Assembly (NCBI RefSeq): GCF_004745575.1
Contig: NZ_RPEM01000005.1
Coordinates: 241,009 to 296,200, forward strand
Length of the DNA: 55,192 nucleotides
Source of the DNA: Pseudotabrizicola sediminis
Lineage (GTDB): Bacteria; Pseudomonadota; Alphaproteobacteria; Rhodobacterales; Rhodobacteraceae
Direction of reading: 5' to 3'
Positions 1 through 55,192 of this stretch are shown here, one piece after another (the first letter of the stretch is position 1; every line of letters begins with the position of its first letter). The notes below the pieces were generated by a model that was given only the letters and a program-made list of their open reading frames with translations, searched no databases and was not told where the DNA came from. The position numbers and the translations under genes are program-made.

Positions 1-19
1 AATCCCTCGAATGATCCGC

Positions 20-87
20 GGCACCCTCCGGGAGGAGGTTAGAGGGTGCCGCTGTTCCGACCGGTCTCTGGGAGGAGGACGAGACCG
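20..87 (-). ncRNA. CcsR/cuckoo-type sRNA, distal hairpin pair
   Basis: Two hairpins are read on the minus strand: one at 62-87 (7-bp stem) and one at 20-50 (9-bp stem). Both loops carry the exact motif CCTCCTCCC, complementary to Shine-Dalgarno sequences. In R. sphaeroides the CcsR ('cuckoo') RNAs have this loop motif and lie directly downstream of a DUF1127 gene, which is the arrangement here. They are processed from a shared stress-induced transcript and act as trans sRNAs. That the RNA is made and processed here is inference. The array may continue past the left edge of the window. Confidence 0.8.
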
Positions 88-100
88 CCCGTATCAGATA

Positions 101-194
101 AGAGCGCAAGCTCTGGTTTAAAGGGCGTCGGCATCAGCGAGGAGGTTGATGCCGACGCTTTTGCTACGGACCCCTGGGAGGAGGAGCGGGGTCC
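101..194 (-). ncRNA. CcsR/cuckoo-type sRNA, proximal hairpin pair
   Basis: Read on the minus strand, the first hairpin after the DUF1127 stop codon is at 168-194 (7-bp stem, loop with CCTCCTCCC). The second is at 125-158 (perfect 12-bp stem, loop variant CCTCCTCGC). A small motif-less hairpin (101-114, AGAGC/GCTCT) follows and separates this pair from the next, perhaps as a spacer or processing element. The first hairpin starts only 12 nt after the DUF1127 gene, so co-transcription is likely. The family assignment rests on the motif, the two-hairpin organisation and the neighbour gene. Confidence 0.8.
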
Positions 195-205
195 CGCAAA
201 GGAAT

Positions 206-421
206 TCACTTGCCGTAGGCTGCCTCGTTTGCAACGCGGGTGATCATGCTGCGGTGAATACCCAGATCGGCCAGTTCGCGGTTCGACAGCGCCTGCAGTT
301 CCCGCACAGTCAGTTTGAACACCCGGCGACGTTCCAGACCAACGCGGATAGATTTCACGATGGCCGCAGCCCGGTCAGCAATGCCGTAGGACGCGGCACG
401 CGATGAGTTTACATATGCCAT
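206..421 (-). CDS. DUF1127 small RNA-binding-type protein (CcaF1-like)
   Basis: This 71-residue basic protein has the DUF1127 helical core in its C-terminal half, including the pattern LSNRELADLGIHRS, where the asparagine, the aspartate-leucine-glycine and the following arginine are typical of the family. DUF1127 proteins are small alphaproteobacterial proteins. The R. sphaeroides homologue CcaF1 binds RNA and affects maturation and turnover of the CcsR sRNAs encoded just downstream. The same downstream hairpins occur here, which supports a matching role. The start at 421 has a modest GAGG upstream. A possible RpoH-like promoter lies at 479-508. It is divergent from mrp. Confidence 0.88.
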   Translation of the reverse strand: MAYVNSSRAASYGIADRAAAIVKSIRVGLERRRVFKLTVRELQALSNRELADLGIHRSMITRVANEAAYGK

Positions 422-478
422 AGCTCTTTAGCCTCTCGATTTCGATTCGGTTGCAGCGTTCTGCTGCTTTGTTAGGGG

Positions 479-508
479 TAACATGGGGCAAATGCTGCAT
501 CTGCACAA
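479..508 (-). promoter_or_regulatory. Candidate heat-shock (RpoH-type) promoter for the DUF1127/sRNA unit
   Basis: On the minus strand a TTGTGC element (508-503) lies 14 nt before CCCCATGTTA (488-479), which matches the sigma-32 -10 consensus CCCCATnT well. It is about 60 nt upstream of the DUF1127 start. In R. sphaeroides the equivalent unit depends on RpoHI/RpoHII. The -35 match is only partial, so this is a candidate. Confidence 0.4.
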
Positions 509-677
509 TAGGCCTGATGCGCAATGCTGCCATGCAGAACCCGCATGGCTGAACGTCACAGAAACGTCATTATTTACAGCATCTTCGTGCAAATTTTGAG
601 CGTTTGGTCAAGCAAACCTTGAGCTTTCGTGCAAAGATCGCAACTGTGCTGCAAGGACAGGCAAAAGGAAAACAATC

Positions 678-1793
678 ATGGGTGTCTCGCGCGAAACGGT
701 GATGGCGGCTCTGGCCGGAATCAATCTGCCCGGCGACGGGAACCTTGTGTCGCAAGACATGATCCGTGCGTTGACCATCGATGATGCCGACGACGGAGCG
801 ACCGTGCGATTCGTTATCGAGGCTCCCAGCCCCGACGCCGCACGCCAGATCGCCCCCTTGCAGTCCCTGGCAGAAGCCGCCGTGCGCGCTCTGCCCGGGG
901 TAGCTGCCGTACAGGCGGTCACCACCGCCCACGGGCCCGCCGCCAAACCTGCGGCCACCAGCCAGAATACCCCTAGCCTCAACGCCCCCAGCCTCAAGAT
1001 CGGCCAGCACCCCACGCCGCAACAGGGTGGCCCGCAGAAACTGACCGGGATCGACCGGATCATCGCCATTGGGTCTGGCAAGGGTGGGGTGGGCAAGTCC
1101 ACCGTCTCCTCCAACCTTGCCGTCGCCCTTGCCCGGCAGGGCCGCCGCGTCGGTCTGCTGGACGCCGATATATACGGTCCCAGCCAGCCCCGGATGATGG
1201 GCGTCAGCCGCCGCCCTGCCAGCCCCGATGGCAAGATCATCGAACCCATCGTGGCACACGGCGTCACTATGATGTCGCTCGGCCTGATGCTGAAAGAGGA
1301 CGAGGCCGTGATCTGGCGCGGCCCGATGATCATGGGCGCGCTGCAACAGTTGCTGACGCAAGTGGCCTGGGGAGAGCTGGACATCCTGCTCATCGACCTG
1401 CCCCCCGGCACCGGCGATATTCAGCTGACGCTGTGCCAGCGTACCCAACTGACGGGGGCCATCGTTGTCTCGACCCCACAGGACGTGGCGCTTCTGGATG
1501 CGCGCAAGGCACTTGATATGTTCCTCAAGCTGAAAACCCCGGTGCTGGGCCTTATCGAGAATATGTCGACCTTCTGTTGTCCCAACTGCGGGCATGAGAC
1601 GCAGATCTTTGGCCATGGCGGAGTCAAGGCCGATGCCGCCCGGCTTGATCTGCCCTTTCTGGGAGAACTGCCCCTGACCCTCGCAGTGCGAGAGGCGGGC
1701 GATTCCGGCACGCCCATTGCCGCCACCGACGCGCCAGAGGCCGAAGCCTACGCCCGGATTGCCCACCGACTGATTGCGGGCGGCATGGCCTGA
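678..1793 (+). CDS. mrp: Mrp/ApbC family iron-sulfur cluster carrier ATPase
   Basis: This 371-residue protein has an N-terminal DUF59/MIP18-like domain (about 1-80), a proline/alanine-rich linker and a MinD/Mrp-type P-loop ATPase domain. The deviant Walker [12 protein letters not shown] is at residues 132-142, and a CPNC motif at 301-304 can bridge an iron-sulfur cluster in the dimer. Mrp/ApbC (Nbp35-related) proteins assemble Fe-S clusters in the cytoplasm and hand them to apoproteins. The ATG at 678 follows an AAAGGAAA ribosome-binding site. The gene stands alone, divergent from the DUF1127 gene, and a hairpin terminator follows at 1888-1920. Length and motifs are typical for the family. 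Confidence 0.95.
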
Positions 1794-1887
1794 CTGGCGC
1801 GCAGGCCTGAAACGGCCGCAGTGGGACGGGGCGGGATCATCCGGAACAGCCCGATCACGCCGAATCACAGAACTGGGATTTTCTGGG

Positions 1888-1920
1888 AAACCGGGGTGAA
1901 AACCTCGGTTTTCTGCGTTT
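1888..1920 (+). terminator. Rho-independent terminator after mrp
   Basis: A 9-bp stem (1888-1896 with 1903-1911, one G-U pair) closes a TGAAAA loop and is followed by TTCTGCGTTT. It lies about 95 nt after the mrp stop codon and insulates mrp from the mraZ leader. Confidence 0.6.
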
Positions 1921-2042
1921 CACGGTGATCTTCCTGTCACAAAAGGCCATTTTTGAACCCGCACTGCAAATTAGTTAACGGGTGTCCGGGAGGCATCGGG
2001 AAAATCTGTCCTTACTATATATAGCGTTCACGCGGACGTGAC

Positions 2043-2099
2043 CGGCTATAGTTTGCTGAAATATTAAAGTTTGTGCCGCTAGATGCTGTTCCAAATAAG
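2043..2099 (+). promoter_or_regulatory. Candidate promoter region of the dcw cluster
   Basis: This AT-rich stretch contains two weak sigma-70-like arrangements. One is TTGTGC (2071-2076), 17 nt, then AATAAG (2094-2099). The other is a TATTAA -10 (2062-2067) with a poor -35. The first would start transcription near 2106, right at the beginning of the MraZ box array. I cannot decide between them by eye. Confidence 0.3.
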
Positions 2100-2106
2100 C
2101 GGCGCG

Positions 2107-2170
2107 ACCCCGATCGTCCCGCTTCCGCCCAAAAATTCCCGTTGCTTCCCAGACCATCCCGTGGCATCCC
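2107..2170 (+). promoter_or_regulatory. MraZ operator: 10-bp-phased TCCC box array
   Basis: Four-base boxes occur at exact 10-nt steps: ACCC (2107), TCCC (2117), GCCC (2127), TCCC (2137), TCCC (2147), TCCC (2157) and TCCC (2167). On the other strand this reads GGGA repeats with 5-6 nt spacers. MraZ of E. coli binds TGGGN repeats separated by 5 nt upstream of mraZ to repress the dcw cluster, so this is very probably the autoregulatory operator. Five of the seven boxes are perfect. Confidence 0.75.
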
Positions 2171-2341
2171 TTGGTCATCGAAACGGGCAGTACGAACAGC
2201 AGCGGCAGCTTCAAGACCGCAAACAGGCGAAACAGTCAGGCTTCATACAGGCAACCCGTTTAGACAAACAGATCCGGCGCGCGAGCGAGCAGACATCTCC
2301 CCCAGGTGGCGCGCGTAGCTGGACGCCCAGCGATGGGACAG

Positions 2342-2390
2342 GCGGCGGATCGAGCAGTGGCAGCAGCTCGGTCCGCCGCATTCATTTCTG
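2342..2390 (+). terminator. Leader hairpin/attenuator upstream of mraZ (UpsM-like 3' end)
   Basis: A 14-bp GC-rich stem (2342-2355 pairs with 2366-2379, one G-U) with a 10-nt loop is followed by ATTCATTTCTG. It lies within the mraZ leader, about 65 nt before the start codon. In R. sphaeroides the abundant sRNA UpsM comes from partial termination and cleavage in the dcw 5' leader, and this hairpin would be the equivalent 3' end. A second GC hairpin (CCCCC/GGGGG, 2392-2405) follows at once. That an RNA is actually made is inference. Confidence 0.5.
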
Positions 2391-2444
2391 GCCCCCGTCC
2401 GGGGGTCACCTCGACGGAAAGGGACGGGCGAAAGCTCAGGCAAT

Positions 2445-2957
2445 ATGTCGGACATGTTTCGCGGTGAATACTACCAGAAGGTAGATTCCAAGGCCCGGGT
2501 CTTGATCCCGGCACCGTTCCGACGTGTCCTTGACGCTGGCGATCCCCGCAGTGCCGACACCCCGCGCACCCGTATGATCATCGTCTACGGCGGCAAGAAC
2601 CGCCAGTTCTGCGACTGCTATTCCATGGCAGGTGCCGATGCGCTGGCCCGCTGGGTCGAGACGATTCCCTTGGGAAGCAAGGACCGGATCAAGGCTGAAC
2701 GAGATCTGATCACCCGCTCTGCCACTGTGGAAATCGACGACGATGGCCGCATCGTGCTGCCCGGCCCGGTGCGCGAAAAGCTGGCCATCACCTCCGAAAT
2801 GATAAAGGAGGGCGTCGAGTCGGCCCTCGCTGGTTCCACCGACCGCTTCTCGTTGTGGCGCGCAGACGCCTACCGCGACGTGTTCGGCGATGATGACGAT
2901 GATGATGACGGCGAAGATGCCCTTGCGGTGGTTGGCCGTTACCCAAAGGCAGGGTGA
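2445..2957 (+). CDS. mraZ: MraZ transcriptional regulator of the dcw cluster
   Basis: MraZ is a SpoVT/AbrB-like DNA-binding protein that forms rings and represses its own dcw operon. Both half-domains are visible, with the motifs [13 protein letters not shown] near the N-terminus and [13 protein letters not shown] in the second repeat. The protein is 170 residues, longer than the roughly 150 of E. coli, because of a C-terminal tail with a run of seven aspartates encoded by GAT/GAC repeats (2889-2911). An in-frame ATG at 2454 (giving MFRGEYY) is an alternative start. A phased box array (2107-2170) in its leader is its likely operator. Its stop codon is one base before the rsmH start. Confidence 0.95.
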
Positions 2958-2958
2958 G

Positions 2959-3963
2959 ATGGCAGTGACAGGCGATCAGGAACAGGGTCGCGCCCCCCAT
3001 ATCCCGGTGCTTCTGCGCCCCATTCTGGACCTCTGCGCGCCAATAGGCGGGCTGTGGCTCGACGGAACCTTCGGGGCAGGGGGCTATGCCCGCGCCCTGC
3101 TGGAGGCCGGGGCCGACGTGATCGGCGTCGACCGCGACCCGATGGCGCTGGACATGGCGCAAAGCTGGCGCGGGGCGTACGGCAATCGGCTAACGCTGGT
3201 GGCTGGCACCTTCTCCAACCTCGACCAATACGCGCCCCAGCCGCTGGATGGCGTGGTGTTGGACCTTGGTGTCAGCTCGATGCAGCTGGATCTGGCCGAG
3301 CGTGGGTTTTCGTTCATGCGGGATGGCCCGCTTGACATGCGCATGTCGCAGGATGGCCCTTCGGCCGCCGATCTGGTCAACACCGCGGATGAAACCCGCA
3401 TTGCCGATATCCTTTATCATTACGGCGAAGAACGCGCCTCGCGCCGCATCGCCAAATCCATTGTAGACCATCGCACCCGTGCACCGATTCAGACCACGCT
3501 GCAACTGGCCGAAATCGTCGCCCGCTGCCTGCCGCGCCCCAAACCCGGCCAAAGCCACCCGGCCACCCGTAGTTTTCAGGCCATCCGCATCGCGGTGAAC
3601 ACCGAATTCACCGAGCTGGCCGAAGGGCTGATGGCCGCCGAACGCGCGCTCAAACCCGGTGGCCTGCTGGCCGTGGTCAGCTTTCACAGCCTGGAAGACC
3701 GTATCGTCAAACGCTTCTTCCAGCTTGCCTCCGGCACAGAGGCGAATGCCAACCGCTACGCGCCGCAAACCGCGCTGAACACCGCGCGGTTCGACATCGT
3801 GACCAAACGCGCCGTCGGCCCCGATGAGGCCGAGCTTGCCGAAAACCCGCGCGCGCGGTCGGCCAAGCTGCGCATCGGCCGCCGCACCACGGCCCCCGCC
3901 ATCGGCCTTGATCCGTCAGACCTCGGCCTGCCCGAACCGCCCCAGAAGAAAGGACGCCGCTGA
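2959..3963 (+). CDS. rsmH: 16S rRNA m4C1402 methyltransferase RsmH (MraW)
   Basis: RsmH uses SAM to methylate N4 of C1402 in the 16S rRNA P-site region. The 334-residue protein opens with HIPVLL, followed by the SAM-binding motif [15 protein letters not shown], then [10 protein letters not shown] and the C-terminal [14 protein letters not shown], all hallmarks of the family. The reading frame stays open upstream to 2890, but the ATG at 2959, one base after the mraZ stop, gives the expected N-terminus. Its stop overlaps the ftsL start (TGATG), so the genes are probably translationally coupled. Confidence 0.96.
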
Positions 3964-4325
3964 TGCGCCCCGTCATCTATGTGCTGACCTTCCTTGCCGT
4001 GCTTGGCCTTGGGTTCTGGGCCTACCGCGAACACTATGAAACCCGTCAGGCGATTCGCGAAGTCTCGACCCTGAACGCCGAAATCGCCAGCCTGCGTGAG
4101 GCGCTTGCCCTGCAACGCGCCGAATGGGCCTACCTCAACCGACCCGACAGGTTGCGCGAATTGGCCTCGCTCAATTTCGAACGTCTGGGCCTGATGCCGC
4201 TGGAGCCGACACAATTCGGCGATGCAGCCAACCTGTCCTATCCGGCGGTCGAGGAGTTTTTCGGTGGTATCAACAATTCTGTCATGGTCACTGGCCAGCT
4301 GAACCCCGAGGAGGAACCGCTTTGA
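3963..4325 (+). CDS. ftsL: Cell division protein FtsL
   Basis: This 120-residue bitopic inner-membrane protein has an N-terminal transmembrane helix (about residues 4-21) followed by a periplasmic coiled coil rich in heptad leucines (about 28-65). It ends with the conserved tail pattern NFERLGLMPLEPTQ. FtsL pairs with FtsB and FtsQ and helps activate FtsWI for septal peptidoglycan synthesis. Its position between rsmH and ftsI, with overlaps on both sides, fixes the identity despite weak family sequence conservation. Confidence 0.9.
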   Translation: MRPVIYVLTFLAVLGLGFWAYREHYETRQAIREVSTLNAEIASLREALALQRAEWAYLNRPDRLRELASLNFERLGLMPLEPTQFGDAANLSYPAVEEFFGGINNSVMVTGQLNPEEEPL

Positions 4326-6115
4326 CCCGCACCCCCCTCCGCCCGCTTGCGCGCATTCTGAAGGCCCGCGCCCAAGGCGAAAACCCCGATGTGATCGAGC
4401 GCGAAAACCTGCGCCTGCGCCATGAACAAGGCCGCGATGCCTCGCGCAACCGCGCAGAAGTGCGGCTGCTGATCCTTGGCTTTGCCTTCTTTGTTGCGTT
4501 TTCCGCCATTGGGGCCCGCATGGGCATCGTCGCCACCACCGAGGCCGCCGAGCCCCGCTCTTTCGCGTCCGGCGCAGAAATCCTCGCCCAACGCGCCGAC
4601 ATCACTGACCGCAATGGCCGTGTGCTGGCCACCAACATGCTGACCCACGCGCTTTATGCGCACCCCAAGGATATGGTCGATCCGGCTCGCGTTGCGGGCG
4701 AGCTTGCCGCGATCTTCCCCGAACTGAAGGCCGATGATCTGACCCGCCGCTTCACCGATGGCCGCAGCTTCATCTGGCTGCGCAAGGTGCTTTCCCCCGA
4801 ACAGATGCAGGCCGTGCATGATATCGGCGACCCGGGGCTGCTGTTCGGCCCGCGTGAGATGCGCCTTTACCCCAACGGCACGCTTGCCGCGCATGTGCTG
4901 GGCGGCACCTCTTTCGGAGCCGAGGGTGTACATTCCGCCGAAGTCATCGGCACCGCTGGGGTCGAACGCGCGATGGACGCCCGCCTGCGCGACCCGGCCC
5001 TGTCGGCCACGCCGCTGGAACTGTCCATCGACCTGACGGTGCAGGCGGCGGTTGAAGAGATTCTCGATGCCGGTATCACCATGATGAACGCCAAGGGTGG
5101 TGCGGCCATCATCATGGATGTGCGGACTGGTGAGCTTTTGTCGCTGGCCAGTCTTCCGGCTTTTGATCCCAACAACCGCCCCAACCCGGTGCTGCCCAAG
5201 GATGCCGAACCCGGCGACAGCCCGCTGTTCAACCGCGCGGTGCAGGGTGTGTATGAACTGGGATCAACCTTCAAGATCTTTGCCACGGCGCAGGCGATGG
5301 AACTTGGCCTTGTCGGCCCCGATACAATGGTCGATGCCGATGCGCCGATGCAATGGGGCAGGCACCGCATCCGCGAATTCCAGAACAAGAACTATGGCCC
5401 TCTGCTGTCGGTCACCGATGTCATCGTCGAATCCTCCAACGTCGGCACGGCCAGACTGGCGTTGCAGATCGGGGGGCTGCGGCAGCAGGCTTTCCTGAAG
5501 TCGCTGGGGTTTTTCGAGGCGACCCAGATCGAGCTGACCGAAGCGCCGGGCGCAAAGCCGCTGCTGCCTGCCCGTTGGCCCGATATCGTGACCATCACCA
5601 CCTCTTACGGCCATGGCATGTCGGCCAGCCCGCTGCACCTCGCCGCTGCCTATGCGGCGATTGCAAATGGGGGAATCACCGTCAAGCCCACCCTGATCAA
5701 ACAAACCGGCCCGCGCCCCGGCACCCGGGTCATGCGCGAAGAGGTTGCCGATGCCTCGGTGTCGATGCTGCGGCAGGTGGTGACACGTGGCACCGCCAGT
5801 ATGGCCGAAGTGCCGGGCTATGAGGTGGCAGGCAAGACCGGCACCGCCGACAAGCCCAAACGGACGGGGGGGTATTACAACGACAAGGTGATCAACACCT
5901 TCGCCTCGGTCTTTCCAGCATCCGATCCGCGCTATGTGGTTCTCGTCACGCTGGATGAACCGGTGGAAACCTCCGGCACCGAGCCGCGTCGTACTGCCGG
6001 TTGGACTGCCGTTCCCGTCGCGGCCGAGATCACAAGACGCATTGCCCCCCTGCTTGATATTCGGCCAGTGGTTGAAGCGCCCCCCCTTGATGGGCTAACA
6101 GCCGTCCGGAACTGA
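4322..6115 (+). CDS. ftsI: Septal peptidoglycan transpeptidase FtsI (PBP3)
   Basis: This class B penicillin-binding protein cross-links septal peptidoglycan. The frame is open upstream within ftsL, but a TTG at 4322 overlapping the ftsL stop has an ideal GAGGAGG site 8 nt before it, giving 597 residues. A short cytoplasmic N-terminus leads to a transmembrane segment near residues 50-70, a dimerisation/pedestal domain and the transpeptidase domain. The active-site serine is in STFK (Ser315), followed by SSN (371-373) and KTG (505-507). It partners with FtsW (12905-14068). Family and length are unambiguous; the TTG start is well supported but inferred. Confidence 0.95.
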   Translation: MTRTPLRPLARILKARAQGENPDVIERENLRLRHEQGRDASRNRAEVRLLILGFAFFVAFSAIGARMGIVATTEAAEPRSFASGAEILAQRADITDRNGRVLATNMLTHALYAHPKDMVDPARVAGELAAIFPELKADDLTRRFTDGRSFIWLRKVLSPEQMQAVHDIGDPGLLFGPREMRLYPNGTLAAHVLGGTSFGAEGVHSAEVIGTAGVERAMDARLRDPALSATPLELSIDLTVQAAVEEILDAGITMMNAKGGAAIIMDVRTGELLSLASLPAFDPNNRPNPVLPKDAEPGDSPLFNRAVQGVYELGSTFKIFATAQAMELGLVGPDTMVDADAPMQWGRHRIREFQNKNYGPLLSVTDVIVESSNVGTARLALQIGGLRQQAFLKSLGFFEATQIELTEAPGAKPLLPARWPDIVTITTSYGHGMSASPLHLAAAYAAIANGGITVKPTLIKQTGPRPGTRVMREEVADASVSMLRQVVTRGTASMAEVPGYEVAGKTGTADKPKRTGGYYNDKVINTFASVFPASDPRYVVLVTLDEPVETSGTEPRRTAGWTAVPVAAEITRRIAPLLDIRPVVEAPPLDGLTAVRN

Positions 6116-6126
6116 GGGGACATGAC

Positions 6127-7620
6127 ATGGCACCGCACCGGGAAAATCCTCGCGCAACCCGCCGCGCGACACTGGCAGATCTGGGGTTGACGCCCCGGGC
6201 CGGGGCAAACCCGGCCATCGTGGGCCTCACGGTCGACAGCCGGGCGGTGCAGCCCGGCTTTCTCTTTGCAGCCCTTCCGGGCAGCCGGGTCCACGGCGCA
6301 AGTTTTGCTGCCACCGCGATTGAGCAGGGCGCCGCGGCCATCCTGACCGACACAGCTGGCGCGCGCCTGCTGCCCGCGGGGCCAACCCCGGTGGTGGTGG
6401 TCGAAGACGCGCGCGAAGCACTGGCCCGCGCCGCCAGCCTGTGGTTCGGGGCCCAGCCCGCCCGCATGGTTGCCGTCACCGGCACCAATGGCAAAACCTC
6501 TGTCGCCACGTTCACCCGGCAGATCTGGGAAGCGCTGGACCACCCCGCCATCAACATCGGTACCACCGGGGTAGAGGGCGCATGGACCGCCGCCTCCGCC
6601 CACACCACGCCCGACGCGATCACCCTGCACGCCATGCTGGAACAGGCGGCACGGGCCGGCGTGACCCATGGCGCGATGGAGGCCTCCAGCCACGGCCTTG
6701 ACCAGCGCCGGATGGACGGCGTGCGCCTCTGCGCCGCCGGGTTCACCAACCTGACGCAGGATCATCTGGACTACCACGGCACGATGGAGGCGTATCTGCA
6801 GGCCAAGGCCGCGCTGTTCACCCGCCTGTTGCCCGATGACGCGGTGGCCGTGGTCAACCTGAACGGCGCGCATGGCTCGGATATCGTGGAACTGTGTCTC
6901 GACCGTGGCCTGCCCACCATGACCATCGGCCACGGCAAGGGCGCCGACCTGCGGCTGCTGTCGCAGCGCTATGACGCTACCGGGCAGGATCTGCGATTCT
7001 CGTGGCAGGGCCAGCCGCACATGACCCGCCTGAACCTTATTGGCGGCTTTCAGGCCGAGAATGTCGCTTTGGCGGCAGGCCTCGCCATCGCCTCGGGCGA
7101 TGATCCGCAGGCGGTGTTCGCCACCCTGCCGAAGCTGACCGGGGTGCGCGGCCGTATGCAGCTTGCCGCCACCCGCAGCAATGGCGCGGCGGTCTATGTT
7201 GATTACGCCCATACCCCCGATGCCATTGAAACCGCGCTGCGCGCCCTGCGCCCACATGTCATGGGCCGCATCGTCATCGTGTTCGGCGCAGGTGGCGACC
7301 GCGACACCACCAAACGCCCGCTGATGGGCGCCGCCGCCGCCGCCCATGCCGACGTGCTCTACGTCACCGACGACAACCCGCGCTCCGAAGACCCGGCGAG
7401 CATCCGCGCAGCCATCATGGCCGCCTGTCCCGAGGCGACCGAGGTGGGCGACCGCGCCGAGGCCATCCTGCGCGGTGTCGATGCGCTGCAACCCGGCGAT
7501 GCCCTGCTGATCGCGGGCAAGGGGCACGAAACCGGCCAGACCATCGCTGGACAGGTCTATCCCTTCGACGATGTGGAACAGGCCAGCGTCGCCGTCGCCG
7601 CCCTTGACGGGGTGATCTGA
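6127..7620 (+). CDS. murE: UDP-MurNAc-tripeptide synthetase MurE
   Basis: This cytoplasmic ligase adds the third amino acid to UDP-MurNAc-L-Ala-D-Glu. The 497-residue protein has the Mur ligase N-terminal fold, the ATP-binding GTNGKT (119-124), the central domain with EASSHGL, and the DNPR motif (416-419) that marks enzymes selecting meso-diaminopimelate. The ATG at 6127 follows GAGGGGA. It lies 11 bases after ftsI, and its stop overlaps the murF start (TGATG). All key residues appear intact. Confidence 0.97.
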   Translation: MAPHRENPRATRRATLADLGLTPRAGANPAIVGLTVDSRAVQPGFLFAALPGSRVHGASFAATAIEQGAAAILTDTAGARLLPAGPTPVVVVEDAREALARAASLWFGAQPARMVAVTGTNGKTSVATFTRQIWEALDHPAINIGTTGVEGAWTAASAHTTPDAITLHAMLEQAARAGVTHGAMEASSHGLDQRRMDGVRLCAAGFTNLTQDHLDYHGTMEAYLQAKAALFTRLLPDDAVAVVNLNGAHGSDIVELCLDRGLPTMTIGHGKGADLRLLSQRYDATGQDLRFSWQGQPHMTRLNLIGGFQAENVALAAGLAIASGDDPQAVFATLPKLTGVRGRMQLAATRSNGAAVYVDYAHTPDAIETALRALRPHVMGRIVIVFGAGGDRDTTKRPLMGAAAAAHADVLYVTDDNPRSEDPASIRAAIMAACPEATEVGDRAEAILRGVDALQPGDALLIAGKGHETGQTIAGQVYPFDDVEQASVAVAALDGVI

Positions 7621-9065
7621 TGACCGTGGCCCTCTGGACCTCTGCCGATGCCGTCAAAGCCACTGGCGGCACGACAACAGCGCCGTGGCAGGCCAGCGGC
7701 GTGTCCATCGACACCCGCAGCCTGCAACCGGGCGACCTGTTCGTGGCGCTGAAAGACGCGCGCGACGGCCATGACTTTGTGGCGCAGGCCCTTGCCAAAG
7801 GTGCCGCCGCCGCCCTTGTCACGCACCGCCCCGACGGCGTGGCCGCCGATGCCCCCCTTCTGATCGTGCCAGATGTGCTCGAAGCGCTGGAACATATGGG
7901 CACCTTTGCCCGTGCCCGGACGCGCGCCAAAGTCGTCGGCGTCACCGGATCGGTCGGCAAGACCTCCACCAAGGAGATGTTGCGCGCTATCCTTGCAGGC
8001 CAAGGCCGCGTCCATGCCGCCGAGGCCAGCTACAACAACCACTGGGGCGTGCCCCTGACCCTTGCCCGCATGCCCGTCGATGCCGACTTCGCGGTGATCG
8101 AGATCGGCATGAACCACCCCGGCGAAATTGCCCCCCTTGCGCGCATGGCGCAGCCCCATGTGATCCTGATCACGATCGTCGCCCCCGCCCATCTGGAAGC
8201 CTTCCCGGATGTTGAGGCCATTGCCCATGAAAAGGCCGCCATCATGGATGGCCTCATGCCAGACGGCATTGCCATCCTGAACGCCGACCTGCCCACCACG
8301 CCGATCCTGCTGGCCAAAGCCGCCGCCGCCGGGGCAAGCGCTGTGCTCTTCGGCACCAGCCCCGTCGCACACTACCACATGGACCACGCGCAGATCACCG
8401 ATGACGCCACCGTGGTCCGCGCCACCCGCAATGGTGCCCCCCTGCTGTTCAAGGTCCGCACCCCGGGCAAACACTTCGCTCTCAACGCGCTTGCCGCCCT
8501 CGCCGTGGCCGACGCGCTTGGCTGTGACGCCACCATCGCCGCCTGTGACATCGGCAACTGGCAGCCCCCCGTCGGGCGCGGCACCCGCGAAACCATCCTG
8601 CTCGACCGCATTGACGAGACCAGCTTTCAACTGATCGACGACGCCTTCAACGCCAACCCGGCCTCGATGGCCGCCAGTCTCGATGTCCTTATCGCTGCCC
8701 GGCCCGAAAACGGTGTGGGCCGCGTGGGGCAGGGTCGCCGCATTGCGATTCTGGGCGACATGCTGGAACTCGGCCCCACAGAAACCGCGCTCCACGTCGC
8801 CATCGCCCGCCATCCGGGCCTGACCGCCATCAATACCATCCATTGCGTCGGCCCGCGCATGCGCGCCCTGCACGCCGCCCTGCCGCGCCCCCAGCGCGGC
8901 GAATGGGTCGACACCGCCGCCGACCTTGCCGCCCACGCCCGCCAGCTGGTGGATGCAGGCGACATCATTCTCGTCAAAGGCTCCAAGGGATCAAAGGTCA
9001 GCCTCGTCGTTGACGCCCTGCGCAAAATGGGCCAAGGCAACGCCCCAACAGAAGGGACCGCCTGA
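7620..9065 (+). CDS. murF: UDP-MurNAc-tripeptide-D-Ala-D-Ala ligase MurF
   Basis: MurF adds the D-Ala-D-Ala dipeptide to complete the UDP-MurNAc-pentapeptide. The 481-residue protein shows the Mur ligase P-loop GSVGKTS (Lys114), the EIGMNHPGEI motif characteristic of MurF, and DDAFNANPASM in the C-terminal part. It is coupled to murE by a TGATG overlap, and mraY begins at the very next base after its stop. It acts in the cytoplasm on the MurE product and D-Ala-D-Ala from the Ddl encoded at 18911-19828. Confidence 0.97.
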   Translation: MTVALWTSADAVKATGGTTTAPWQASGVSIDTRSLQPGDLFVALKDARDGHDFVAQALAKGAAAALVTHRPDGVAADAPLLIVPDVLEALEHMGTFARARTRAKVVGVTGSVGKTSTKEMLRAILAGQGRVHAAEASYNNHWGVPLTLARMPVDADFAVIEIGMNHPGEIAPLARMAQPHVILITIVAPAHLEAFPDVEAIAHEKAAIMDGLMPDGIAILNADLPTTPILLAKAAAAGASAVLFGTSPVAHYHMDHAQITDDATVVRATRNGAPLLFKVRTPGKHFALNALAALAVADALGCDATIAACDIGNWQPPVGRGTRETILLDRIDETSFQLIDDAFNANPASMAASLDVLIAARPENGVGRVGQGRRIAILGDMLELGPTETALHVAIARHPGLTAINTIHCVGPRMRALHAALPRPQRGEWVDTAADLAAHARQLVDAGDIILVKGSKGSKVSLVVDALRKMGQGNAPTEGTA

Positions 9066-10148
9066 ATGCTGTATCTGCTGACCGAGTTTTCCGGCGGAGG
9101 GGATTTTTTCAACCTCTTCCGCTACATCACTTTCCGCGCCGGTGGTGCCTTTCTGACCGCGCTGATCTTCGGGTTCATGTTCGGCCAGCCCCTGATCAAC
9201 ATCCTGCGCCGCAAGCAGGGCAAGGGTCAGCCGATCCGCGATGATGGCCCGGCCTCGCATTTCGCCAAGGCAGGCACGCCCACTATGGGGGGGCTGCTGA
9301 TCCTGTCGGCCCTGCTGTTCTCCACCCTGCTCTGGGCGCGGCTCGACAACCCTTATGTCTGGATCGTGCTGCTGGTCACCCTTGCCTTCGGCCTGATCGG
9401 TTTTGCCGATGACTATGCCAAGGTCACCAAACAAACCACCAAGGGTGTCTCGGGCAAGGTCCGGTTCACCGCTGGTCTGGTGATCGCCGCCCTCGCCACC
9501 TTTGCGGCCGCCAGCTTCCACCCGCCGGAACTGACCAGCCAGCTGGCGTTTCCGTTCCTGAAAGACCTGCTGCTGAACATGTCTTTCTTCTTCATTCCCT
9601 TCGGGATGATCGTCATCGTGGGCTCTGCCAATGCGGTAAACCTGACTGACGGGCTTGATGGCCTTGCCATCATGCCGGTGATGATCGCCGCCGGCACCTT
9701 CGGGGTGATCGCCTATGTCGTTGGCAACTTCAATTACACCACCTATCTGGGCGTCCACTTCGTGCCCGGCACCGGGGAACTCCTGATCTTCTGTGCCGCC
9801 CTGTTCGGCGGCGGCATGGGCTTTTTGTGGTACAACGCTCCGCCTGCGGCGGTGTTCATGGGCGACACCGGCAGCCTCGCCCTCGGCGGCGCGCTGGGTG
9901 CTATTGCGGTCTGCACCAAGCACGAAATCGTCCTCGCCATCGTCGGCGGCCTGTTCGTGGTCGAGGCACTTTCGGTCATCATTCAGGTGCTCTACTTCAA
10001 AAGCACCGGCAAACGGGTGTTCCTGATGGCCCCGATCCACCACCATTTCGAGAAAAAAGGCTGGGCCGAACCCCAGATCGTGATCCGCTTCTGGATCATC
10101 AGCCTGATCCTCGCCCTGATCGGTCTGGCGACGCTCAAGGTGCGGTGA
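9066..10148 (+). CDS. mraY: Phospho-MurNAc-pentapeptide translocase MraY
   Basis: MraY transfers phospho-MurNAc-pentapeptide to undecaprenyl phosphate to make lipid I at the inner membrane. The 360-residue protein is strongly hydrophobic with about ten membrane segments. It carries the family motifs [15 protein letters not shown] (the aspartate pair near the active site), [13 protein letters not shown] and PIHHHFE, with the HHH cytoplasmic loop near the C-terminus. It starts immediately after the murF stop. Downstream the dcw order is broken by an unrelated DUF2161 gene before murD resumes. Confidence 0.97.
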
Positions 10149-10190
10149 CGGCATATGGGCCGCACCAAACCACCGTCGCTTGGTGGGTGC

Positions 10191-10268
10191 CCCCGGGGCT
10201 TTGCACCGGTGCCACCCACCGGGCCCGCGCAACGCCACACCAAAAGGTAGGGCGGGGTTCACCCCGCC
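10191..10268. repeat. Intergenic inverted repeats, including dispersed TAGGGCGGGGT palindrome
   Basis: The mraY-DUF2161 gap (10149-10434) holds a GGTGGGT/ACCCACC inverted repeat near 10180-10220. It also holds a perfect GC palindrome at 10248-10268 (TAGGGCGGGG TT CA CCCCGCC). The second element recurs, inverted, at 26018-26038 in front of recN, so it is a dispersed repeat family. As RNA it would form a stable hairpin after mraY. No T-run follows, so termination is uncertain. Confidence 0.6.
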
Positions 10269-10357
10269 ACCCTTGTCGCCGCCCGCCAAAAGCGCAATCC
10301 TGCCACCATATCCCAACCGGATCACCCTCCCGCCCCAATCCTTTCGATCGTCAAAAC

Positions 10358-10373
10358 GTTAAAGTTCTTTAAC
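10358..10373. promoter_or_regulatory. 16-bp palindrome upstream of the DUF2161 gene
   Basis: GTTAAAG TT CTTTAAC is a perfect inverted repeat 60 nt upstream of the TTG start. It contains two TTAA half-sites 6 nt apart, which resembles, but does not match, the CtrA spacing of TTAA-N7-TTAA. A TATAAC -10-like hexamer lies near 10396. It may be an operator for an independent promoter of this inserted gene. Confidence 0.35.
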
Positions 10374-10434
10374 CTCAAAGACCCAAGCTATTGATATAAC
10401 TCACCCCACCTCTCTGCAGCACAGTGGGCATCCC

Positions 10435-11097
10435 TTGAAAGAATCCGACCTATACCACCCCGTCAAAGCCTTCCTCGAAGCCCAGGGCTATACCGTCAAG
10501 GCCGAGGTGGGGGCGGCGGATGTCATGGCCTGCCGCGACCCCGACCCGCCGGTGATCGTGGAACTGAAGACCGCTCTCAACCTGCCCCTGATCCTGCAGG
10601 GCGTGGCGCGGCAGGGGCTGTTTGACCACGTCTACCTCGCCGTCCCCCAGCCCATAAAATGGACCCACCGCTACCGCGACCTGACGGCCCTCCTGCGCCG
10701 CCTCGGCCTCGGACTGCTGACGGTCCGCGAGGGCAGGGTGGAGCCGCACCTCGACCCCGCGCCCTATCAACCCCGCAAGAACATCACCAAAGCCGCCCGC
10801 ATGCTGCGCGAGTTTCAGAAGCGCGACGGCGACCCCAACACCGGCGGTACCACCGGCATCAAACGGATGACCGCCTACCGCCAGGACGCCCTGCGCCTTG
10901 CCGCCGCGTTGGCACCGTTGGCCGAAGGCACCAGCCCGGCAGTGCTCGCCCGGGCCACCGGGGTCACCCGGGCGGGCGCGTTCCTGCGGGACAATCACTA
11001 CGGCTGGTTCGATCATCCCGCCAAGGGCCGCTACACGCTGTCCCCCGCTGGCCATGGCGCCCTCTTCCAACATGCGCCGCCATCCCCTATCCCGTGA
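10435..11097 (+). CDS. DUF2161 family putative PD-(D/E)XK nuclease-like protein
   Basis: This 220-residue protein of the DUF2161 family (annotated in general as a PD-(D/E)XK-type phosphodiesterase fold) has the motif Asp29 followed by Glu43-Leu-Lys45 (VIVELKT), the expected catalytic D...ExK signature. The C-terminal part, with TGIKRMTAYRQDALR and a predicted small helical domain, may bind DNA. No biochemical function is known to me. The start is a TTG at 10435; no ATG gives a full domain. It sits between mraY and murD, with its own palindrome upstream, so it is a guest in the dcw cluster rather than a cell-wall enzyme. Confidence 0.75.
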   Translation: MKESDLYHPVKAFLEAQGYTVKAEVGAADVMACRDPDPPVIVELKTALNLPLILQGVARQGLFDHVYLAVPQPIKWTHRYRDLTALLRRLGLGLLTVREGRVEPHLDPAPYQPRKNITKAARMLREFQKRDGDPNTGGTTGIKRMTAYRQDALRLAAALAPLAEGTSPAVLARATGVTRAGAFLRDNHYGWFDHPAKGRYTLSPAGHGALFQHAPPSPIP

Positions 11098-11121
11098 GGG
11101 ATCAATAAAAAGGGGCGGCAG

Positions 11122-12534
11122 ATGATTCCAGTCAAGGGCTATGCAGGCGCAAAGGTTGCCGTTCTGGGCCTCGGTCGCTCTGGCCTCGCCACAGCCGGCG
11201 CGTTGATCGCGGGCGGGGCAGAGCCGCTGCTGTGGGACGACAGCCCCGAGGCGCGCGCAAAGGCCGAAGCCGAAGGCTTCACCCTCACCGATCTGACCCG
11301 GGCGAACGCCTTTGACGGTGTGGCCTGCCTGATCACCAGCCCTGGCATCCCGCACCTGTATCCGACCCCCAACAAGATCCTGGCGCGCGCGCTGGCCGAA
11401 GGGGTGCCGCTGGACAATGACATCGGCCTGTTTTTCCGCAGCTTCGCCGCATCGGACTGGGAAGATTTCGAGGTGATGCCACGCGTGGTCTGCGTGACCG
11501 GGTCGAACGGCAAGTCGACCACTACGGCGCTGATCCACCATATTCTGGAGGTCGCGGGCAGGCCCGTGCAGATGGCGGGGAACATCGGCAAGGGGGTGCT
11601 GTCAATCGACCCCGCGCAGGACGGCGAGGTGGTGGTGCTGGAACTGTCCAGTTATCAGACCGATCTGGCCCGGGCGCTGACGCCGGATGTGGCGGTCTTC
11701 ACCAACCTGTCGCCCGACCATCTGGACCGGCACAATGGCATGGGCGGTTATTTTGCGGCCAAGCGGCGGCTGTTTGCCGAAGGCGGGCCGGACCGGGCGG
11801 TGATCGGGGTGGATGAGGTGGAGGGGCAGTTTCTGGCCAACCAGTTGGGTATGGGCCCGCAGGATGACCGGGTGATCCGGATCTCGTCGGGACAAAAGCT
11901 GGACCAGTTCGGCTGGGCCGTCTTTGCCCGCAAGGGCTTTTTGTCGGAATGGCGCAAGGGGCGGCAGGTGGCGAACATCGACCTGCGCGAGGTTTCGGGT
12001 CTTCCGGGGGCGCATAATCACCAGAACGCCTGCGCGGCCTATGCGGCATGCCGGGCGCTGGGAATTGCGCCGAAGCTGATCGAGGGGGCGTTCGGGACGT
12101 TCGCCGGCCTGCCGCATCGTAGCCAGCTGGTGGGCGAGCGTGGCGGGGTGCGCTTCATCAACGACTCGAAGGCCACCAATGTCGACAGCGCGGCCAAGGC
12201 GCTGCAGGCCTTTCCGGCCATTCGCTGGATTGCGGGCGGGATGGGCAAGGACGGTGGGATTGCGGGTTTGCGGCCCTTCCTCGGGTCGGTGGTGAAGGCC
12301 TATCTGATCGGCCATTCCGCGCGCGATTTTGCCTTGCAGCTGGGCGATACCCCGCATGAGATCTGCGGGACCATGGCGCAGGCCGTGGCCCGCGCCGCGG
12401 CCGAGGCGGAAGCGGGCGAGGTGGTGCTTCTGGCCCCGGCGGCGGCCAGTTTTGACCAATATCCCAACTTTGAAAAACGGGGCGATGATTTTGTGGCGCA
12501 GGTGCAGGTGGTGACGGAGACGGGCGGCGACTAG
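11122..12534 (+). CDS. murD: UDP-MurNAc-L-alanine:D-glutamate ligase MurD
   Basis: MurD adds D-glutamate to UDP-MurNAc-L-Ala in the cytoplasm. The 470-residue protein has an N-terminal Rossmann-like UDP-binding domain (GLGRSG), the P-loop GSNGKST (Lys131), the LSSYQ and [10 protein letters not shown] motifs of the central domain, and FINDSKATN in the C-terminal domain. All are standard for MurD. The ATG at 11122 is preceded by GGGGCGG. Base use shifts from C-rich to G-rich coding strand within this gene (around 11.4-11.6 kb). Nothing suggests loss of function. Confidence 0.97.
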
Positions 12535-12683
12535 GAGCAGCCCAGCCATTTTTCTGGGATAAGGGCAGGGTGCAACACAGCAGGCCGTTTTTATATTATT
12601 TTAAAACAATGGCTTGGCCCTATGTTGGGCCTGGCAATTTTACCGAATTGCCCGCAGGTCACATGGCGGCCCCCTCGGCTGGG

Positions 12684-12722
12684 TGCGGATGCCTCCGGCG
12701 GGAATATTTGGCAAAGCAGCAG
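12684..12722 (+). repeat. Rhodobacterales-type dispersed repeat in the murD-ftsW gap
   Basis: The stretch GGATGCCTCCGGCGGGAATA followed by TTTGGCAAAG resembles, from memory, a short repeat common after genes in Rhodobacteraceae (GCCTCCGGCGGG...TATTT...GCAAAGATGAA). It contains a small GCC/GGC hairpin. The rest of the 370-base murD-ftsW gap (12535-12904) is AT-rich near 12585-12610 and holds no gene I can support. Ribosome-binding and promoter signals there are weak. Confidence 0.45.
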
Positions 12723-12904
12723 ATCCTTTGACGCAGAGTGCCTTGACAGCGCGCGAGAAGGGGGACCTTGGCCCTGAAACGGGCGTGGCAGTGGCCCGTG
12801 GCGGCGCTGCTTTCTGCTGGCTTTACGACGTCGTATTGAGTAGAGTTTTAGACAGACCCGGCAAACGGGCAATCGGCAGTGCAGGCATTACAGGCGGTTT
12901 TCCC

Positions 12905-14068
12905 ATGACTGAAATGGTCTATGGCTCCAGTCCCGTTCGGGTGACAGAGCCGGTGCTTCCCCGTTGGTGGCGCACCATCGACAAATGGTCCCTGACCGCT
13001 GTGATGGTTCTGTTCGGCATTGGCCTGCTGTTGGGGCTTGCGGCATCGGTGCCGCTTGCAAGCCGCAACGGGCTGGATGATTTCTATTATGTGCAGCGGC
13101 AAGCGGTGTTTGGCGTGATCGCACTGTTCACTATGGCCGGGGTTTCGATGATGCCGCCGGTGATGATCCGGCGCTTGGGGGTCATCGGCTTTGCCGGGGC
13201 CTTTGTCGCGCTGATGCTGCTGCCGATGTTCGGCACCGATTTCGGCAAGGGGGCGGTGCGCTGGTTTTCCTTTGGCTTTGCGTCGGTGCAGCCGTCAGAG
13301 TTTCTGAAGCCCGGGTTCATGGTGATCGTGGCCTGGCTGATGGCGGCGGGGCAGGATCTGAACGGTCCGCCCGGCAAATCGGTCTCGTTCGGGCTGACCT
13401 TTGTGGTGGTGATGCTGCTGGCGATCCAGCCTGATTTCGGGCAGGCGGCGCTGATCCTGTTCGGCTGGGGCGTGATCTATTTCGTGGCCGGGGCACCGAT
13501 GACGCTGATCGCGGTTATTCTGGGGATTGTCAGCTTTGGCGGGACGGTCGCCTATGAAAGCTCGGAGCACTTTGCCCGGCGGATCGACGGGTTTCTGAAC
13601 CCCGAGATCGACCCGCGCAGCCAGATTGGCTATGCCACCAATGCGATTCAGGAAGGCGGCTTTTTCGGCGTCGGCGTCGGTGAGGGGCAGGTGAAATGGA
13701 CGCTTCCGGACGCGCATACCGATTTCATTATCGCGGTCGCGGCAGAAGAATACGGGCTTATTCTGGTGCTGATCATTCTGGCGCTGTACGGCACCATCGT
13801 GGTGCGCAGCCTGTTCCGGCTGATGCGGGAGCGTGACCCGTTCATCCGGCTGGCAGGCACCGGGCTTGCCTGCATCTTTGGCGTGCAGGCGATGATCAAC
13901 ATGGGCGTGGCGGTGCGGTTGCTGCCCGCCAAGGGGATGACGCTGCCCTTTGTCAGCTATGGCGGGTCGTCGGTCATTGCGGCAGGCATCACGGTGGGGA
14001 TGCTGCTGGCCCTGACCCGCACGCGCCCGCAGGGCGAGATTGGCGACATTCTGCGCAGGGGGCGGTGA
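12905..14068 (+). CDS. ftsW: SEDS family peptidoglycan polymerase FtsW
   Basis: FtsW polymerises septal glycan strands from lipid II together with FtsI. The 387-residue polytopic protein has about ten membrane segments and the SEDS signatures [15 protein letters not shown], and near the C-terminus [25 protein letters not shown] (positions 13900-13974). The frame is open upstream to 12614, but that part looks non-coding, and the ATG at 12905 gives the expected short cytoplasmic N-terminus. Its stop overlaps the murG start (TGATG). Confidence 0.95.
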
Positions 14069-15180
14069 TGGCGCGCGGACCTTTGCTTCTGATCGCGGCG
14101 GGCGGCACCGGGGGGCATATGTTCCCCGCACAAGCCCTGGCCGAGGCGATGGTGCGCAAGGGCTGGCGGGTGAAACTGTCGACCGATGCACGCGGCGCGC
14201 GTTATGCGGGCGGCTTTCCGCATGTGGTGGCGGTGGAGCAGGTGGCCTCGGCCACCTTTGCGCGTGGCGGGATGCTGACACGGGCTTTGGTGCCGTTCCG
14301 CATTGCGGGCGGCGTGCTGGGCGCGGTGGTGGCACAGTTGCGCGACCGGCCTGCGGTGGTGGTGGGATTTGGTGGCTATCCAACAATTCCGGCGCTGGCG
14401 GCGGCATGGGTGCTGCGTAGGCCAAGGATGATCCATGAACAGAACGGCGTGCTGGGGCGGGTGAACACGCTGTTTGCCCCGCGCGTGGACCGGGTGGCCT
14501 GTGGCACTTGGCCGACCGATCTGCCCGAAGGCGTGGCGGGGGTGCATACCGGCAACCCGGTGCGGCTGGCGGTGCTGGACCGGGCGGGGGCGGGCTATAT
14601 CGCGCCCGGTGATTACCCGATGTCTTTGGTGGTGATCGGCGGAAGCCAAGGTGCGCGCATCCTGTCGGATGTGGTGCCGGAGGCGGTGGCGCTGCTGCCC
14701 GATGCGATCCGCCGCAATCTGCGGGTGGCGCATCAGGCGCGGGCCGAGGATATCGACCGGGTGGTCGCGGTTTACGCCGAGGCGGGCATCAGGGCGGAGG
14801 TGCAGCCGTTCTTTACCGACATCCCGGCGCGGTTGAGCGAGGCGCAGCTGGTGGTTTCACGTTCCGGCGCATCGTCGATTGCAGATATTTCGGTGATCGG
14901 GCGGCCTGCGATCCTGATTCCCTATGCTGCGGCGACCGGGGATCACCAAAGCGCCAATGCGCGGGGGCTGTCCGGGGCCGGGGCGGCCATCGTGATTCCG
15001 GAAAAGCTGCTTGACGCGACTGGCCTCAGCGGCCACATGGCGGCGGTGTTGTCGCAGCCCGACGCCGCTACCCTGATGGCCGCCAATGCTTTGGGCCAAG
15101 GCCGTCCAGATGCCACCGACCGGTTGGTGGCGCTTGTCGAAGCGCTTGTCGCCGAAGTCCCGCCAGAAGGAACCCCGTAA
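14068..15180 (+). CDS. murG: UDP-GlcNAc:lipid I N-acetylglucosaminyltransferase MurG
   Basis: MurG converts lipid I to lipid II on the cytoplasmic face of the inner membrane. The 370-residue GT-B protein has the N-terminal [10 protein letters not shown] loop, [19 protein letters not shown], then the C-terminal-domain GGSQGARI loop and the [10 protein letters not shown] donor-binding region. The ATG at 14068 overlaps the ftsW stop; a GTG three bases earlier is possible. Its stop overlaps murC. Confidence 0.97.
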
Positions 15181-16592
15181 TGAATGCCGCCACCAAACTG
15201 CCACTGGAGCTGGGGCCGATCCATTTTGTGGGTATCGGCGGGATTGGCATGTCGGGCATCGCCGAGGTGCTGATGACGCTGGGCTATACCGTTCAGGGGT
15301 CGGATTCCAAGGCCAGCAAGATCACTGACCGGCTGGTCAGCCTGGGGGCCACCGTGTTCGAGGGGCAGGCGACGGAGAACATCGGCGCGGCGGCGGTGAT
15401 CGTGGTGTCGTCAGCCATCAAGAAGGGCAACCCCGAGCTTGAAGAGGCGCGGCGGCGCAAGCTGCCCGTGGTGCGCCGGGCCGAGATGCTGGCGGAACTG
15501 ATGCGGTTGCGGTCCAATATCGCGGTGGCGGGCACCCACGGCAAGACCACGACGACCACAATGGTGGCGACGCTGCTGGACAAGGGCGGGTTTGACCCCA
15601 CGGTGATCAACGGCGGGGTTATCCATTCCTATGGCTCCAACGCGCGTGCGGGGGCGGGCGAGTGGATGGTGGTGGAGGCAGACGAGTCGGACGGGTCCTT
15701 CAACCGTCTGCCCGCGACCATTGCTATCGTCACCAACATCGACCCCGAGCATATGGAACATTGGGGCAGCTTTGATGCCCTGCGCAAAGGGTTCCTCGAT
15801 TTCGTGTCGAACATCCCGTTCTACGGGCTGGCGGTGTGCTGCACCGACCATGCCGAGGTGCAGGCGCTGGTGGGTCGGGTCGCCGACCGGCGGATCGTGA
15901 CCTTTGGCTTCAACGCGCAGGCCGATGTGCGGGCGGTAAATCTGCGGTTCGAAAACGGCAGTGCTTATTTTGATGTGCTGTTGAATAACGAAGACGATGG
16001 GTCGAAAATCGAAGGCTGTGTGCTGCCGATGCCGGGCGATCACAACGTGTCAAACGCGCTGTCGGCGATTGCGGTGGCGCGGCATCTGGGTATGAAGAAA
16101 GAAGAGATCCGCGAGGCGCTTGCCAGCTTTGCCGGGGTGAACCGCCGGTTTACACGCGTGGCCGAGGTGAACGGCGTGACCATCATCGACGACTATGGCC
16201 ACCACCCGGTGGAGATTGCCGCCGTGCTGCGCGCGGCGCGGCAATCGACCAAGGGCCGGGTGATCGCGGTACATCAGCCGCACCGCTACAGCCGGTTGTC
16301 GAGCCTTTTCGAGGATTTTTGCACCTGTTTCAACGAAGCGGATGTGGTGGCGATTTCCGAGGTGTATTCGGCAGGGGAAGACCCCATTCCCGGAGCAAGT
16401 CGCGATGATCTGGTGGCCGGGCTGATCGCCCATGGCCACCGCCATGCACGCGCGGTGATTGATGAGGCCGATCTGGCCCGCCTGTTCCGCGAACAGGCGC
16501 GGCCCGGAGACATGTTTGTCTGCCTTGGCGCGGGGACGATCAGCACCTGGGCAAACAATCTGGCCGCCAAACTGGTGGAGAAAGCCGCATGA
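15180..16592 (+). CDS. murC: UDP-MurNAc:L-alanine ligase MurC
   Basis: MurC attaches L-alanine to UDP-MurNAc, the first peptide step. The 470-residue protein has the N-terminal [12 protein letters not shown] Rossmann loop, the P-loop GTHGKTTT (Lys122), EADESDGSF, and the C-terminal-domain motif DDYGHHPVE. It is coupled to murG by a TAATG overlap and to the following DUF2484 gene by an ATGA overlap. All Mur ligase landmarks are present. Confidence 0.97.
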
Positions 16593-16846
16593 TCAGCGCG
16601 CTTGGTGCCGCATTGCTTTGGTTGGTTGCCGCGAATGTCGTGGCGATGCTGCCCAGCCGTGACCACCACTGGCGCGCGGCCTACGTCTTGATTGCCATCG
16701 GAATCCCGTTGGTGGGTTGGGTCACCGCGCAAAACGGCCCGGTCTGGGGGATGCTGATCCTTGCAGCAGGGGCCAGTGTCCTGCGCTGGCCGCTGATCCA
16801 TTTCTGGCGCTGGTTGCGCAGCAAGAACGGCGCCCCGGCAGAATGA
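16589..16846 (+). CDS. DUF2484 family small membrane protein
   Basis: This 85-residue protein has three predicted membrane segments (about 1-20, 28-45, 50-68) and a basic C-terminus. DUF2484 is a small family I know from Rhodobacterales, commonly seen in this position next to murC; its role is unknown. The start overlaps the murC stop by four bases, so it is probably co-translated with murC. It ends seven bases before a convergent minus-strand gene, which marks the first break of the dcw transcription unit. Confidence 0.75.
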
Positions 16847-16853
16847 ACCGCGC

Positions 16854-17153
16854 TTACGAGCGGCCCTGATCGGGGGCGGGCGGATAGGGTTCGGCGCGGC
16901 CTGGGTCCATCTCGCGCGCCGCTGCGCTGGGGTCCATCGTGGGGCTTGCTGGCCGGGTCAGCGGAGGTGTGGCGCGCATGCGGCGGACGTTCCACAGGCC
17001 GAACGGTACGCCGACGATAACACCTGTGATAACGGCGACGGCAAAAAGCTGCCAACCATAGTAGCCTGCCGTCAGGCCCGCAATGACGACGATCCCGGCA
17101 ACGCAGCCGATGACCAGCGGCAGGATGGTGGATCGCAGATATGGGAAAGCCAT
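16854..17153 (-). CDS. Small two-TM membrane protein of unknown function
   Basis: This 99-residue hypothetical protein has two adjacent hydrophobic segments (about residues 9-30 and 33-50) followed by a proline-rich polar tail. I do not recognise a family. The start at 17153 is chosen because an exact AGGAGG stands 6-7 nt upstream; the longer frame lacks support. It converges on the DUF2484 gene and is divergent from the PRC-barrel gene, so it sits in reverse orientation inside the dcw cluster. A 17-bp tandem duplication (17162-17192) lies in its leader. Confidence 0.65.
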   Translation of the reverse strand: MAFPYLRSTILPLVIGCVAGIVVIAGLTAGYYGWQLFAVAVITGVIVGVPFGLWNVRRMRATPPLTRPASPTMDPSAAAREMDPGRAEPYPPAPDQGRS

Positions 17154-17161
17154 GGCTGTCC

Positions 17162-17192
17162 TCCTTGATTGAATTTGGTCCTTGATTGAATT
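17162..17192. repeat. Tandem duplication in the divergent leader
   Basis: The 14-base word TCCTTGATTGAATT occurs at 17162-17175 and again at 17179-17192, a 17-bp period. On the minus strand it duplicates the AGGA-containing leader just upstream of the ribosome-binding site of the small membrane gene. Confidence 0.8.
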
Positions 17193-17321
17193 CAACGCGG
17201 TGCTGGGGGGTGGCGTTCCGTCTTCATGCGATGGTTTCAGCGTTTTGCCGTATTTTGCACATGTTCCTTTGACCAGGCATGTCTGGAGCACCCTTGCCCG
17301 GCCCGCTTCCTCAGTTTTGCC

Positions 17322-17346
17322 GGAACCACGGTGGCTTTGGACCGTT
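17322..17346 (+). promoter_or_regulatory. Candidate EcfG (general stress) promoter of the PRC-barrel gene
   Basis: GGAAC (17322-17326), 16 nt, CGTT (17343-17346) matches the alphaproteobacterial EcfG consensus GGAAC-N16/17-CGTT exactly. It lies 65 nt upstream of the ATG. The same pattern recurs before two other stress-type genes in the window (45969 and 48869). Whether this organism has EcfG is not shown here. Confidence 0.5.
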
Positions 17347-17411
17347 GTTCTTGTGTACGGCAGACGGAAAGGTCACTCATGACCGGGTCTGCCTTAAAAG
17401 GAGGACTTGCT

Positions 17412-17795
17412 ATGCAAACCCAATCTTTTGCGGATACCGCATCGACCAATCCGACAGGCAACAGCCTGATTTCGGGCAAGGCCATCCAGGGCACCCGGGT
17501 GTACAGCCCGACGGGCGACGAGCTGGGGCATATTGATGATGTGATGATCGATACGTCTTCGGGCAAAACCGTTTATGGCGTGCTGCAATTCGGCGGCTTT
17601 CTGGGGATGGGCAGTGACCACCATGCCATTCCGTTCGGGAAGCTGAAGTATGACACTTCCCGCGAGGGATATGTTACCGACCTGACGAGGGAGCAGCTTG
17701 AGAATGCGCCCCAGCAGGACGACAGCTGGCGCGAGGACCGCGACTGGCAGCAGCGCAGCCATGAATATTACGGTGTGGCCCCTTACTGGCTCTGA
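17412..17795 (+). CDS. PRC-barrel domain protein
   Basis: This 127-residue protein has a PRC-barrel domain (about residues 20-95) with the pattern GTRVYSPTGDELGHIDDVMID and a second strand set around VYGVLQFGGFLGMGSDHHAIPF. PRC-barrel proteins of this size are common in alphaproteobacteria and often belong to stress regulons; the molecular role is unknown. The start is the ATG at 17412, seven bases after an ideal AGGAGG; the open frame further upstream is non-coding. A strong terminator follows at 17853. It interrupts the dcw cluster between murC/DUF2484 and murB. Confidence 0.85.
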   Translation: MQTQSFADTASTNPTGNSLISGKAIQGTRVYSPTGDELGHIDDVMIDTSSGKTVYGVLQFGGFLGMGSDHHAIPFGKLKYDTSREGYVTDLTREQLENAPQQDDSWREDRDWQQRSHEYYGVAPYWL

Positions 17796-17852
17796 GGATG
17801 AGGGTCGCCGCGCTGACCGAGTATAGGTGAGCCGAGATCCAGTAACCTGGGG

Positions 17853-17887
17853 GCGGGTGCAGCACTGCTGCACCCGCTTTCGTTTGT
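17853..17887 (+). terminator. Rho-independent terminator after the PRC-barrel gene
   Basis: A perfect 11-bp stem GCGGGTGCAGC/GCTGCACCCGC with loop ACT (17853-17877) is followed by TTTCGTTTGT. It ends 44 nt before the murB start, so murB needs readthrough or its own promoter. Confidence 0.75.
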
Positions 17888-17930
17888 GCCGGGCCTTGTG
17901 TTTGGGCGGCCCGCACGGATACCAAGGGGG

Positions 17931-18851
17931 ATGACCCAGACCCTTCCCACCCCGCGCGGCACTCTGACACCGAACCGGTCTTTGGCCGATCTGACCTGGC
18001 TGCGGGTGGGCGGACCGGCGGACTGGCTGTTTCAGCCAGCGGATGAGGATGATCTGGCGGCGTTTCTGGCGGCGCTGCCCTCTGACGTGGCTGTGTTCCC
18101 GATGGGGGTCGGGTCGAACCTGATCGTGCGGGACGGTGGGTTGCGGGGCGTGGTGATCCGGTTGGGGCGCGGGTTCAACGGGATTGAGATTGACCAAAGC
18201 CGCGTGACCGCCGGTGCGGCGGCGCTTGATGCGCATGTGGCGCGCCGCGCGGCCGAGGCGGGGCTGGACCTGACATTCCTGCGCACGATTCCGGGCAGCA
18301 TCGGCGGCGCTGTGCGGATGAATGCCGGGTGCTACGGGTCTTATGTCGCGGATGTCCTGGAGGAGGTCCGCGTTGTGCTGCGTGACGGTCAGGTCGTTGA
18401 TCTGCCAGCCTCAGCGCTAGGCCTGCGCTATCGCAAGTCGGACCTGCCTGAAAGTGCGGTGGTGGTGCGTGCCACGTTCCGGGCAGGGCGCGGAGACCCG
18501 GCCGCTTTGCAGCAGCGGATGGAAGAACAGATCGCCAAGCGCGATGCCAGCCAGCCGGTGAAAGACCGCAGTGCAGGATCAACTTTTCGTAATCCGGTCG
18601 GGCACTCGTCAACCGGTCGGGCCGATGACAGCCATGCGCTGAAGGCCTGGAAAGTCATTGACGACGCCGGAATGCGGGGGGCCACCCTTGGTGGCGCGCA
18701 GATGAGCCCGATGCATTCGAATTTCCTGATCAATGCCGGGGGGGCTACTGCCGCCGATCTGGAAAATCTGGGCGAGGCGGTGCGAAAAAAGGTTTTCCAA
18801 ACCAGCGGGATCACGTTAGAGTGGGAAATCATGCGGATCGGTGAGCCGTAA
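17931..18851 (+). CDS. murB: UDP-N-acetylenolpyruvoylglucosamine reductase MurB
   Basis: MurB reduces UDP-GlcNAc-enolpyruvate to UDP-MurNAc with NADPH and FAD. The 306-residue protein has the FAD-binding motifs [10 protein letters not shown] and [12 protein letters not shown], the [16 protein letters not shown] segment, the AGSTFRNP motif with the catalytic serine, and [11 protein letters not shown] near the C-terminus. The ATG at 17931 directly follows AAGGGGG. The frame extends to 17886, but that overlaps the preceding terminator. It restarts the dcw series after the PRC-barrel insertion. Confidence 0.95.
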
Positions 18852-18910
18852 CAGTCAACGGTCCGCAAAATAACAAGAATAAGGGTCCAAAGCGACCCGA
18901 GAGGCAGTAA

Positions 18911-19828
18911 ATGGCGGGAACACTTGGCAAGGTGTCCCGCGTGGCGGTTATCATGGGTGGGCCATCCGCAGAGCGGGAGGTTTCCTTGTCCACAGGCAAT
19001 GCCTGTGGAAATGCGCTGCGCGAGGCGGGATTTGACGTGGTCGAGGTTGATGCCGGCCCGGACCTGCCCGCACGGCTGAAAGACATATCCCCCGATGTGG
19101 TTTTCAACGCCCTGCATGGCCGCTGGGGCGAAGACGGTTGTGTACAGGGTATGCTGGAATGGTTGCGGATTCCTTACACGCATTCCGGGGTGCTGGCGTC
19201 TTCACTGGCGATGGACAAACAGCGCACCAAGGACGTCTACCGCGCTGCCAACCTGCCGGTGGCGGAGTCGGTGATCGTGCCGCGTGCAGCGGTCGAGGAG
19301 GGCCACGTGCTGCCGCCGCCCTATGTGGTCAAGCCCAACAACGAAGGCTCATCCGTCGGGGTGTATATCGTGCATCCGGGCAGCAATGCGCCGCGTCTGG
19401 CCGCCGCGATGCCCGCGACGGTGATGGTCGAAGCCTATGCGCCGGGACGGGAGCTGTCGATTTCGGTGATGGGCGACCGGGCGCTGTGCGTGACCGATAT
19501 CATCACCGATGGCTGGTATGACTATGACGCCAAGTACAAACCCGGTGGCAGCCGCCATGAGGTGCCCGCCCAGATCCCGGCTGAGGTCGAGGCCGCCTGT
19601 CTGGACTATGCCCTGCGCGCGCACCGGGCATTGGGCTGCCGTGGCCTGAGCCGCACCGATATCCGCTGGGATGAGGCCAAGGGGCTGGACGGCTTGATCC
19701 TGCTGGAAACCAACACCCAGCCGGGAATGACGCCGACATCGCTGTCGCCTGAACAGGCGGCGCATATGGGCATCCCGTTTCCCGAGCTTTGCCGCTGGAT
19801 CGTGGAGGATGCGTCATGCAACCGCTGA
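18911..19828 (+). CDS. ddl: D-alanine-D-alanine ligase Ddl
   Basis: Ddl joins two D-alanines using ATP, supplying the MurF substrate. The 305-residue ATP-grasp protein has the N-terminal [17 protein letters not shown] loop, [23 protein letters not shown] and the C-terminal metal-binding [13 protein letters not shown] motif. It begins 59 bases after murB. The last 13 bases overlap the ftsQ start. Length and residues are typical. Confidence 0.96.
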
Positions 19829-20724
19829 ACGCGCCACGCCGTGCCACATTGGCGGCCATTCCACTGCGCCGTGACCCGGCCCCGACCAAGTGGGCCTACC
19901 GGATGCAGCGGCTGTGGCTGACGCCGCTGTTCAGGGTCATGTTCCGCGTGGGCTTGCCGACATTTGTGCTGGTGTCCACCGTGGGGATCTTTTTGGCCGA
20001 TCAGAACCGGCGCGACATGATTTCTGGCGGGATCACTGAAATCCGGACGCAATTTCAGAACCGACCGGAATTCATGGTAGACTTGGTGTCGGTGGTCGGT
20101 GCCTCGCCCGAGTTGGCAGATGCGGTGCGGGCGCGGCTGGACTTGAAGCTGCCGCAATCGTCGTTCGATATCGACCTTGGCGCGGCGCGGGCACGCATTC
20201 AGGAACTGGACGCGATTGCGCGGGCCGATCTGATCGTGCGGTCGGGCGGCGTGCTGGAGGTGGCGATCACCGAACGCGTGCCGGCGCTGTTGTGGCGCAC
20301 CGACGACGGGATCGAGATGCTGGATGCCACCGGTCACCGGGTGGCCAGCCTTGGCGCGCGCAGTGACCGGCCCGATTTGCCGATCATCGCCGGGGATGCC
20401 GCCGACAGTGCCACCCCCGAAGCATTGGCGCTGCTACAGGCCGCCGCGCCGATCTTGCCACGGGTGCGCGGGCTGGTCCGGGTGGGGGAACGGCGTTGGG
20501 ATGTGGTTCTGGACCGCAACCAGCGCATCCTGCTGCCGCAGGATCAGCCGATTGCCGCCATCGAGCGGCTGATCGCCCTGCATCAGGCCGGCGACCTGCT
20601 GGGGCGGGATATTCTTGCCGTGGACCTACGAACAGAACACCGCCCCGTGCTGCGGCTTGCGCCTTATGCGCTGACTCAGTTGCGGCAATCACAGGGCATC
20701 GACACCAGCGGGAGCGAGCTATGA
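19816..20724 (+). CDS. ftsQ: Cell division protein FtsQ
   Basis: FtsQ is a bitopic divisome protein that recruits FtsL/FtsB. The 302-residue protein has a basic cytoplasmic N-terminus, a transmembrane helix near residues 42-62, a POTRA domain (about 70-145, ending in the [15 protein letters not shown] pattern) and a beta domain. The ATG at 19816 has GGAGG seven bases upstream and is preferred over the in-frame start at 19789. Its stop overlaps ftsA (ATGA). Confidence 0.93.
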
Positions 20725-22052
20725 CCGACCTTTATCAGGCGCAACGCGCCATGCGGAACATGCGCCGCGCCGCCATGCAGCGCGGTGTCATTGCCATTCT
20801 GGACATCGGCACCTCGAAAATCGCCTGTCTGATCCTGCGCTTTGACGGGATCGGCAGCCTTGGCGATGACACGGTGGGCCCGATGGCGGGGCAATCGTCG
20901 TTCCGGGTGATTGGCGCAGCCACCACGCGGTCGCGCGGGGTGCGCTTTGGCGAGATCACCGTGATGGCGGAAACCGAACGCGCGGTGCGCACCGCCGTGC
21001 AGGCTGCGCAGAAGATGGCCAATGTGCGGGTCGATCATGTGATCGCCTGTTTTTCGGGGGCGGAACCGCGCAGCTATGGGCTGGCGGGCGAGATTGATCT
21101 GGAAGATTCAGTCGTGACCGAACAGGATGTGGCCCGGGTGCTTGCCGCCTGCGACGTGCCTGACATCGGGCCGGACCGCGAGGTGCTGCACGCGCAACCG
21201 GTGAACTTTGCGCTGGATCACCGGTCCGGCCTTGGCGATCCGCGCGGGCAGATTGGCAACCGGCTGGCGACCGACATGCACCTTTTGTCGATTGACGGAA
21301 ACGTGGTGCAGAACATCCTGCACTGCATCCAGCGCTGCGATCTGGAACTGGCGGGGATGGCGTCGTCTGCCTATGTCTCGGGTATCTCGGCCCTTGTCGA
21401 GGACGAGCAGGAACTGGGGGCGGCCTGCATCGACATGGGCGGCGGGTCGACCGGGCTTTCGGTGTTCATCAAGAAGCACATGATCTTTGCCGATGCGGTG
21501 CGGATGGGCGGCGATCATGTCACCTCCGACATCTCCAAGGGGTTGATGGTGCCGATGGCGGTGGCCGAGCGGATCAAGACCAAGCATGGCGGTGTGCAGG
21601 CAACCGGCATGGACGACCGCGAGATGATCGAGGTCGGCGGTGACTCTGGCGATTGGGAAAAGGACCGCCGTCAGGTGAGCCGGACCGAACTGATCGGGAT
21701 CATGCGGCCAAGGGTCGAGGAAATTCTGGAAGAGGTGCGGGCGCGCTTGGATGCCGCTGGCTTTGACAGCCTGCCCAGCCAGCAGATCGTGCTGACCGGG
21801 GGCGCAAGTCAGATTCCGGGGCTGGACGGTCTGGCCAGCCGGATTTTGGGCCAGCGGGTACGTCTGGGCCGCCCGCTGCGGGTGCAGGGGCTGCCACAGG
21901 CGGCGACGGGGGCGGCGTTTTCGTCGACTGTCGGCTTGTGTCTGTTCGCGGCGCATCCGCAGGATGAATGGTGGGACTTTGAAATTCCGACCGAGCGTTA
22001 CCCTGCCCGGTCGCTGAAGCGGGTCGTAAAATGGTTCAAAGACAACTGGTAA
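20721..22052 (+). CDS. ftsA: Cell division actin-like ATPase FtsA
   Basis: FtsA tethers FtsZ filaments to the membrane. The 443-residue actin-fold protein shows the phosphate-1 motif LDIGTSKI, the phosphate-2 motif CIDMGGGSTGLS, and the adenosine motif VLTGGASQIPG. Its C-terminus (SLKRVVKWFKDNW) is an amphipathic membrane-targeting helix. The ATG at 20721 overlaps the ftsQ stop; the longer open frame lies inside ftsQ. A 230-base gap with a hairpin separates it from ftsZ. Confidence 0.96.
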   Translation: MTDLYQAQRAMRNMRRAAMQRGVIAILDIGTSKIACLILRFDGIGSLGDDTVGPMAGQSSFRVIGAATTRSRGVRFGEITVMAETERAVRTAVQAAQKMANVRVDHVIACFSGAEPRSYGLAGEIDLEDSVVTEQDVARVLAACDVPDIGPDREVLHAQPVNFALDHRSGLGDPRGQIGNRLATDMHLLSIDGNVVQNILHCIQRCDLELAGMASSAYVSGISALVEDEQELGAACIDMGGGSTGLSVFIKKHMIFADAVRMGGDHVTSDISKGLMVPMAVAERIKTKHGGVQATGMDDREMIEVGGDSGDWEKDRRQVSRTELIGIMRPRVEEILEEVRARLDAAGFDSLPSQQIVLTGGASQIPGLDGLASRILGQRVRLGRPLRVQGLPQAATGAAFSSTVGLCLFAAHPQDEWWDFEIPTERYPARSLKRVVKWFKDNW

Positions 22053-22101
22053 CCCCTATATTCTGTGTAGACGGCGAAATCCCGCTGAAAAAACCCCTGT
22101 C

Positions 22102-22136
22102 ATACCCCATATTTTGTGGGGTATTGACGCTTTTTT
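22102..22136 (+). terminator. Hairpin between ftsA and ftsZ
   Basis: A perfect 8-bp stem ATACCCCA/TGGGGTAT (22102-22109, 22117-22124) with a 7-nt loop is followed after 6 nt by six Ts. It could terminate or attenuate transcription from ftsA and leave ftsZ to its own promoter. A weak GTGACG/TATTCT pair around 22139-22167 could be that promoter, but I would not rely on it. Confidence 0.5.
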
Positions 22137-22282
22137 AAGTGACGACTGACGGGCTTGCGGATATTCTAAGTGTTAATTCGGGGAAAGATGCGTCCGGGAC
22201 AGACGCCTGAAGCCCGATCAGGAAATCAGACGCGGTGGCACGACGACCTCTGGCGGCACAACAAAAGACAGGCGGATAGGCA

Positions 22283-23911
22283 ATGGCACTCAACTTCATC
22301 GTGAACGCGCAGCGCGAAGAGCTGAAGCCCCGGATCACCGTGTTTGGTGTCGGTGGGGCAGGGGGCAACGCGGTCAACAACATGATCGAGCAGAACCTTG
22401 AAGGGGTGGAGTTCGTTGTGGCGAACACCGACGCGCAGGCGCTGCAGCAGTCAAAGGCCACGTCGAAGATCCAGATGGGGATCAAGGCGACCGAAGGTCT
22501 GGGGGCAGGCGCGCGCCCGACCGTGGGGGCAGCCGCAGCCGAGGAGACCATCGAGGAAATCGTCGACCATCTGGCTGGCGCGCACATGTGCTTTATCACC
22601 GCCGGCATGGGCGGCGGCACCGGCACCGGGGCCGCGCCGATCATTGCGCAGGCCGCGCGCGAATTGGGTGTGCTGACCGTTGGCGTGGTGACAAAACCCT
22701 TCCAGTTCGAGGGTGCCAAGCGGATGAAGCAGGCCGAAGACGGGATCGAGGCGCTGCAGAAGGTGGTCGATACGCTGATCATCATTCCGAACCAGAACCT
22801 GTTCCGGCTGGCCAATGAGCGCACGACCTTTACCGAAGCCTTCGCGATGGCCGATGACGTGCTTTACCAAGGCGTCAAGGGCGTGACCGACCTGATGGTG
22901 CGGCCCGGCCTGATCAACCTCGACTTCGCCGACGTGCGTGCGGTGATGGACGAAATGGGCAAGGCGATGATGGGCACCGGCGAGGCCAGTGGGGAGGATC
23001 GCGCGGTTCAGGCGGCGGAAAAGGCGATTGCCAACCCGCTGCTGGACGAGATCAGCCTGAATGGCGCCAAGGGTGTGCTGATCAACATCACTGGTGGCTA
23101 CGATCTGACCCTGTTCGAGCTGGACGAGGCTGCAAACATCATCCGCGAGAAGGTCGATCCGGACGCGAACATCATCGTCGGCTCGACGCTGGATGTGAAC
23201 ATGGAAGGCATGCTGCGCGTGTCGGTCGTGGCAACCGGCATCGACGTCGCGGTGGCCAAGGCGGAAACGCCGGTCGCGCGCCGGTCGATGGCGGCCCCGC
23301 TGCCATCGCATCTGACCGCCCCGAACGAGGCTCCCGCCCTGCAACCCGCAGCCTATGCGCCTGCGCCACAGCCGACTGCAATGGCCCCCGCGCCGCAGCC
23401 GGTTCAGCCCGCAGCACCGCAGCCGCAACTGTTTGATGCCGTAGCGGCCCGCGCACCCTATGCGCCGCAGGTCGATGACCACATTGACGAGCTGCCCGAA
23501 CCGGCCTACCGCCCGCAGCCCGCTGCCCCCTCGCGCGGCGTGCCGATGCATGACGATGCGGCAGCCTTTGTCGCACCCCGCCCGCGAGCCGCAGGCACAC
23601 CTTCGCCCGAAGCGCTGGCCCGGTTGCAGGCCGCCGTGTCGCGCGGACCGGCCTCTGCCGCCCGCCCTGCGGCGGCGGCTGCCCCGCAACCATCGGTCGC
23701 CCAAAAGGCTGCCGAGCAGGCCCGTCCACGCTTTGGCATTGGGTCGCTGATCAACCGCATGGCCGGTGGCGGCCATGAGCAGCAGGCGGCCGAGCGTCCG
23801 GCTCCCGCCCGCCAGCAACCGCCGGTGACATCTTACGACGAAGAGCCGGAACTCAACGCTGATCAGGAACGGATTGAGATTCCAGCCTTTCTTCGCCGGC
23901 AGGCGAACTGA
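22283..23911 (+). CDS. ftsZ: Cell division tubulin homologue FtsZ
   Basis: FtsZ is the GTPase that polymerises into the Z-ring. The 542-residue protein has GVGGAGGN (22-29), the tubulin signature GGGTGTG (110-116) and the synergy loop NLDFADVR. A long proline/alanine/glutamine-rich disordered linker of about 200 residues follows, and the protein ends with the conserved tail IEIPAFLRR that binds FtsA and other partners. The linker is longer than in E. coli but normal for alphaproteobacteria. A strong terminator follows. Confidence 0.98.
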
Positions 23912-23934
23912 CACACGGCTGTAACAATTGCAGG

Positions 23935-23969
23935 AAAGCCCGCCGGTTGTGCGGGCTTTTTTGTTTTTT
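23935..23969 (+). terminator. Rho-independent terminator after ftsZ
   Basis: A 9-bp stem AAAGCCCGC/GCGGGCTTT with a 7-nt loop is followed by TTTGTTTTTT. It marks the end of the dcw cluster. Confidence 0.88.
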
Positions 23970-24124
23970 ATCAGATGGTTGCGGACCTTTGTGACTGTAG
24001 CTTTGCGACACAAAGCGTGAGTTGGCTTTCGCGCCCTGACTGCTTAATTCATTATCAATAAATGCGGCGTCCTGCGACAAGTTGCCGGGCGATTCCCAAG
24101 AAACCGAAGACCAGAGGTCTGACT

Positions 24125-25045
24125 GTGCAGAATACGCTGAAATCCGCTGTGGTGTTTGAAGGTCGGGGTTTGCACTCTGGCGCGCCCGTGCGCATGGTGG
24201 TGCGGCCTGCTTCGGCAGATTACGGAATCTGGTTCAAGCGCATCGATATCCTGTCTGGCGATCCGATGATTGCCGCGCGCTGGGATCAGGTGGTGCCGTC
24301 GCGCCTGTGCACCCTTATCCGCAACGATTCTGGTACCGAAGTTTCCACCATCGAGCATGTGATGGCCGCCCTTGCGGGGTGTGCGATCCACAATGCGGTG
24401 ATCGAGATTGATGGCCCGGAGGTTCCGATCCTTGACGGCTCGGCGCTGGCCTTTGTGGATGGCTTTCTGGCCAAGGGGTTGATCGAGCAATCCGCACCGG
24501 TGCGGGCGATCCGGGTCGTGAAGCCGGTCGAAGTGACCGAGGGTGAGGCCTTGGCCCGTCTGGACCCGGCGGATATGCTGGAGATCGATTTTTCCATCCA
24601 GTTCGAAGAGGCTGCCATCGGGTTTCAGGCCAAGCACCTGAATCTTGCAAACGGCACCTTCGTGCGCGAACTGGCCGACAGCCGTACTTTTTGTCGTCAG
24701 TCCGATGTCGATGCGATGCGCGCGCGGGGCCTTGCCCTGGGCGGCACGCTGGACAATGCGGTGGTGTTCGAAGGCGACCGGGTTCTGTCACCCGGCGGGC
24801 TGCGCCACGAGGATGAACCCGTGCGCCACAAGATGCTGGATGCGATGGGCGATCTCTATCTGGCGGGTGGGCCGGTTCTGGGCCGCTACACCGGCATTCG
24901 CGCCGGGCATGCGATGACCAACCGTTTGCTGGTGGCTTTGTTCGCCGATCCGACCGCCTGGCGCATGGTAGAATGCAGCGCGCTGACCGTTGGAAAGCTG
25001 CCTGGCGTGGGCGTGCATCGCAGCGATCTTCGCGCAACGGCCTGA
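24125..25045 (+). CDS. lpxC: UDP-3-O-acyl-N-acetylglucosamine deacetylase LpxC
   Basis: LpxC is the zinc-dependent, committed step of lipid A synthesis in the cytoplasm. With a GTG start at 24125 the protein has 306 residues and begins QNTLKSAVVFEGRGLHSG like its homologues. The zinc ligands His78, His235 and Asp239 (HKMLD) then number almost as in E. coli LpxC. An upstream in-frame ATG at 24062 would add 21 atypical residues. The gene follows ftsZ, as in many proteobacteria. Confidence 0.94.
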   Translation: MQNTLKSAVVFEGRGLHSGAPVRMVVRPASADYGIWFKRIDILSGDPMIAARWDQVVPSRLCTLIRNDSGTEVSTIEHVMAALAGCAIHNAVIEIDGPEVPILDGSALAFVDGFLAKGLIEQSAPVRAIRVVKPVEVTEGEALARLDPADMLEIDFSIQFEEAAIGFQAKHLNLANGTFVRELADSRTFCRQSDVDAMRARGLALGGTLDNAVVFEGDRVLSPGGLRHEDEPVRHKMLDAMGDLYLAGGPVLGRYTGIRAGHAMTNRLLVALFADPTAWRMVECSALTVGKLPGVGVHRSDLRATA

Positions 25046-25075
25046 CAGGGTTGTGACCGGCGGCACAAAGGCGTT

Positions 25076-25104
25076 TTGCGCCCCGGATTTTTCTGTGCTA
25101 GGAC
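25076..25104 (+). promoter_or_regulatory. Candidate sigma-70 promoter of bamD
   Basis: TTGCGC (25076-25081), 17 nt, TAGGAC (25099-25104) lies about 70 nt before the bamD start, in the lpxC-bamD gap. The -35 TTG and the spacing are good; the -10 is GC-rich, as is common in this group. Confidence 0.4.
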
Positions 25105-25173
25105 GTCTGCAACAAGGCGGAAACCACGCGACATATTGCGCAGGTTTCGGGTGGATTGATGGATAGGCAGACG

Positions 25174-26013
25174 ATGGCAGTCGGAAAATCGGGCGCGAAA
25201 TGGCTGGGCATCGCGCTCGTTCTGTCGATTCTCTCAGCCTGTGGCGCGCGCACGCAAGAGCGGTCGCTGGACAGCTACACGGCAGAAGAGATTTACAAGC
25301 AGGGCGAGCTGGAGCTTGAAACCGGGAGAAAACCCGAGGACGCCATCCGTTACTTCCAGGAGGTCGAGCGGCTTTATCCCTATTCTGAATGGGCCAAGCG
25401 ATCGCTGATCATGCAGGCATTCAGCCAGCACAAGGCCAAGGAATACGAGGAGGCGCGGTCCACCGCGCAGCGGTTCCTGGACACCTATCCCGGCGATGAT
25501 GATGCACCCTATGCGTCTTATCTGATGGCGCTGTCCTATTACGACCAGATCGACGAAGTCGGCCGCGATCAGGGCCTGACATTTCAGGCCTTGCAAGCAA
25601 TGCGTGGCGTGATCGAACAATATCCGGACAGCGATTATGCGCGGTCGGCGATGCTGAAGTTCGAGTTGGCGTTCGACCATCTGGCCGGTAAGGAAATGGA
25701 AATCGGCCGCTATTACCTGAAGCGGCGCAACTATGCGGCGGCGATCAACCGGTTCCGCACCGTTGTGCAGGATTTCCAGACCACCACCCACACCGCAGAG
25801 GCGTTGCACCGGCTGGTCGAGGCGTATCTGGGTCTTGGCCTGAACGCCGAAGCGCAGACGGCTGCGGCGATTCTGGGCTACAACTACCAGTCCTCACCGT
25901 TCTACGACGACAGTTTCCGTCTGCTGAAAGGCCGCGGGCTTGCCCCCGAGGCGCAGGGCGACAGCTGGCTAAGCCAGGTGTATCGCCAGATGATCCGGGG
26001 CGAGTGGCTGTGA
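25174..26013 (+). CDS. bamD: Outer membrane assembly lipoprotein BamD (ComL)
   Basis: BamD is an essential lipoprotein of the BAM complex that folds outer-membrane beta-barrels. Starting at 25174 the protein has 279 residues, with a lipoprotein signal peptide ending in LSAC (lipidated Cys23). TPR-like repeats follow, with the typical segments YKQGELELE, AIRYFQEVERLYPYSEWAKRS and RFLDTYPGD. ATG 25159 or TTG 25156 in frame would merely lengthen the signal peptide. It lies between lpxC and recN. Confidence 0.93.
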   Translation: MAVGKSGAKWLGIALVLSILSACGARTQERSLDSYTAEEIYKQGELELETGRKPEDAIRYFQEVERLYPYSEWAKRSLIMQAFSQHKAKEYEEARSTAQRFLDTYPGDDDAPYASYLMALSYYDQIDEVGRDQGLTFQALQAMRGVIEQYPDSDYARSAMLKFELAFDHLAGKEMEIGRYYLKRRNYAAAINRFRTVVQDFQTTTHTAEALHRLVEAYLGLGLNAEAQTAAAILGYNYQSSPFYDDSFRLLKGRGLAPEAQGDSWLSQVYRQMIRGEWL

Positions 26014-26017
26014 TCAC

Positions 26018-26038
26018 GGCGGGGTAAACCCCGCCCTA
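26018..26038. repeat. Second copy of the dispersed GGCGGGGT palindrome
   Basis: GGCGGGGTAAACCCCGCCC followed by TA is an inverted copy of the element at 10248-10268 (18 of 21 positions agree on the reverse complement by eye). It ends 11 nt before the recN ATG, so the recN ribosome-binding region lies beside a strong hairpin. Confidence 0.75.
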
Positions 26039-26049
26039 CGGGAAAATCT

Positions 26050-27690
26050 ATGCTCCGCTCGCTCGACATCCGCGATGTGCTGATCATCGACCGGTTGACC
26101 CTTGAACTGGGTCCCGGTTTGAACGTGTTGACGGGTGAAACCGGCGCGGGAAAATCGATCCTGCTGGATGCGCTTGGGTTTGTGCTGGGCTGGCGCGGCC
26201 GGGCGGAACTGGTGCGCGCAGGTGCTGCGCAAGGCGAGGTGACGGCGGTGTTCGACCTGCCGCCGGGCCATGCGGCACGCGCCGTGCTGGAAGAGGCGGG
26301 GATCGAGGCCGAAGATGACCTGTTCCTCCGCCGCGTGAATACCGCCGATGGCCGCAAGACCGCTTTTGTGAATGACCGCCGTGTGTCGGGCGAGGTGCTT
26401 CGGGCGCTGTCCGAGGTGCTGGTCGAACTGCATGGCCAGCACGATGACCGGGGGCTGTTGAACCCGCGCGGCCACCGGGCGCTGCTGGATACCTTTGCCG
26501 GGATCGATCTGACCGCCTCGCGCGCGGGCTGGGCCGCGGCGCGGGTGGCGCGGGGTGCCTTGGCGCAGGCCGAGGCGGCGCTGGCGGCAGCGCGGGCGGA
26601 AGAAGATTTCCTGCGCCATGCGGTGGCGGAACTGGACAAGCTGGTCCCCGAGCTGGGCGAAGAGGCGGTGCTGGACGCGCGCCGCCGCACGATGCAGGGT
26701 GCCGAGCGCATCCGCGCCGATGTGGCGCGGGCCTTGCAGATGTTGTCCGAGGATGGGGCCGAGGCCGCCTTGCGTGACGCGACCCGCTGGCTTGAAGGCG
26801 CATCGGACAAGGCCGAGGGCGCGTTGGAGGCGCCGCTGGCCGCTATTGCGCGGGCGCTGATCGAGTTGTCGGACGCGCAGGCAGGGGTCGAGGCGTGCCT
26901 TGCGGGGCTGGATGTGAACCCCGGCGATCTGGAGGCGGTGGAGGAGCGGTTGTTCGCGATCCGCGCTTTGGCCCGCAAGCATGGCGTGCTGCCCGATGAT
27001 CTGGGCAATTTTGCGGGGGATCTGCGGGCCCGCCTGTCGGCACTGGACAATGGCGCGGCCGGGATCGGGGCCTTGCAAAAGGCGTTGGCCGAGGCCGATG
27101 CCGCATGGCAGGCCGAGGCCGCGCGGCTGACGGCCGCGCGGATCGAGGCGGCGGCGCGGTTGGACCGGGCGATGGTGGCGGAACTGGCACCCCTGAAGAT
27201 GGAGCGCGCGGTGTTTGCCACCGAAGTGACGCGCAGTGACGGTGGTCCGGAAGGGGCGGACGACGTGACCTTTACAGTCGCAACCAACCCCGGCGCGCCG
27301 TCGGGGGCGCTGAACAAGATCGCGTCGGGCGGGGAGCTCAGCCGGTTCCTGCTGGCGCTGAAGGTGTGCCTGACCGCGCAGGCCGAAGGTCTGACGATGA
27401 TCTTTGACGAGATTGACCGTGGCGTGGGTGGGGCCACTGCCGATGCGGTGGGGCGGCGCTTGAAGCTGCTGTCAGACACCGCGCAGGTGCTGGTGGTGAC
27501 CCACAGCCCGCAGGTGGCGGCCCTTGGTGCGCATCACTGGCGGGTGGAAAAGCGGGTAGAGGCCGGGCAGACCCTGTCCACCGTGCTGCCCCTGTCGGCG
27601 GCAGAGCGGGTGGAAGAGATCGCGCGCATGCTGTCGGGTGACACCGTGAGCGACGCTGCGCGCGAGGCCGCGCGGGCGCTGTTGGGCTGA
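26050..27690 (+). CDS. recN: DNA repair ATPase RecN
   Basis: RecN is an SMC-like ATPase that acts in double-strand-break repair. The 546-residue protein has the Walker A GETGAGKS (29-36), two coiled-coil arms rich in alanine, arginine and glutamate (about 160-360), the ABC signature SGGELSRF and Walker B MIFDEIDRGVGG. It follows bamD closely. The alanine-rich arms make long false open frames on the other strand. Confidence 0.96.
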   Translation: MLRSLDIRDVLIIDRLTLELGPGLNVLTGETGAGKSILLDALGFVLGWRGRAELVRAGAAQGEVTAVFDLPPGHAARAVLEEAGIEAEDDLFLRRVNTADGRKTAFVNDRRVSGEVLRALSEVLVELHGQHDDRGLLNPRGHRALLDTFAGIDLTASRAGWAAARVARGALAQAEAALAAARAEEDFLRHAVAELDKLVPELGEEAVLDARRRTMQGAERIRADVARALQMLSEDGAEAALRDATRWLEGASDKAEGALEAPLAAIARALIELSDAQAGVEACLAGLDVNPGDLEAVEERLFAIRALARKHGVLPDDLGNFAGDLRARLSALDNGAAGIGALQKALAEADAAWQAEAARLTAARIEAAARLDRAMVAELAPLKMERAVFATEVTRSDGGPEGADDVTFTVATNPGAPSGALNKIASGGELSRFLLALKVCLTAQAEGLTMIFDEIDRGVGGATADAVGRRLKLLSDTAQVLVVTHSPQVAALGAHHWRVEKRVEAGQTLSTVLPLSAAERVEEIARMLSGDTVSDAAREAARALLG

Positions 27691-27787
27691 CCGACTGGCA
27701 GTTGTTCGGGCCGCGTGTGCGGGGCCGCCCGGGAAAAGGGCGCTCCGCGTGGGAGTGTTTGGCATGCAGCAAGCCAGAGCGTTGGAA

Positions 27788-28174
27788 TCAGCTTTCGACC
27801 ATCGCAAAGGTGGCGGTCAGCGCCACCCAGCCATCGCCCTTGGCCGCCAGCACGGCGGTGAGCAGCGCGGCGATGCGGGGCAGTTCGGCCCCTGTCGCGT
27901 CGCGCAAGCCGGTGACGACATAGCGCTGGTGCAGGATGGCCGCCCCGGGGCCAATCGGGCGCAAGGTGGTCTTGCCGCTGACCAGACGGGCCATGCGCGA
28001 CAGGCCGCTGAATTCCCGACGGATGCCTTCGGCAATCTCTTTGCGGCCCTCGGCCCAATGGCCGGTCAGCGCGTGGAAGCTGCCATCCTCGGAAAACAGG
28101 GCGGCGATGCCTTCGGCATTCTGGCTGCCAAACGCGTGCGCGAAGGCGCGGGGGAAATCGGACGGGTCGCTCAT
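27788..28174 (-). CDS. NTF2-like (SnoaL/SgcJ-type) protein
   Basis: This 128-residue protein fits the NTF2-like cone fold of the SgcJ/EcaC/DUF4440 group. It has an N-terminal helix followed by GIAALFSEDGSFHALTGHWAEGRKEIAEGI and later beta strands with ILHQRYVVTG. Such proteins may be small enzymes or binding proteins; the substrate is unknown. It lies 96 bases downstream of the DUF1638 gene on the same strand and could be part of that unit. It is convergent with recN. Confidence 0.7.
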   Translation of the reverse strand: MSDPSDFPRAFAHAFGSQNAEGIAALFSEDGSFHALTGHWAEGRKEIAEGIRREFSGLSRMARLVSGKTTLRPIGPGAAILHQRYVVTGLRDATGAELPRIAALLTAVLAAKGDGWVALTATFAMVES

Positions 28175-28270
28175 TGCTGCAAGGCCAAAGCGGTGCAGCG
28201 ATGGCCCTTCAGGGCGGGGTAGGGATGTGCGGTCTCAGGGCTCACGTGCGTCCTCCGTCTGGGGCGCAGA

Positions 28271-28924
28271 TTAGGGCGCGGCGGGGGCGGCTGCAACCTG
28301 TGTCAGGGCGGTGGCCAGATCGCCATAGCCGGTAAAGCGCCGCTGATAGGCAAGGTTCAGCCGGTGGGCGCAATCCATCGCCTTGGCGTCGAGGGCCGGA
28401 TCATCGGTCTGGGCCTGATAGATCAGCTTGGTGTAGTTGCCGAAATACATCTCCCGCAGTTCCGGGTGCCGGTCGAGGCCCATGGGCCGCCAGACGAAGG
28501 CGTCGAACTGGCGCACCAGAAAATCGGTCAGGTAAAAGGCGGTGAATTCGTCGTCAGCCTTCGCGGCAAAGGCCGCGTTGCCCTCAAAGAAGCTGTAGCA
28601 ATGCGGGCCTTCGATCATCTGCACGCCCAGTTCGGCGCATTTGGCCTGCAACAACCCGCCGGTGCCGCAATCGGCGTAGACGATGAAAATGTCGTCGTAA
28701 CCGGCGCGGTGGCTGGCTACTGCCTGTTCCACCGCAGCCGGAATCCGGTCGGGCCAGAGGTGCAGGTTTGCGGGCAGGCATTGCAGATCCAGATGCGTCC
28801 AGTCATTGAGCCGCTTGAGTGCCAGGATTTCATGGGCAAGCGCGCCGCAGGCGATCAGGAGGATGCGGCCAGAGCCTATGGCTGGCAGTCCGGCATCTGA
28901 TAAGGTGGCATCATCGGGTGGCAT
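28271..28924 (-). CDS. DUF1638 protein linked to corrinoid methyl transfer
   Basis: This 217-residue protein of family DUF1638 has the features ILLIACGALAHEI, the central YADCGTGG (a conserved cysteine region) and IEGPHCYSFFEG. From memory, DUF1638 genes often accompany corrinoid proteins and their methyltransferases, and here a corrinoid gene lies 270 bases upstream on the same strand. The biochemical role is unsettled. The start at 28924 overlaps by one base the stop of a tiny membrane gene, which suggests translational coupling. The longer open frame upstream is that small gene's shadow. Confidence 0.8.
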   Translation of the reverse strand: MPPDDATLSDAGLPAIGSGRILLIACGALAHEILALKRLNDWTHLDLQCLPANLHLWPDRIPAAVEQAVASHRAGYDDIFIVYADCGTGGLLQAKCAELGVQMIEGPHCYSFFEGNAAFAAKADDEFTAFYLTDFLVRQFDAFVWRPMGLDRHPELREMYFGNYTKLIYQAQTDDPALDAKAMDCAHRLNLAYQRRFTGYGDLATALTQVAAAPAAP

Positions 28925-29079
28925 CAGCGCCACTGGCGCAGGCCCAGCATCAGGCTGCCCGCAAGGGCGGCAAGGGCGACGGCCATAAGCGGCAGCTGCA
29001 CCCAGAACGCCAGGGCCAGCGTGGCGCCGGCCGCAGCAATCACGAACACAAGCATCGTCAGAAACAAGGGAAGGGGCAT
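28924..29079 (-). CDS. Very small two-TM membrane protein coupled to DUF1638
   Basis: This 51-residue frame starts MPLPLFLTMLVF and has two hydrophobic stretches (about 3-25 and 27-47), ending in LRQWR. An AGGAG site lies about 7 nt before the ATG at 29079, and its stop TGA overlaps the DUF1638 ATG (TGATG). It is very short, but the ribosome-binding site, the hydrophobic pattern and the overlap support it. I know no family for it. Confidence 0.55.
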   Translation of the reverse strand: MPLPLFLTMLVFVIAAAGATLALAFWVQLPLMAVALAALAGSLMLGLRQWR

Positions 29080-29143
29080 CAGACTCTCCTTTACCTTTTT
29101 TGAATGTGGCGCTTGGTTCTGGAAATGCCAAGCCCCAAGTCAA

Positions 29144-29177
29144 GAAAAAGCCCCGGACGTCAGGGACGCCGGGGCTA
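29144..29177 (-). terminator. Rho-independent terminator after the corrinoid gene
   Basis: On the minus strand, AGCCCCGG and CCGGGGCT pair around a 12-nt loop and are followed by TTTTTC. It lies just after the corrinoid gene stop (29196), so the small membrane gene and DUF1638 need readthrough or another promoter. Confidence 0.75.
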
Positions 29178-29195
29178 TTGCGATCGGGCAGGCGA

Positions 29196-29891
<696 letters not shown>

Positions 29892-30063
29892 TGGGGTGCG
29901 CTCCTGCGGCGGGATGTCTTGCAGCCTGCATGGGGCCAAATGCCACGTGCCACTTTCCGGTTTACGACATGCCCCGACTGAAAGCCGACAGCAAGGGGCA
30001 GCGGGGGCTTTGGCCTTGCAGTTTGTTCATGTTGTGTTCATGTTGGGCCCATGTGTGGTGCCC

Positions 30064-31152
30064 ATGTCCGATCCTGATGCGACCCTGCCCCCCGGCCAGC
30101 GCTTGCGCGCGCGCGGGGCGGCGTCGAATGCAGTTGGCCGGTTCGAGCCGCAGGCCCGGGTCCGGGTGGATGACGGCTGGGATATCCCGGAAGACGACCG
30201 GCTTTTGCGCACCGAAATCAGGGCAGAGCGGCCCCGGTCGGCGCTGACTTACAACCGATCGCCCGATCTGCCGTTTGACCGGTCGGTGAACCCGTACCGG
30301 GGCTGCGAACATGGTTGCATCTATTGTTTTGCCCGGCCCAGCCATGCGTTCCTGAACCTGTCGCCGGGGCTGGATTTCGAAACCAAGCTGATCGCGCGCC
30401 CCGGCATTGCCGATGTGCTGGCGGCAGAGTTGCGGGCGAAGTCCTACCGCGTTGCCACCGTGGCCCTGGGCACCAACACCGACCCCTATCAGCCGTCGGA
30501 GGTGGAGCATCTGCTGATGCGGCAGGTGTTGCAGGTGCTGTCCGACTTCAACCACCCAACCGCGATCACCACCAAGGGCACGCTGATTGAACGCGACCTC
30601 GACATTCTGGCCCCGATGGCGGCCAGGGGGCTGTTGCGGGTGGGCATTTCGGTCACCACGCTGGATGCAAATCTGTCGCGGCGGCTGGAGCCGCGCGCAC
30701 CGGCCCCGGCCCGGCGGCTGGCGGTGATCCGGCGGTTGGCTGATGCGGGCGTTCCGGTGCGGGCCATGCTGGCCCCGGTCATTCCCGGCCTGACCGACCA
30801 TGAACTGGAACCGCTGCTGACCGCCTGCCGCGACGCAGGGGCGCAAGGCGCAAGCTGGATCGCGCTGCGCCTGCCGCGCGAGGTGTCGCCGCTGTTTCAG
30901 GACTGGCTGGCGCAGCATGTGCCCGACCGGGCGGCCAAGGTGATGGCGCGGGTCCGCGAGATGCATGGTGGGCAGGATTATGACGCGGCGTGGGGGCGGC
31001 GGATGCGGGGCGAGGGGATCTGGGCCGATCTTATCGCGCAGCGCTTTGACAAGGCGGTGGCGCGGTTGGGGTTGGTGAAGGCAATGCCGCCCTTGCGCTG
31101 TGACCTGTTCGCGCCCCCGCCCCGTGCGGGGGATCAGCTGGCGCTGTTCTGA
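30064..31152 (+). CDS. PA0069 family radical SAM protein
   Basis: This 362-residue protein carries the radical SAM motif Cys81-x3-Cys85-x2-Cys88 in NPYRGCEHGCIYCFARPSH, which binds a 4Fe-4S cluster and SAM. The ENVELOPE around it (RSALTYNRSPDLPFDRSVNPYRG, positions 30232-30300, and GTNTDPYQPSE) is that of the PA0069/SplB-like group, whose substrate is unknown. Start ATG 30064 is chosen for length; several ATGs lie just upstream (30040). It is on the plus strand between the corrinoid and methyltransferase genes, both on the minus strand. Confidence 0.88.
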   Translation: MSDPDATLPPGQRLRARGAASNAVGRFEPQARVRVDDGWDIPEDDRLLRTEIRAERPRSALTYNRSPDLPFDRSVNPYRGCEHGCIYCFARPSHAFLNLSPGLDFETKLIARPGIADVLAAELRAKSYRVATVALGTNTDPYQPSEVEHLLMRQVLQVLSDFNHPTAITTKGTLIERDLDILAPMAARGLLRVGISVTTLDANLSRRLEPRAPAPARRLAVIRRLADAGVPVRAMLAPVIPGLTDHELEPLLTACRDAGAQGASWIALRLPREVSPLFQDWLAQHVPDRAAKVMARVREMHGGQDYDAAWGRRMRGEGIWADLIAQRFDKAVARLGLVKAMPPLRCDLFAPPPRAGDQLALF

Positions 31153-31212
31153 CCCGCCCGGATTTACCGTGAAACCCTTGAGCGGGCGTGACCTTTTGCC
31201 GAACGGGCGGTC

Positions 31213-32229
31213 TTAGCCCCGTCGGTTGCGGCGTTCCCGCTTTGGGTCGTTCGAGGTGTCGCCCGTGCCGTCCGAGGCCGAAGAAAAGCCCCCGAGCTTG
31301 GCCGAGATCTCCTCCAGAGTCGGGCGCGGGCCCTTGGGGGTGCTTTCCAGTGCAGCGCGCATCGCCTTCAGATGTTCAGGCATCGTGCCGCAGCAGCCGC
31401 CGATGATGCGCGCGCCGGCGTCGCGCGCCAGCACGGCATATTCGCCCATCAGCTCTGGCGTGCCATCGTAATGGATGTGCCCATCGTGATACTTGGGTAT
31501 TCCGGCATTGCCCTTGGCAATGATCGGGCGCGGGCTGCCGGTGGACACGAAGCCCAGCACGGTGCGCATCAGGTCGGACGCGCCGACCCCACAGTTGGCC
31601 CCGAAGGCCAGCGGCGGGTTGGCCAGTTTTTCGACCATCTCGGCCATGGCAGCCGATGTGGTGCCCATCATGGTGCGGCCTGCGGTGTCAAAGCTCATGG
31701 TGCCGCACCAAGGCATTCCGGCCAGTGCGGCAGCCTCGGCGGCGGCCTTGTATTCTTCGGGCGCGGAGATGGTTTCGACCCAGAGCACATCGGCCCCGCC
31801 CGCCTTGAGCCCTTCGGCCTGCTCGTGGAACATCTCGACCGCAAGCGCATGGGTCAGCGTGCCCATCGGCTCGAAAATCTCACCCGTGGGGCCGACCGAT
31901 CCGGCCACCACCACCGTGCGCCCCGAGGCATCGGCAATTTCGCGCGCCAGTGCCGCGCCCACGCGGTTCAGTTCATGCACGCGGTCCTGCGCCTGATGCA
32001 GCTTTAACCGGCTGGCGTTGCCGCCGAAGGTGTTGGTCAAAAAGATATCGGACCCCGACTCGACCGCACCGCGATAAAGTTGCCGGATGTTGTCGGGCTG
32101 GTCGATGTTCCAGAACTCCGGCGGCTCTCCCGAGGACAGCCCCATGTTGAACAGGTTGGTCCCCGTCGCGCCATCGGCCATCAACCAGTCACGGGTGGAG
32201 AGCAGTTTTGAAAGGGCGTCCTGGGACAT
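31213..32229 (-). CDS. Homocysteine S-methyltransferase (betaine or methyl-corrinoid dependent)
   Basis: This 338-residue homocysteine-binding TIM-barrel protein starts with the family motif LMADGATGTNLF and carries the zinc ligands Cys213 (GANCG) and Cys279/Cys280 (GGCCGT). It transfers a methyl group to homocysteine to make methionine. It consists only of the first module of MetH. The stand-alone corrinoid protein nearby suggests use of methyl-cobalamin, while annotation as betaine-homocysteine methyltransferase is the common alternative. GAGGT precedes the start at 32229. Confidence 0.88.
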   Translation of the reverse strand: MSQDALSKLLSTRDWLMADGATGTNLFNMGLSSGEPPEFWNIDQPDNIRQLYRGAVESGSDIFLTNTFGGNASRLKLHQAQDRVHELNRVGAALAREIADASGRTVVVAGSVGPTGEIFEPMGTLTHALAVEMFHEQAEGLKAGGADVLWVETISAPEEYKAAAEAAALAGMPWCGTMSFDTAGRTMMGTTSAAMAEMVEKLANPPLAFGANCGVGASDLMRTVLGFVSTGSPRPIIAKGNAGIPKYHDGHIHYDGTPELMGEYAVLARDAGARIIGGCCGTMPEHLKAMRAALESTPKGPRPTLEEISAKLGGFSSASDGTGDTSNDPKRERRNRRG

Positions 32230-32324
32230 GGTGACCTCGGTTTTGAGAGCGGATTCGCGGATGCGTAGATCGGTGCGGCCAGCGGGGCCGGGAGGGTGTA
32301 ATGTCGCGCGCTGGCCGCAGTGGG

Positions 32325-32639
32325 TCAGATTTCGGTCATCAACTGCGCTTTGGCGATCGGCAGAAGCTCCGCCATTTTCAGGCGGATGTCGTCGGCACTT
32401 GCCTTGCCGCCCAGATCGGCCGCGACCTTGCGCACCACGTCTTCAATCCCGGCCTCTTCGAAATCGGCCTCGACCACGGTGATCGCATAGGCCGCCGCTT
32501 CGTCACCGGTGATGCCCATCAGGTCTGCTGCCCACAGGCCCACAAGTTTGTTGCGCCGCGCTTCGGCGCGGAACTGCATTTCTGCGTCATGGGCAAACTT
32601 GTTTTCAAACGCATTTTCGCGGTCATCGAAGCTGGTCAT
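32325..32639 (-). CDS. F1-ATPase inhibitor zeta subunit (DUF1476)
   Basis: This 104-residue protein of family DUF1476 begins MTSFDDRENAFENKFAHD, the N-terminal inhibitory stretch, and continues into a helical bundle (RRNKLVGLWAADLMG). In Paracoccus denitrificans this zeta subunit binds F1 and blocks ATP hydrolysis; the family is confined to alphaproteobacteria. The start at 32639 has AAGGG upstream. It is divergent from purC, a pairing seen in relatives. Confidence 0.93.
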   Translation of the reverse strand: MTSFDDRENAFENKFAHDAEMQFRAEARRNKLVGLWAADLMGITGDEAAAYAITVVEADFEEAGIEDVVRKVAADLGGKASADDIRLKMAELLPIAKAQLMTEI

Positions 32640-32782
32640 GGGCGGCCCTTTGATTGAAGATTTGCTGTACCTGATATGCCCGTCCCGCCGAGTCGCCGCA
32701 AGGGGGCGGATGGACGCGCCGGCCGTGCCGCCAGACGGACCGTGGTGCGGGCAAAGGCGTTGCCCCCGTTGCGGCCACCGGC

Positions 32783-32811
32783 TTGCAGCGGGGGCCAGCA
32801 TCACGTATAGG
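32783..32811 (+). promoter_or_regulatory. Sigma-70 promoter of purC
   Basis: TTGCAG (32783-32788), 17 nt, TATAGG (32806-32811). Transcription would start near 32818, so the RNA would begin about 10 nt before the hairpin at 32828-32848. One of the clearest promoters in the window. Confidence 0.6.
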
Positions 32812-32827
32812 CCTGACAAAGTCAGTT

Positions 32828-32848
32828 GGGGCGGTGCTTCACCGCCCC
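32828..32848 (+). promoter_or_regulatory. 5'-terminal hairpin of the purC mRNA
   Basis: GGGGCGGTG/CACCGCCCC is a perfect 9-bp stem with a 3-nt loop, followed by TTCCTGCATTTC. With the predicted start near 32818 it would sit at the very 5' end of the purC message, 26 nt before the ATG. It could stabilise the RNA or act as an attenuator. Confidence 0.5.
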
Positions 32849-32873
32849 TTCCTGCATTTCTCGCGGAGAGTTC

Positions 32874-33644
32874 ATGGCACGGCGCAAGAAGGTCTATGAG
32901 GGCAAGACGAAGATCCTCTATGACGGTCCGGAACCCGGCACATTGATCCAGTATTTCAAGGATGAAGGCATTTCGTCCGAGGCCCCTGTGACCAGCGAAG
33001 CCAAAGGCACCGAAGGCAAGGGCGTGCTGAACAACCGGTTGTCCGAGTTTTTCATGACCGGCCTGAACAGCATTGGCGTGCCAACTCATTTCATCAAGCG
33101 CCTGAACATGCGCGAGCAGCTGGTGCGGATGGCCGAGATCCTGCCGCTGGAAGTGGTGGTGCGCAACTTCGCCGCCGGAGAGCTGTCGTCCAAGCTGGGT
33201 ATCCCCGAGGGCACGGCCCTGCCGCGTCCAATTGTAGAATATTACTACAAGGATGACCGGCTGTCCTCACCCATGGTGGCCGAAGAGCATATCGTGGCCT
33301 TTGGCTGGGCCAGCCAGCAGGATCTGGATGATGTGGTGGCGCTGGCGCTGCGGGTGAATGATTTCCTGTCCGGGGTGATGATGGGCGTGGGCGTGCGTCT
33401 GGCCGATTTCCGCATCGAGGTGGGCCGGGTCTGGGAGGGCGATTTCATGCGCCTGATCATCGCCGACGAGATCAGCCCCGACAATTGCCGGCTGTGGGAC
33501 ATGCGCCCGGTGATTGACCGCGGCGACGGGCAACCGGTGGCCGAGCCAGGGCCGATGGCGGATGTCTATACCGAACTTGCACGGCGCCTTGGGGTGTTGC
33601 CCACCAATGTGACCCATACGCCGAAGCCGACACTGATAAATTAG
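32874..33644 (+). CDS. purC: SAICAR synthetase PurC
   Basis: PurC joins CAIR and aspartate with ATP in purine synthesis. The 256-residue protein begins MARRKKVYEGKTKILY and contains VVVRNFAAGE, the FKDE region and the SPDNCRLWD motif, all typical. The start at 32874 is preferred over the in-frame extension because it gives the family N-terminus and sits after GGAGAG. purS follows 126 bases downstream. Confidence 0.96.
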   Translation: MARRKKVYEGKTKILYDGPEPGTLIQYFKDEGISSEAPVTSEAKGTEGKGVLNNRLSEFFMTGLNSIGVPTHFIKRLNMREQLVRMAEILPLEVVVRNFAAGELSSKLGIPEGTALPRPIVEYYYKDDRLSSPMVAEEHIVAFGWASQQDLDDVVALALRVNDFLSGVMMGVGVRLADFRIEVGRVWEGDFMRLIIADEISPDNCRLWDMRPVIDRGDGQPVAEPGPMADVYTELARRLGVLPTNVTHTPKPTLIN

Positions 33645-33688
33645 CTGCGCTCAGGCCCGGGCCTGCATCTGGTGATCCCTGCACGCCC

Positions 33689-33717
33689 CCTTGCTCCGAA
33701 GGGGAGGGGGCGGTAAG
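33689..33717 (+). terminator. GC hairpin between purC and purS
   Basis: CGCCCCC (from 33692) can pair with GGGGGCG (to 33713) around an internal CTTGCTCCGAAGGGG region that also folds. No T-run follows, so it may be an attenuator or RNA-processing hairpin rather than a terminator. Confidence 0.35.
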
Positions 33718-33770
33718 GGAAAGGCGGAATCCGGTTAGCCCCAATTTCGGTCAATCAACGAGGAATTGCC

Positions 33771-34010
33771 ATGAAAGCCCGCGTCACCGTCATGCTGAAG
33801 AACGGCGTTCTGGATGTGCAGGGCGAAGCCGTGCGCCACGCGCTTGGCACTCTTGGCTTTGCCGGGGTCAACGGTGTGCGTCAGGGCAAGGTGATCGAGC
33901 TTGACCTGGCCGAGACCGATGCCGCCCGCGCCGAGGCCGAGGTGAAGGCGATGTGCGACAAGTTGCTGGCCAATACGGTGATCGAATCCTACCGCGTCGA
34001 GATTCTTTAA
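33771..34010 (+). CDS. purS: FGAM synthetase subunit PurS
   Basis: PurS is the small subunit that holds PurQ and PurL together in the three-part FGAM synthetase. The 79-residue protein starts MKARVTVMLKNGVLDVQG and contains VNGVRQGKVIELDL and CDKLLANTVIE, matching the family across its length. An AGGAATT stands before the ATG. purQ, normally the next gene, is instead on the other strand at 44931-45599; a hairpin and a convergent P450 gene follow here. Confidence 0.95.
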   Translation: MKARVTVMLKNGVLDVQGEAVRHALGTLGFAGVNGVRQGKVIELDLAETDAARAEAEVKAMCDKLLANTVIESYRVEIL

Positions 34011-34034
34011 GCCACGCATGGATTGAGGGGCCGC

Positions 34035-34055
34035 CGGGGGGCTGACTGCCCCCCG
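34035..34055. terminator. Convergent hairpin between purS and the P450 gene
   Basis: CGGGGGGC/GCCCCCCG (8 bp, 5-nt loop) lies between two converging genes. It has no T-tail on either side, so its role as a bidirectional terminator is uncertain. Confidence 0.4.
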
Positions 34056-34091
34056 AACGCCACCATGATAATTTCAAACAGAGCGTGAGTG

Positions 34092-35441
34092 TCAGGCTGC
34101 GCGCTTTGCAAGGCGCAGGCGGATGCCGTTCGCGGCGCGGACCGTAAGGTGGGCGACGGGCATCGGCACGTCGCCCGCGATGGGGTCAAACCGCCATGCG
34201 CGGACCAGATGGGCAAGCAGCAGCGGGCCTTCAACCATGGCAAAGCCGGCACCCGGGCAGACGCGGGGACCGGCAGAGAACGGCAGATACGCGTCGCGCG
34301 CGCAGGCCTTTGTCTCTTGGCGCGACCAGCGGTCGGGGTCAAAGCCATCGGGGTCGGGCCAGAGCCTTTCGTGCCGGTGCAGGTGCCAGGGCGACAGCAC
34401 GATCTGCGCGCCGGGCGCGATACGGCGGTCACGGAAGGTTTCCGGGCAGGAATTTTCACGCACCATCATCGGCACTGGTGGATACAGCCGCAGGGTTTCG
34501 CGGAACACGTCGCGGGTGAATTTCAGGCGGGACATCGCGCCGAAATCGGGGGTGTCCGGCAGGCTGGCGGCCTCGGCCGCGACCCGTGCCTGTGCGTCGG
34601 GATGGGTGGCCAGCAGGTACAACGCCCAGGCGAGGGCAGAGGCGCTGGTTTCGTGGCCCGCAAGGAAGAAGATCGCGACCTGATCGACCATGTCCCCAGT
34701 GCTGAAGCACTGTCCGGTTTGCGGGTCGGGGGTTTGCATGATTTTGCTGGCCAGATCGTCGGGGGCGGTGCCTGCGGCGATCTGTGCTGCGCGGGCGGTG
34801 GCCAGGGTGGTGATCAGGGCGCGGATTTTCTGCGCAGAGTCTAGCGTGGCACGCCGGTGCAGCCGGGGAAACCAGCGCGGCAGCGGTAGAAAGGCGGCAA
34901 GGTTCAGGATCGGCTGGCTGCGTTGATAAGCGCGGAATTCGTGGAACACGGCTTGGGCTGTCTGGTGTTCGATGGGGATGGAAAACAGCGTGCGGAAGAT
35001 CACATCGGCAGCGGCGTGGCTGGTTGCCTCTTCGATTTCGACGATCCCGCTTTGCAGGCGGGCGGTGGCAGCCTCGGCCGCCTGCCACATGGCCGGAAAG
35101 GTATCGCGCAACCGGCCGCCTTCGAACGCTGGGTCGATGATGCGGCGCTGGTGCTTCCAGACCTCGCCATTCGTCACAAAGACCGAATTGCCCAGCAGCG
35201 GGTTCAGCCCTTCGCGGATGCGGTTGGATTTGGGAAAATCATCGGAGCGGGATTTCAGCACCAGATCAATCAGCTGCGGGTCGTTGCACAGATAGCTTCT
35301 GAAGAACGGCGTGCGGAATTCGGCCATCCATGCCCGGTAGAGGCGCGCCGGTTGCGCCGACAGGATGTCGCGCCGGAACAACCGCAGATGGCGCCAGAGC
35401 GAGACGCGGTCGGGGCGCGGGATGGGTTTGGGTGGGGTCAT
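34092..35441 (-). CDS. Cytochrome P450
   Basis: This 449-residue haem monooxygenase has the I-helix AGHETS (261-266), the K-helix ETLR (315-318) and the haem-binding FSAGPRVCPGAG with ligand Cys395. No membrane anchor is seen, so it is probably cytoplasmic and needs separate redox partners, which are not in the window. Its general look (long N-terminus, CYP4/CYP102-like helices) fits a fatty-acid or hydrocarbon hydroxylase, but the substrate is unknown. Its start overlaps the end of the hydrolase gene by four bases, so the two form an operon. Confidence 0.93.
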   Translation of the reverse strand: MTPPKPIPRPDRVSLWRHLRLFRRDILSAQPARLYRAWMAEFRTPFFRSYLCNDPQLIDLVLKSRSDDFPKSNRIREGLNPLLGNSVFVTNGEVWKHQRRIIDPAFEGGRLRDTFPAMWQAAEAATARLQSGIVEIEEATSHAAADVIFRTLFSIPIEHQTAQAVFHEFRAYQRSQPILNLAAFLPLPRWFPRLHRRATLDSAQKIRALITTLATARAAQIAAGTAPDDLASKIMQTPDPQTGQCFSTGDMVDQVAIFFLAGHETSASALAWALYLLATHPDAQARVAAEAASLPDTPDFGAMSRLKFTRDVFRETLRLYPPVPMMVRENSCPETFRDRRIAPGAQIVLSPWHLHRHERLWPDPDGFDPDRWSRQETKACARDAYLPFSAGPRVCPGAGFAMVEGPLLLAHLVRAWRFDPIAGDVPMPVAHLTVRAANGIRLRLAKRAA

Positions 35442-36670
35442 GCCGTATCGGTATAGCGATTGACGGGGGTGAGGATACGGCTTTTTGACGGGGCGCGGTT
35501 GGCGTAGCGTTGGGCAAGCGTCAGCGGCCCGGCGGTGATCTTGAAATAGTCGTAGTCCCCGGGCCGGTCAAAGGCGCACAGATACTGGAAATGCAGGCGG
35601 AAAAAGCGCCAGCGCAGCTGCTTCCAGCGTTCGGTCGACAGGGTTTGGGTAAAGGCCGCTGACAGCACCAGTGGCCAGCGTTGGCCGGGCGGTGCCACAC
35701 CGGAAACGGCGACCGGATCACACAGCGCAAAGGCGCAGCCGTCGCCGGGGGCGGAGACATCGACCCATGTGATCTCGTCGCGGGTGCACAGATACACCAG
35801 ATCGCCGCGCAGGCGCTGCGCGCCGGGCAGAAAGCTGACCATGGGCACGACCTGCCCCAGCGACAGGAAGGCCAGCGGCGGGTGACCTGCGGGCAGCCCC
35901 GTGCGGATCAGATCCGCCAGAATGGACACGCCCAGATGCGCGCCTGAGGAATGGCCGACCACCAGCACCTCGTCGCAGTCACCCTCCAGCGCCGCCCGGA
36001 TGATGGCGGCAAACTCCGCCATCCGCGCCTCCAGCGCCGGGGGGTTGGCCCCGTTCCAGCGGGCGGAGAAGGCGTAGTCATGCATCAGATAATAGGCGAA
36101 GACCTTGTTATCATGGGCCTTGAACCAGCGCAGGATGAAGGGGATGGGGATCAGCCCGGAGACGATCAATACCGGGTGGGTAAAGGCGGCGACCAACTGG
36201 CCAACCCCCCAGCCGATGGCACCGGCCAGTGCCAGCTGACCCAGCAGAAACACAATCGGATACAGCGCCGCGATCACCGGCCCTTTGCGCAGCTGCATCA
36301 GCCGGAACAGTGCGCCCGATGCGATATAGGCCCATGCGGTGCGCACAAGCTGGGCATAGGTGGCGGGGATCGAGTTTGACATGCTGCCGCGCACGATATC
36401 GGACCAGACCAGCACCTCGACCTCGGCCTGCGCCTGCTGACCGTGGATTGAGCCATGGACCCGCCAGCCATAGGGGCCCTTGGTTGTCTTTGGCTGCAGG
36501 GTGATCGCATAGCCGGAGATCGCGGCCTGCTCTGTGGCTTCGCGGCGGTAGAGCTCGCGGTAGCGGCGCGGGTGGATCGGGTCATAGCCGGGGATGTAGA
36601 AGACGCGGCGGCGGAAGGGCTTTTTGCCCTGCGCCGTGATTTCGGTCTTCATCGTCTCGATCCTGGCCAT
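35438..36670 (-). CDS. Membrane-embedded alpha/beta-hydrolase-like protein
   Basis: This 410-residue protein starts with a short basic region and the motif RVFYIPGYDP. Two membrane segments follow (about 132-155 and 158-182), then a hydrolase domain with the nucleophile elbow GHSSG (Ser241) in EVLVVGHSSGAHLG. This matches a lipase/esterase-type fold, but I cannot name a family or substrate. It is followed by the P450 with an ATGA overlap, so both probably act on the same lipid-like compound. Confidence 0.8.
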   Translation of the reverse strand: MARIETMKTEITAQGKKPFRRRVFYIPGYDPIHPRRYRELYRREATEQAAISGYAITLQPKTTKGPYGWRVHGSIHGQQAQAEVEVLVWSDIVRGSMSNSIPATYAQLVRTAWAYIASGALFRLMQLRKGPVIAALYPIVFLLGQLALAGAIGWGVGQLVAAFTHPVLIVSGLIPIPFILRWFKAHDNKVFAYYLMHDYAFSARWNGANPPALEARMAEFAAIIRAALEGDCDEVLVVGHSSGAHLGVSILADLIRTGLPAGHPPLAFLSLGQVVPMVSFLPGAQRLRGDLVYLCTRDEITWVDVSAPGDGCAFALCDPVAVSGVAPPGQRWPLVLSAAFTQTLSTERWKQLRWRFFRLHFQYLCAFDRPGDYDYFKITAGPLTLAQRYANRAPSKSRILTPVNRYTDTA

Positions 36671-36729
36671 CCGCCGCTCCTGCCTGCGCAGTCTAGGCGG
36701 TATTCCGGGCGGAAATAAGGGAAAAGCGG

Positions 36730-37488
36730 TCAGCCCAGCAGGGGGATGCCAAAGCGGTCAAAGGTTTCCAGCAACCACCAGCTGAAATCGGTGAAAGCCC
36801 CGGTCACCAGTGCCAGCCCGACAACCAGCAAAAGCACGCCCATCACCCGCTCGATCATCTTCATATGCGGCTTCAACCGCTGCATAAGGCCAAGCGAGCG
36901 TTCGACAAACAACGCGGCCAGCAGGAACGGCAGGCCAAGGCCAAGCGCGTAAACACCAAGCAGGAGAGTACCGCGCTGGATTGAGCCTTCCTGTGCGGCC
37001 AAAGACAGGATCGCGCCCAGTTGCGGGCCGATGCAGGGGGTCCAGCCAAAGGCGAAGGCAAGGCCCAGAACATAGGCCCCGAAGGCCGTGCCGCCCCGGT
37101 CGCCCGCATCGAGCCGGGCCTCGCGGTCCAAAAGCGGAATGCGGAACACGCCAAGGAAGTGCAGGCCGAAGATGATGACCACAACGCCCGATATCCGCGA
37201 GAACAGCACTTGATTTTGCAGGAAGAACGCACCGAACACCGAAGCCGTGAAGCCCAAGAGCAGAAACACCGTCGACAGGCCCATGACAAAGAACAGCGCA
37301 GGCAGGATCACGCGGCGTCGCGCGGTTGCATTGTCGCGCATGTCGCCCATCGAGATGCCGCCCATATAGGCTAGGTAGGGCGGCACGATGGGCAGCACAC
37401 ATGGCGACAGGAACGACAGCACACCCGCCATCAGCGCGATCAGCATGGCGGGCAGCAAGGCTGCGTCGATCAGGTCGATTCCGAACAT
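36730..37488 (-). CDS. ccdA: Thiol-disulfide membrane transporter CcdA
   Basis: CcdA carries reducing power from cytoplasmic thioredoxin across the inner membrane for cytochrome c maturation and related thiol enzymes. The 252-residue protein has six or more membrane segments and the two conserved cysteines in LSPCVLP (Cys30) and FGWTPCIGP (Cys152). It stands between the hydrolase gene and the rne terminator. The family is certain; partners are not in the window. Confidence 0.93.
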   Translation of the reverse strand: MFGIDLIDAALLPAMLIALMAGVLSFLSPCVLPIVPPYLAYMGGISMGDMRDNATARRRVILPALFFVMGLSTVFLLLGFTASVFGAFFLQNQVLFSRISGVVVIIFGLHFLGVFRIPLLDREARLDAGDRGGTAFGAYVLGLAFAFGWTPCIGPQLGAILSLAAQEGSIQRGTLLLGVYALGLGLPFLLAALFVERSLGLMQRLKPHMKMIERVMGVLLLVVGLALVTGAFTDFSWWLLETFDRFGIPLLG

Positions 37489-37590
37489 GGGGGTCCCCTT
37501 TGGCCAAAGTGATAGCTTGGACGGCGGCGCGCGTCACGGGGGCGGGGTGTCACATCGGCGTGGCCCGGTGAAACATCCGTGATAGCACAA

Positions 37591-37614
37591 GGGCGGCAGG
37601 AGATCCTGCCGCCC
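37591..37614 (-). terminator. Terminator after rne
   Basis: A 10-bp perfect stem GGGCGGCAGG/CCTGCCGCCC with a 4-nt loop lies 22 bases beyond the rne stop on the minus strand and is followed by TTGTGCT. Being symmetric it could also act on the other strand. Confidence 0.65.
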
Positions 37615-37635
37615 TTATACGTGTCGGGGTGTGGG

Positions 37636-40347
37636 TCAGCGGCCGAGGGACCACCAGCCTTTGCGCTTTGGCTTGGCGGCGGCGTCTTCCTCAGCCTCCG
37701 GCTCGGCTGCATCGGCCAGTCCGGGGTCGACCAGTGGCGCGCCCTGCGGGGCGGCCGGTTCGTCTGACGGCGCGGGCTGGAGCACCGGCGCGGGCTTTGC
37801 GGCCGCTTCGGGTTGCGGCGCAGGTGGGGCCGATACGACGAGCTCTGCGACAGGCTCTGCAACTGGCGCGGATTGAACCGGTTCTGCCACTGCTGCAGGG
37901 GTCGGCTCTGCCGCTGCGGTCTCTTGCACAGCCTCTGTCACTGCGGCTTCCGCTGCCTTTGGTTTGCGGGTGCGGCTGCGCTTTTTCGGCGCTTCGGCCT
38001 CTGGCTCAACAGATGCTTCCGCTGCGACAGGGTCTGATACCGCGGCTACGGCTGCTTCTGCCGGGGCAGGTGGGGCCTTTGGCTTGCGGGTGCGGGTGCG
38101 TTTTTTCGGAGCCTCGGCCTCTGGTGCCGTGCCTTCATCGGCGGGTGCCGCGACGGGTTGGACGCTGGCATCGGCCGGGGCCTCTGCTGCATCAGCTTCA
38201 TCCCCCTCGTCGCTGTCACCGTCATCGGATGCGCCGTTGCCATCCGCATCGGTTCCGTTCGGGCCAGCACCCTTGCGACGACGCCGACGGCGGCGTTTCT
38301 TCTTGGTGCCGTTGCCGTCCCCGTCGCGGGCTTCGGGTTTGGTCGCCACCTTCTCGTCTATCTCGACCTCGTCTTCGGCCTCATCCTCCATCGGCAGATC
38401 GTCATCTTCGTCTTCGGCGACCGGCGCGCCCATCAGGCTAGAGTTGCCCGAAATCACCGCACCCGGTTCTGGAACCACGCGCAGCGCGGTCTTGAACTTT
38501 TCGATGGTGTAATCGGGGCTGATCATCGACGGATCCGCCTCCATCCGCACGGCCATGCCATAGCGGGCCTCGATCAGCGCGATATGTTCGCGCTTCTGGT
38601 TGATCAGGTAGTTGATGATCCCGACCGGCGCGCGCAGCAGCACTTCCTTGGACCGCTTGCGCGTGCCTTCCTCTTCCAGCGCGCGCAACACCTGCAACGC
38701 CATGGAATCGTCCGAGCGGATCAGCCCGGTGCCGTGGCAGTGCGGGCAGGGCTGGGTGGTGGATTCGAGCATGCCCGGACGCAGGCGCTGGCGGCTCATC
38801 TCCATCAGGCCAAAGCCGGAAATGCGGCCCACCTGAATGCGGGCGCGGTCGGTTTTCAGCTTGTCTTTCAGCTTCTTCTCGACGGCGGCGTTGTTGCGAC
38901 GCTCTTCCATGTCGATGAAGTCGATGACGATCAGACCGGCAAGGTCGCGCAGACGCAGCTGGCGGGCCACCTCTTCGGCGGCCTCCAGGTTGGTTTTCAG
39001 CGCGGTGTCCTCGATGGACCCTTCTTTGGTCGCGCGGCCGGAGTTCACGTCGATGGCGACCAGCGCCTCGGTGATGCCGATGACGATGTAGCCACCGGAT
39101 TTCAGCTGCACGGTCGGGTTGAACATGCCGCCAAGGTAGCCTTCGACCTGATGGCGGGCGAACAGCGGGGTCGGGTCCTGATACAACTGCACCGCGCGGG
39201 CATGGCTGGGCATGATCATGCGCATGAAGTCTTTGGCGACGCGGAAGCCTTCGGCCCCTTCAACCAGAACTTCGTCAATCTCGCGGTTATACAGATCGCG
39301 GATCGAGCGTTTGATCAGGTTGCCCTCTTCATAGATCGGGGCCGGGGCGATGGATTTCAGCGTCAGCTCGCGGATCTGTTCCCACAGGCGCATCAGGTAT
39401 TCGTAATCGCGCTTGATCTCTGCCTTGGTGCGCTTGGCGCCTGCGGTGCGAATGATCAGGCCGGCACCTTCCGGCACCTCGATTTCACCGGCGATTTCCT
39501 TGAGCTTCTTGCGGTCGGGGGCATTGGTGATCTTGCGGCTGATGCCGCCGCCGCGCGCTGTGTTGGGCATCAACACGCAGTAGCGGCCTGCGAGTGACAG
39601 ATAGGTCGTCAGCGCGGCACCCTTGTTGCCACGTTCTTCCTTGACCACCTGCACCAGCATGATCTGGCGGACCTTGATCACTTCCTGGATTTTATAGCGC
39701 CGGGCGCGGGGTTTGCGCGAAGCGCTGATTTCTTCCGACACATCCTCTTCGGCGATGGATTCAATCTCATCGTCGGTGTCCGAGGCGTGGTCCATGGCGC
39801 GGTATGGCGTTTCGCCGTTGCCGTTGCTGTCCCCGTTGTCCGATCCGTGGTCATGGCCATGCGCATCATGGTCGTGCCCGTCGGACCCGTTGGCCGGTGC
39901 GGCGGCATCGCCATCCTGATCATCATCCAGATCGACCACATCCATCCCGGCCGGGCCGGAGGTTGTGGCATCCTGTGCCTTTGCCTCTTCGGCGGCGGGC
40001 TTGGGACGGGGGGACCGGCGGCGCGAGCGGCGGTTTTCTTCCTCTTCCTCGGCGCGGGCATAGGCGCGTTCTTCTTCGATCAGCGCTTTGCGGTCGGCGA
40101 CCGGGATCTGGTAATAATCGGGATGAATTTCGGCGAATGCCAGAAATCCATGCCGGTTGCCGCCGTAATCGACGAAAGCCGCCTGAAGCGAGGGTTCGAC
40201 CCGCGTTATCTTGGCAAGGTAGATGTTCCCTGCAAGCTGGCGTTTGTTGACGGTTTCAAAATCGAATTCCTCGACCTTGTTTCCGTCGACCACGACCACC
40301 CGAGTTTCCTCGGGGTGGGTGGCATCAATAAGCATCTTCTTGGCCAT
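37636..40347 (-). CDS. rne: Ribonuclease E
   Basis: RNase E is the main mRNA- and rRNA-processing endonuclease and degradosome scaffold. The 903-residue protein begins MAKKMLIDATH. An S1 domain starts near residue 36 but is split by an acidic insertion (about 92-217, rich in E, D, H and G) before resuming at RRYKIQEVIKV. The catalytic aspartates are Asp433 (AIDVNSG) and Asp476 (VIDFIDM), and the zinc-link is CPHC (534-537). The C-terminal region has a nine-arginine-rich block and two copies of EAEAPKKRxRTRKPKA, and ends GWWSLGR. The start at 40347 is preferred over 40518. Confidence 0.96.
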   Translation of the reverse strand: MAKKMLIDATHPEETRVVVVDGNKVEEFDFETVNKRQLAGNIYLAKITRVEPSLQAAFVDYGGNRHGFLAFAEIHPDYYQIPVADRKALIEEERAYARAEEEEENRRSRRRSPRPKPAAEEAKAQDATTSGPAGMDVVDLDDDQDGDAAAPANGSDGHDHDAHGHDHGSDNGDSNGNGETPYRAMDHASDTDDEIESIAEEDVSEEISASRKPRARRYKIQEVIKVRQIMLVQVVKEERGNKGAALTTYLSLAGRYCVLMPNTARGGGISRKITNAPDRKKLKEIAGEIEVPEGAGLIIRTAGAKRTKAEIKRDYEYLMRLWEQIRELTLKSIAPAPIYEEGNLIKRSIRDLYNREIDEVLVEGAEGFRVAKDFMRMIMPSHARAVQLYQDPTPLFARHQVEGYLGGMFNPTVQLKSGGYIVIGITEALVAIDVNSGRATKEGSIEDTALKTNLEAAEEVARQLRLRDLAGLIVIDFIDMEERRNNAAVEKKLKDKLKTDRARIQVGRISGFGLMEMSRQRLRPGMLESTTQPCPHCHGTGLIRSDDSMALQVLRALEEEGTRKRSKEVLLRAPVGIINYLINQKREHIALIEARYGMAVRMEADPSMISPDYTIEKFKTALRVVPEPGAVISGNSSLMGAPVAEDEDDDLPMEDEAEDEVEIDEKVATKPEARDGDGNGTKKKRRRRRRRKGAGPNGTDADGNGASDDGDSDEGDEADAAEAPADASVQPVAAPADEGTAPEAEAPKKRTRTRKPKAPPAPAEAAVAAVSDPVAAEASVEPEAEAPKKRSRTRKPKAAEAAVTEAVQETAAAEPTPAAVAEPVQSAPVAEPVAELVVSAPPAPQPEAAAKPAPVLQPAPSDEPAAPQGAPLVDPGLADAAEPEAEEDAAAKPKRKGWWSLGR

Positions 40348-40781
40348 AACATTCCATTGCGCCTGCGACGCAGCAAGCCCTCTGGCGGACCAGAGGGGCA
40401 TTGATACGGGGGAAGGCGTCTTGTTCGGGCGGGCGTTCGCGTCAGGCGTGACGGCAGGATGCCCATTGGGCACCCCACGCCGTCTATCGTCTTTGTCGCG
40501 CGCGTCATCGCGGTTCAACTCTGAGGGGCGACACGCCCCCCACCTTTAAAAGGCCCGTGCATCCAAAGACTTGCGGGCAATGACAACAGCCTTGCGGCCG
40601 ATCCGGCTGCTTGCCTTTGCGTCGCGTTTCATCGCGTCGGCCATGGCAGGCAGAGAATTCTGTGCATGGATTGCCCCATGCACGCCAACCCTAGCGGGAA
40701 AGCGCGCGCAAGGGCAATGGGCAATTTCGCGGCACGTGCCGCCTTTGCAACCCAAACGGGCGGGCTTTGCGCGACATTTGG
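40348..40781 (-). promoter_or_regulatory. rne leader region with hairpin and candidate promoter
   Basis: The 434 bases between ppk2 and rne contain no gene I can support. On the minus strand a TTGCCC (40717-40712), 18 nt, TAGGGT (40693-40688) promoter candidate would give a leader of about 330 nt. A perfect 8-bp hairpin GTGCATGG/CCATGCAC lies at 40662-40683. Long structured rne leaders mediate autoregulation by RNase E in other bacteria; by analogy the same may hold here. Confidence 0.4.
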
Positions 40782-41756
40782 TCAGTATTTTGCGGGCACA
40801 TACAGTTCTGGCGGCAGGACGGCGCGTTCGTAATCGGGGTTGAACACGCGTTCTGGCAAATGAACGTCTTCGTGCGGGACCGGCTCATACGGGATCAGTC
40901 CCAGCAAATGGTCGATGCAGTTCAGCCGCGCGCGTTTCTTGTCGTTGCCCTCAACGATATACCACGGCGCTTCGGGAATGTTGGTGCGCGCCATCATTTC
41001 CTCTTTCGCCTTCGTGTATTGTTCCCACCGCACGCGGCTTTGCAGATCCATCGGCGACAGCTTCCACTGCTTCATCGGATCGTGGATGCGCATGAGGAAC
41101 CGCATCTGCTGTTCCTCATCGGTGATCGAGAACCAGTACTTGATGACTGTGATGCCAGACCGCACCAGCATGCGTTCGAATTCTGGCACGTCATTGAAAA
41201 ACTGCTCCACCTGTTCATCACTGGCAAAGCCCATCACCCGCTCCACCCCGGCGCGGTTGTACCAGCTGCGGTCGAACAGCACGATCTCGCCACCCGCGGG
41301 CAGGTGCGGCACATAGCGCTGGAAATACCATTGCGATTTTTCGCGGTCAGAAGGGGCAGGCAGCGCAACAGTGCGCACCACGCGCGGGTTCAGCCGCTGG
41401 GTCAGGCGCTTGATCACGCCGCCCTTGCCGGCGCTGTCGCGGCCTTCAAAAAGCACCACGACCTTTTTGCCGTGATATTGCACCCAGTCCTGCAGTTTGA
41501 TCAGTTCGGACTGCATCCGGATCAGCGCGTGGAAGTATTCGTGCCGGTCGATCGTGTTGGGATGCTTTTCCTTGTAGATCCGCGAGATTTCCAGCGACAG
41601 CTGGGCATCTTCCAGTTCCAGCTCGAAATCCTCGTCAAACGTATCGGCCAGTTCAGCCTGAAGCCAGTCTTGCGCAGGAGAGTTCAGAGGCGTGTTCACT
41701 GGGGTCTTCACGGCGGGCACCTTTCCGGGTTTTCCCGCCGTGCTTACCCCTGCCAT
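40782..41756 (-). CDS. ppk2: Polyphosphate kinase 2
   Basis: PPK2 uses polyphosphate to phosphorylate nucleoside diphosphates (or monophosphates) or the reverse. The 324-residue single-domain protein has Walker A EGRDSAGKGG (104-113), the DRSWYNRAGVERVMGF segment with the Walker B aspartate and arginine, and the MDLQSRVRW lid motif. The subclass cannot be fixed by eye. It starts 21 bases after the stop of the response regulator gene on the same strand, so it may be expressed with that two-component pair. Confidence 0.93.
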   Translation of the reverse strand: MAGVSTAGKPGKVPAVKTPVNTPLNSPAQDWLQAELADTFDEDFELELEDAQLSLEISRIYKEKHPNTIDRHEYFHALIRMQSELIKLQDWVQYHGKKVVVLFEGRDSAGKGGVIKRLTQRLNPRVVRTVALPAPSDREKSQWYFQRYVPHLPAGGEIVLFDRSWYNRAGVERVMGFASDEQVEQFFNDVPEFERMLVRSGITVIKYWFSITDEEQQMRFLMRIHDPMKQWKLSPMDLQSRVRWEQYTKAKEEMMARTNIPEAPWYIVEGNDKKRARLNCIDHLLGLIPYEPVPHEDVHLPERVFNPDYERAVLPPELYVPAKY

Positions 41757-41777
41757 TGTAACAGGATCGCGACGGGA

Positions 41778-43106
41778 TCAGGTGTAATCCTGCCGCTGCA
41801 ACCCGTATTTGGCCATCTTTTCATTCAGCGTCCGGCGCGGCAGGCACAACTCGTCCATCACGGCGACAATGCTGCCCTTGTGGCGGCGCATGGTGTTGTC
41901 GATCAGCATTTTCTCAAAGCTTTCGACATATTCCTTGAGCGGTTTGCCTTCGGTGGTCATCGCCGGACCCGAGGCCTCGTTGTCGGCCATCAGCAGGCTG
42001 GCAATCGAGCCAGAGCCGCGCCGGTTCTGCAATACCGCCCGTTCGGCGATGTTGACCAGCTGGCGCACATTGCCAGGCCATGGGGCCTGCAACAGCTGTG
42101 CCGCCTCTTGCGCGGTGACCTGCGGTGCCTCGCAGCCGTATTCTTCGGCGAACTGCTCCGACATGCGAGTGAACAGCGTCAGGATATCCTCGCCCCGCGA
42201 CCGCAGCGGCGGGCACAGGATGGTCATGGCCCCCAGCCGATAGAACAGGTCGGCACGCAGGATGTCTTCCAACGTCTTGTCTGCCGCATGTTCGTTGCAG
42301 ATTGCGATGATCCGCGTCTCAGGCGGGGTGCCGGAGTCGTTGATCAGGGTTAGCAGCCGGGCCTGCAGCGAATGGCTCAGCGCCTCCACATCTTCCAGAC
42401 AAAGCGTGCCGCCACGCGCCTCTTCCACCAGCGGAATGGTGCCATCCTCGGCGGGCCCGAACAGCTTGGACGACAGCTGATCTTCGGACCATGCCGCGCA
42501 GGAAATGGTGACAAACTTTTTCGATGCGCGCGGCCCCACGGCATGCAGCGCATGCGCCACCAGCGTCTTGCCGGTGCCGGTTTCGCCGTCGATCAGCACA
42601 TGGCTGTCCGCCTGACCCAGATCAAGGATATCTTCGCGCAGCCGCTCCATCACCGGGCTGCCGCCGATCAGCTTTTTCATCAGCACCGACCCGTCAGACA
42701 GTTCGCGTCGCAAGGCGCGGTTGTCCAGCGTCAGCCGGCGGGCCTGCGTGGCCTTTTTCGCCAGTTCCGTCATCCGGTCCGGGTTGAACGGCTTTTCGAG
42801 AAAGTCATAAGCCCCGACCCGCATCGCCTCGACTGCCATCGGCACATCGCCGTGGCCGGTGATCATGATGACGGGCAGACCCGAATCCATGCTCATCAGG
42901 CGTTTCAGAAACGCCATGCCATCCATTCCGGGCATCTTGATATCGCTGACGACGACGCCCGCAAAATCGGCGCTGATGCCTTTGAGCGCATCTTCGGCAC
43001 TGGCATAGGTTTCGGTGTCAAAACCCGAAAGGGCCAGCCACTGACTGATGGATTGACGCATATCGGCTTCGTCATCGACGATGGCCACTTTCATTGCGCG
43101 CGACAT
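41778..43106 (-). CDS. DctD-type response regulator lacking the GAFTGA loop
   Basis: This 442-residue protein has a receiver domain with phospho-acceptor Asp55, an AAA+ domain with Walker A GETGTGKT (174-181), the arginine-finger region RADLFYRL, and a Fis-type C-terminal HTH (GSIVAVMDELCLPRRTLNEKM). The sigma-54 contact loop GAFTGA, expected near residues 217-228, is missing, and Walker B reads TLCLED instead of the usual FLDE. It probably does not open sigma-54 promoters. It follows dctB by seven bases; TGAGG precedes the start. Confidence 0.88.
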   Translation of the reverse strand: MSRAMKVAIVDDEADMRQSISQWLALSGFDTETYASAEDALKGISADFAGVVVSDIKMPGMDGMAFLKRLMSMDSGLPVIMITGHGDVPMAVEAMRVGAYDFLEKPFNPDRMTELAKKATQARRLTLDNRALRRELSDGSVLMKKLIGGSPVMERLREDILDLGQADSHVLIDGETGTGKTLVAHALHAVGPRASKKFVTISCAAWSEDQLSSKLFGPAEDGTIPLVEEARGGTLCLEDVEALSHSLQARLLTLINDSGTPPETRIIAICNEHAADKTLEDILRADLFYRLGAMTILCPPLRSRGEDILTLFTRMSEQFAEEYGCEAPQVTAQEAAQLLQAPWPGNVRQLVNIAERAVLQNRRGSGSIASLLMADNEASGPAMTTEGKPLKEYVESFEKMLIDNTMRRHKGSIVAVMDELCLPRRTLNEKMAKYGLQRQDYT

Positions 43107-43113
43107 GAAGACC

Positions 43114-44883
43114 TCATTCCGCAGCTTCCTGCTCTTGTGCTGGCCTCATCAGAGGCAGTTGCATTTCAAAGACCGCGCCGCCACCTTCGGCATTGCGCGC
43201 GGTCAACCGGCCGCCCAGATCGCCAACGATGCCGCTGGAGATCGCAAGACCAAGGCCAACGCCTTCGCCGGGTTTCTTGGTGGTGTAGAAGGGCTCGAAC
43301 AGGTTATCCAGATCGGCAATCCCGTGCCCGTTGTCGCGCACCATCAGCATGGCGGTATCGCCCTGGCTGAGGATCAGATCGATCTGTGGCCCCTGTCGGT
43401 CCTTGGTCGCGTCCAGTGCATTGCGCAACAGGTTGATGATCACCTGTTCCAGCCGGATGCGGTCTGCCATCACCATAACCGGCTGGCGGGGCAGGGTGCG
43501 GGTGATCTTTACAACGCGCGCTTTCAGCTGGGGTTCCATCATCGACAGGGCAGAGCTGAGGGCGTGGCGCAGATCCACCGGCTCGAACGCTTCACCGCCC
43601 TTGCGGGCATAGGATTTCAACTGGCGGGTGATGGCACCCATGCGTTCGATCAGATCGTCGATCCGCTGGAAGGAGGACAAGGCTTCCTCCGGGCGGCGGC
43701 GCTGCAACAACAGGCGCGCTCCGGCCAGATAGGTTTTCATCGCGGCAAGCGGCTGGTTCAACTCGTGGCTGACGGCGGCCGACATTTCCCCCAGCGCCGC
43801 CAGTTTGGACGACTGGGCCAGCGTCAGCTCGGCCACGGCGAGGTCTTTCTGCACCTTCTCGCGCTCGGCAATCTCGCGCTGCAGGCGGGCGTTGAGCAGG
43901 CGCAGCTCTGCCGATTCGCGCTGAAAGCTCATGCTTTGCGACCAGGCCTTGCGCGACAGGGCATAGAAGGTCAGCGCCAGCAGAATGGCAAAGCCCATGA
44001 TTTCCAGCGCCAGCACGCCGTTGACCCGCTCGCGCACCGAATCGTAGGCGGTGAAGGTCACCATCCGCCAGCCCCGGAACGGCACGCGGGCTTCGGTCTT
44101 CATCACGGCCTGCCCGGACAGATAGGCGTCTGGCGGGTTCTGCGCCCAATCCGCCGTCGCCTGCAATGCGCGGCCAATGGCCGTGGGGGCTTCGCGTGCC
44201 GCCATCGCATCGGCCAGCGGCAGGCCACGCCAGCGCGGTTCGGTGGCAAGGATAACGGTGCCTTCGCTGTCGGTCACCAGCACGGCGTCTTGAAACCCGG
44301 TCCAGGCCCGTTCGTATTTCTGCAGATCGACCGCCACCGCGATCACACCGACGGAACGGCCATCCACGACAATCGACCTCGAATATGTGAAATCGAACCC
44401 TGCCGTGCCGCGGCGTGCCACGGTAAAGATGGTATCCTTGGCCCGCAAAGCGTCGACATAGAAACTTTCGGTGCGGTAAGGGGTGCCCAGCAGGTTGCGG
44501 TTGGTGGCCCCGACCACCCGGCCATCGCGGTCCATCAGCATGATCGACGCCACGCCGATTTCGGACTGCACCTTGATCAGCCGCTGCGATGTCTGGGAAA
44601 AGTTGCCGCCCCGCAGCGCCTCGCCAAAGGCGGGGTCAGTAGACAGCAGCAATGGCACCACCGAGGTGCGCTGCAGTTCGGAAATCATGTTGCCGGAATA
44701 CAGCGCCAGCCGCAGATCGGCCCGGTTGCGGGTTGTTTCGGAAAACCGTTCGGTCAGCCAGCGGTTGGTCACCAGCACCACACCGATGGCCAGAACGACC
44801 ATCAGCGCAATCACCAGTTTGACGGGCCAGGAAATCCCCTGCGCGTCTTCGCCTTGGTCTGTTTGATACCGTGTATCCGCCAT
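43114..44883 (-). CDS. DctB-type sensor histidine kinase
   Basis: This 589-residue kinase has two membrane segments (about 20-39 and 290-309) flanking a large double-PAS-like periplasmic domain. A coiled coil (320-358) leads to the DctB-like H-box SHELNQPLAAMKTY (His373) and an HATPase domain with NLLRNALDAT and DNGHGI. DctB proteins sense C4-dicarboxylates and phosphorylate DctD. The cognate regulator follows, but no dicarboxylate transporter lies nearby, so the signal is uncertain. Confidence 0.9.
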   Translation of the reverse strand: MADTRYQTDQGEDAQGISWPVKLVIALMVVLAIGVVLVTNRWLTERFSETTRNRADLRLALYSGNMISELQRTSVVPLLLSTDPAFGEALRGGNFSQTSQRLIKVQSEIGVASIMLMDRDGRVVGATNRNLLGTPYRTESFYVDALRAKDTIFTVARRGTAGFDFTYSRSIVVDGRSVGVIAVAVDLQKYERAWTGFQDAVLVTDSEGTVILATEPRWRGLPLADAMAAREAPTAIGRALQATADWAQNPPDAYLSGQAVMKTEARVPFRGWRMVTFTAYDSVRERVNGVLALEIMGFAILLALTFYALSRKAWSQSMSFQRESAELRLLNARLQREIAEREKVQKDLAVAELTLAQSSKLAALGEMSAAVSHELNQPLAAMKTYLAGARLLLQRRRPEEALSSFQRIDDLIERMGAITRQLKSYARKGGEAFEPVDLRHALSSALSMMEPQLKARVVKITRTLPRQPVMVMADRIRLEQVIINLLRNALDATKDRQGPQIDLILSQGDTAMLMVRDNGHGIADLDNLFEPFYTTKKPGEGVGLGLAISSGIVGDLGGRLTARNAEGGGAVFEMQLPLMRPAQEQEAAE

Positions 44884-44930
44884 GCGCGGGACTCTAGGCC
44901 CAGCTCACGACCGCCTCAAGCTCTGGCCGG

Positions 44931-45599
44931 TCAGGCAAGCGCCATCCCGCCCATCAGCGACCGGAACATTCCGGCCCCGTCGGTGCCGCCGTGAACTGGT
45001 TCGCACGCGCGCTCTGGGTGGGGCATCATGCCCAGCACGCGGCGGTTGGCAGACAGCACCCCGGCAATATCGGCCATAGATCCGTTGGGGTTGTGTTCAT
45101 AGGTAAAGGCAATGCGGTCTTCGCCCTGCAGGCGGGCCAGACCTTCGGCGTCGATCGTGTAATTGCCATCATGGTGCGCGATCGGAATGTCGATATCCTG
45201 CCCGCGCCCGTAGTCGGCGGTATAGGCGCTGTCGGTGGTTTCCACCCGCAGCGTCACACGTTTGCAGGCGAATTTCAGACCCGCATTGCGCATCAGCGCG
45301 CCCGGCAGCAGGCCCATTTCGGTCAGCACCTGAAACCCGTTGCAGATGCCCAGCACAAAGCCGCCACCTGCCGCGTGCGCCTTGATCGCCGGGGCAATCG
45401 GCGACTGCGCCGCAATCGCCCCGCAGCGCAGATAATCGCCAAAGGAAAAACCGCCCGGCACGCCCACCACATCCACCCCGTGTGGCAGGGTGGTATCCTT
45501 GTGCCAGACCCGCGTCACCTGAAAGCCGGCCTGTGCAAAAGCGGTGGCCAGATCCCGGTCGCAGTTTGAACCGGGGAAGGTGATGACGGCGGCTTTCAT
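44931..45599 (-). CDS. purQ: FGAM synthetase glutaminase subunit PurQ
   Basis: PurQ releases ammonia from glutamine for FGAM synthesis with PurS and PurL. The 222-residue class I amidotransferase starts MKAAVITFPGSNCDRD, has the nucleophile Cys86 in GICNGFQ and the catalytic His/Glu in the C-terminal MMPHPERA. The start at 45599 follows GGGAGAG; the longer frame is not real. It is 11 kb from purS and in the opposite direction, which is unusual, and lies between an RHH gene and the dctB-like gene. Confidence 0.96.
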   Translation of the reverse strand: MKAAVITFPGSNCDRDLATAFAQAGFQVTRVWHKDTTLPHGVDVVGVPGGFSFGDYLRCGAIAAQSPIAPAIKAHAAGGGFVLGICNGFQVLTEMGLLPGALMRNAGLKFACKRVTLRVETTDSAYTADYGRGQDIDIPIAHHDGNYTIDAEGLARLQGEDRIAFTYEHNPNGSMADIAGVLSANRRVLGMMPHPERACEPVHGGTDGAGMFRSLMGGMALA

Positions 45600-45670
45600 G
45601 GGACTCTCCCTGAGGATGCGATGCAGTGGCCATAGCGCAAGCGGCGTGCCGCTTCCAGTGCGGGATTGGG

Positions 45671-45889
45671 CTATTTGCGCTGATAATGCTGCAACACAAA
45701 CACCCGGATCGCCGAGGCCAGCCCCTCGTCGCCCTGCCGGCCTGCGTCTATGCGAGTGGCAAGGGCATTCACCGTCTCGCCTTGTTCGGCGGCAATGGTG
45801 CGAAAGGCGTCCCAGAAACTGGCCTCCAGCGACACACTCGTGCGGTGGCCGTGCAGGGTCAGCGAATGTTTCATGGGGCGGGCGGTCAT
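45671..45889 (-). CDS. Ribbon-helix-helix domain protein
   Basis: This 72-residue protein matches the RHH_4 group, with the strand HRTSVSLEASFWDAF and the following helices EQGETVNALATRIDAGRQ. RHH proteins bind DNA as dimers, usually as small repressors; the target is unknown. ATG 45874 (MKHSLTLHG) is an equally good start. It lies 71 bases upstream of purQ on the same strand and is divergent from treY. Confidence 0.8.
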   Translation of the reverse strand: MTARPMKHSLTLHGHRTSVSLEASFWDAFRTIAAEQGETVNALATRIDAGRQGDEGLASAIRVFVLQHYQRK

Positions 45890-45968
45890 GGCGATACTCT
45901 ACCGCCGGAACGGGGCAGGGCAAAGGGCGGATGAACTCGAAATGCCGAGTCCTTTGCGCGGGATGGGG

Positions 45969-45993
45969 GGAACCGAAGGCGGGCAGCAGGGTT
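45969..45993 (+). promoter_or_regulatory. Candidate EcfG-type promoter of treY
   Basis: GGAAC (45969-45973), 16 nt, GGTT (45990-45993) lies 45 nt before the treY ATG. It has the same spacing as the site before the PRC-barrel gene but one mismatch in CGTT. Trehalose genes are frequent members of the general stress regulon. Confidence 0.35.
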
Positions 45994-46038
45994 GGCGTCA
46001 GACCATTCCAGAAATTACCTGCCGAAGGGAACCGACCC

Positions 46039-48294
46039 ATGCTGCCTGTTGCCACCTATCGCCTGCAACTGCGTGACGGCGTGACCTTTGACCGGGTGGT
46101 AGCCGATCTGGACGCGATTGCGCATCTTGGGATCAGCCATCTGTACCTGTCGCCGATCTTTACCGCGACCTCCGGCTCGACCCACGGCTATGACGTGACC
46201 CGGCCCGATGCGGTGGACCCGGAACTGGGGGGGCTGGAGGGCTTTCGGCGGCTGGCCGATGCCGTACAGGCAAAGGGGCTGGGCATCATTCTGGATATCG
46301 TACCGAACCACACGGCGTTTTCGCTGGAAAACCCATGGCTGTGTGATGTGCTGCGAGACGGAACAAACAGCCGCTATGCCCGGCATTTCGACATCGACTG
46401 GTCTGCGGGCCGGCTGGTTCTGCCGTGGTTGCCGCGCACGCTGGAAGCGTTGCGCGCAGAAGGCGCGGTGCGGGTGGTGCAGGATGCGCAGCTTGGGGCC
46501 GCGCTGGAGGTGGAGGGGCTGCGGGTGCCGCTGCGCGGCGGGGGTGAGGGCACGCTTGACGCGGTGCTGGACCGGCAGCCTTGGCAGCTGATCCATTGGG
46601 AAGCGGAAAGCGACCGCATCACCCACCGCCGCTTTTTCAACATCACCGATCTGATCTGCATGCGGGTGGACCGCGACGAGGTGTTTGACGACATGCACCG
46701 GCTGGTCCTTGATCTTGTGGACAGTGGCCATGTGCAGGGGGTGCGCATTGATCATGTCGACGGGTTGCGGTTGCCCGGGGCCTATCTGGCCCTGCTGCGG
46801 GCCCGCGTGGGCGCAGGCGTACCGATCTGGGTCGAGAAAATTCTGGTCGGAAGCGAACCGCTGCCGGATTGGCCGGTCGACGGCACCACCGGCTATGAAC
46901 ACGCCCGCGGTTTTGCGCAGGTATTGACGCCACCTAAGGGTGCAGAGTCGCTGACCACGTTGTGGTCACAGGCCACCGGGCGCAGTGCCGATTACGCCGC
47001 GACGCTGAAGACCGCAAAGCGTGACATCCTGCGCCATGAACTGGCGGCAGAGGTGCTGCGACTGGTGGAGCGTGCCAGTGATGCCCTGTCAGGCGATATC
47101 CACCACGACCCCGGCCCCGAAACCCTGCGCCAGTCGGTTCTGGGGATGCTGGAGGCTATGCCGGTCTACCGCACCTACTTTGGCGAGGCCGGGCAGTCTG
47201 ACGACTATGCCGCGCAGACCGCTGATGACATGCGGCAGTTCGTCAACCTGCATGTTCGCCCGCCCTCCACGGCCCTGCGCCTGATTGATTGTGTGGAGCA
47301 CGCGCAGACCCCGGCGGAAGAGCGGTTCCGGGATCTGTTTCAGCAGACCAGTGGTGCTGTCATGGCCAAGTCTGCCGAAGATACGACCTTCTACCGCTTC
47401 GTGCCTTATCCGGCAGCATCTGAGGTCGGGGCCTCGCCCGATGATGTTGCGCTGACCCCGGAAGCCTTTGCCAAAGTCACCGCCGAGCTCGCACCGGGGT
47501 CGATGGTTCTGACCTCGACCCATGACACCAAGCGCAGCGAGGATGCCCGAATGCGGATGGTGGCCTGCGCGCAGATGTCGGATGCGGTTCAGGTGCTGTG
47601 GCGGGACCTGTGCAACCTGCCGCGGGTGGCGGCGGCAGAGGCGGAAGGGCTGCGCAAGGACGAGCTTTGGGTCTTGATGCACGCCCTGCTTGCCGCCTGG
47701 CAACCGGCGGACGATGCCCCCGATTTGCCGGACAGGGTCGCGGCCTATCTGGAAAAGGCCATGCGCGAGGCCAAGGAAATCACATCGCCCTCTTTTCCTG
47801 ATGCGCAGGCCGAGGCACCGGTCCTTGCCCTCGCGCGGGATGTTGCAACGCAGTGGCAGGGCAAGCTGCCCGAGGCTGCGGCGGCGCTGATCGATCGGGG
47901 GGAAACGCTGTCTTTGGTGCAACTGGCCTTCAAATGCCTGTCGCGCGGGGTGCCAGACATTTATCGCGGCTGCGAAGGGCCATCCTTATGGTTGACCGAT
48001 CCCGACAACCGGATGCCGGTCGACGCGGTGCAGCTGCAGGCCTTGCAGCAAGCGGATAGCTTTGGCGGGCGGAAGTATCGGCTGACCCGCTGCCTGTTGC
48101 TGCTGCGGGCCAAACGGATTGATGATCTGCGCGGGCCGGGGGCAACGCGGCTGGTGCAGATGGACGGGCTGTACACCGTGCGGCGCGAAACCGCAGCGGG
48201 CGAGATTTGTGTTGAGATCCGGCAGGATCAGGAGCCGACGGTGCAGCTGAAAGCCCCGGCCGGGCAGCGGTCGCGTACGCAGGCGGCAGAATAA
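46039..48294 (+). CDS. treY: Maltooligosyl trehalose synthase TreY
   Basis: TreY isomerises the reducing-end linkage of malto-oligosaccharides to a trehalose end, which TreZ then cleaves. The 751-residue GH13 protein has the N-terminal YRLQLRDGVTFDRV, SPIFTATSGSTHGYDV, DIVPNHTA, the nucleophile Asp238 in VRIDHVDGL, the acid/base Glu266 in WVEKIL, and TSTHDTKRSEDAR. The ATG at 46039 follows AAGGGA; the long upstream frame is spurious. treZ and glycogen genes, the usual neighbours, are not in the window. Confidence 0.95.
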   Translation: MLPVATYRLQLRDGVTFDRVVADLDAIAHLGISHLYLSPIFTATSGSTHGYDVTRPDAVDPELGGLEGFRRLADAVQAKGLGIILDIVPNHTAFSLENPWLCDVLRDGTNSRYARHFDIDWSAGRLVLPWLPRTLEALRAEGAVRVVQDAQLGAALEVEGLRVPLRGGGEGTLDAVLDRQPWQLIHWEAESDRITHRRFFNITDLICMRVDRDEVFDDMHRLVLDLVDSGHVQGVRIDHVDGLRLPGAYLALLRARVGAGVPIWVEKILVGSEPLPDWPVDGTTGYEHARGFAQVLTPPKGAESLTTLWSQATGRSADYAATLKTAKRDILRHELAAEVLRLVERASDALSGDIHHDPGPETLRQSVLGMLEAMPVYRTYFGEAGQSDDYAAQTADDMRQFVNLHVRPPSTALRLIDCVEHAQTPAEERFRDLFQQTSGAVMAKSAEDTTFYRFVPYPAASEVGASPDDVALTPEAFAKVTAELAPGSMVLTSTHDTKRSEDARMRMVACAQMSDAVQVLWRDLCNLPRVAAAEAEGLRKDELWVLMHALLAAWQPADDAPDLPDRVAAYLEKAMREAKEITSPSFPDAQAEAPVLALARDVATQWQGKLPEAAAALIDRGETLSLVQLAFKCLSRGVPDIYRGCEGPSLWLTDPDNRMPVDAVQLQALQQADSFGGRKYRLTRCLLLLRAKRIDDLRGPGATRLVQMDGLYTVRRETAAGEICVEIRQDQEPTVQLKAPAGQRSRTQAAE

Positions 48295-48325
48295 GAAAAA
48301 GCCCCCCGGCAAAGGCCGGGGGGCT
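48293..48325 (-). terminator. Rho-independent terminator between treY and the PPOX gene
   Basis: A perfect 10-bp stem GCCCCCCGGC/GCCGGGGGGC with loop AAAG is followed on the minus strand by TTTTTCTT. The T-tail shows it serves the minus-strand PPOX gene, while the hairpin may also stop treY transcripts. Confidence 0.85.
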
Positions 48326-48352
48326 GAAGGGAGTGACAGGCGGATGGCCCGT

Positions 48353-48811
48353 TCAGAGCGTCAGGCTGAAATGCTCGCCCATGTCAGGTTCCTTGCCTGT
48401 CAGCTTGGATTTCACCAGTTCGAAGGCAAATCCCATCGCGCCGGTTGTCAGCCAGACTTCGGCCATGGCAGGTGTCAGCTTGATCAGCCGGATGTCCGGA
48501 TCGTCAATCCCGTCAAACCAGCTGCTGGCGACCGGGTTCCACAGCTCTTCCAGCTTGGCGCGGTCCTGCACCAGTGCCGCGCTGCCTTCGATCCGTGCGT
48601 GTATGTTGCTTTCCCCGGTCACGATCAGCGAGGCATCGGTTTCGCCGTTGGTGACGGCTTCGACCAGCCCCGTGCCCTGGGCGGTCATGAACCAGATCGC
48701 GCGGTCATCCTGCCGGGCATAGGGCGACATCGGCACATGCCGCGCAGAACCGATGGACAGCATTGCGGAATGGACGCCTTCCAGCTCTTTCCAGAATTTC
48801 TCAGTCGACAT
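48353..48811 (-). CDS. PPOX-fold (pyridoxamine 5'-phosphate oxidase-like) stress protein
   Basis: This 152-residue protein has the flavin-binding split-barrel fold seen in general stress protein 26. Its N-terminus reads FWKELEGVHSAMLSIG, followed by IWFMTAQGTGLVEAV and the C-terminal GDFLELV-type region (here AMGFAFELVKSKLTG). Such proteins may bind FMN, F420 or haem; the substrate is unknown. An EcfG-like promoter lies 58-83 bases upstream, which fits a stress role. A terminator follows the stop. Confidence 0.85.
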   Translation of the reverse strand: MSTEKFWKELEGVHSAMLSIGSARHVPMSPYARQDDRAIWFMTAQGTGLVEAVTNGETDASLIVTGESNIHARIEGSAALVQDRAKLEELWNPVASSWFDGIDDPDIRLIKLTPAMAEVWLTTGAMGFAFELVKSKLTGKEPDMGEHFSLTL

Positions 48812-48868
48812 GGATCACCTCATTTACGGATTTGGGAGGCGGCAGTGCCGACCTTCCCGTTGCACCTT

Positions 48869-48894
48869 AACGCGGGGCCGGTCGCGGGGGTTCC
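48869..48894 (-). promoter_or_regulatory. Candidate EcfG (general stress) promoter of the PPOX gene
   Basis: On the minus strand GGAAC (48894-48890), 17 nt, CGTT (48872-48869) matches the EcfG consensus exactly and lies 58 nt before the ATG. It is the third such element in the window, and it precedes a typical stress protein. Confidence 0.55.
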
Positions 48895-49034
48895 GTCCCG
48901 CGTGGCGATGCAGATCGGCGCGACTGCCCGCACCAGTGTTCACGCTGTTGGCATTTGGACCCGGGCGCTGCCGCGCCTATCTTGCAAACTGCCGTTTGCC
49001 GGGTTCCGGCCGCATCTACAGGAGCCGCAGCCGC

Positions 49035-50363
49035 ATGACCCGAACACCCACCCCCTCTGAAGCGCGCGGCCTGCAATCCGCGCGTGAGATCGAAGGCCAT
49101 CTCAAGGCGTTGGAGACCTTTACCCCGATGGCGCTTGGCGTGCTGTCGGTGGCATCCGGGATATACACGTATCTTGGCGTGTCATCCTTGCTGAACGACA
49201 CTGGTGCCATGAGCTTTTTTGCCGCCGTGGCCTATTCGCTGGCGGTTTCGGTCGCGATCTTTGTGTTCTGGAGCTATCTGATCCGCCTGCTGCCCGCGAT
49301 GCGCAGCGCGTCATCGCGGCTGGGGTTATTCCTGTCGATGGCGTTGGGGTCTGTGGCAATCATCGCCATGTCCAGTTGGCTGAACGCGGCAGCGCTGGCG
49401 GGGTCGGCGGCGTTGGAACAGCATCTGGCGAAAACCGTGCAGGAATATCAGGTCGGGCTGGAGCAGGCCCACCGGGTCACGGTGGCGGCGCAGGGCCTGG
49501 GTCTGGATGTCGCGCGAACGCGGCAGAGCTTTCAGGATCTGTCGGCGCAAGAGGCCACCGGCAATCTGTCGGGCACGGCGGGACGGGGCGCGGTGTTCCG
49601 TGTGCTGATCCAGAAGGCTGACGAACTGTCCGGTCTGGAGGCGCAGATCGAAGCGCAGGGGCCATTGGTCGATGCGGCCTTTTCCGAAGGCAACCAGATC
49701 CTCAGCCGGATGCGGGCGCTGACGGCGTCGGTTGGCGATGTCGAACAGCGGTCGGTGGAGTTTGCCGAAGAGTCGGTCCGGCTGGCGGGTCTGATCGCGC
49801 AGCTCAGGCAATTGTCGGTGGCCCCGTTGGTGGCGCGGGCGGCGCAGGATCTGTCGGCGTCAGTTGTGGTGCCGGAACTTGATGGCTCGACCGACACGAT
49901 CCGCAATGATCAGCGCAGCACGATCGACGCGGTGCTGACCCTGCTGGCACAGCGCGCCACCACGCTGAAGGCGGCGGCGGATGAGGTGTTGGCCATGCCG
50001 ACGCCGGATGACACCACCTATGCGCCGATTTCCACCGCCGATGCGGTGCTGCGCTATGCGGGCGATTTCGTTCCGTCCTGGGCCGGGGCCATAGCGATTG
50101 ACCTGCTGCCCGCCGTGCTGGTGCTGATCATGATGGTGGCGCAAAGTGCGATCCGGTCGGACCGGGGCACAGCCGCGCCGGAAGAGACGATGACGCTGGC
50201 GGAAATCCGCGCCGCCGTGACAGCGCTGCGCGCGCTGGAGGCCCCCGCACCGCAGCCGCCGCCCGCGGTCGAAAACGCGGTTTCAGCAGAGAGGGGGATG
50301 CCGGTCACCGATCCTGTCGCGCAAGATCTGCCCGCGCCGCATGTGATCAGCGGCAGGCGTTGA
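49035..50363 (+). CDS. Membrane protein with large extracytoplasmic coiled-coil region, unknown family
   Basis: This 442-residue hypothetical protein has three closely spaced membrane segments near the N-terminus (about 30-50, 60-85, 94-115). A long alanine-, glutamine- and leucine-rich helical region follows (about 120-365, coiled-coil-like). A fourth membrane segment (about 372-395) and a polar proline-rich C-terminal tail complete it. I recognise no family. The start at 49035 follows AGGAG at a long spacing. The next gene starts one base after its stop, so the two are an operon. Confidence 0.75.
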   Translation: MTRTPTPSEARGLQSAREIEGHLKALETFTPMALGVLSVASGIYTYLGVSSLLNDTGAMSFFAAVAYSLAVSVAIFVFWSYLIRLLPAMRSASSRLGLFLSMALGSVAIIAMSSWLNAAALAGSAALEQHLAKTVQEYQVGLEQAHRVTVAAQGLGLDVARTRQSFQDLSAQEATGNLSGTAGRGAVFRVLIQKADELSGLEAQIEAQGPLVDAAFSEGNQILSRMRALTASVGDVEQRSVEFAEESVRLAGLIAQLRQLSVAPLVARAAQDLSASVVVPELDGSTDTIRNDQRSTIDAVLTLLAQRATTLKAAADEVLAMPTPDDTTYAPISTADAVLRYAGDFVPSWAGAIAIDLLPAVLVLIMMVAQSAIRSDRGTAAPEETMTLAEIRAAVTALRALEAPAPQPPPAVENAVSAERGMPVTDPVAQDLPAPHVISGRR

Positions 50364-51134
50364 ATGTCGGGCGTGAAAACCTCCCGCTCCGGGCGGGTGC
50401 TGCAGGCGATGTTGGCAGCACAGATCGCCTTGGCAGGGTTCATCTTGCTGGGGGATTTCCAACGCATCGCGCCCGGCCTGTGGCAGGGCGATCCCGCCCC
50501 GCCCGCTGCCGTGCCGGTGCGTCCCGGCGATCAGACCCGCCGCTACGCCCCCCGCGACCTGCCCCGCGAAGAGCCCGCCGGGCCGGGCTTTCCCCGCAGC
50601 GATACGGTGCCTGAACGGTTGCAGTTTACCGCAACCCGGTCGGGCGACATCGAAACCGTGCTGCTGGAAGGCGCGATCGAACCCGGCGATAGCGCGCGCT
50701 TTGCCGATTATCTGGATCAGCGCACTGCGCCGCCCGACCGGATTGCCCTACACAGCCCCGGCGGGTCTGTCACCGATGCGCTGGAGATCGGGCGCATGAT
50801 CCGTGATGCCGGGCTGCCCACACAGATGCAGGCCGGGGCGGCGTGCTTTTCCGCCTGCCCCTACATCCTTGCCGCCGGAACCGAACGGCAGGTCAGCCGC
50901 AGGGCACTTGTGGGCGTGCATCAGCACTATTTCGGCGAAAGCACCCTGCTGCCCGCCTTTGTCGCGGTAGAGAGCATCCAGCACGGGCAGGGCGAGGTGT
51001 TGGAGTATCTGGCCACCATGGGCATCGACCTGCGGCTGTCTGCCAAGGCCATGCAGACCCCGCCCGACAATATCTACATCCTGCTGGAGGAAGAACTGAC
51101 CGGTTTCGCACTGGCGACCGAGATGCTGGATTAG
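50364..51134 (+). CDS. ClpP/SppA-like periplasmic serine protease-like protein (COG3904 type)
   Basis: This 256-residue protein has one N-terminal membrane/signal segment (about 12-30), a proline-rich linker and a crotonase/ClpP-like fold. The oxyanion-type SPGGS is at 131-135, the candidate nucleophile Ser163 is in CFSAC and the candidate His186 in VGVHQHYF. This pattern fits the COG3904 group of predicted periplasmic proteins. Proteolytic activity is inferred. It starts immediately after the stop of the coiled-coil membrane protein, which may be its partner or substrate. Confidence 0.8.
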   Translation: MSGVKTSRSGRVLQAMLAAQIALAGFILLGDFQRIAPGLWQGDPAPPAAVPVRPGDQTRRYAPRDLPREEPAGPGFPRSDTVPERLQFTATRSGDIETVLLEGAIEPGDSARFADYLDQRTAPPDRIALHSPGGSVTDALEIGRMIRDAGLPTQMQAGAACFSACPYILAAGTERQVSRRALVGVHQHYFGESTLLPAFVAVESIQHGQGEVLEYLATMGIDLRLSAKAMQTPPDNIYILLEEELTGFALATEMLD

Positions 51135-51139
51135 CTTTT

Positions 51140-52504
51140 TCAGAAACTGCCAAAGGCCATGCCAAGCGCAATGATCAGCACGCAGGCCAGCGTGGGGATG
51201 ACCACAGCCACCACAAAGATATCGCCATAGGCCTGCCGGTGGGTCATTCCGCAGATGCCCAACAGGGTGATCACCGCGCCGTTATGGGGTAAGGTGTCAA
51301 GGCCGCCGGTCGCCACTGCCACCACGCGGTGCAACAAGCCCGGTTCCACGCCCTGGACCGCGGCTTGGGCCACAAGGGACGGCCCAAGCACATCCAGCGC
51401 GATCGACATGCCACCCGAGGCCGAACCGGTGATCCCGGCCAAGGCCCCCGAAGACAGGGCGGCCGAGATCAGAACGTCGCCACCCGACAGTCCCTCCAGA
51501 CTGCTGCGCAGCACTTCGAACCCGGGCAGTGTTGCGATGACCGCGCCAAACCCGACCAGACTGGCGGTATTGAACAGCGGCAAAAGCGCTGACTCCGCGC
51601 CTGCGTTCACCACCTGCATGACGCGGGGCGGTCGGCTGAGCATCAGCGCCAGCACCAGTGCCACAGCCAGCGCCGTGATGACCGACCAAAGCCCTTTGAC
51701 CCGCGAAATCTCTGTCGCGCCATAAAGCGCCTCGGCAAGGTAGCCGGTGTCGAGCGCGGGCAGGACCATGCTGCCCATCACCAGCGTAACGACGCCGACT
51801 GACAGGATCGGCACCAGCGCCACCCAAAGCGGCAGGGGGGTGTCACGTGGCAGGGTGTCGTCGGGGGCAGGCGGCGCCGCGGCCTCGCCCCCCATCCTTT
51901 TCACCCGCATCTGCAACCAGGCGATCCCAAGCCCCAGCATCAGCAATGCCGCAATCAGCCCCAGACCGGGGGCGGCAAAGGGCGTCGTGCCGAAGGTTGC
52001 CATCGGAATTGCGTTCTGGATCGACGGCGTGCCGGGCAGGGCGGTCATGGTGAAGGTGAAGGCCCCAAGCGCAATGGTCGCCGGAATCAGACGGGCGGGC
52101 AGGTTGGTCTGCGCAAACAACGCCCGCGCAAGCGGCCATGCGGCAAAGGCCACCACAAACAGCGACACCCCGCCATAGGTCAGCACTGCGCAGGCGGTTA
52201 CCACCGCCAGAATGGCATTCTGCGGACCCAGCGCGCTGGCGATGGCCGAGGCAAGGCGCTGTGCCGCCCCCGATGCCTCCATCACCCGGCCAAAGACCGC
52301 ACCCAGAAGGAACAGCGGAAAGAAGGCCACCACAAAGCCGCCCGCCGCCTGCATGAAGACCTGTGTGTAGCCCGCCAGCACCGGTGCGCCCGACAGGCCA
52401 GCCGCCAGCAACGCCAGAATCGGAGCCAGCACCAGCACCGACATGCCACGCCACGCCCCGGCAATCAGAAACGCCAGCGCCATCAGGATCAGAAAAACCG
52501 CCAC
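51140..52504 (-). CDS. GntP family permease
   Basis: This 454-residue transporter has about 12 membrane segments and GntP-type motifs, such as FMQAAGGFVVAFFPLFLLGAVFG (near the N-terminus), TYGGVSLFVVAF, TMTALPGTPSIQNAIP and TLPHNGAVITLLG. GntP proteins are proton symporters for gluconate, 3-hydroxybutyrate or related acids; the substrate here is not clear. The start is a GTG at 52504 with AAAGGGGGCGAC before it; the 53 further upstream residues in frame are not protein-like. It converges on the protease gene. Confidence 0.9.
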   Translation of the reverse strand: MAVFLILMALAFLIAGAWRGMSVLVLAPILALLAAGLSGAPVLAGYTQVFMQAAGGFVVAFFPLFLLGAVFGRVMEASGAAQRLASAIASALGPQNAILAVVTACAVLTYGGVSLFVVAFAAWPLARALFAQTNLPARLIPATIALGAFTFTMTALPGTPSIQNAIPMATFGTTPFAAPGLGLIAALLMLGLGIAWLQMRVKRMGGEAAAPPAPDDTLPRDTPLPLWVALVPILSVGVVTLVMGSMVLPALDTGYLAEALYGATEISRVKGLWSVITALAVALVLALMLSRPPRVMQVVNAGAESALLPLFNTASLVGFGAVIATLPGFEVLRSSLEGLSGGDVLISAALSSGALAGITGSASGGMSIALDVLGPSLVAQAAVQGVEPGLLHRVVAVATGGLDTLPHNGAVITLLGICGMTHRQAYGDIFVVAVVIPTLACVLIIALGMAFGSF

Positions 52505-53096
52505 GTCGCCCCCTTTGTGCACTGCAGCATAGCGCAGGGCCGGGGCAGCGGATAGGGATGGTGACCGGCAACGCAGGCGACAGGTGCGGGCAGGAGGACA
52601 CCGCCCGGCACAGAGACACTGCCAAGGTTCGCCGCGGTGGCGACGCATTCGCAGGATCTGCAATGTTTGTAAATGTGGCAGCCCGTAGGGGAGTGCCAGA
52701 AGCCGAAGAAGCTCAATGAATTATAGACAATGTGGACCACGGAGGTTACGAAGAGGGTCCATGCGGATCAATGGGTTATGATGCAAATGGACCACGGCTT
52801 CGGCGTTAGATCTGTCATTCGCCGTGGGTGCTCGGCAAGACGGTGTCGAGTATCAACTTAGGGCCGTCCACAAGGAACAGTCGGTCCCTTCATAAAGGGC
52901 GGAAAGCTGTCGTTCGCCAGTTCAGCGCGGCAGCGGAGGCAGATAAGTAATGCGGTCACTCTGGCCTTCTGCAGAGGTCCCTATCGACCCGATGGGTGAA
53001 TAGCCGCTTCTGCAATCTCCACGTTCCCCACAAACCAGTCAAAGTCTGGCCCAAATTGGCGGCTATGCATCTGTTGTGTGAGTTGGGTGCGGTGCG
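52505..53096. other. Gene-poor region upstream of the GntP gene
   Basis: No gene is supported in these 592 bases. A TATAAT hexamer (minus strand, 52723-52718) could serve the GntP gene. The 10-mer TGGACCACGG occurs at 52733-52742 and 52788-52797 with an inverted GGTCCA between them, a possible operator. Base composition becomes less GC-rich to the right, where decayed accessory DNA begins. Confidence 0.4.
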
Positions 53097-53670
53097 ATGA
53101 CAGACAATGACCTTCTTGCCTTGGTTAGCAAGATCCGTATCGGAACGCATCGGCAAGTTATTGACGCGCTGTCCGCGCAAAGCGATGGCATGCTGAACGC
53201 CACGTCCCTTGTCTTTGACGACAAAAACACGAACTGGCCGTATCCCCTGAAAAAGCCCTGCTCCATAAGTTGACAGCGATGACCGCGTGTCCTTTGTCCG
53301 CTTCGAACCCGGTGCAGTGTGTTTGCCCGGCCTTGACGCCGATGCCGATGAACGAACTGTCCGCCAAAAAGGGGCAGTTGTTTCCCTCATCTTTGGCACG
53401 ACTGACGATTATGTCCTCATCGTTTGTAATTTCACCGCCGGACAACAGACCGGGGTTGGCTTTTGGTTGAAGACTGACGTCGAGGCGCAGGAAGAAGCAA
53501 TTCGGGCCTATGAACAGACGATCCTGCGGGAAGCGGAGGAAAAGGCCGCGAAGCTGGCCAAAGATGAAGCAGACCGTGCCGCCCATGCCGCATGGCACAG
53601 ATCAGCCCCGCCCGATGAGGTGTTGCTTCATTGGGCAAAATCCTATTCGGCCTGGGGTGTCCGTCGTTGA
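53097..53670 (+). pseudogene. Hypothetical gene split by a probable frameshift
   Basis: A first frame (53097-53273, 58 residues, MTDNDLLALVSKIRIG...) ends at TGA. A second frame (127 residues from GTG 53287, with VDSDDR readable just upstream) continues to 53670. Dropping one A near 53267 would fuse them into about 190 residues (...PCSI-VDSDDRVSFVRFEPG). The second part has a glutamate/lysine/alanine-rich helix (AYEQTILREAEEKAAKLAKDEADR, positions 53509-53580) near its end. I recognise no family. Two separate small genes are the alternative. Confidence 0.5.
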
Positions 53671-53729
53671 ATGATTTGGAACAGCCTCGCTAATTTTGGA
53701 GCAGAAGGCGCGGGCTGATCGGGTTCAAG

Positions 53730-53844
53730 TTACGCTGCTTGACGCTGATGGTTCAAGCGGCGGTTTTGGATGGTTTTCTGTTTGATGCGTCTCCTTTCGG
53801 CCAAGATGGTTTCGCCGCGACCGAAGTAGACGTCTGCTGGGGTC
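53730..53844 (-). pseudogene. C-terminal remnant of an IS3-family transposase (OrfB)
   Basis: On the minus strand the frame ending at TAA 53730 reads TPADVYFGRGETILAERRRI then KQKTIQNRRL...HQRQAA, the typical C-terminus of integrase-type IS3-family transposases. Only about 38 residues remain. The rest is lost where IS110-like sequence begins on the other strand. Confidence 0.7.
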
Positions 53845-53856
53845 TGGGCGGTTCCT

Positions 53857-54444
53857 GAGGCAGAAGGTGTTGCCGCCCGCCAAGTGCCACCGGCTCAGGT
53901 GAAGGCGTTTGCGCAAAGCCGTGGCACACGCGCCAAGACCGACCGGATTGATGCCGAACTCATCGCCCGCTTCTTCGCCTTCCGGCCCGAAGCAGGCCGC
54001 AGTCTTCCAGCGGAAAAGCTACGCCTTCTCAGAGCTTTGACGACCAAGAGAGCGCAGTTGGTCGAGATGCGCAAACGGCTGCTGGCCCAAATCCGTGCGC
54101 ATCAGAAGCTCGGCGCCGCCGTGATGTTTGAGGACGTCGTCACCGAGTTGAAGCAACGGATCGACAGCCTGATCAAGGAGCTGGAAGACCGGATCACCCT
54201 GGCCATCGCGAACGGTGAACACCTGTCGGAGACTGCCGGTGGTCGTCGCGCCCTGCGGCACGTGATGTTCCAAGCAGCCTTGGTCGCAGCACATCACAAC
54301 CCGAGCCTGAAAACCTTCGCAGATCGCCTCCGCAAGGCCGCAAAACCGCACAAGGTCATCATCACCGCAGTCGCAAGAAAGTTGGTCACGATCGCGAACG
54401 CGCTATGCAAAAACCGTCAAAAATGGACCGCCTCGGGGCCCTGA
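53857..54444 (+). pseudogene. IS110-family transposase remnant with internal deletion
   Basis: The frame reads VPPAQVKAFAQSRGTRAKTD followed by RIDAELIARF, the DEDD-domain core of IS110 transposases. It later reads RRALRHVMFQAALVAAHHNP and KPHKVIITAVARKLVTIANA from the C-terminal transposase_20 part. The N-terminal end is missing. The segment that normally holds the GVGP and serine-containing motifs is absent between SETAGG and RRALRH (near 54245), so the enzyme is dead. It abuts the IS3 remnant. Confidence 0.8.
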
Positions 54445-54603
54445 AAGATACAGTGGCTGGTCGCGTTCGAAAGTGCATGATCTGATGACTTTTCGAAACC
54501 GCCGGGCACCAGTTTTCCCATGCTCGCGCGTGGCTAAGGGCATCGTTCCGCGTCAAATTTTGGCAAAAGTTTTGAAGTGCGCGAGAGTCGAGACGGATTG
54601 CCC
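54445..54603. other. Decayed intergenic DNA between IS110 remnant and DUF6880 gene
   Basis: No open frame or terminal inverted repeat was recognised here. It probably includes the right end of the IS110-like element. Confidence 0.3.
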
Positions 54604-55158
54604 ATGGCATCGAAGACCACCCTGAAGGCAAAGAACCTCGAGACGCTGGGTGCAGAGCGCCTGGCTGGACTGCTGATCGAAATCAGCACCGGATCGGCCG
54701 TGGCGAAGCGGCGGCTGCGGCTGGAACTGGCGGGGGCGCAAAGCCCGAAGGAGGCCGGGCGCGAGGTGGCCAAACGGCTGACCAGCATCGCCTGGGCGCG
54801 CAGCTTCGTCACGTGGAAGAACCGCAAGCCGCTGGTCACCGATCTGGAAAGCCAGTTGCGCGCGATCCGCGAACAGATCGCACCCGCCGATCCGACCGAG
54901 GCGCTGGCGCTGACCTGGCGTTTCATGCAGGTTGCCACGCCATTGTTCGAGCGCTGCGACGACAGCAGCGGCATCGTCATCGGCGTCTTTCACGATGCCT
55001 GTGCGCTACTGGGCGAAATCGCTCTGGCCGCCGGAGCGCCTCCCGAGGCGTTGGCCGATGCGGCAGTCGAGACTTTGCGCGAAAATGGCTACGGCCAATA
55101 TGACGGCCTCATCGGCATCTTTACTCCGGCACTGGGGGCCGAGGGGCTAGCTGTTTGA
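54604..55158 (+). CDS. DUF6880 family protein, 3'-truncated
   Basis: This 184-residue protein matches the N-terminal part of DUF6880 proteins (MASKTTLKAKNLETLGAERL, RRLRLELAGAQSP, KPLVTDLESQL). Members I recall are clearly longer and go on after the GIFTPALGAEGL segment, but here a stop follows two residues later (55156-55158) and the sequence turns unrelated. An insertion junction at about 55145-55155 is likely. Function is unknown. The ATG at 54604 gives the expected N-terminus. Confidence 0.7.
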   Translation: MASKTTLKAKNLETLGAERLAGLLIEISTGSAVAKRRLRLELAGAQSPKEAGREVAKRLTSIAWARSFVTWKNRKPLVTDLESQLRAIREQIAPADPTEALALTWRFMQVATPLFERCDDSSGIVIGVFHDACALLGEIALAAGAPPEALADAAVETLRENGYGQYDGLIGIFTPALGAEGLAV

Positions 55159-55192
55159 TCCCAGGTTTTGATGGTGCGATCTTTTCTCAGGA

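Follow-up and report, generated by a model that had tools for sequence, protein, structure and literature searches.

The 55,192-nucleotide stretch of DNA analyzed here (the window) carries, ahead of mraZ, the first gene of the dcw cluster, seven short boxes at exact 10-nt steps that very probably constitute an operator for MraZ. The boxes would be read on the minus strand, would lie inside the dcw promoter, and would provide negative feedback on the dcw genes as well as on an UpsM-like small RNA (sRNA). The array keeps its phase among relatives and stands in fixed register with a conserved promoter-like pair of elements, TTG-N17-(C/T)AT(C/A)CC, and mraZ encodes a protein of the MraZ fold with both DxxxR motifs. 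Judged from its sequence, the array appears to be an extended version, embedded in the promoter, of a known kind of site, that of MraZ autoregulation. What is unusual is the number of boxes and the upstream placement of the extra ones.

The box array and the mraZ gene

Direct reading and a script both place CCC triplets at 2108, 2118, 2128, 2138, 2148, 2158, and 2168, which confirms the seven boxes at 10-nt spacing described in a first-pass annotation of this DNA. With the preceding base included, boxes 1 to 7 read ACCC (2107–2110), TCCC (2117–2120), GCCC (2127–2130), TCCC (2137–2140), TCCC (2147–2150), TCCC (2157–2160), and TCCC (2167–2170) on the plus strand; the annotation's count of five TCCC boxes was also found to be correct on reading. 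On the minus strand, all seven boxes contain GGG, five read GGGA, and two read TGGG. The full E. coli-type TGGG is confined to boxes 3 and 5, with the others reading GGGG, CGGG (three boxes), or AGGG. The boxes are of the GGGA type on this strand, and the family consensus is TGG(G/A)A.

Outside the array, no run of CCC or GGG at 10-nt spacing longer than two was detected when the whole window was scanned by script. When the 651-base intergenic region was shuffled 20,000 times by mononucleotide and scored for both CCC and GGG at periods of 6–15, runs of six or seven never appeared: the best run was 1 in 568 shuffles, 2 in 16,873, 3 in 2,506, 4 in 51, and 5 in 2. When the organism's own genome was searched for three TCCCR-type boxes at 10 bp with zero mismatches, two overlapping places were identified, both within the array. 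Allowing one mismatch added five more places, two of them again within the array, and the control search with the pattern read backwards returned 3 places. A pattern of four CCC matched 89 places in the same genome, four in the array and most in a single poly-C tract. This tract of about 110 bases (G000:C1:456137-456251) lies outside the window and is perhaps an assembly artefact.

The assignment of MraZ to a reading frame beginning at 2445 in the first-pass annotation was borne out. The gene (2445–2957, plus strand) encodes a protein of 170 aa that matches PF02381 (E 2e-11) and has one DxxxR motif in each of its MraZ/AbrB-type domains (D14–R18 and D98–R102); D14, R18, and R102 do not vary across 34 sequences. 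A structure model of the protein (mean pLDDT 90.3; 34 sequences) matches solved MraZ chains, including the Mycoplasma genitalium MraZ-promoter entries 9R4J and 9SZ7 (E 5e-10 and 2e-9). A direct sequence query with the window's MraZ found no solved relative; a profile query did find one. The nearest named relative as judged by MraZ is Pseudotabrizicola formosa (95%).

Downstream of mraZ are rsmH-, ftsL-, and ftsI-like reading frames (named by reading only), and a gene for an Mrp/NUBPL-type ATPase is located upstream of the array at 678–1793. Further upstream, the minus strand carries a small DUF1127-like reading frame of 71 aa (206–421), its family likewise assigned by reading. Downstream of this frame, at 1–184, four short hairpin-like units display GAGGAGG on the plus strand and CCTCCTC on the coding strand, a motif of the kind found in the CcsR1-4 sRNAs. 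Together, the reading frame and the four units resemble the R. sphaeroides locus for ccaF1 and the sRNAs CcsR1-4, which the available part of PMC8625941 describes.

Overlap with the putative dcw promoter, and the predicted leader

The dcw cluster of R. sphaeroides is reported to have a single promoter 268 nt before mraZ (PMC5089854, available text). By homology with R. sphaeroides UpsM, the corresponding start in the window would be at about 2177, since this is the position reached by counting 268 nt back from the mraZ start at 2445. A putative −35 element (TTGCTT, 2142–2147, plus strand) was assigned from the conservation of the hexamer and its distance from the start known in R. sphaeroides, and a putative −10 element (CATCCC, 2165–2170, plus strand) follows it after 17 nt and ends 7 nt before 2177. 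With these assignments, box 4 would abut the −35 element, boxes 5 and 6 would fill the 17-bp spacer, and box 7 would form part of the −10 element. The first-pass annotation had placed the array in the dcw leader, a placement that is not supported: by analogy with R. sphaeroides, transcription probably begins at about 2177, just past box 7, and the array is probably not in the leader but spans the predicted −35 and −10 elements. Among 87 anchored family members (see below), 30 have TTGATT and 18 have TTGCTT as the first hexamer and 38 have CATCCC as the second, with the TTGATT and CATCCC counts being partly built in because the anchor string itself holds TTGATT and ATGGCAT. A consensus sigma-70 scan called no promoter at the site of the array and the two elements.

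The predicted leader of 268 nt (2177–2444, plus strand; start placed by homology only) would include an UpsM-like RNA. Its fold has a z-score of −2.32, and RNAfold predicts a long hairpin at 2341–2379 on the plus strand that is a candidate terminator. A simple terminator scan reported none, the 2341–2379 hairpin included, and no match in the window reached the Rfam gathering score. The UpsM-like leader contains a conserved CATACAGGC together with the long terminator-type hairpin. According to the available text of PMC5089854, most dcw transcripts of R. sphaeroides stop at the leader terminator and constitute the sRNA UpsM, with read-through producing the dcw mRNA, and UpsM reportedly accounts for about 60% of Hfq-bound sRNA in that organism. 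The window would be similar in having a long leader before mraZ, a candidate terminator hairpin, and a putative promoter about 268 nt upstream, although the start and the sRNA are assigned here by homology and MraZ boxes go without mention in the available text on the R. sphaeroides promoter (PMC5089854).

Conservation of the phase and alternative readings

The family survey covered 198 genomes, 190 of them with MraZ. Upstream regions were read for 90 family members (30, including the window's own, plus 60) and 13 further members of the genus, giving 103 in total. Fifteen of these could not be anchored and one (L022) was left out because it was anchored inside a coding region, leaving 87 regions: 14 from the genus and 73 from other family members. 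The anchor omitted the letters of the boxes. Three regions judged by eye to be misanchored (L044, L076, and L104) were kept among the 87, and the in-phase family counts are slightly low as a result.

Within the genus, CCC runs at 10 nt reach a maximum of 7 in three members, 6 in five, 5 in three, and 4, 2, and 1 in one member each, and at periods of 8, 9, 11, and 12 no run longer than 2 was found in the 14. The longest strict CCC run outside the genus is 5, seen in 2 of the 73 other family members. CCC is present at boxes 1 to 7 in 3, 10, 11, 13, 13, 12, and 11 of the 14 genus members, respectively, and in 1, 9, 34, 9, 27, 66, and 34 of the 73 others, where the two inner C are found at box 4 in 30 and at box 5 in 65. 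Counted from the TTG, CC occurs at −13, −3, +7, +17, and +27 in 46, 30, 65, 69, and 42 of the 73, and at −23, −33, and +37 in 12, 6, and 5. Upstream, the two box phases sum to 68 and 73 over four steps, and the other eight to 6–26. The +37 box is little kept in these family members (5/73); Pseudotabrizicola extends upstream instead. Boxes 1–3 are, on this comparison, an upstream extension of the putative operator that is best developed in Pseudotabrizicola, where CCC runs of six or seven occur in 8 of 14 members.

Whether these upstream boxes are part of the operator is less certain. A MraZ operator made up of boxes 4–7 (or 3–7) only, with boxes 1 and 2 being the site of an upstream factor and in phase by chance or through shared helical geometry, is a reading we consider quite possible, if somewhat improbable. 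It would fit with the low occurrence of CCC at boxes 1 and 2 (3/14 and 10/14 in the genus, 1/73 and 9/73 elsewhere) and with the finding that several genus members read ACCAAATCTGCCC over these two boxes, a stretch that corresponds in position to copy two of a tandem ACAAGATnTTGT-like element. Such a pair, whose copies are separated by 30 bp and lie at about −63 and −33 relative to the −35 element, was found in 24 of 88 family regions (among them L054 and L056) and, at any spacing of 28–33, in 34 of 88, compared with 0 of 111 random 100-nt stretches; the 88 regions include the misanchored L022. The window itself holds only a weak first copy at 2078–2089, with 4 mismatches. We considered an NrdR site as the identity of the pair, an assumption on our part. 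Upstream of three ribonucleotide reductase genes in the organism's own genome, the search yielded one single near match and no pair, and a pattern search matched in 3 of 41 relatives. In 8 genomes chosen for carrying the pair, it matched in all 8 and at some other places as well, at two of which no nrd gene was recognized by eye.

Candidate upstream factors are known from R. sphaeroides, where ChIP-seq located NtrX (PMC7240162) and CenR (PMC9275681) upstream of mraZ, as reported in the available portions of both sources. However, neither GCA-N9-TGC (NtrX) nor TGA-N8-TGA (CenR) was detected in the stretches scanned. The chance of three extra CCC falling in exact phase is also small, near 1e-5 from the local CCC frequency. 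Moreover, all nine letters of boxes 1–3 are identical in P. formosa and again in a second relative (L093), while the neighboring positions (−40 to −5) vary, with 19 of 27 identical in the former and 17 of 27 in the latter. We favor the reading in which all seven boxes belong to the operator.

The survey of the class covered 115 genomes, 95 with MraZ, and 70 upstream regions from outside the family were read (30 plus 40). Of these, 69 were long enough to be analyzed, including one at a contig end (L157) that may not reach the promoter. On the minus strand, 63 of the 69 have a run of three or more TGG spaced by 10 bp, the longest run being 3 in 14 regions, 4 in 27, 5 in 21, and 6 in 1. The same measure gave 0, 0, 1, and 0 of 69 at periods of 8, 9, 11, and 12, and the plus strand had no such run at 10 bp in any of the 69. 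With the looser cores GGG or GG(G/A) the controls were noisier, periods other than 10 bp giving runs of 4 or 5 in single cases. Two-letter GG cores gave runs of 9 in L208 and 7 in L155 and L231, and because of these runs the length of seven boxes may not be unique. The longest TGG run is 3 to 5 in 62 of the 69 class regions; measured against these, the excess in the window is about two to four boxes, and E. coli is a poor yardstick.

A TTG-type hexamer is present in the window's phase in 34 of the 63 class arrays, with the other 29 having no match in phase; 20 further TTG-type matches lie one base off that phase. The hexamer 17 bp past the in-phase TTG is TATCCC in 27 of the 34, TATACC in 5, TAATCC in 1, and TAACCC in 1. 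Boxes are found in these 34 arrays at −3 in 25, at +7, +17, and +27 in all 34 (partly by construction), at +37 in 21, and at −13 in 8. The putative operator is, from these comparisons, a class-wide feature that typically reaches from the −35 element to just past the −10 element. A lack of conserved 10-bp periodicity in close relatives was one of the outcomes that the first-pass annotation named as refuting its call of a MraZ operator with 10-bp phasing, and the retention of the phase in genus, family, and class supports that call at the level of sequence.

The same pattern of conservation bears on the idea that the minus-strand GGG tracts fold into a G-quadruplex controlling the promoter, as proposed for S. 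aureus, where a quadruplex is reported in the mraZ promoter region in the available text of PMC11796246 and G tracts likewise lie near the mraZ promoter. The 7-nt loops in the window just satisfy the usual rule of four G3 tracts with loops of 1–7, and a quadruplex-type motif fits 12 of the 14 genus members and, in the class, 13 of 30 upstream regions. However, only 6 of the 73 other family members have the motif, whereas these 73 keep the 10-bp phase with two-C boxes, and exact 10-nt steps are not demanded by quadruplex rules. Because, in contrast to the S. aureus proposal, the other family members retain the phase mostly without G3 tracts, a G-quadruplex was rejected as the conserved function and we consider it very unlikely. 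A role of the CCC boxes at the RNA level, as C-rich segments left unpaired in an extended leader, would suit the leader placement of the first-pass annotation and the sRNA known from the R. sphaeroides dcw leader (PMC5089854, available text), but this reading was rejected as barely credible, given that homology puts the transcription start after box 7, that 63 of 69 class relatives show the same phase and a 34-array subset of them has −35 and −10 hexamers within the boxes' span, and that Rfam returned nothing at its gathering score in the window.

Relation to known MraZ sites and a proposed mechanism

Published MraZ sites consist of direct repeats with a 10-bp step at the start of the dcw cluster, and the array described here is, as far as its sequence tells, of the same kind, on the opposite strand and fused with the putative promoter. 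E. coli MG1655 has three TGGG boxes on the plus strand, the first of them 43 nt before the mraZ start codon, as read from its sequence. The first-pass statement that E. coli has only about three TGGGN repeats, fewer than the window, was correct as to the number; the E. coli boxes lie on the other strand and near the mraZ start codon. Both arrays consist of GGG-cored direct repeats at exactly 10 bp immediately ahead of mraZ and dcw, but the window has seven, on the minus strand, about 275–340 nt upstream of the start codon and overlying the predicted promoter. The B. cenocepacia PmraBc site is also made up of 10-bp repeats at the dcw promoter, namely four 7-nt repeats with 3-nt spacers on a fragment that MraZ shifted in gels; these repeats lie downstream of the −10 element over the start site, whereas the array in the window would run from upstream of the −35 element to the −10 element (PMC7761207, available text). 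For Mollicutes, the MraZ site is given as (AAAGTGKN3)3 in the accessible part of PMC5282649. The PDB titles of the two M. genitalium complexes are 'MraZ in complex with its promoter' (9R4J) and 'with 4 box promoter' (9SZ7). Their fold is that of the modeled MraZ of the window, and they share a box-array promoter with it, although the title of 9SZ7 names four boxes while the window has seven. In the open-licence literature we found no description of a MraZ operator in Alphaproteobacteria, which is weak evidence of absence, and no paper treating StsR, UpsM, mraZ, and the promoter together.

In the operator reading, one box per helical turn would allow MraZ, the product of the first gene, to bind along one face of the DNA. 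Bound MraZ would cover the −35 element, the spacer, and the −10 element, blocking RNA polymerase and establishing negative feedback on dcw. Because the same promoter would make both transcripts, MraZ should also set the UpsM-like RNA. Boxes 1–3 may contribute additional affinity or accommodate a second MraZ assembly. The first-pass suggestion that the longer array may bind a full MraZ ring and alter the repression response is speculative, as is the binding of two rings. A more elaborate model, which we put forward as doubtful, is that in Pseudotabrizicola and its near kin the promoter-embedded operator of Alphaproteobacteria has lengthened in the upstream direction to six or seven boxes, making room for two side-by-side MraZ assemblies, one on four boxes at the promoter and the other on three boxes farther upstream, where a possible activator would sit. 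If the boxes then filled cooperatively, autorepression would become switch-like, the upstream factor would be displaced, and dcw and the UpsM-like sRNA would both depend on how much MraZ is present.

Many bacteria have MraZ at the front of their dcw cluster. For Alphaproteobacteria, the comparison yields a putative class-wide operator sharing bases with the −35 and −10 elements, and a natural series of about 3 to 7 boxes in which to ask how box number sets repression. It also predicts a link between MraZ and UpsM.
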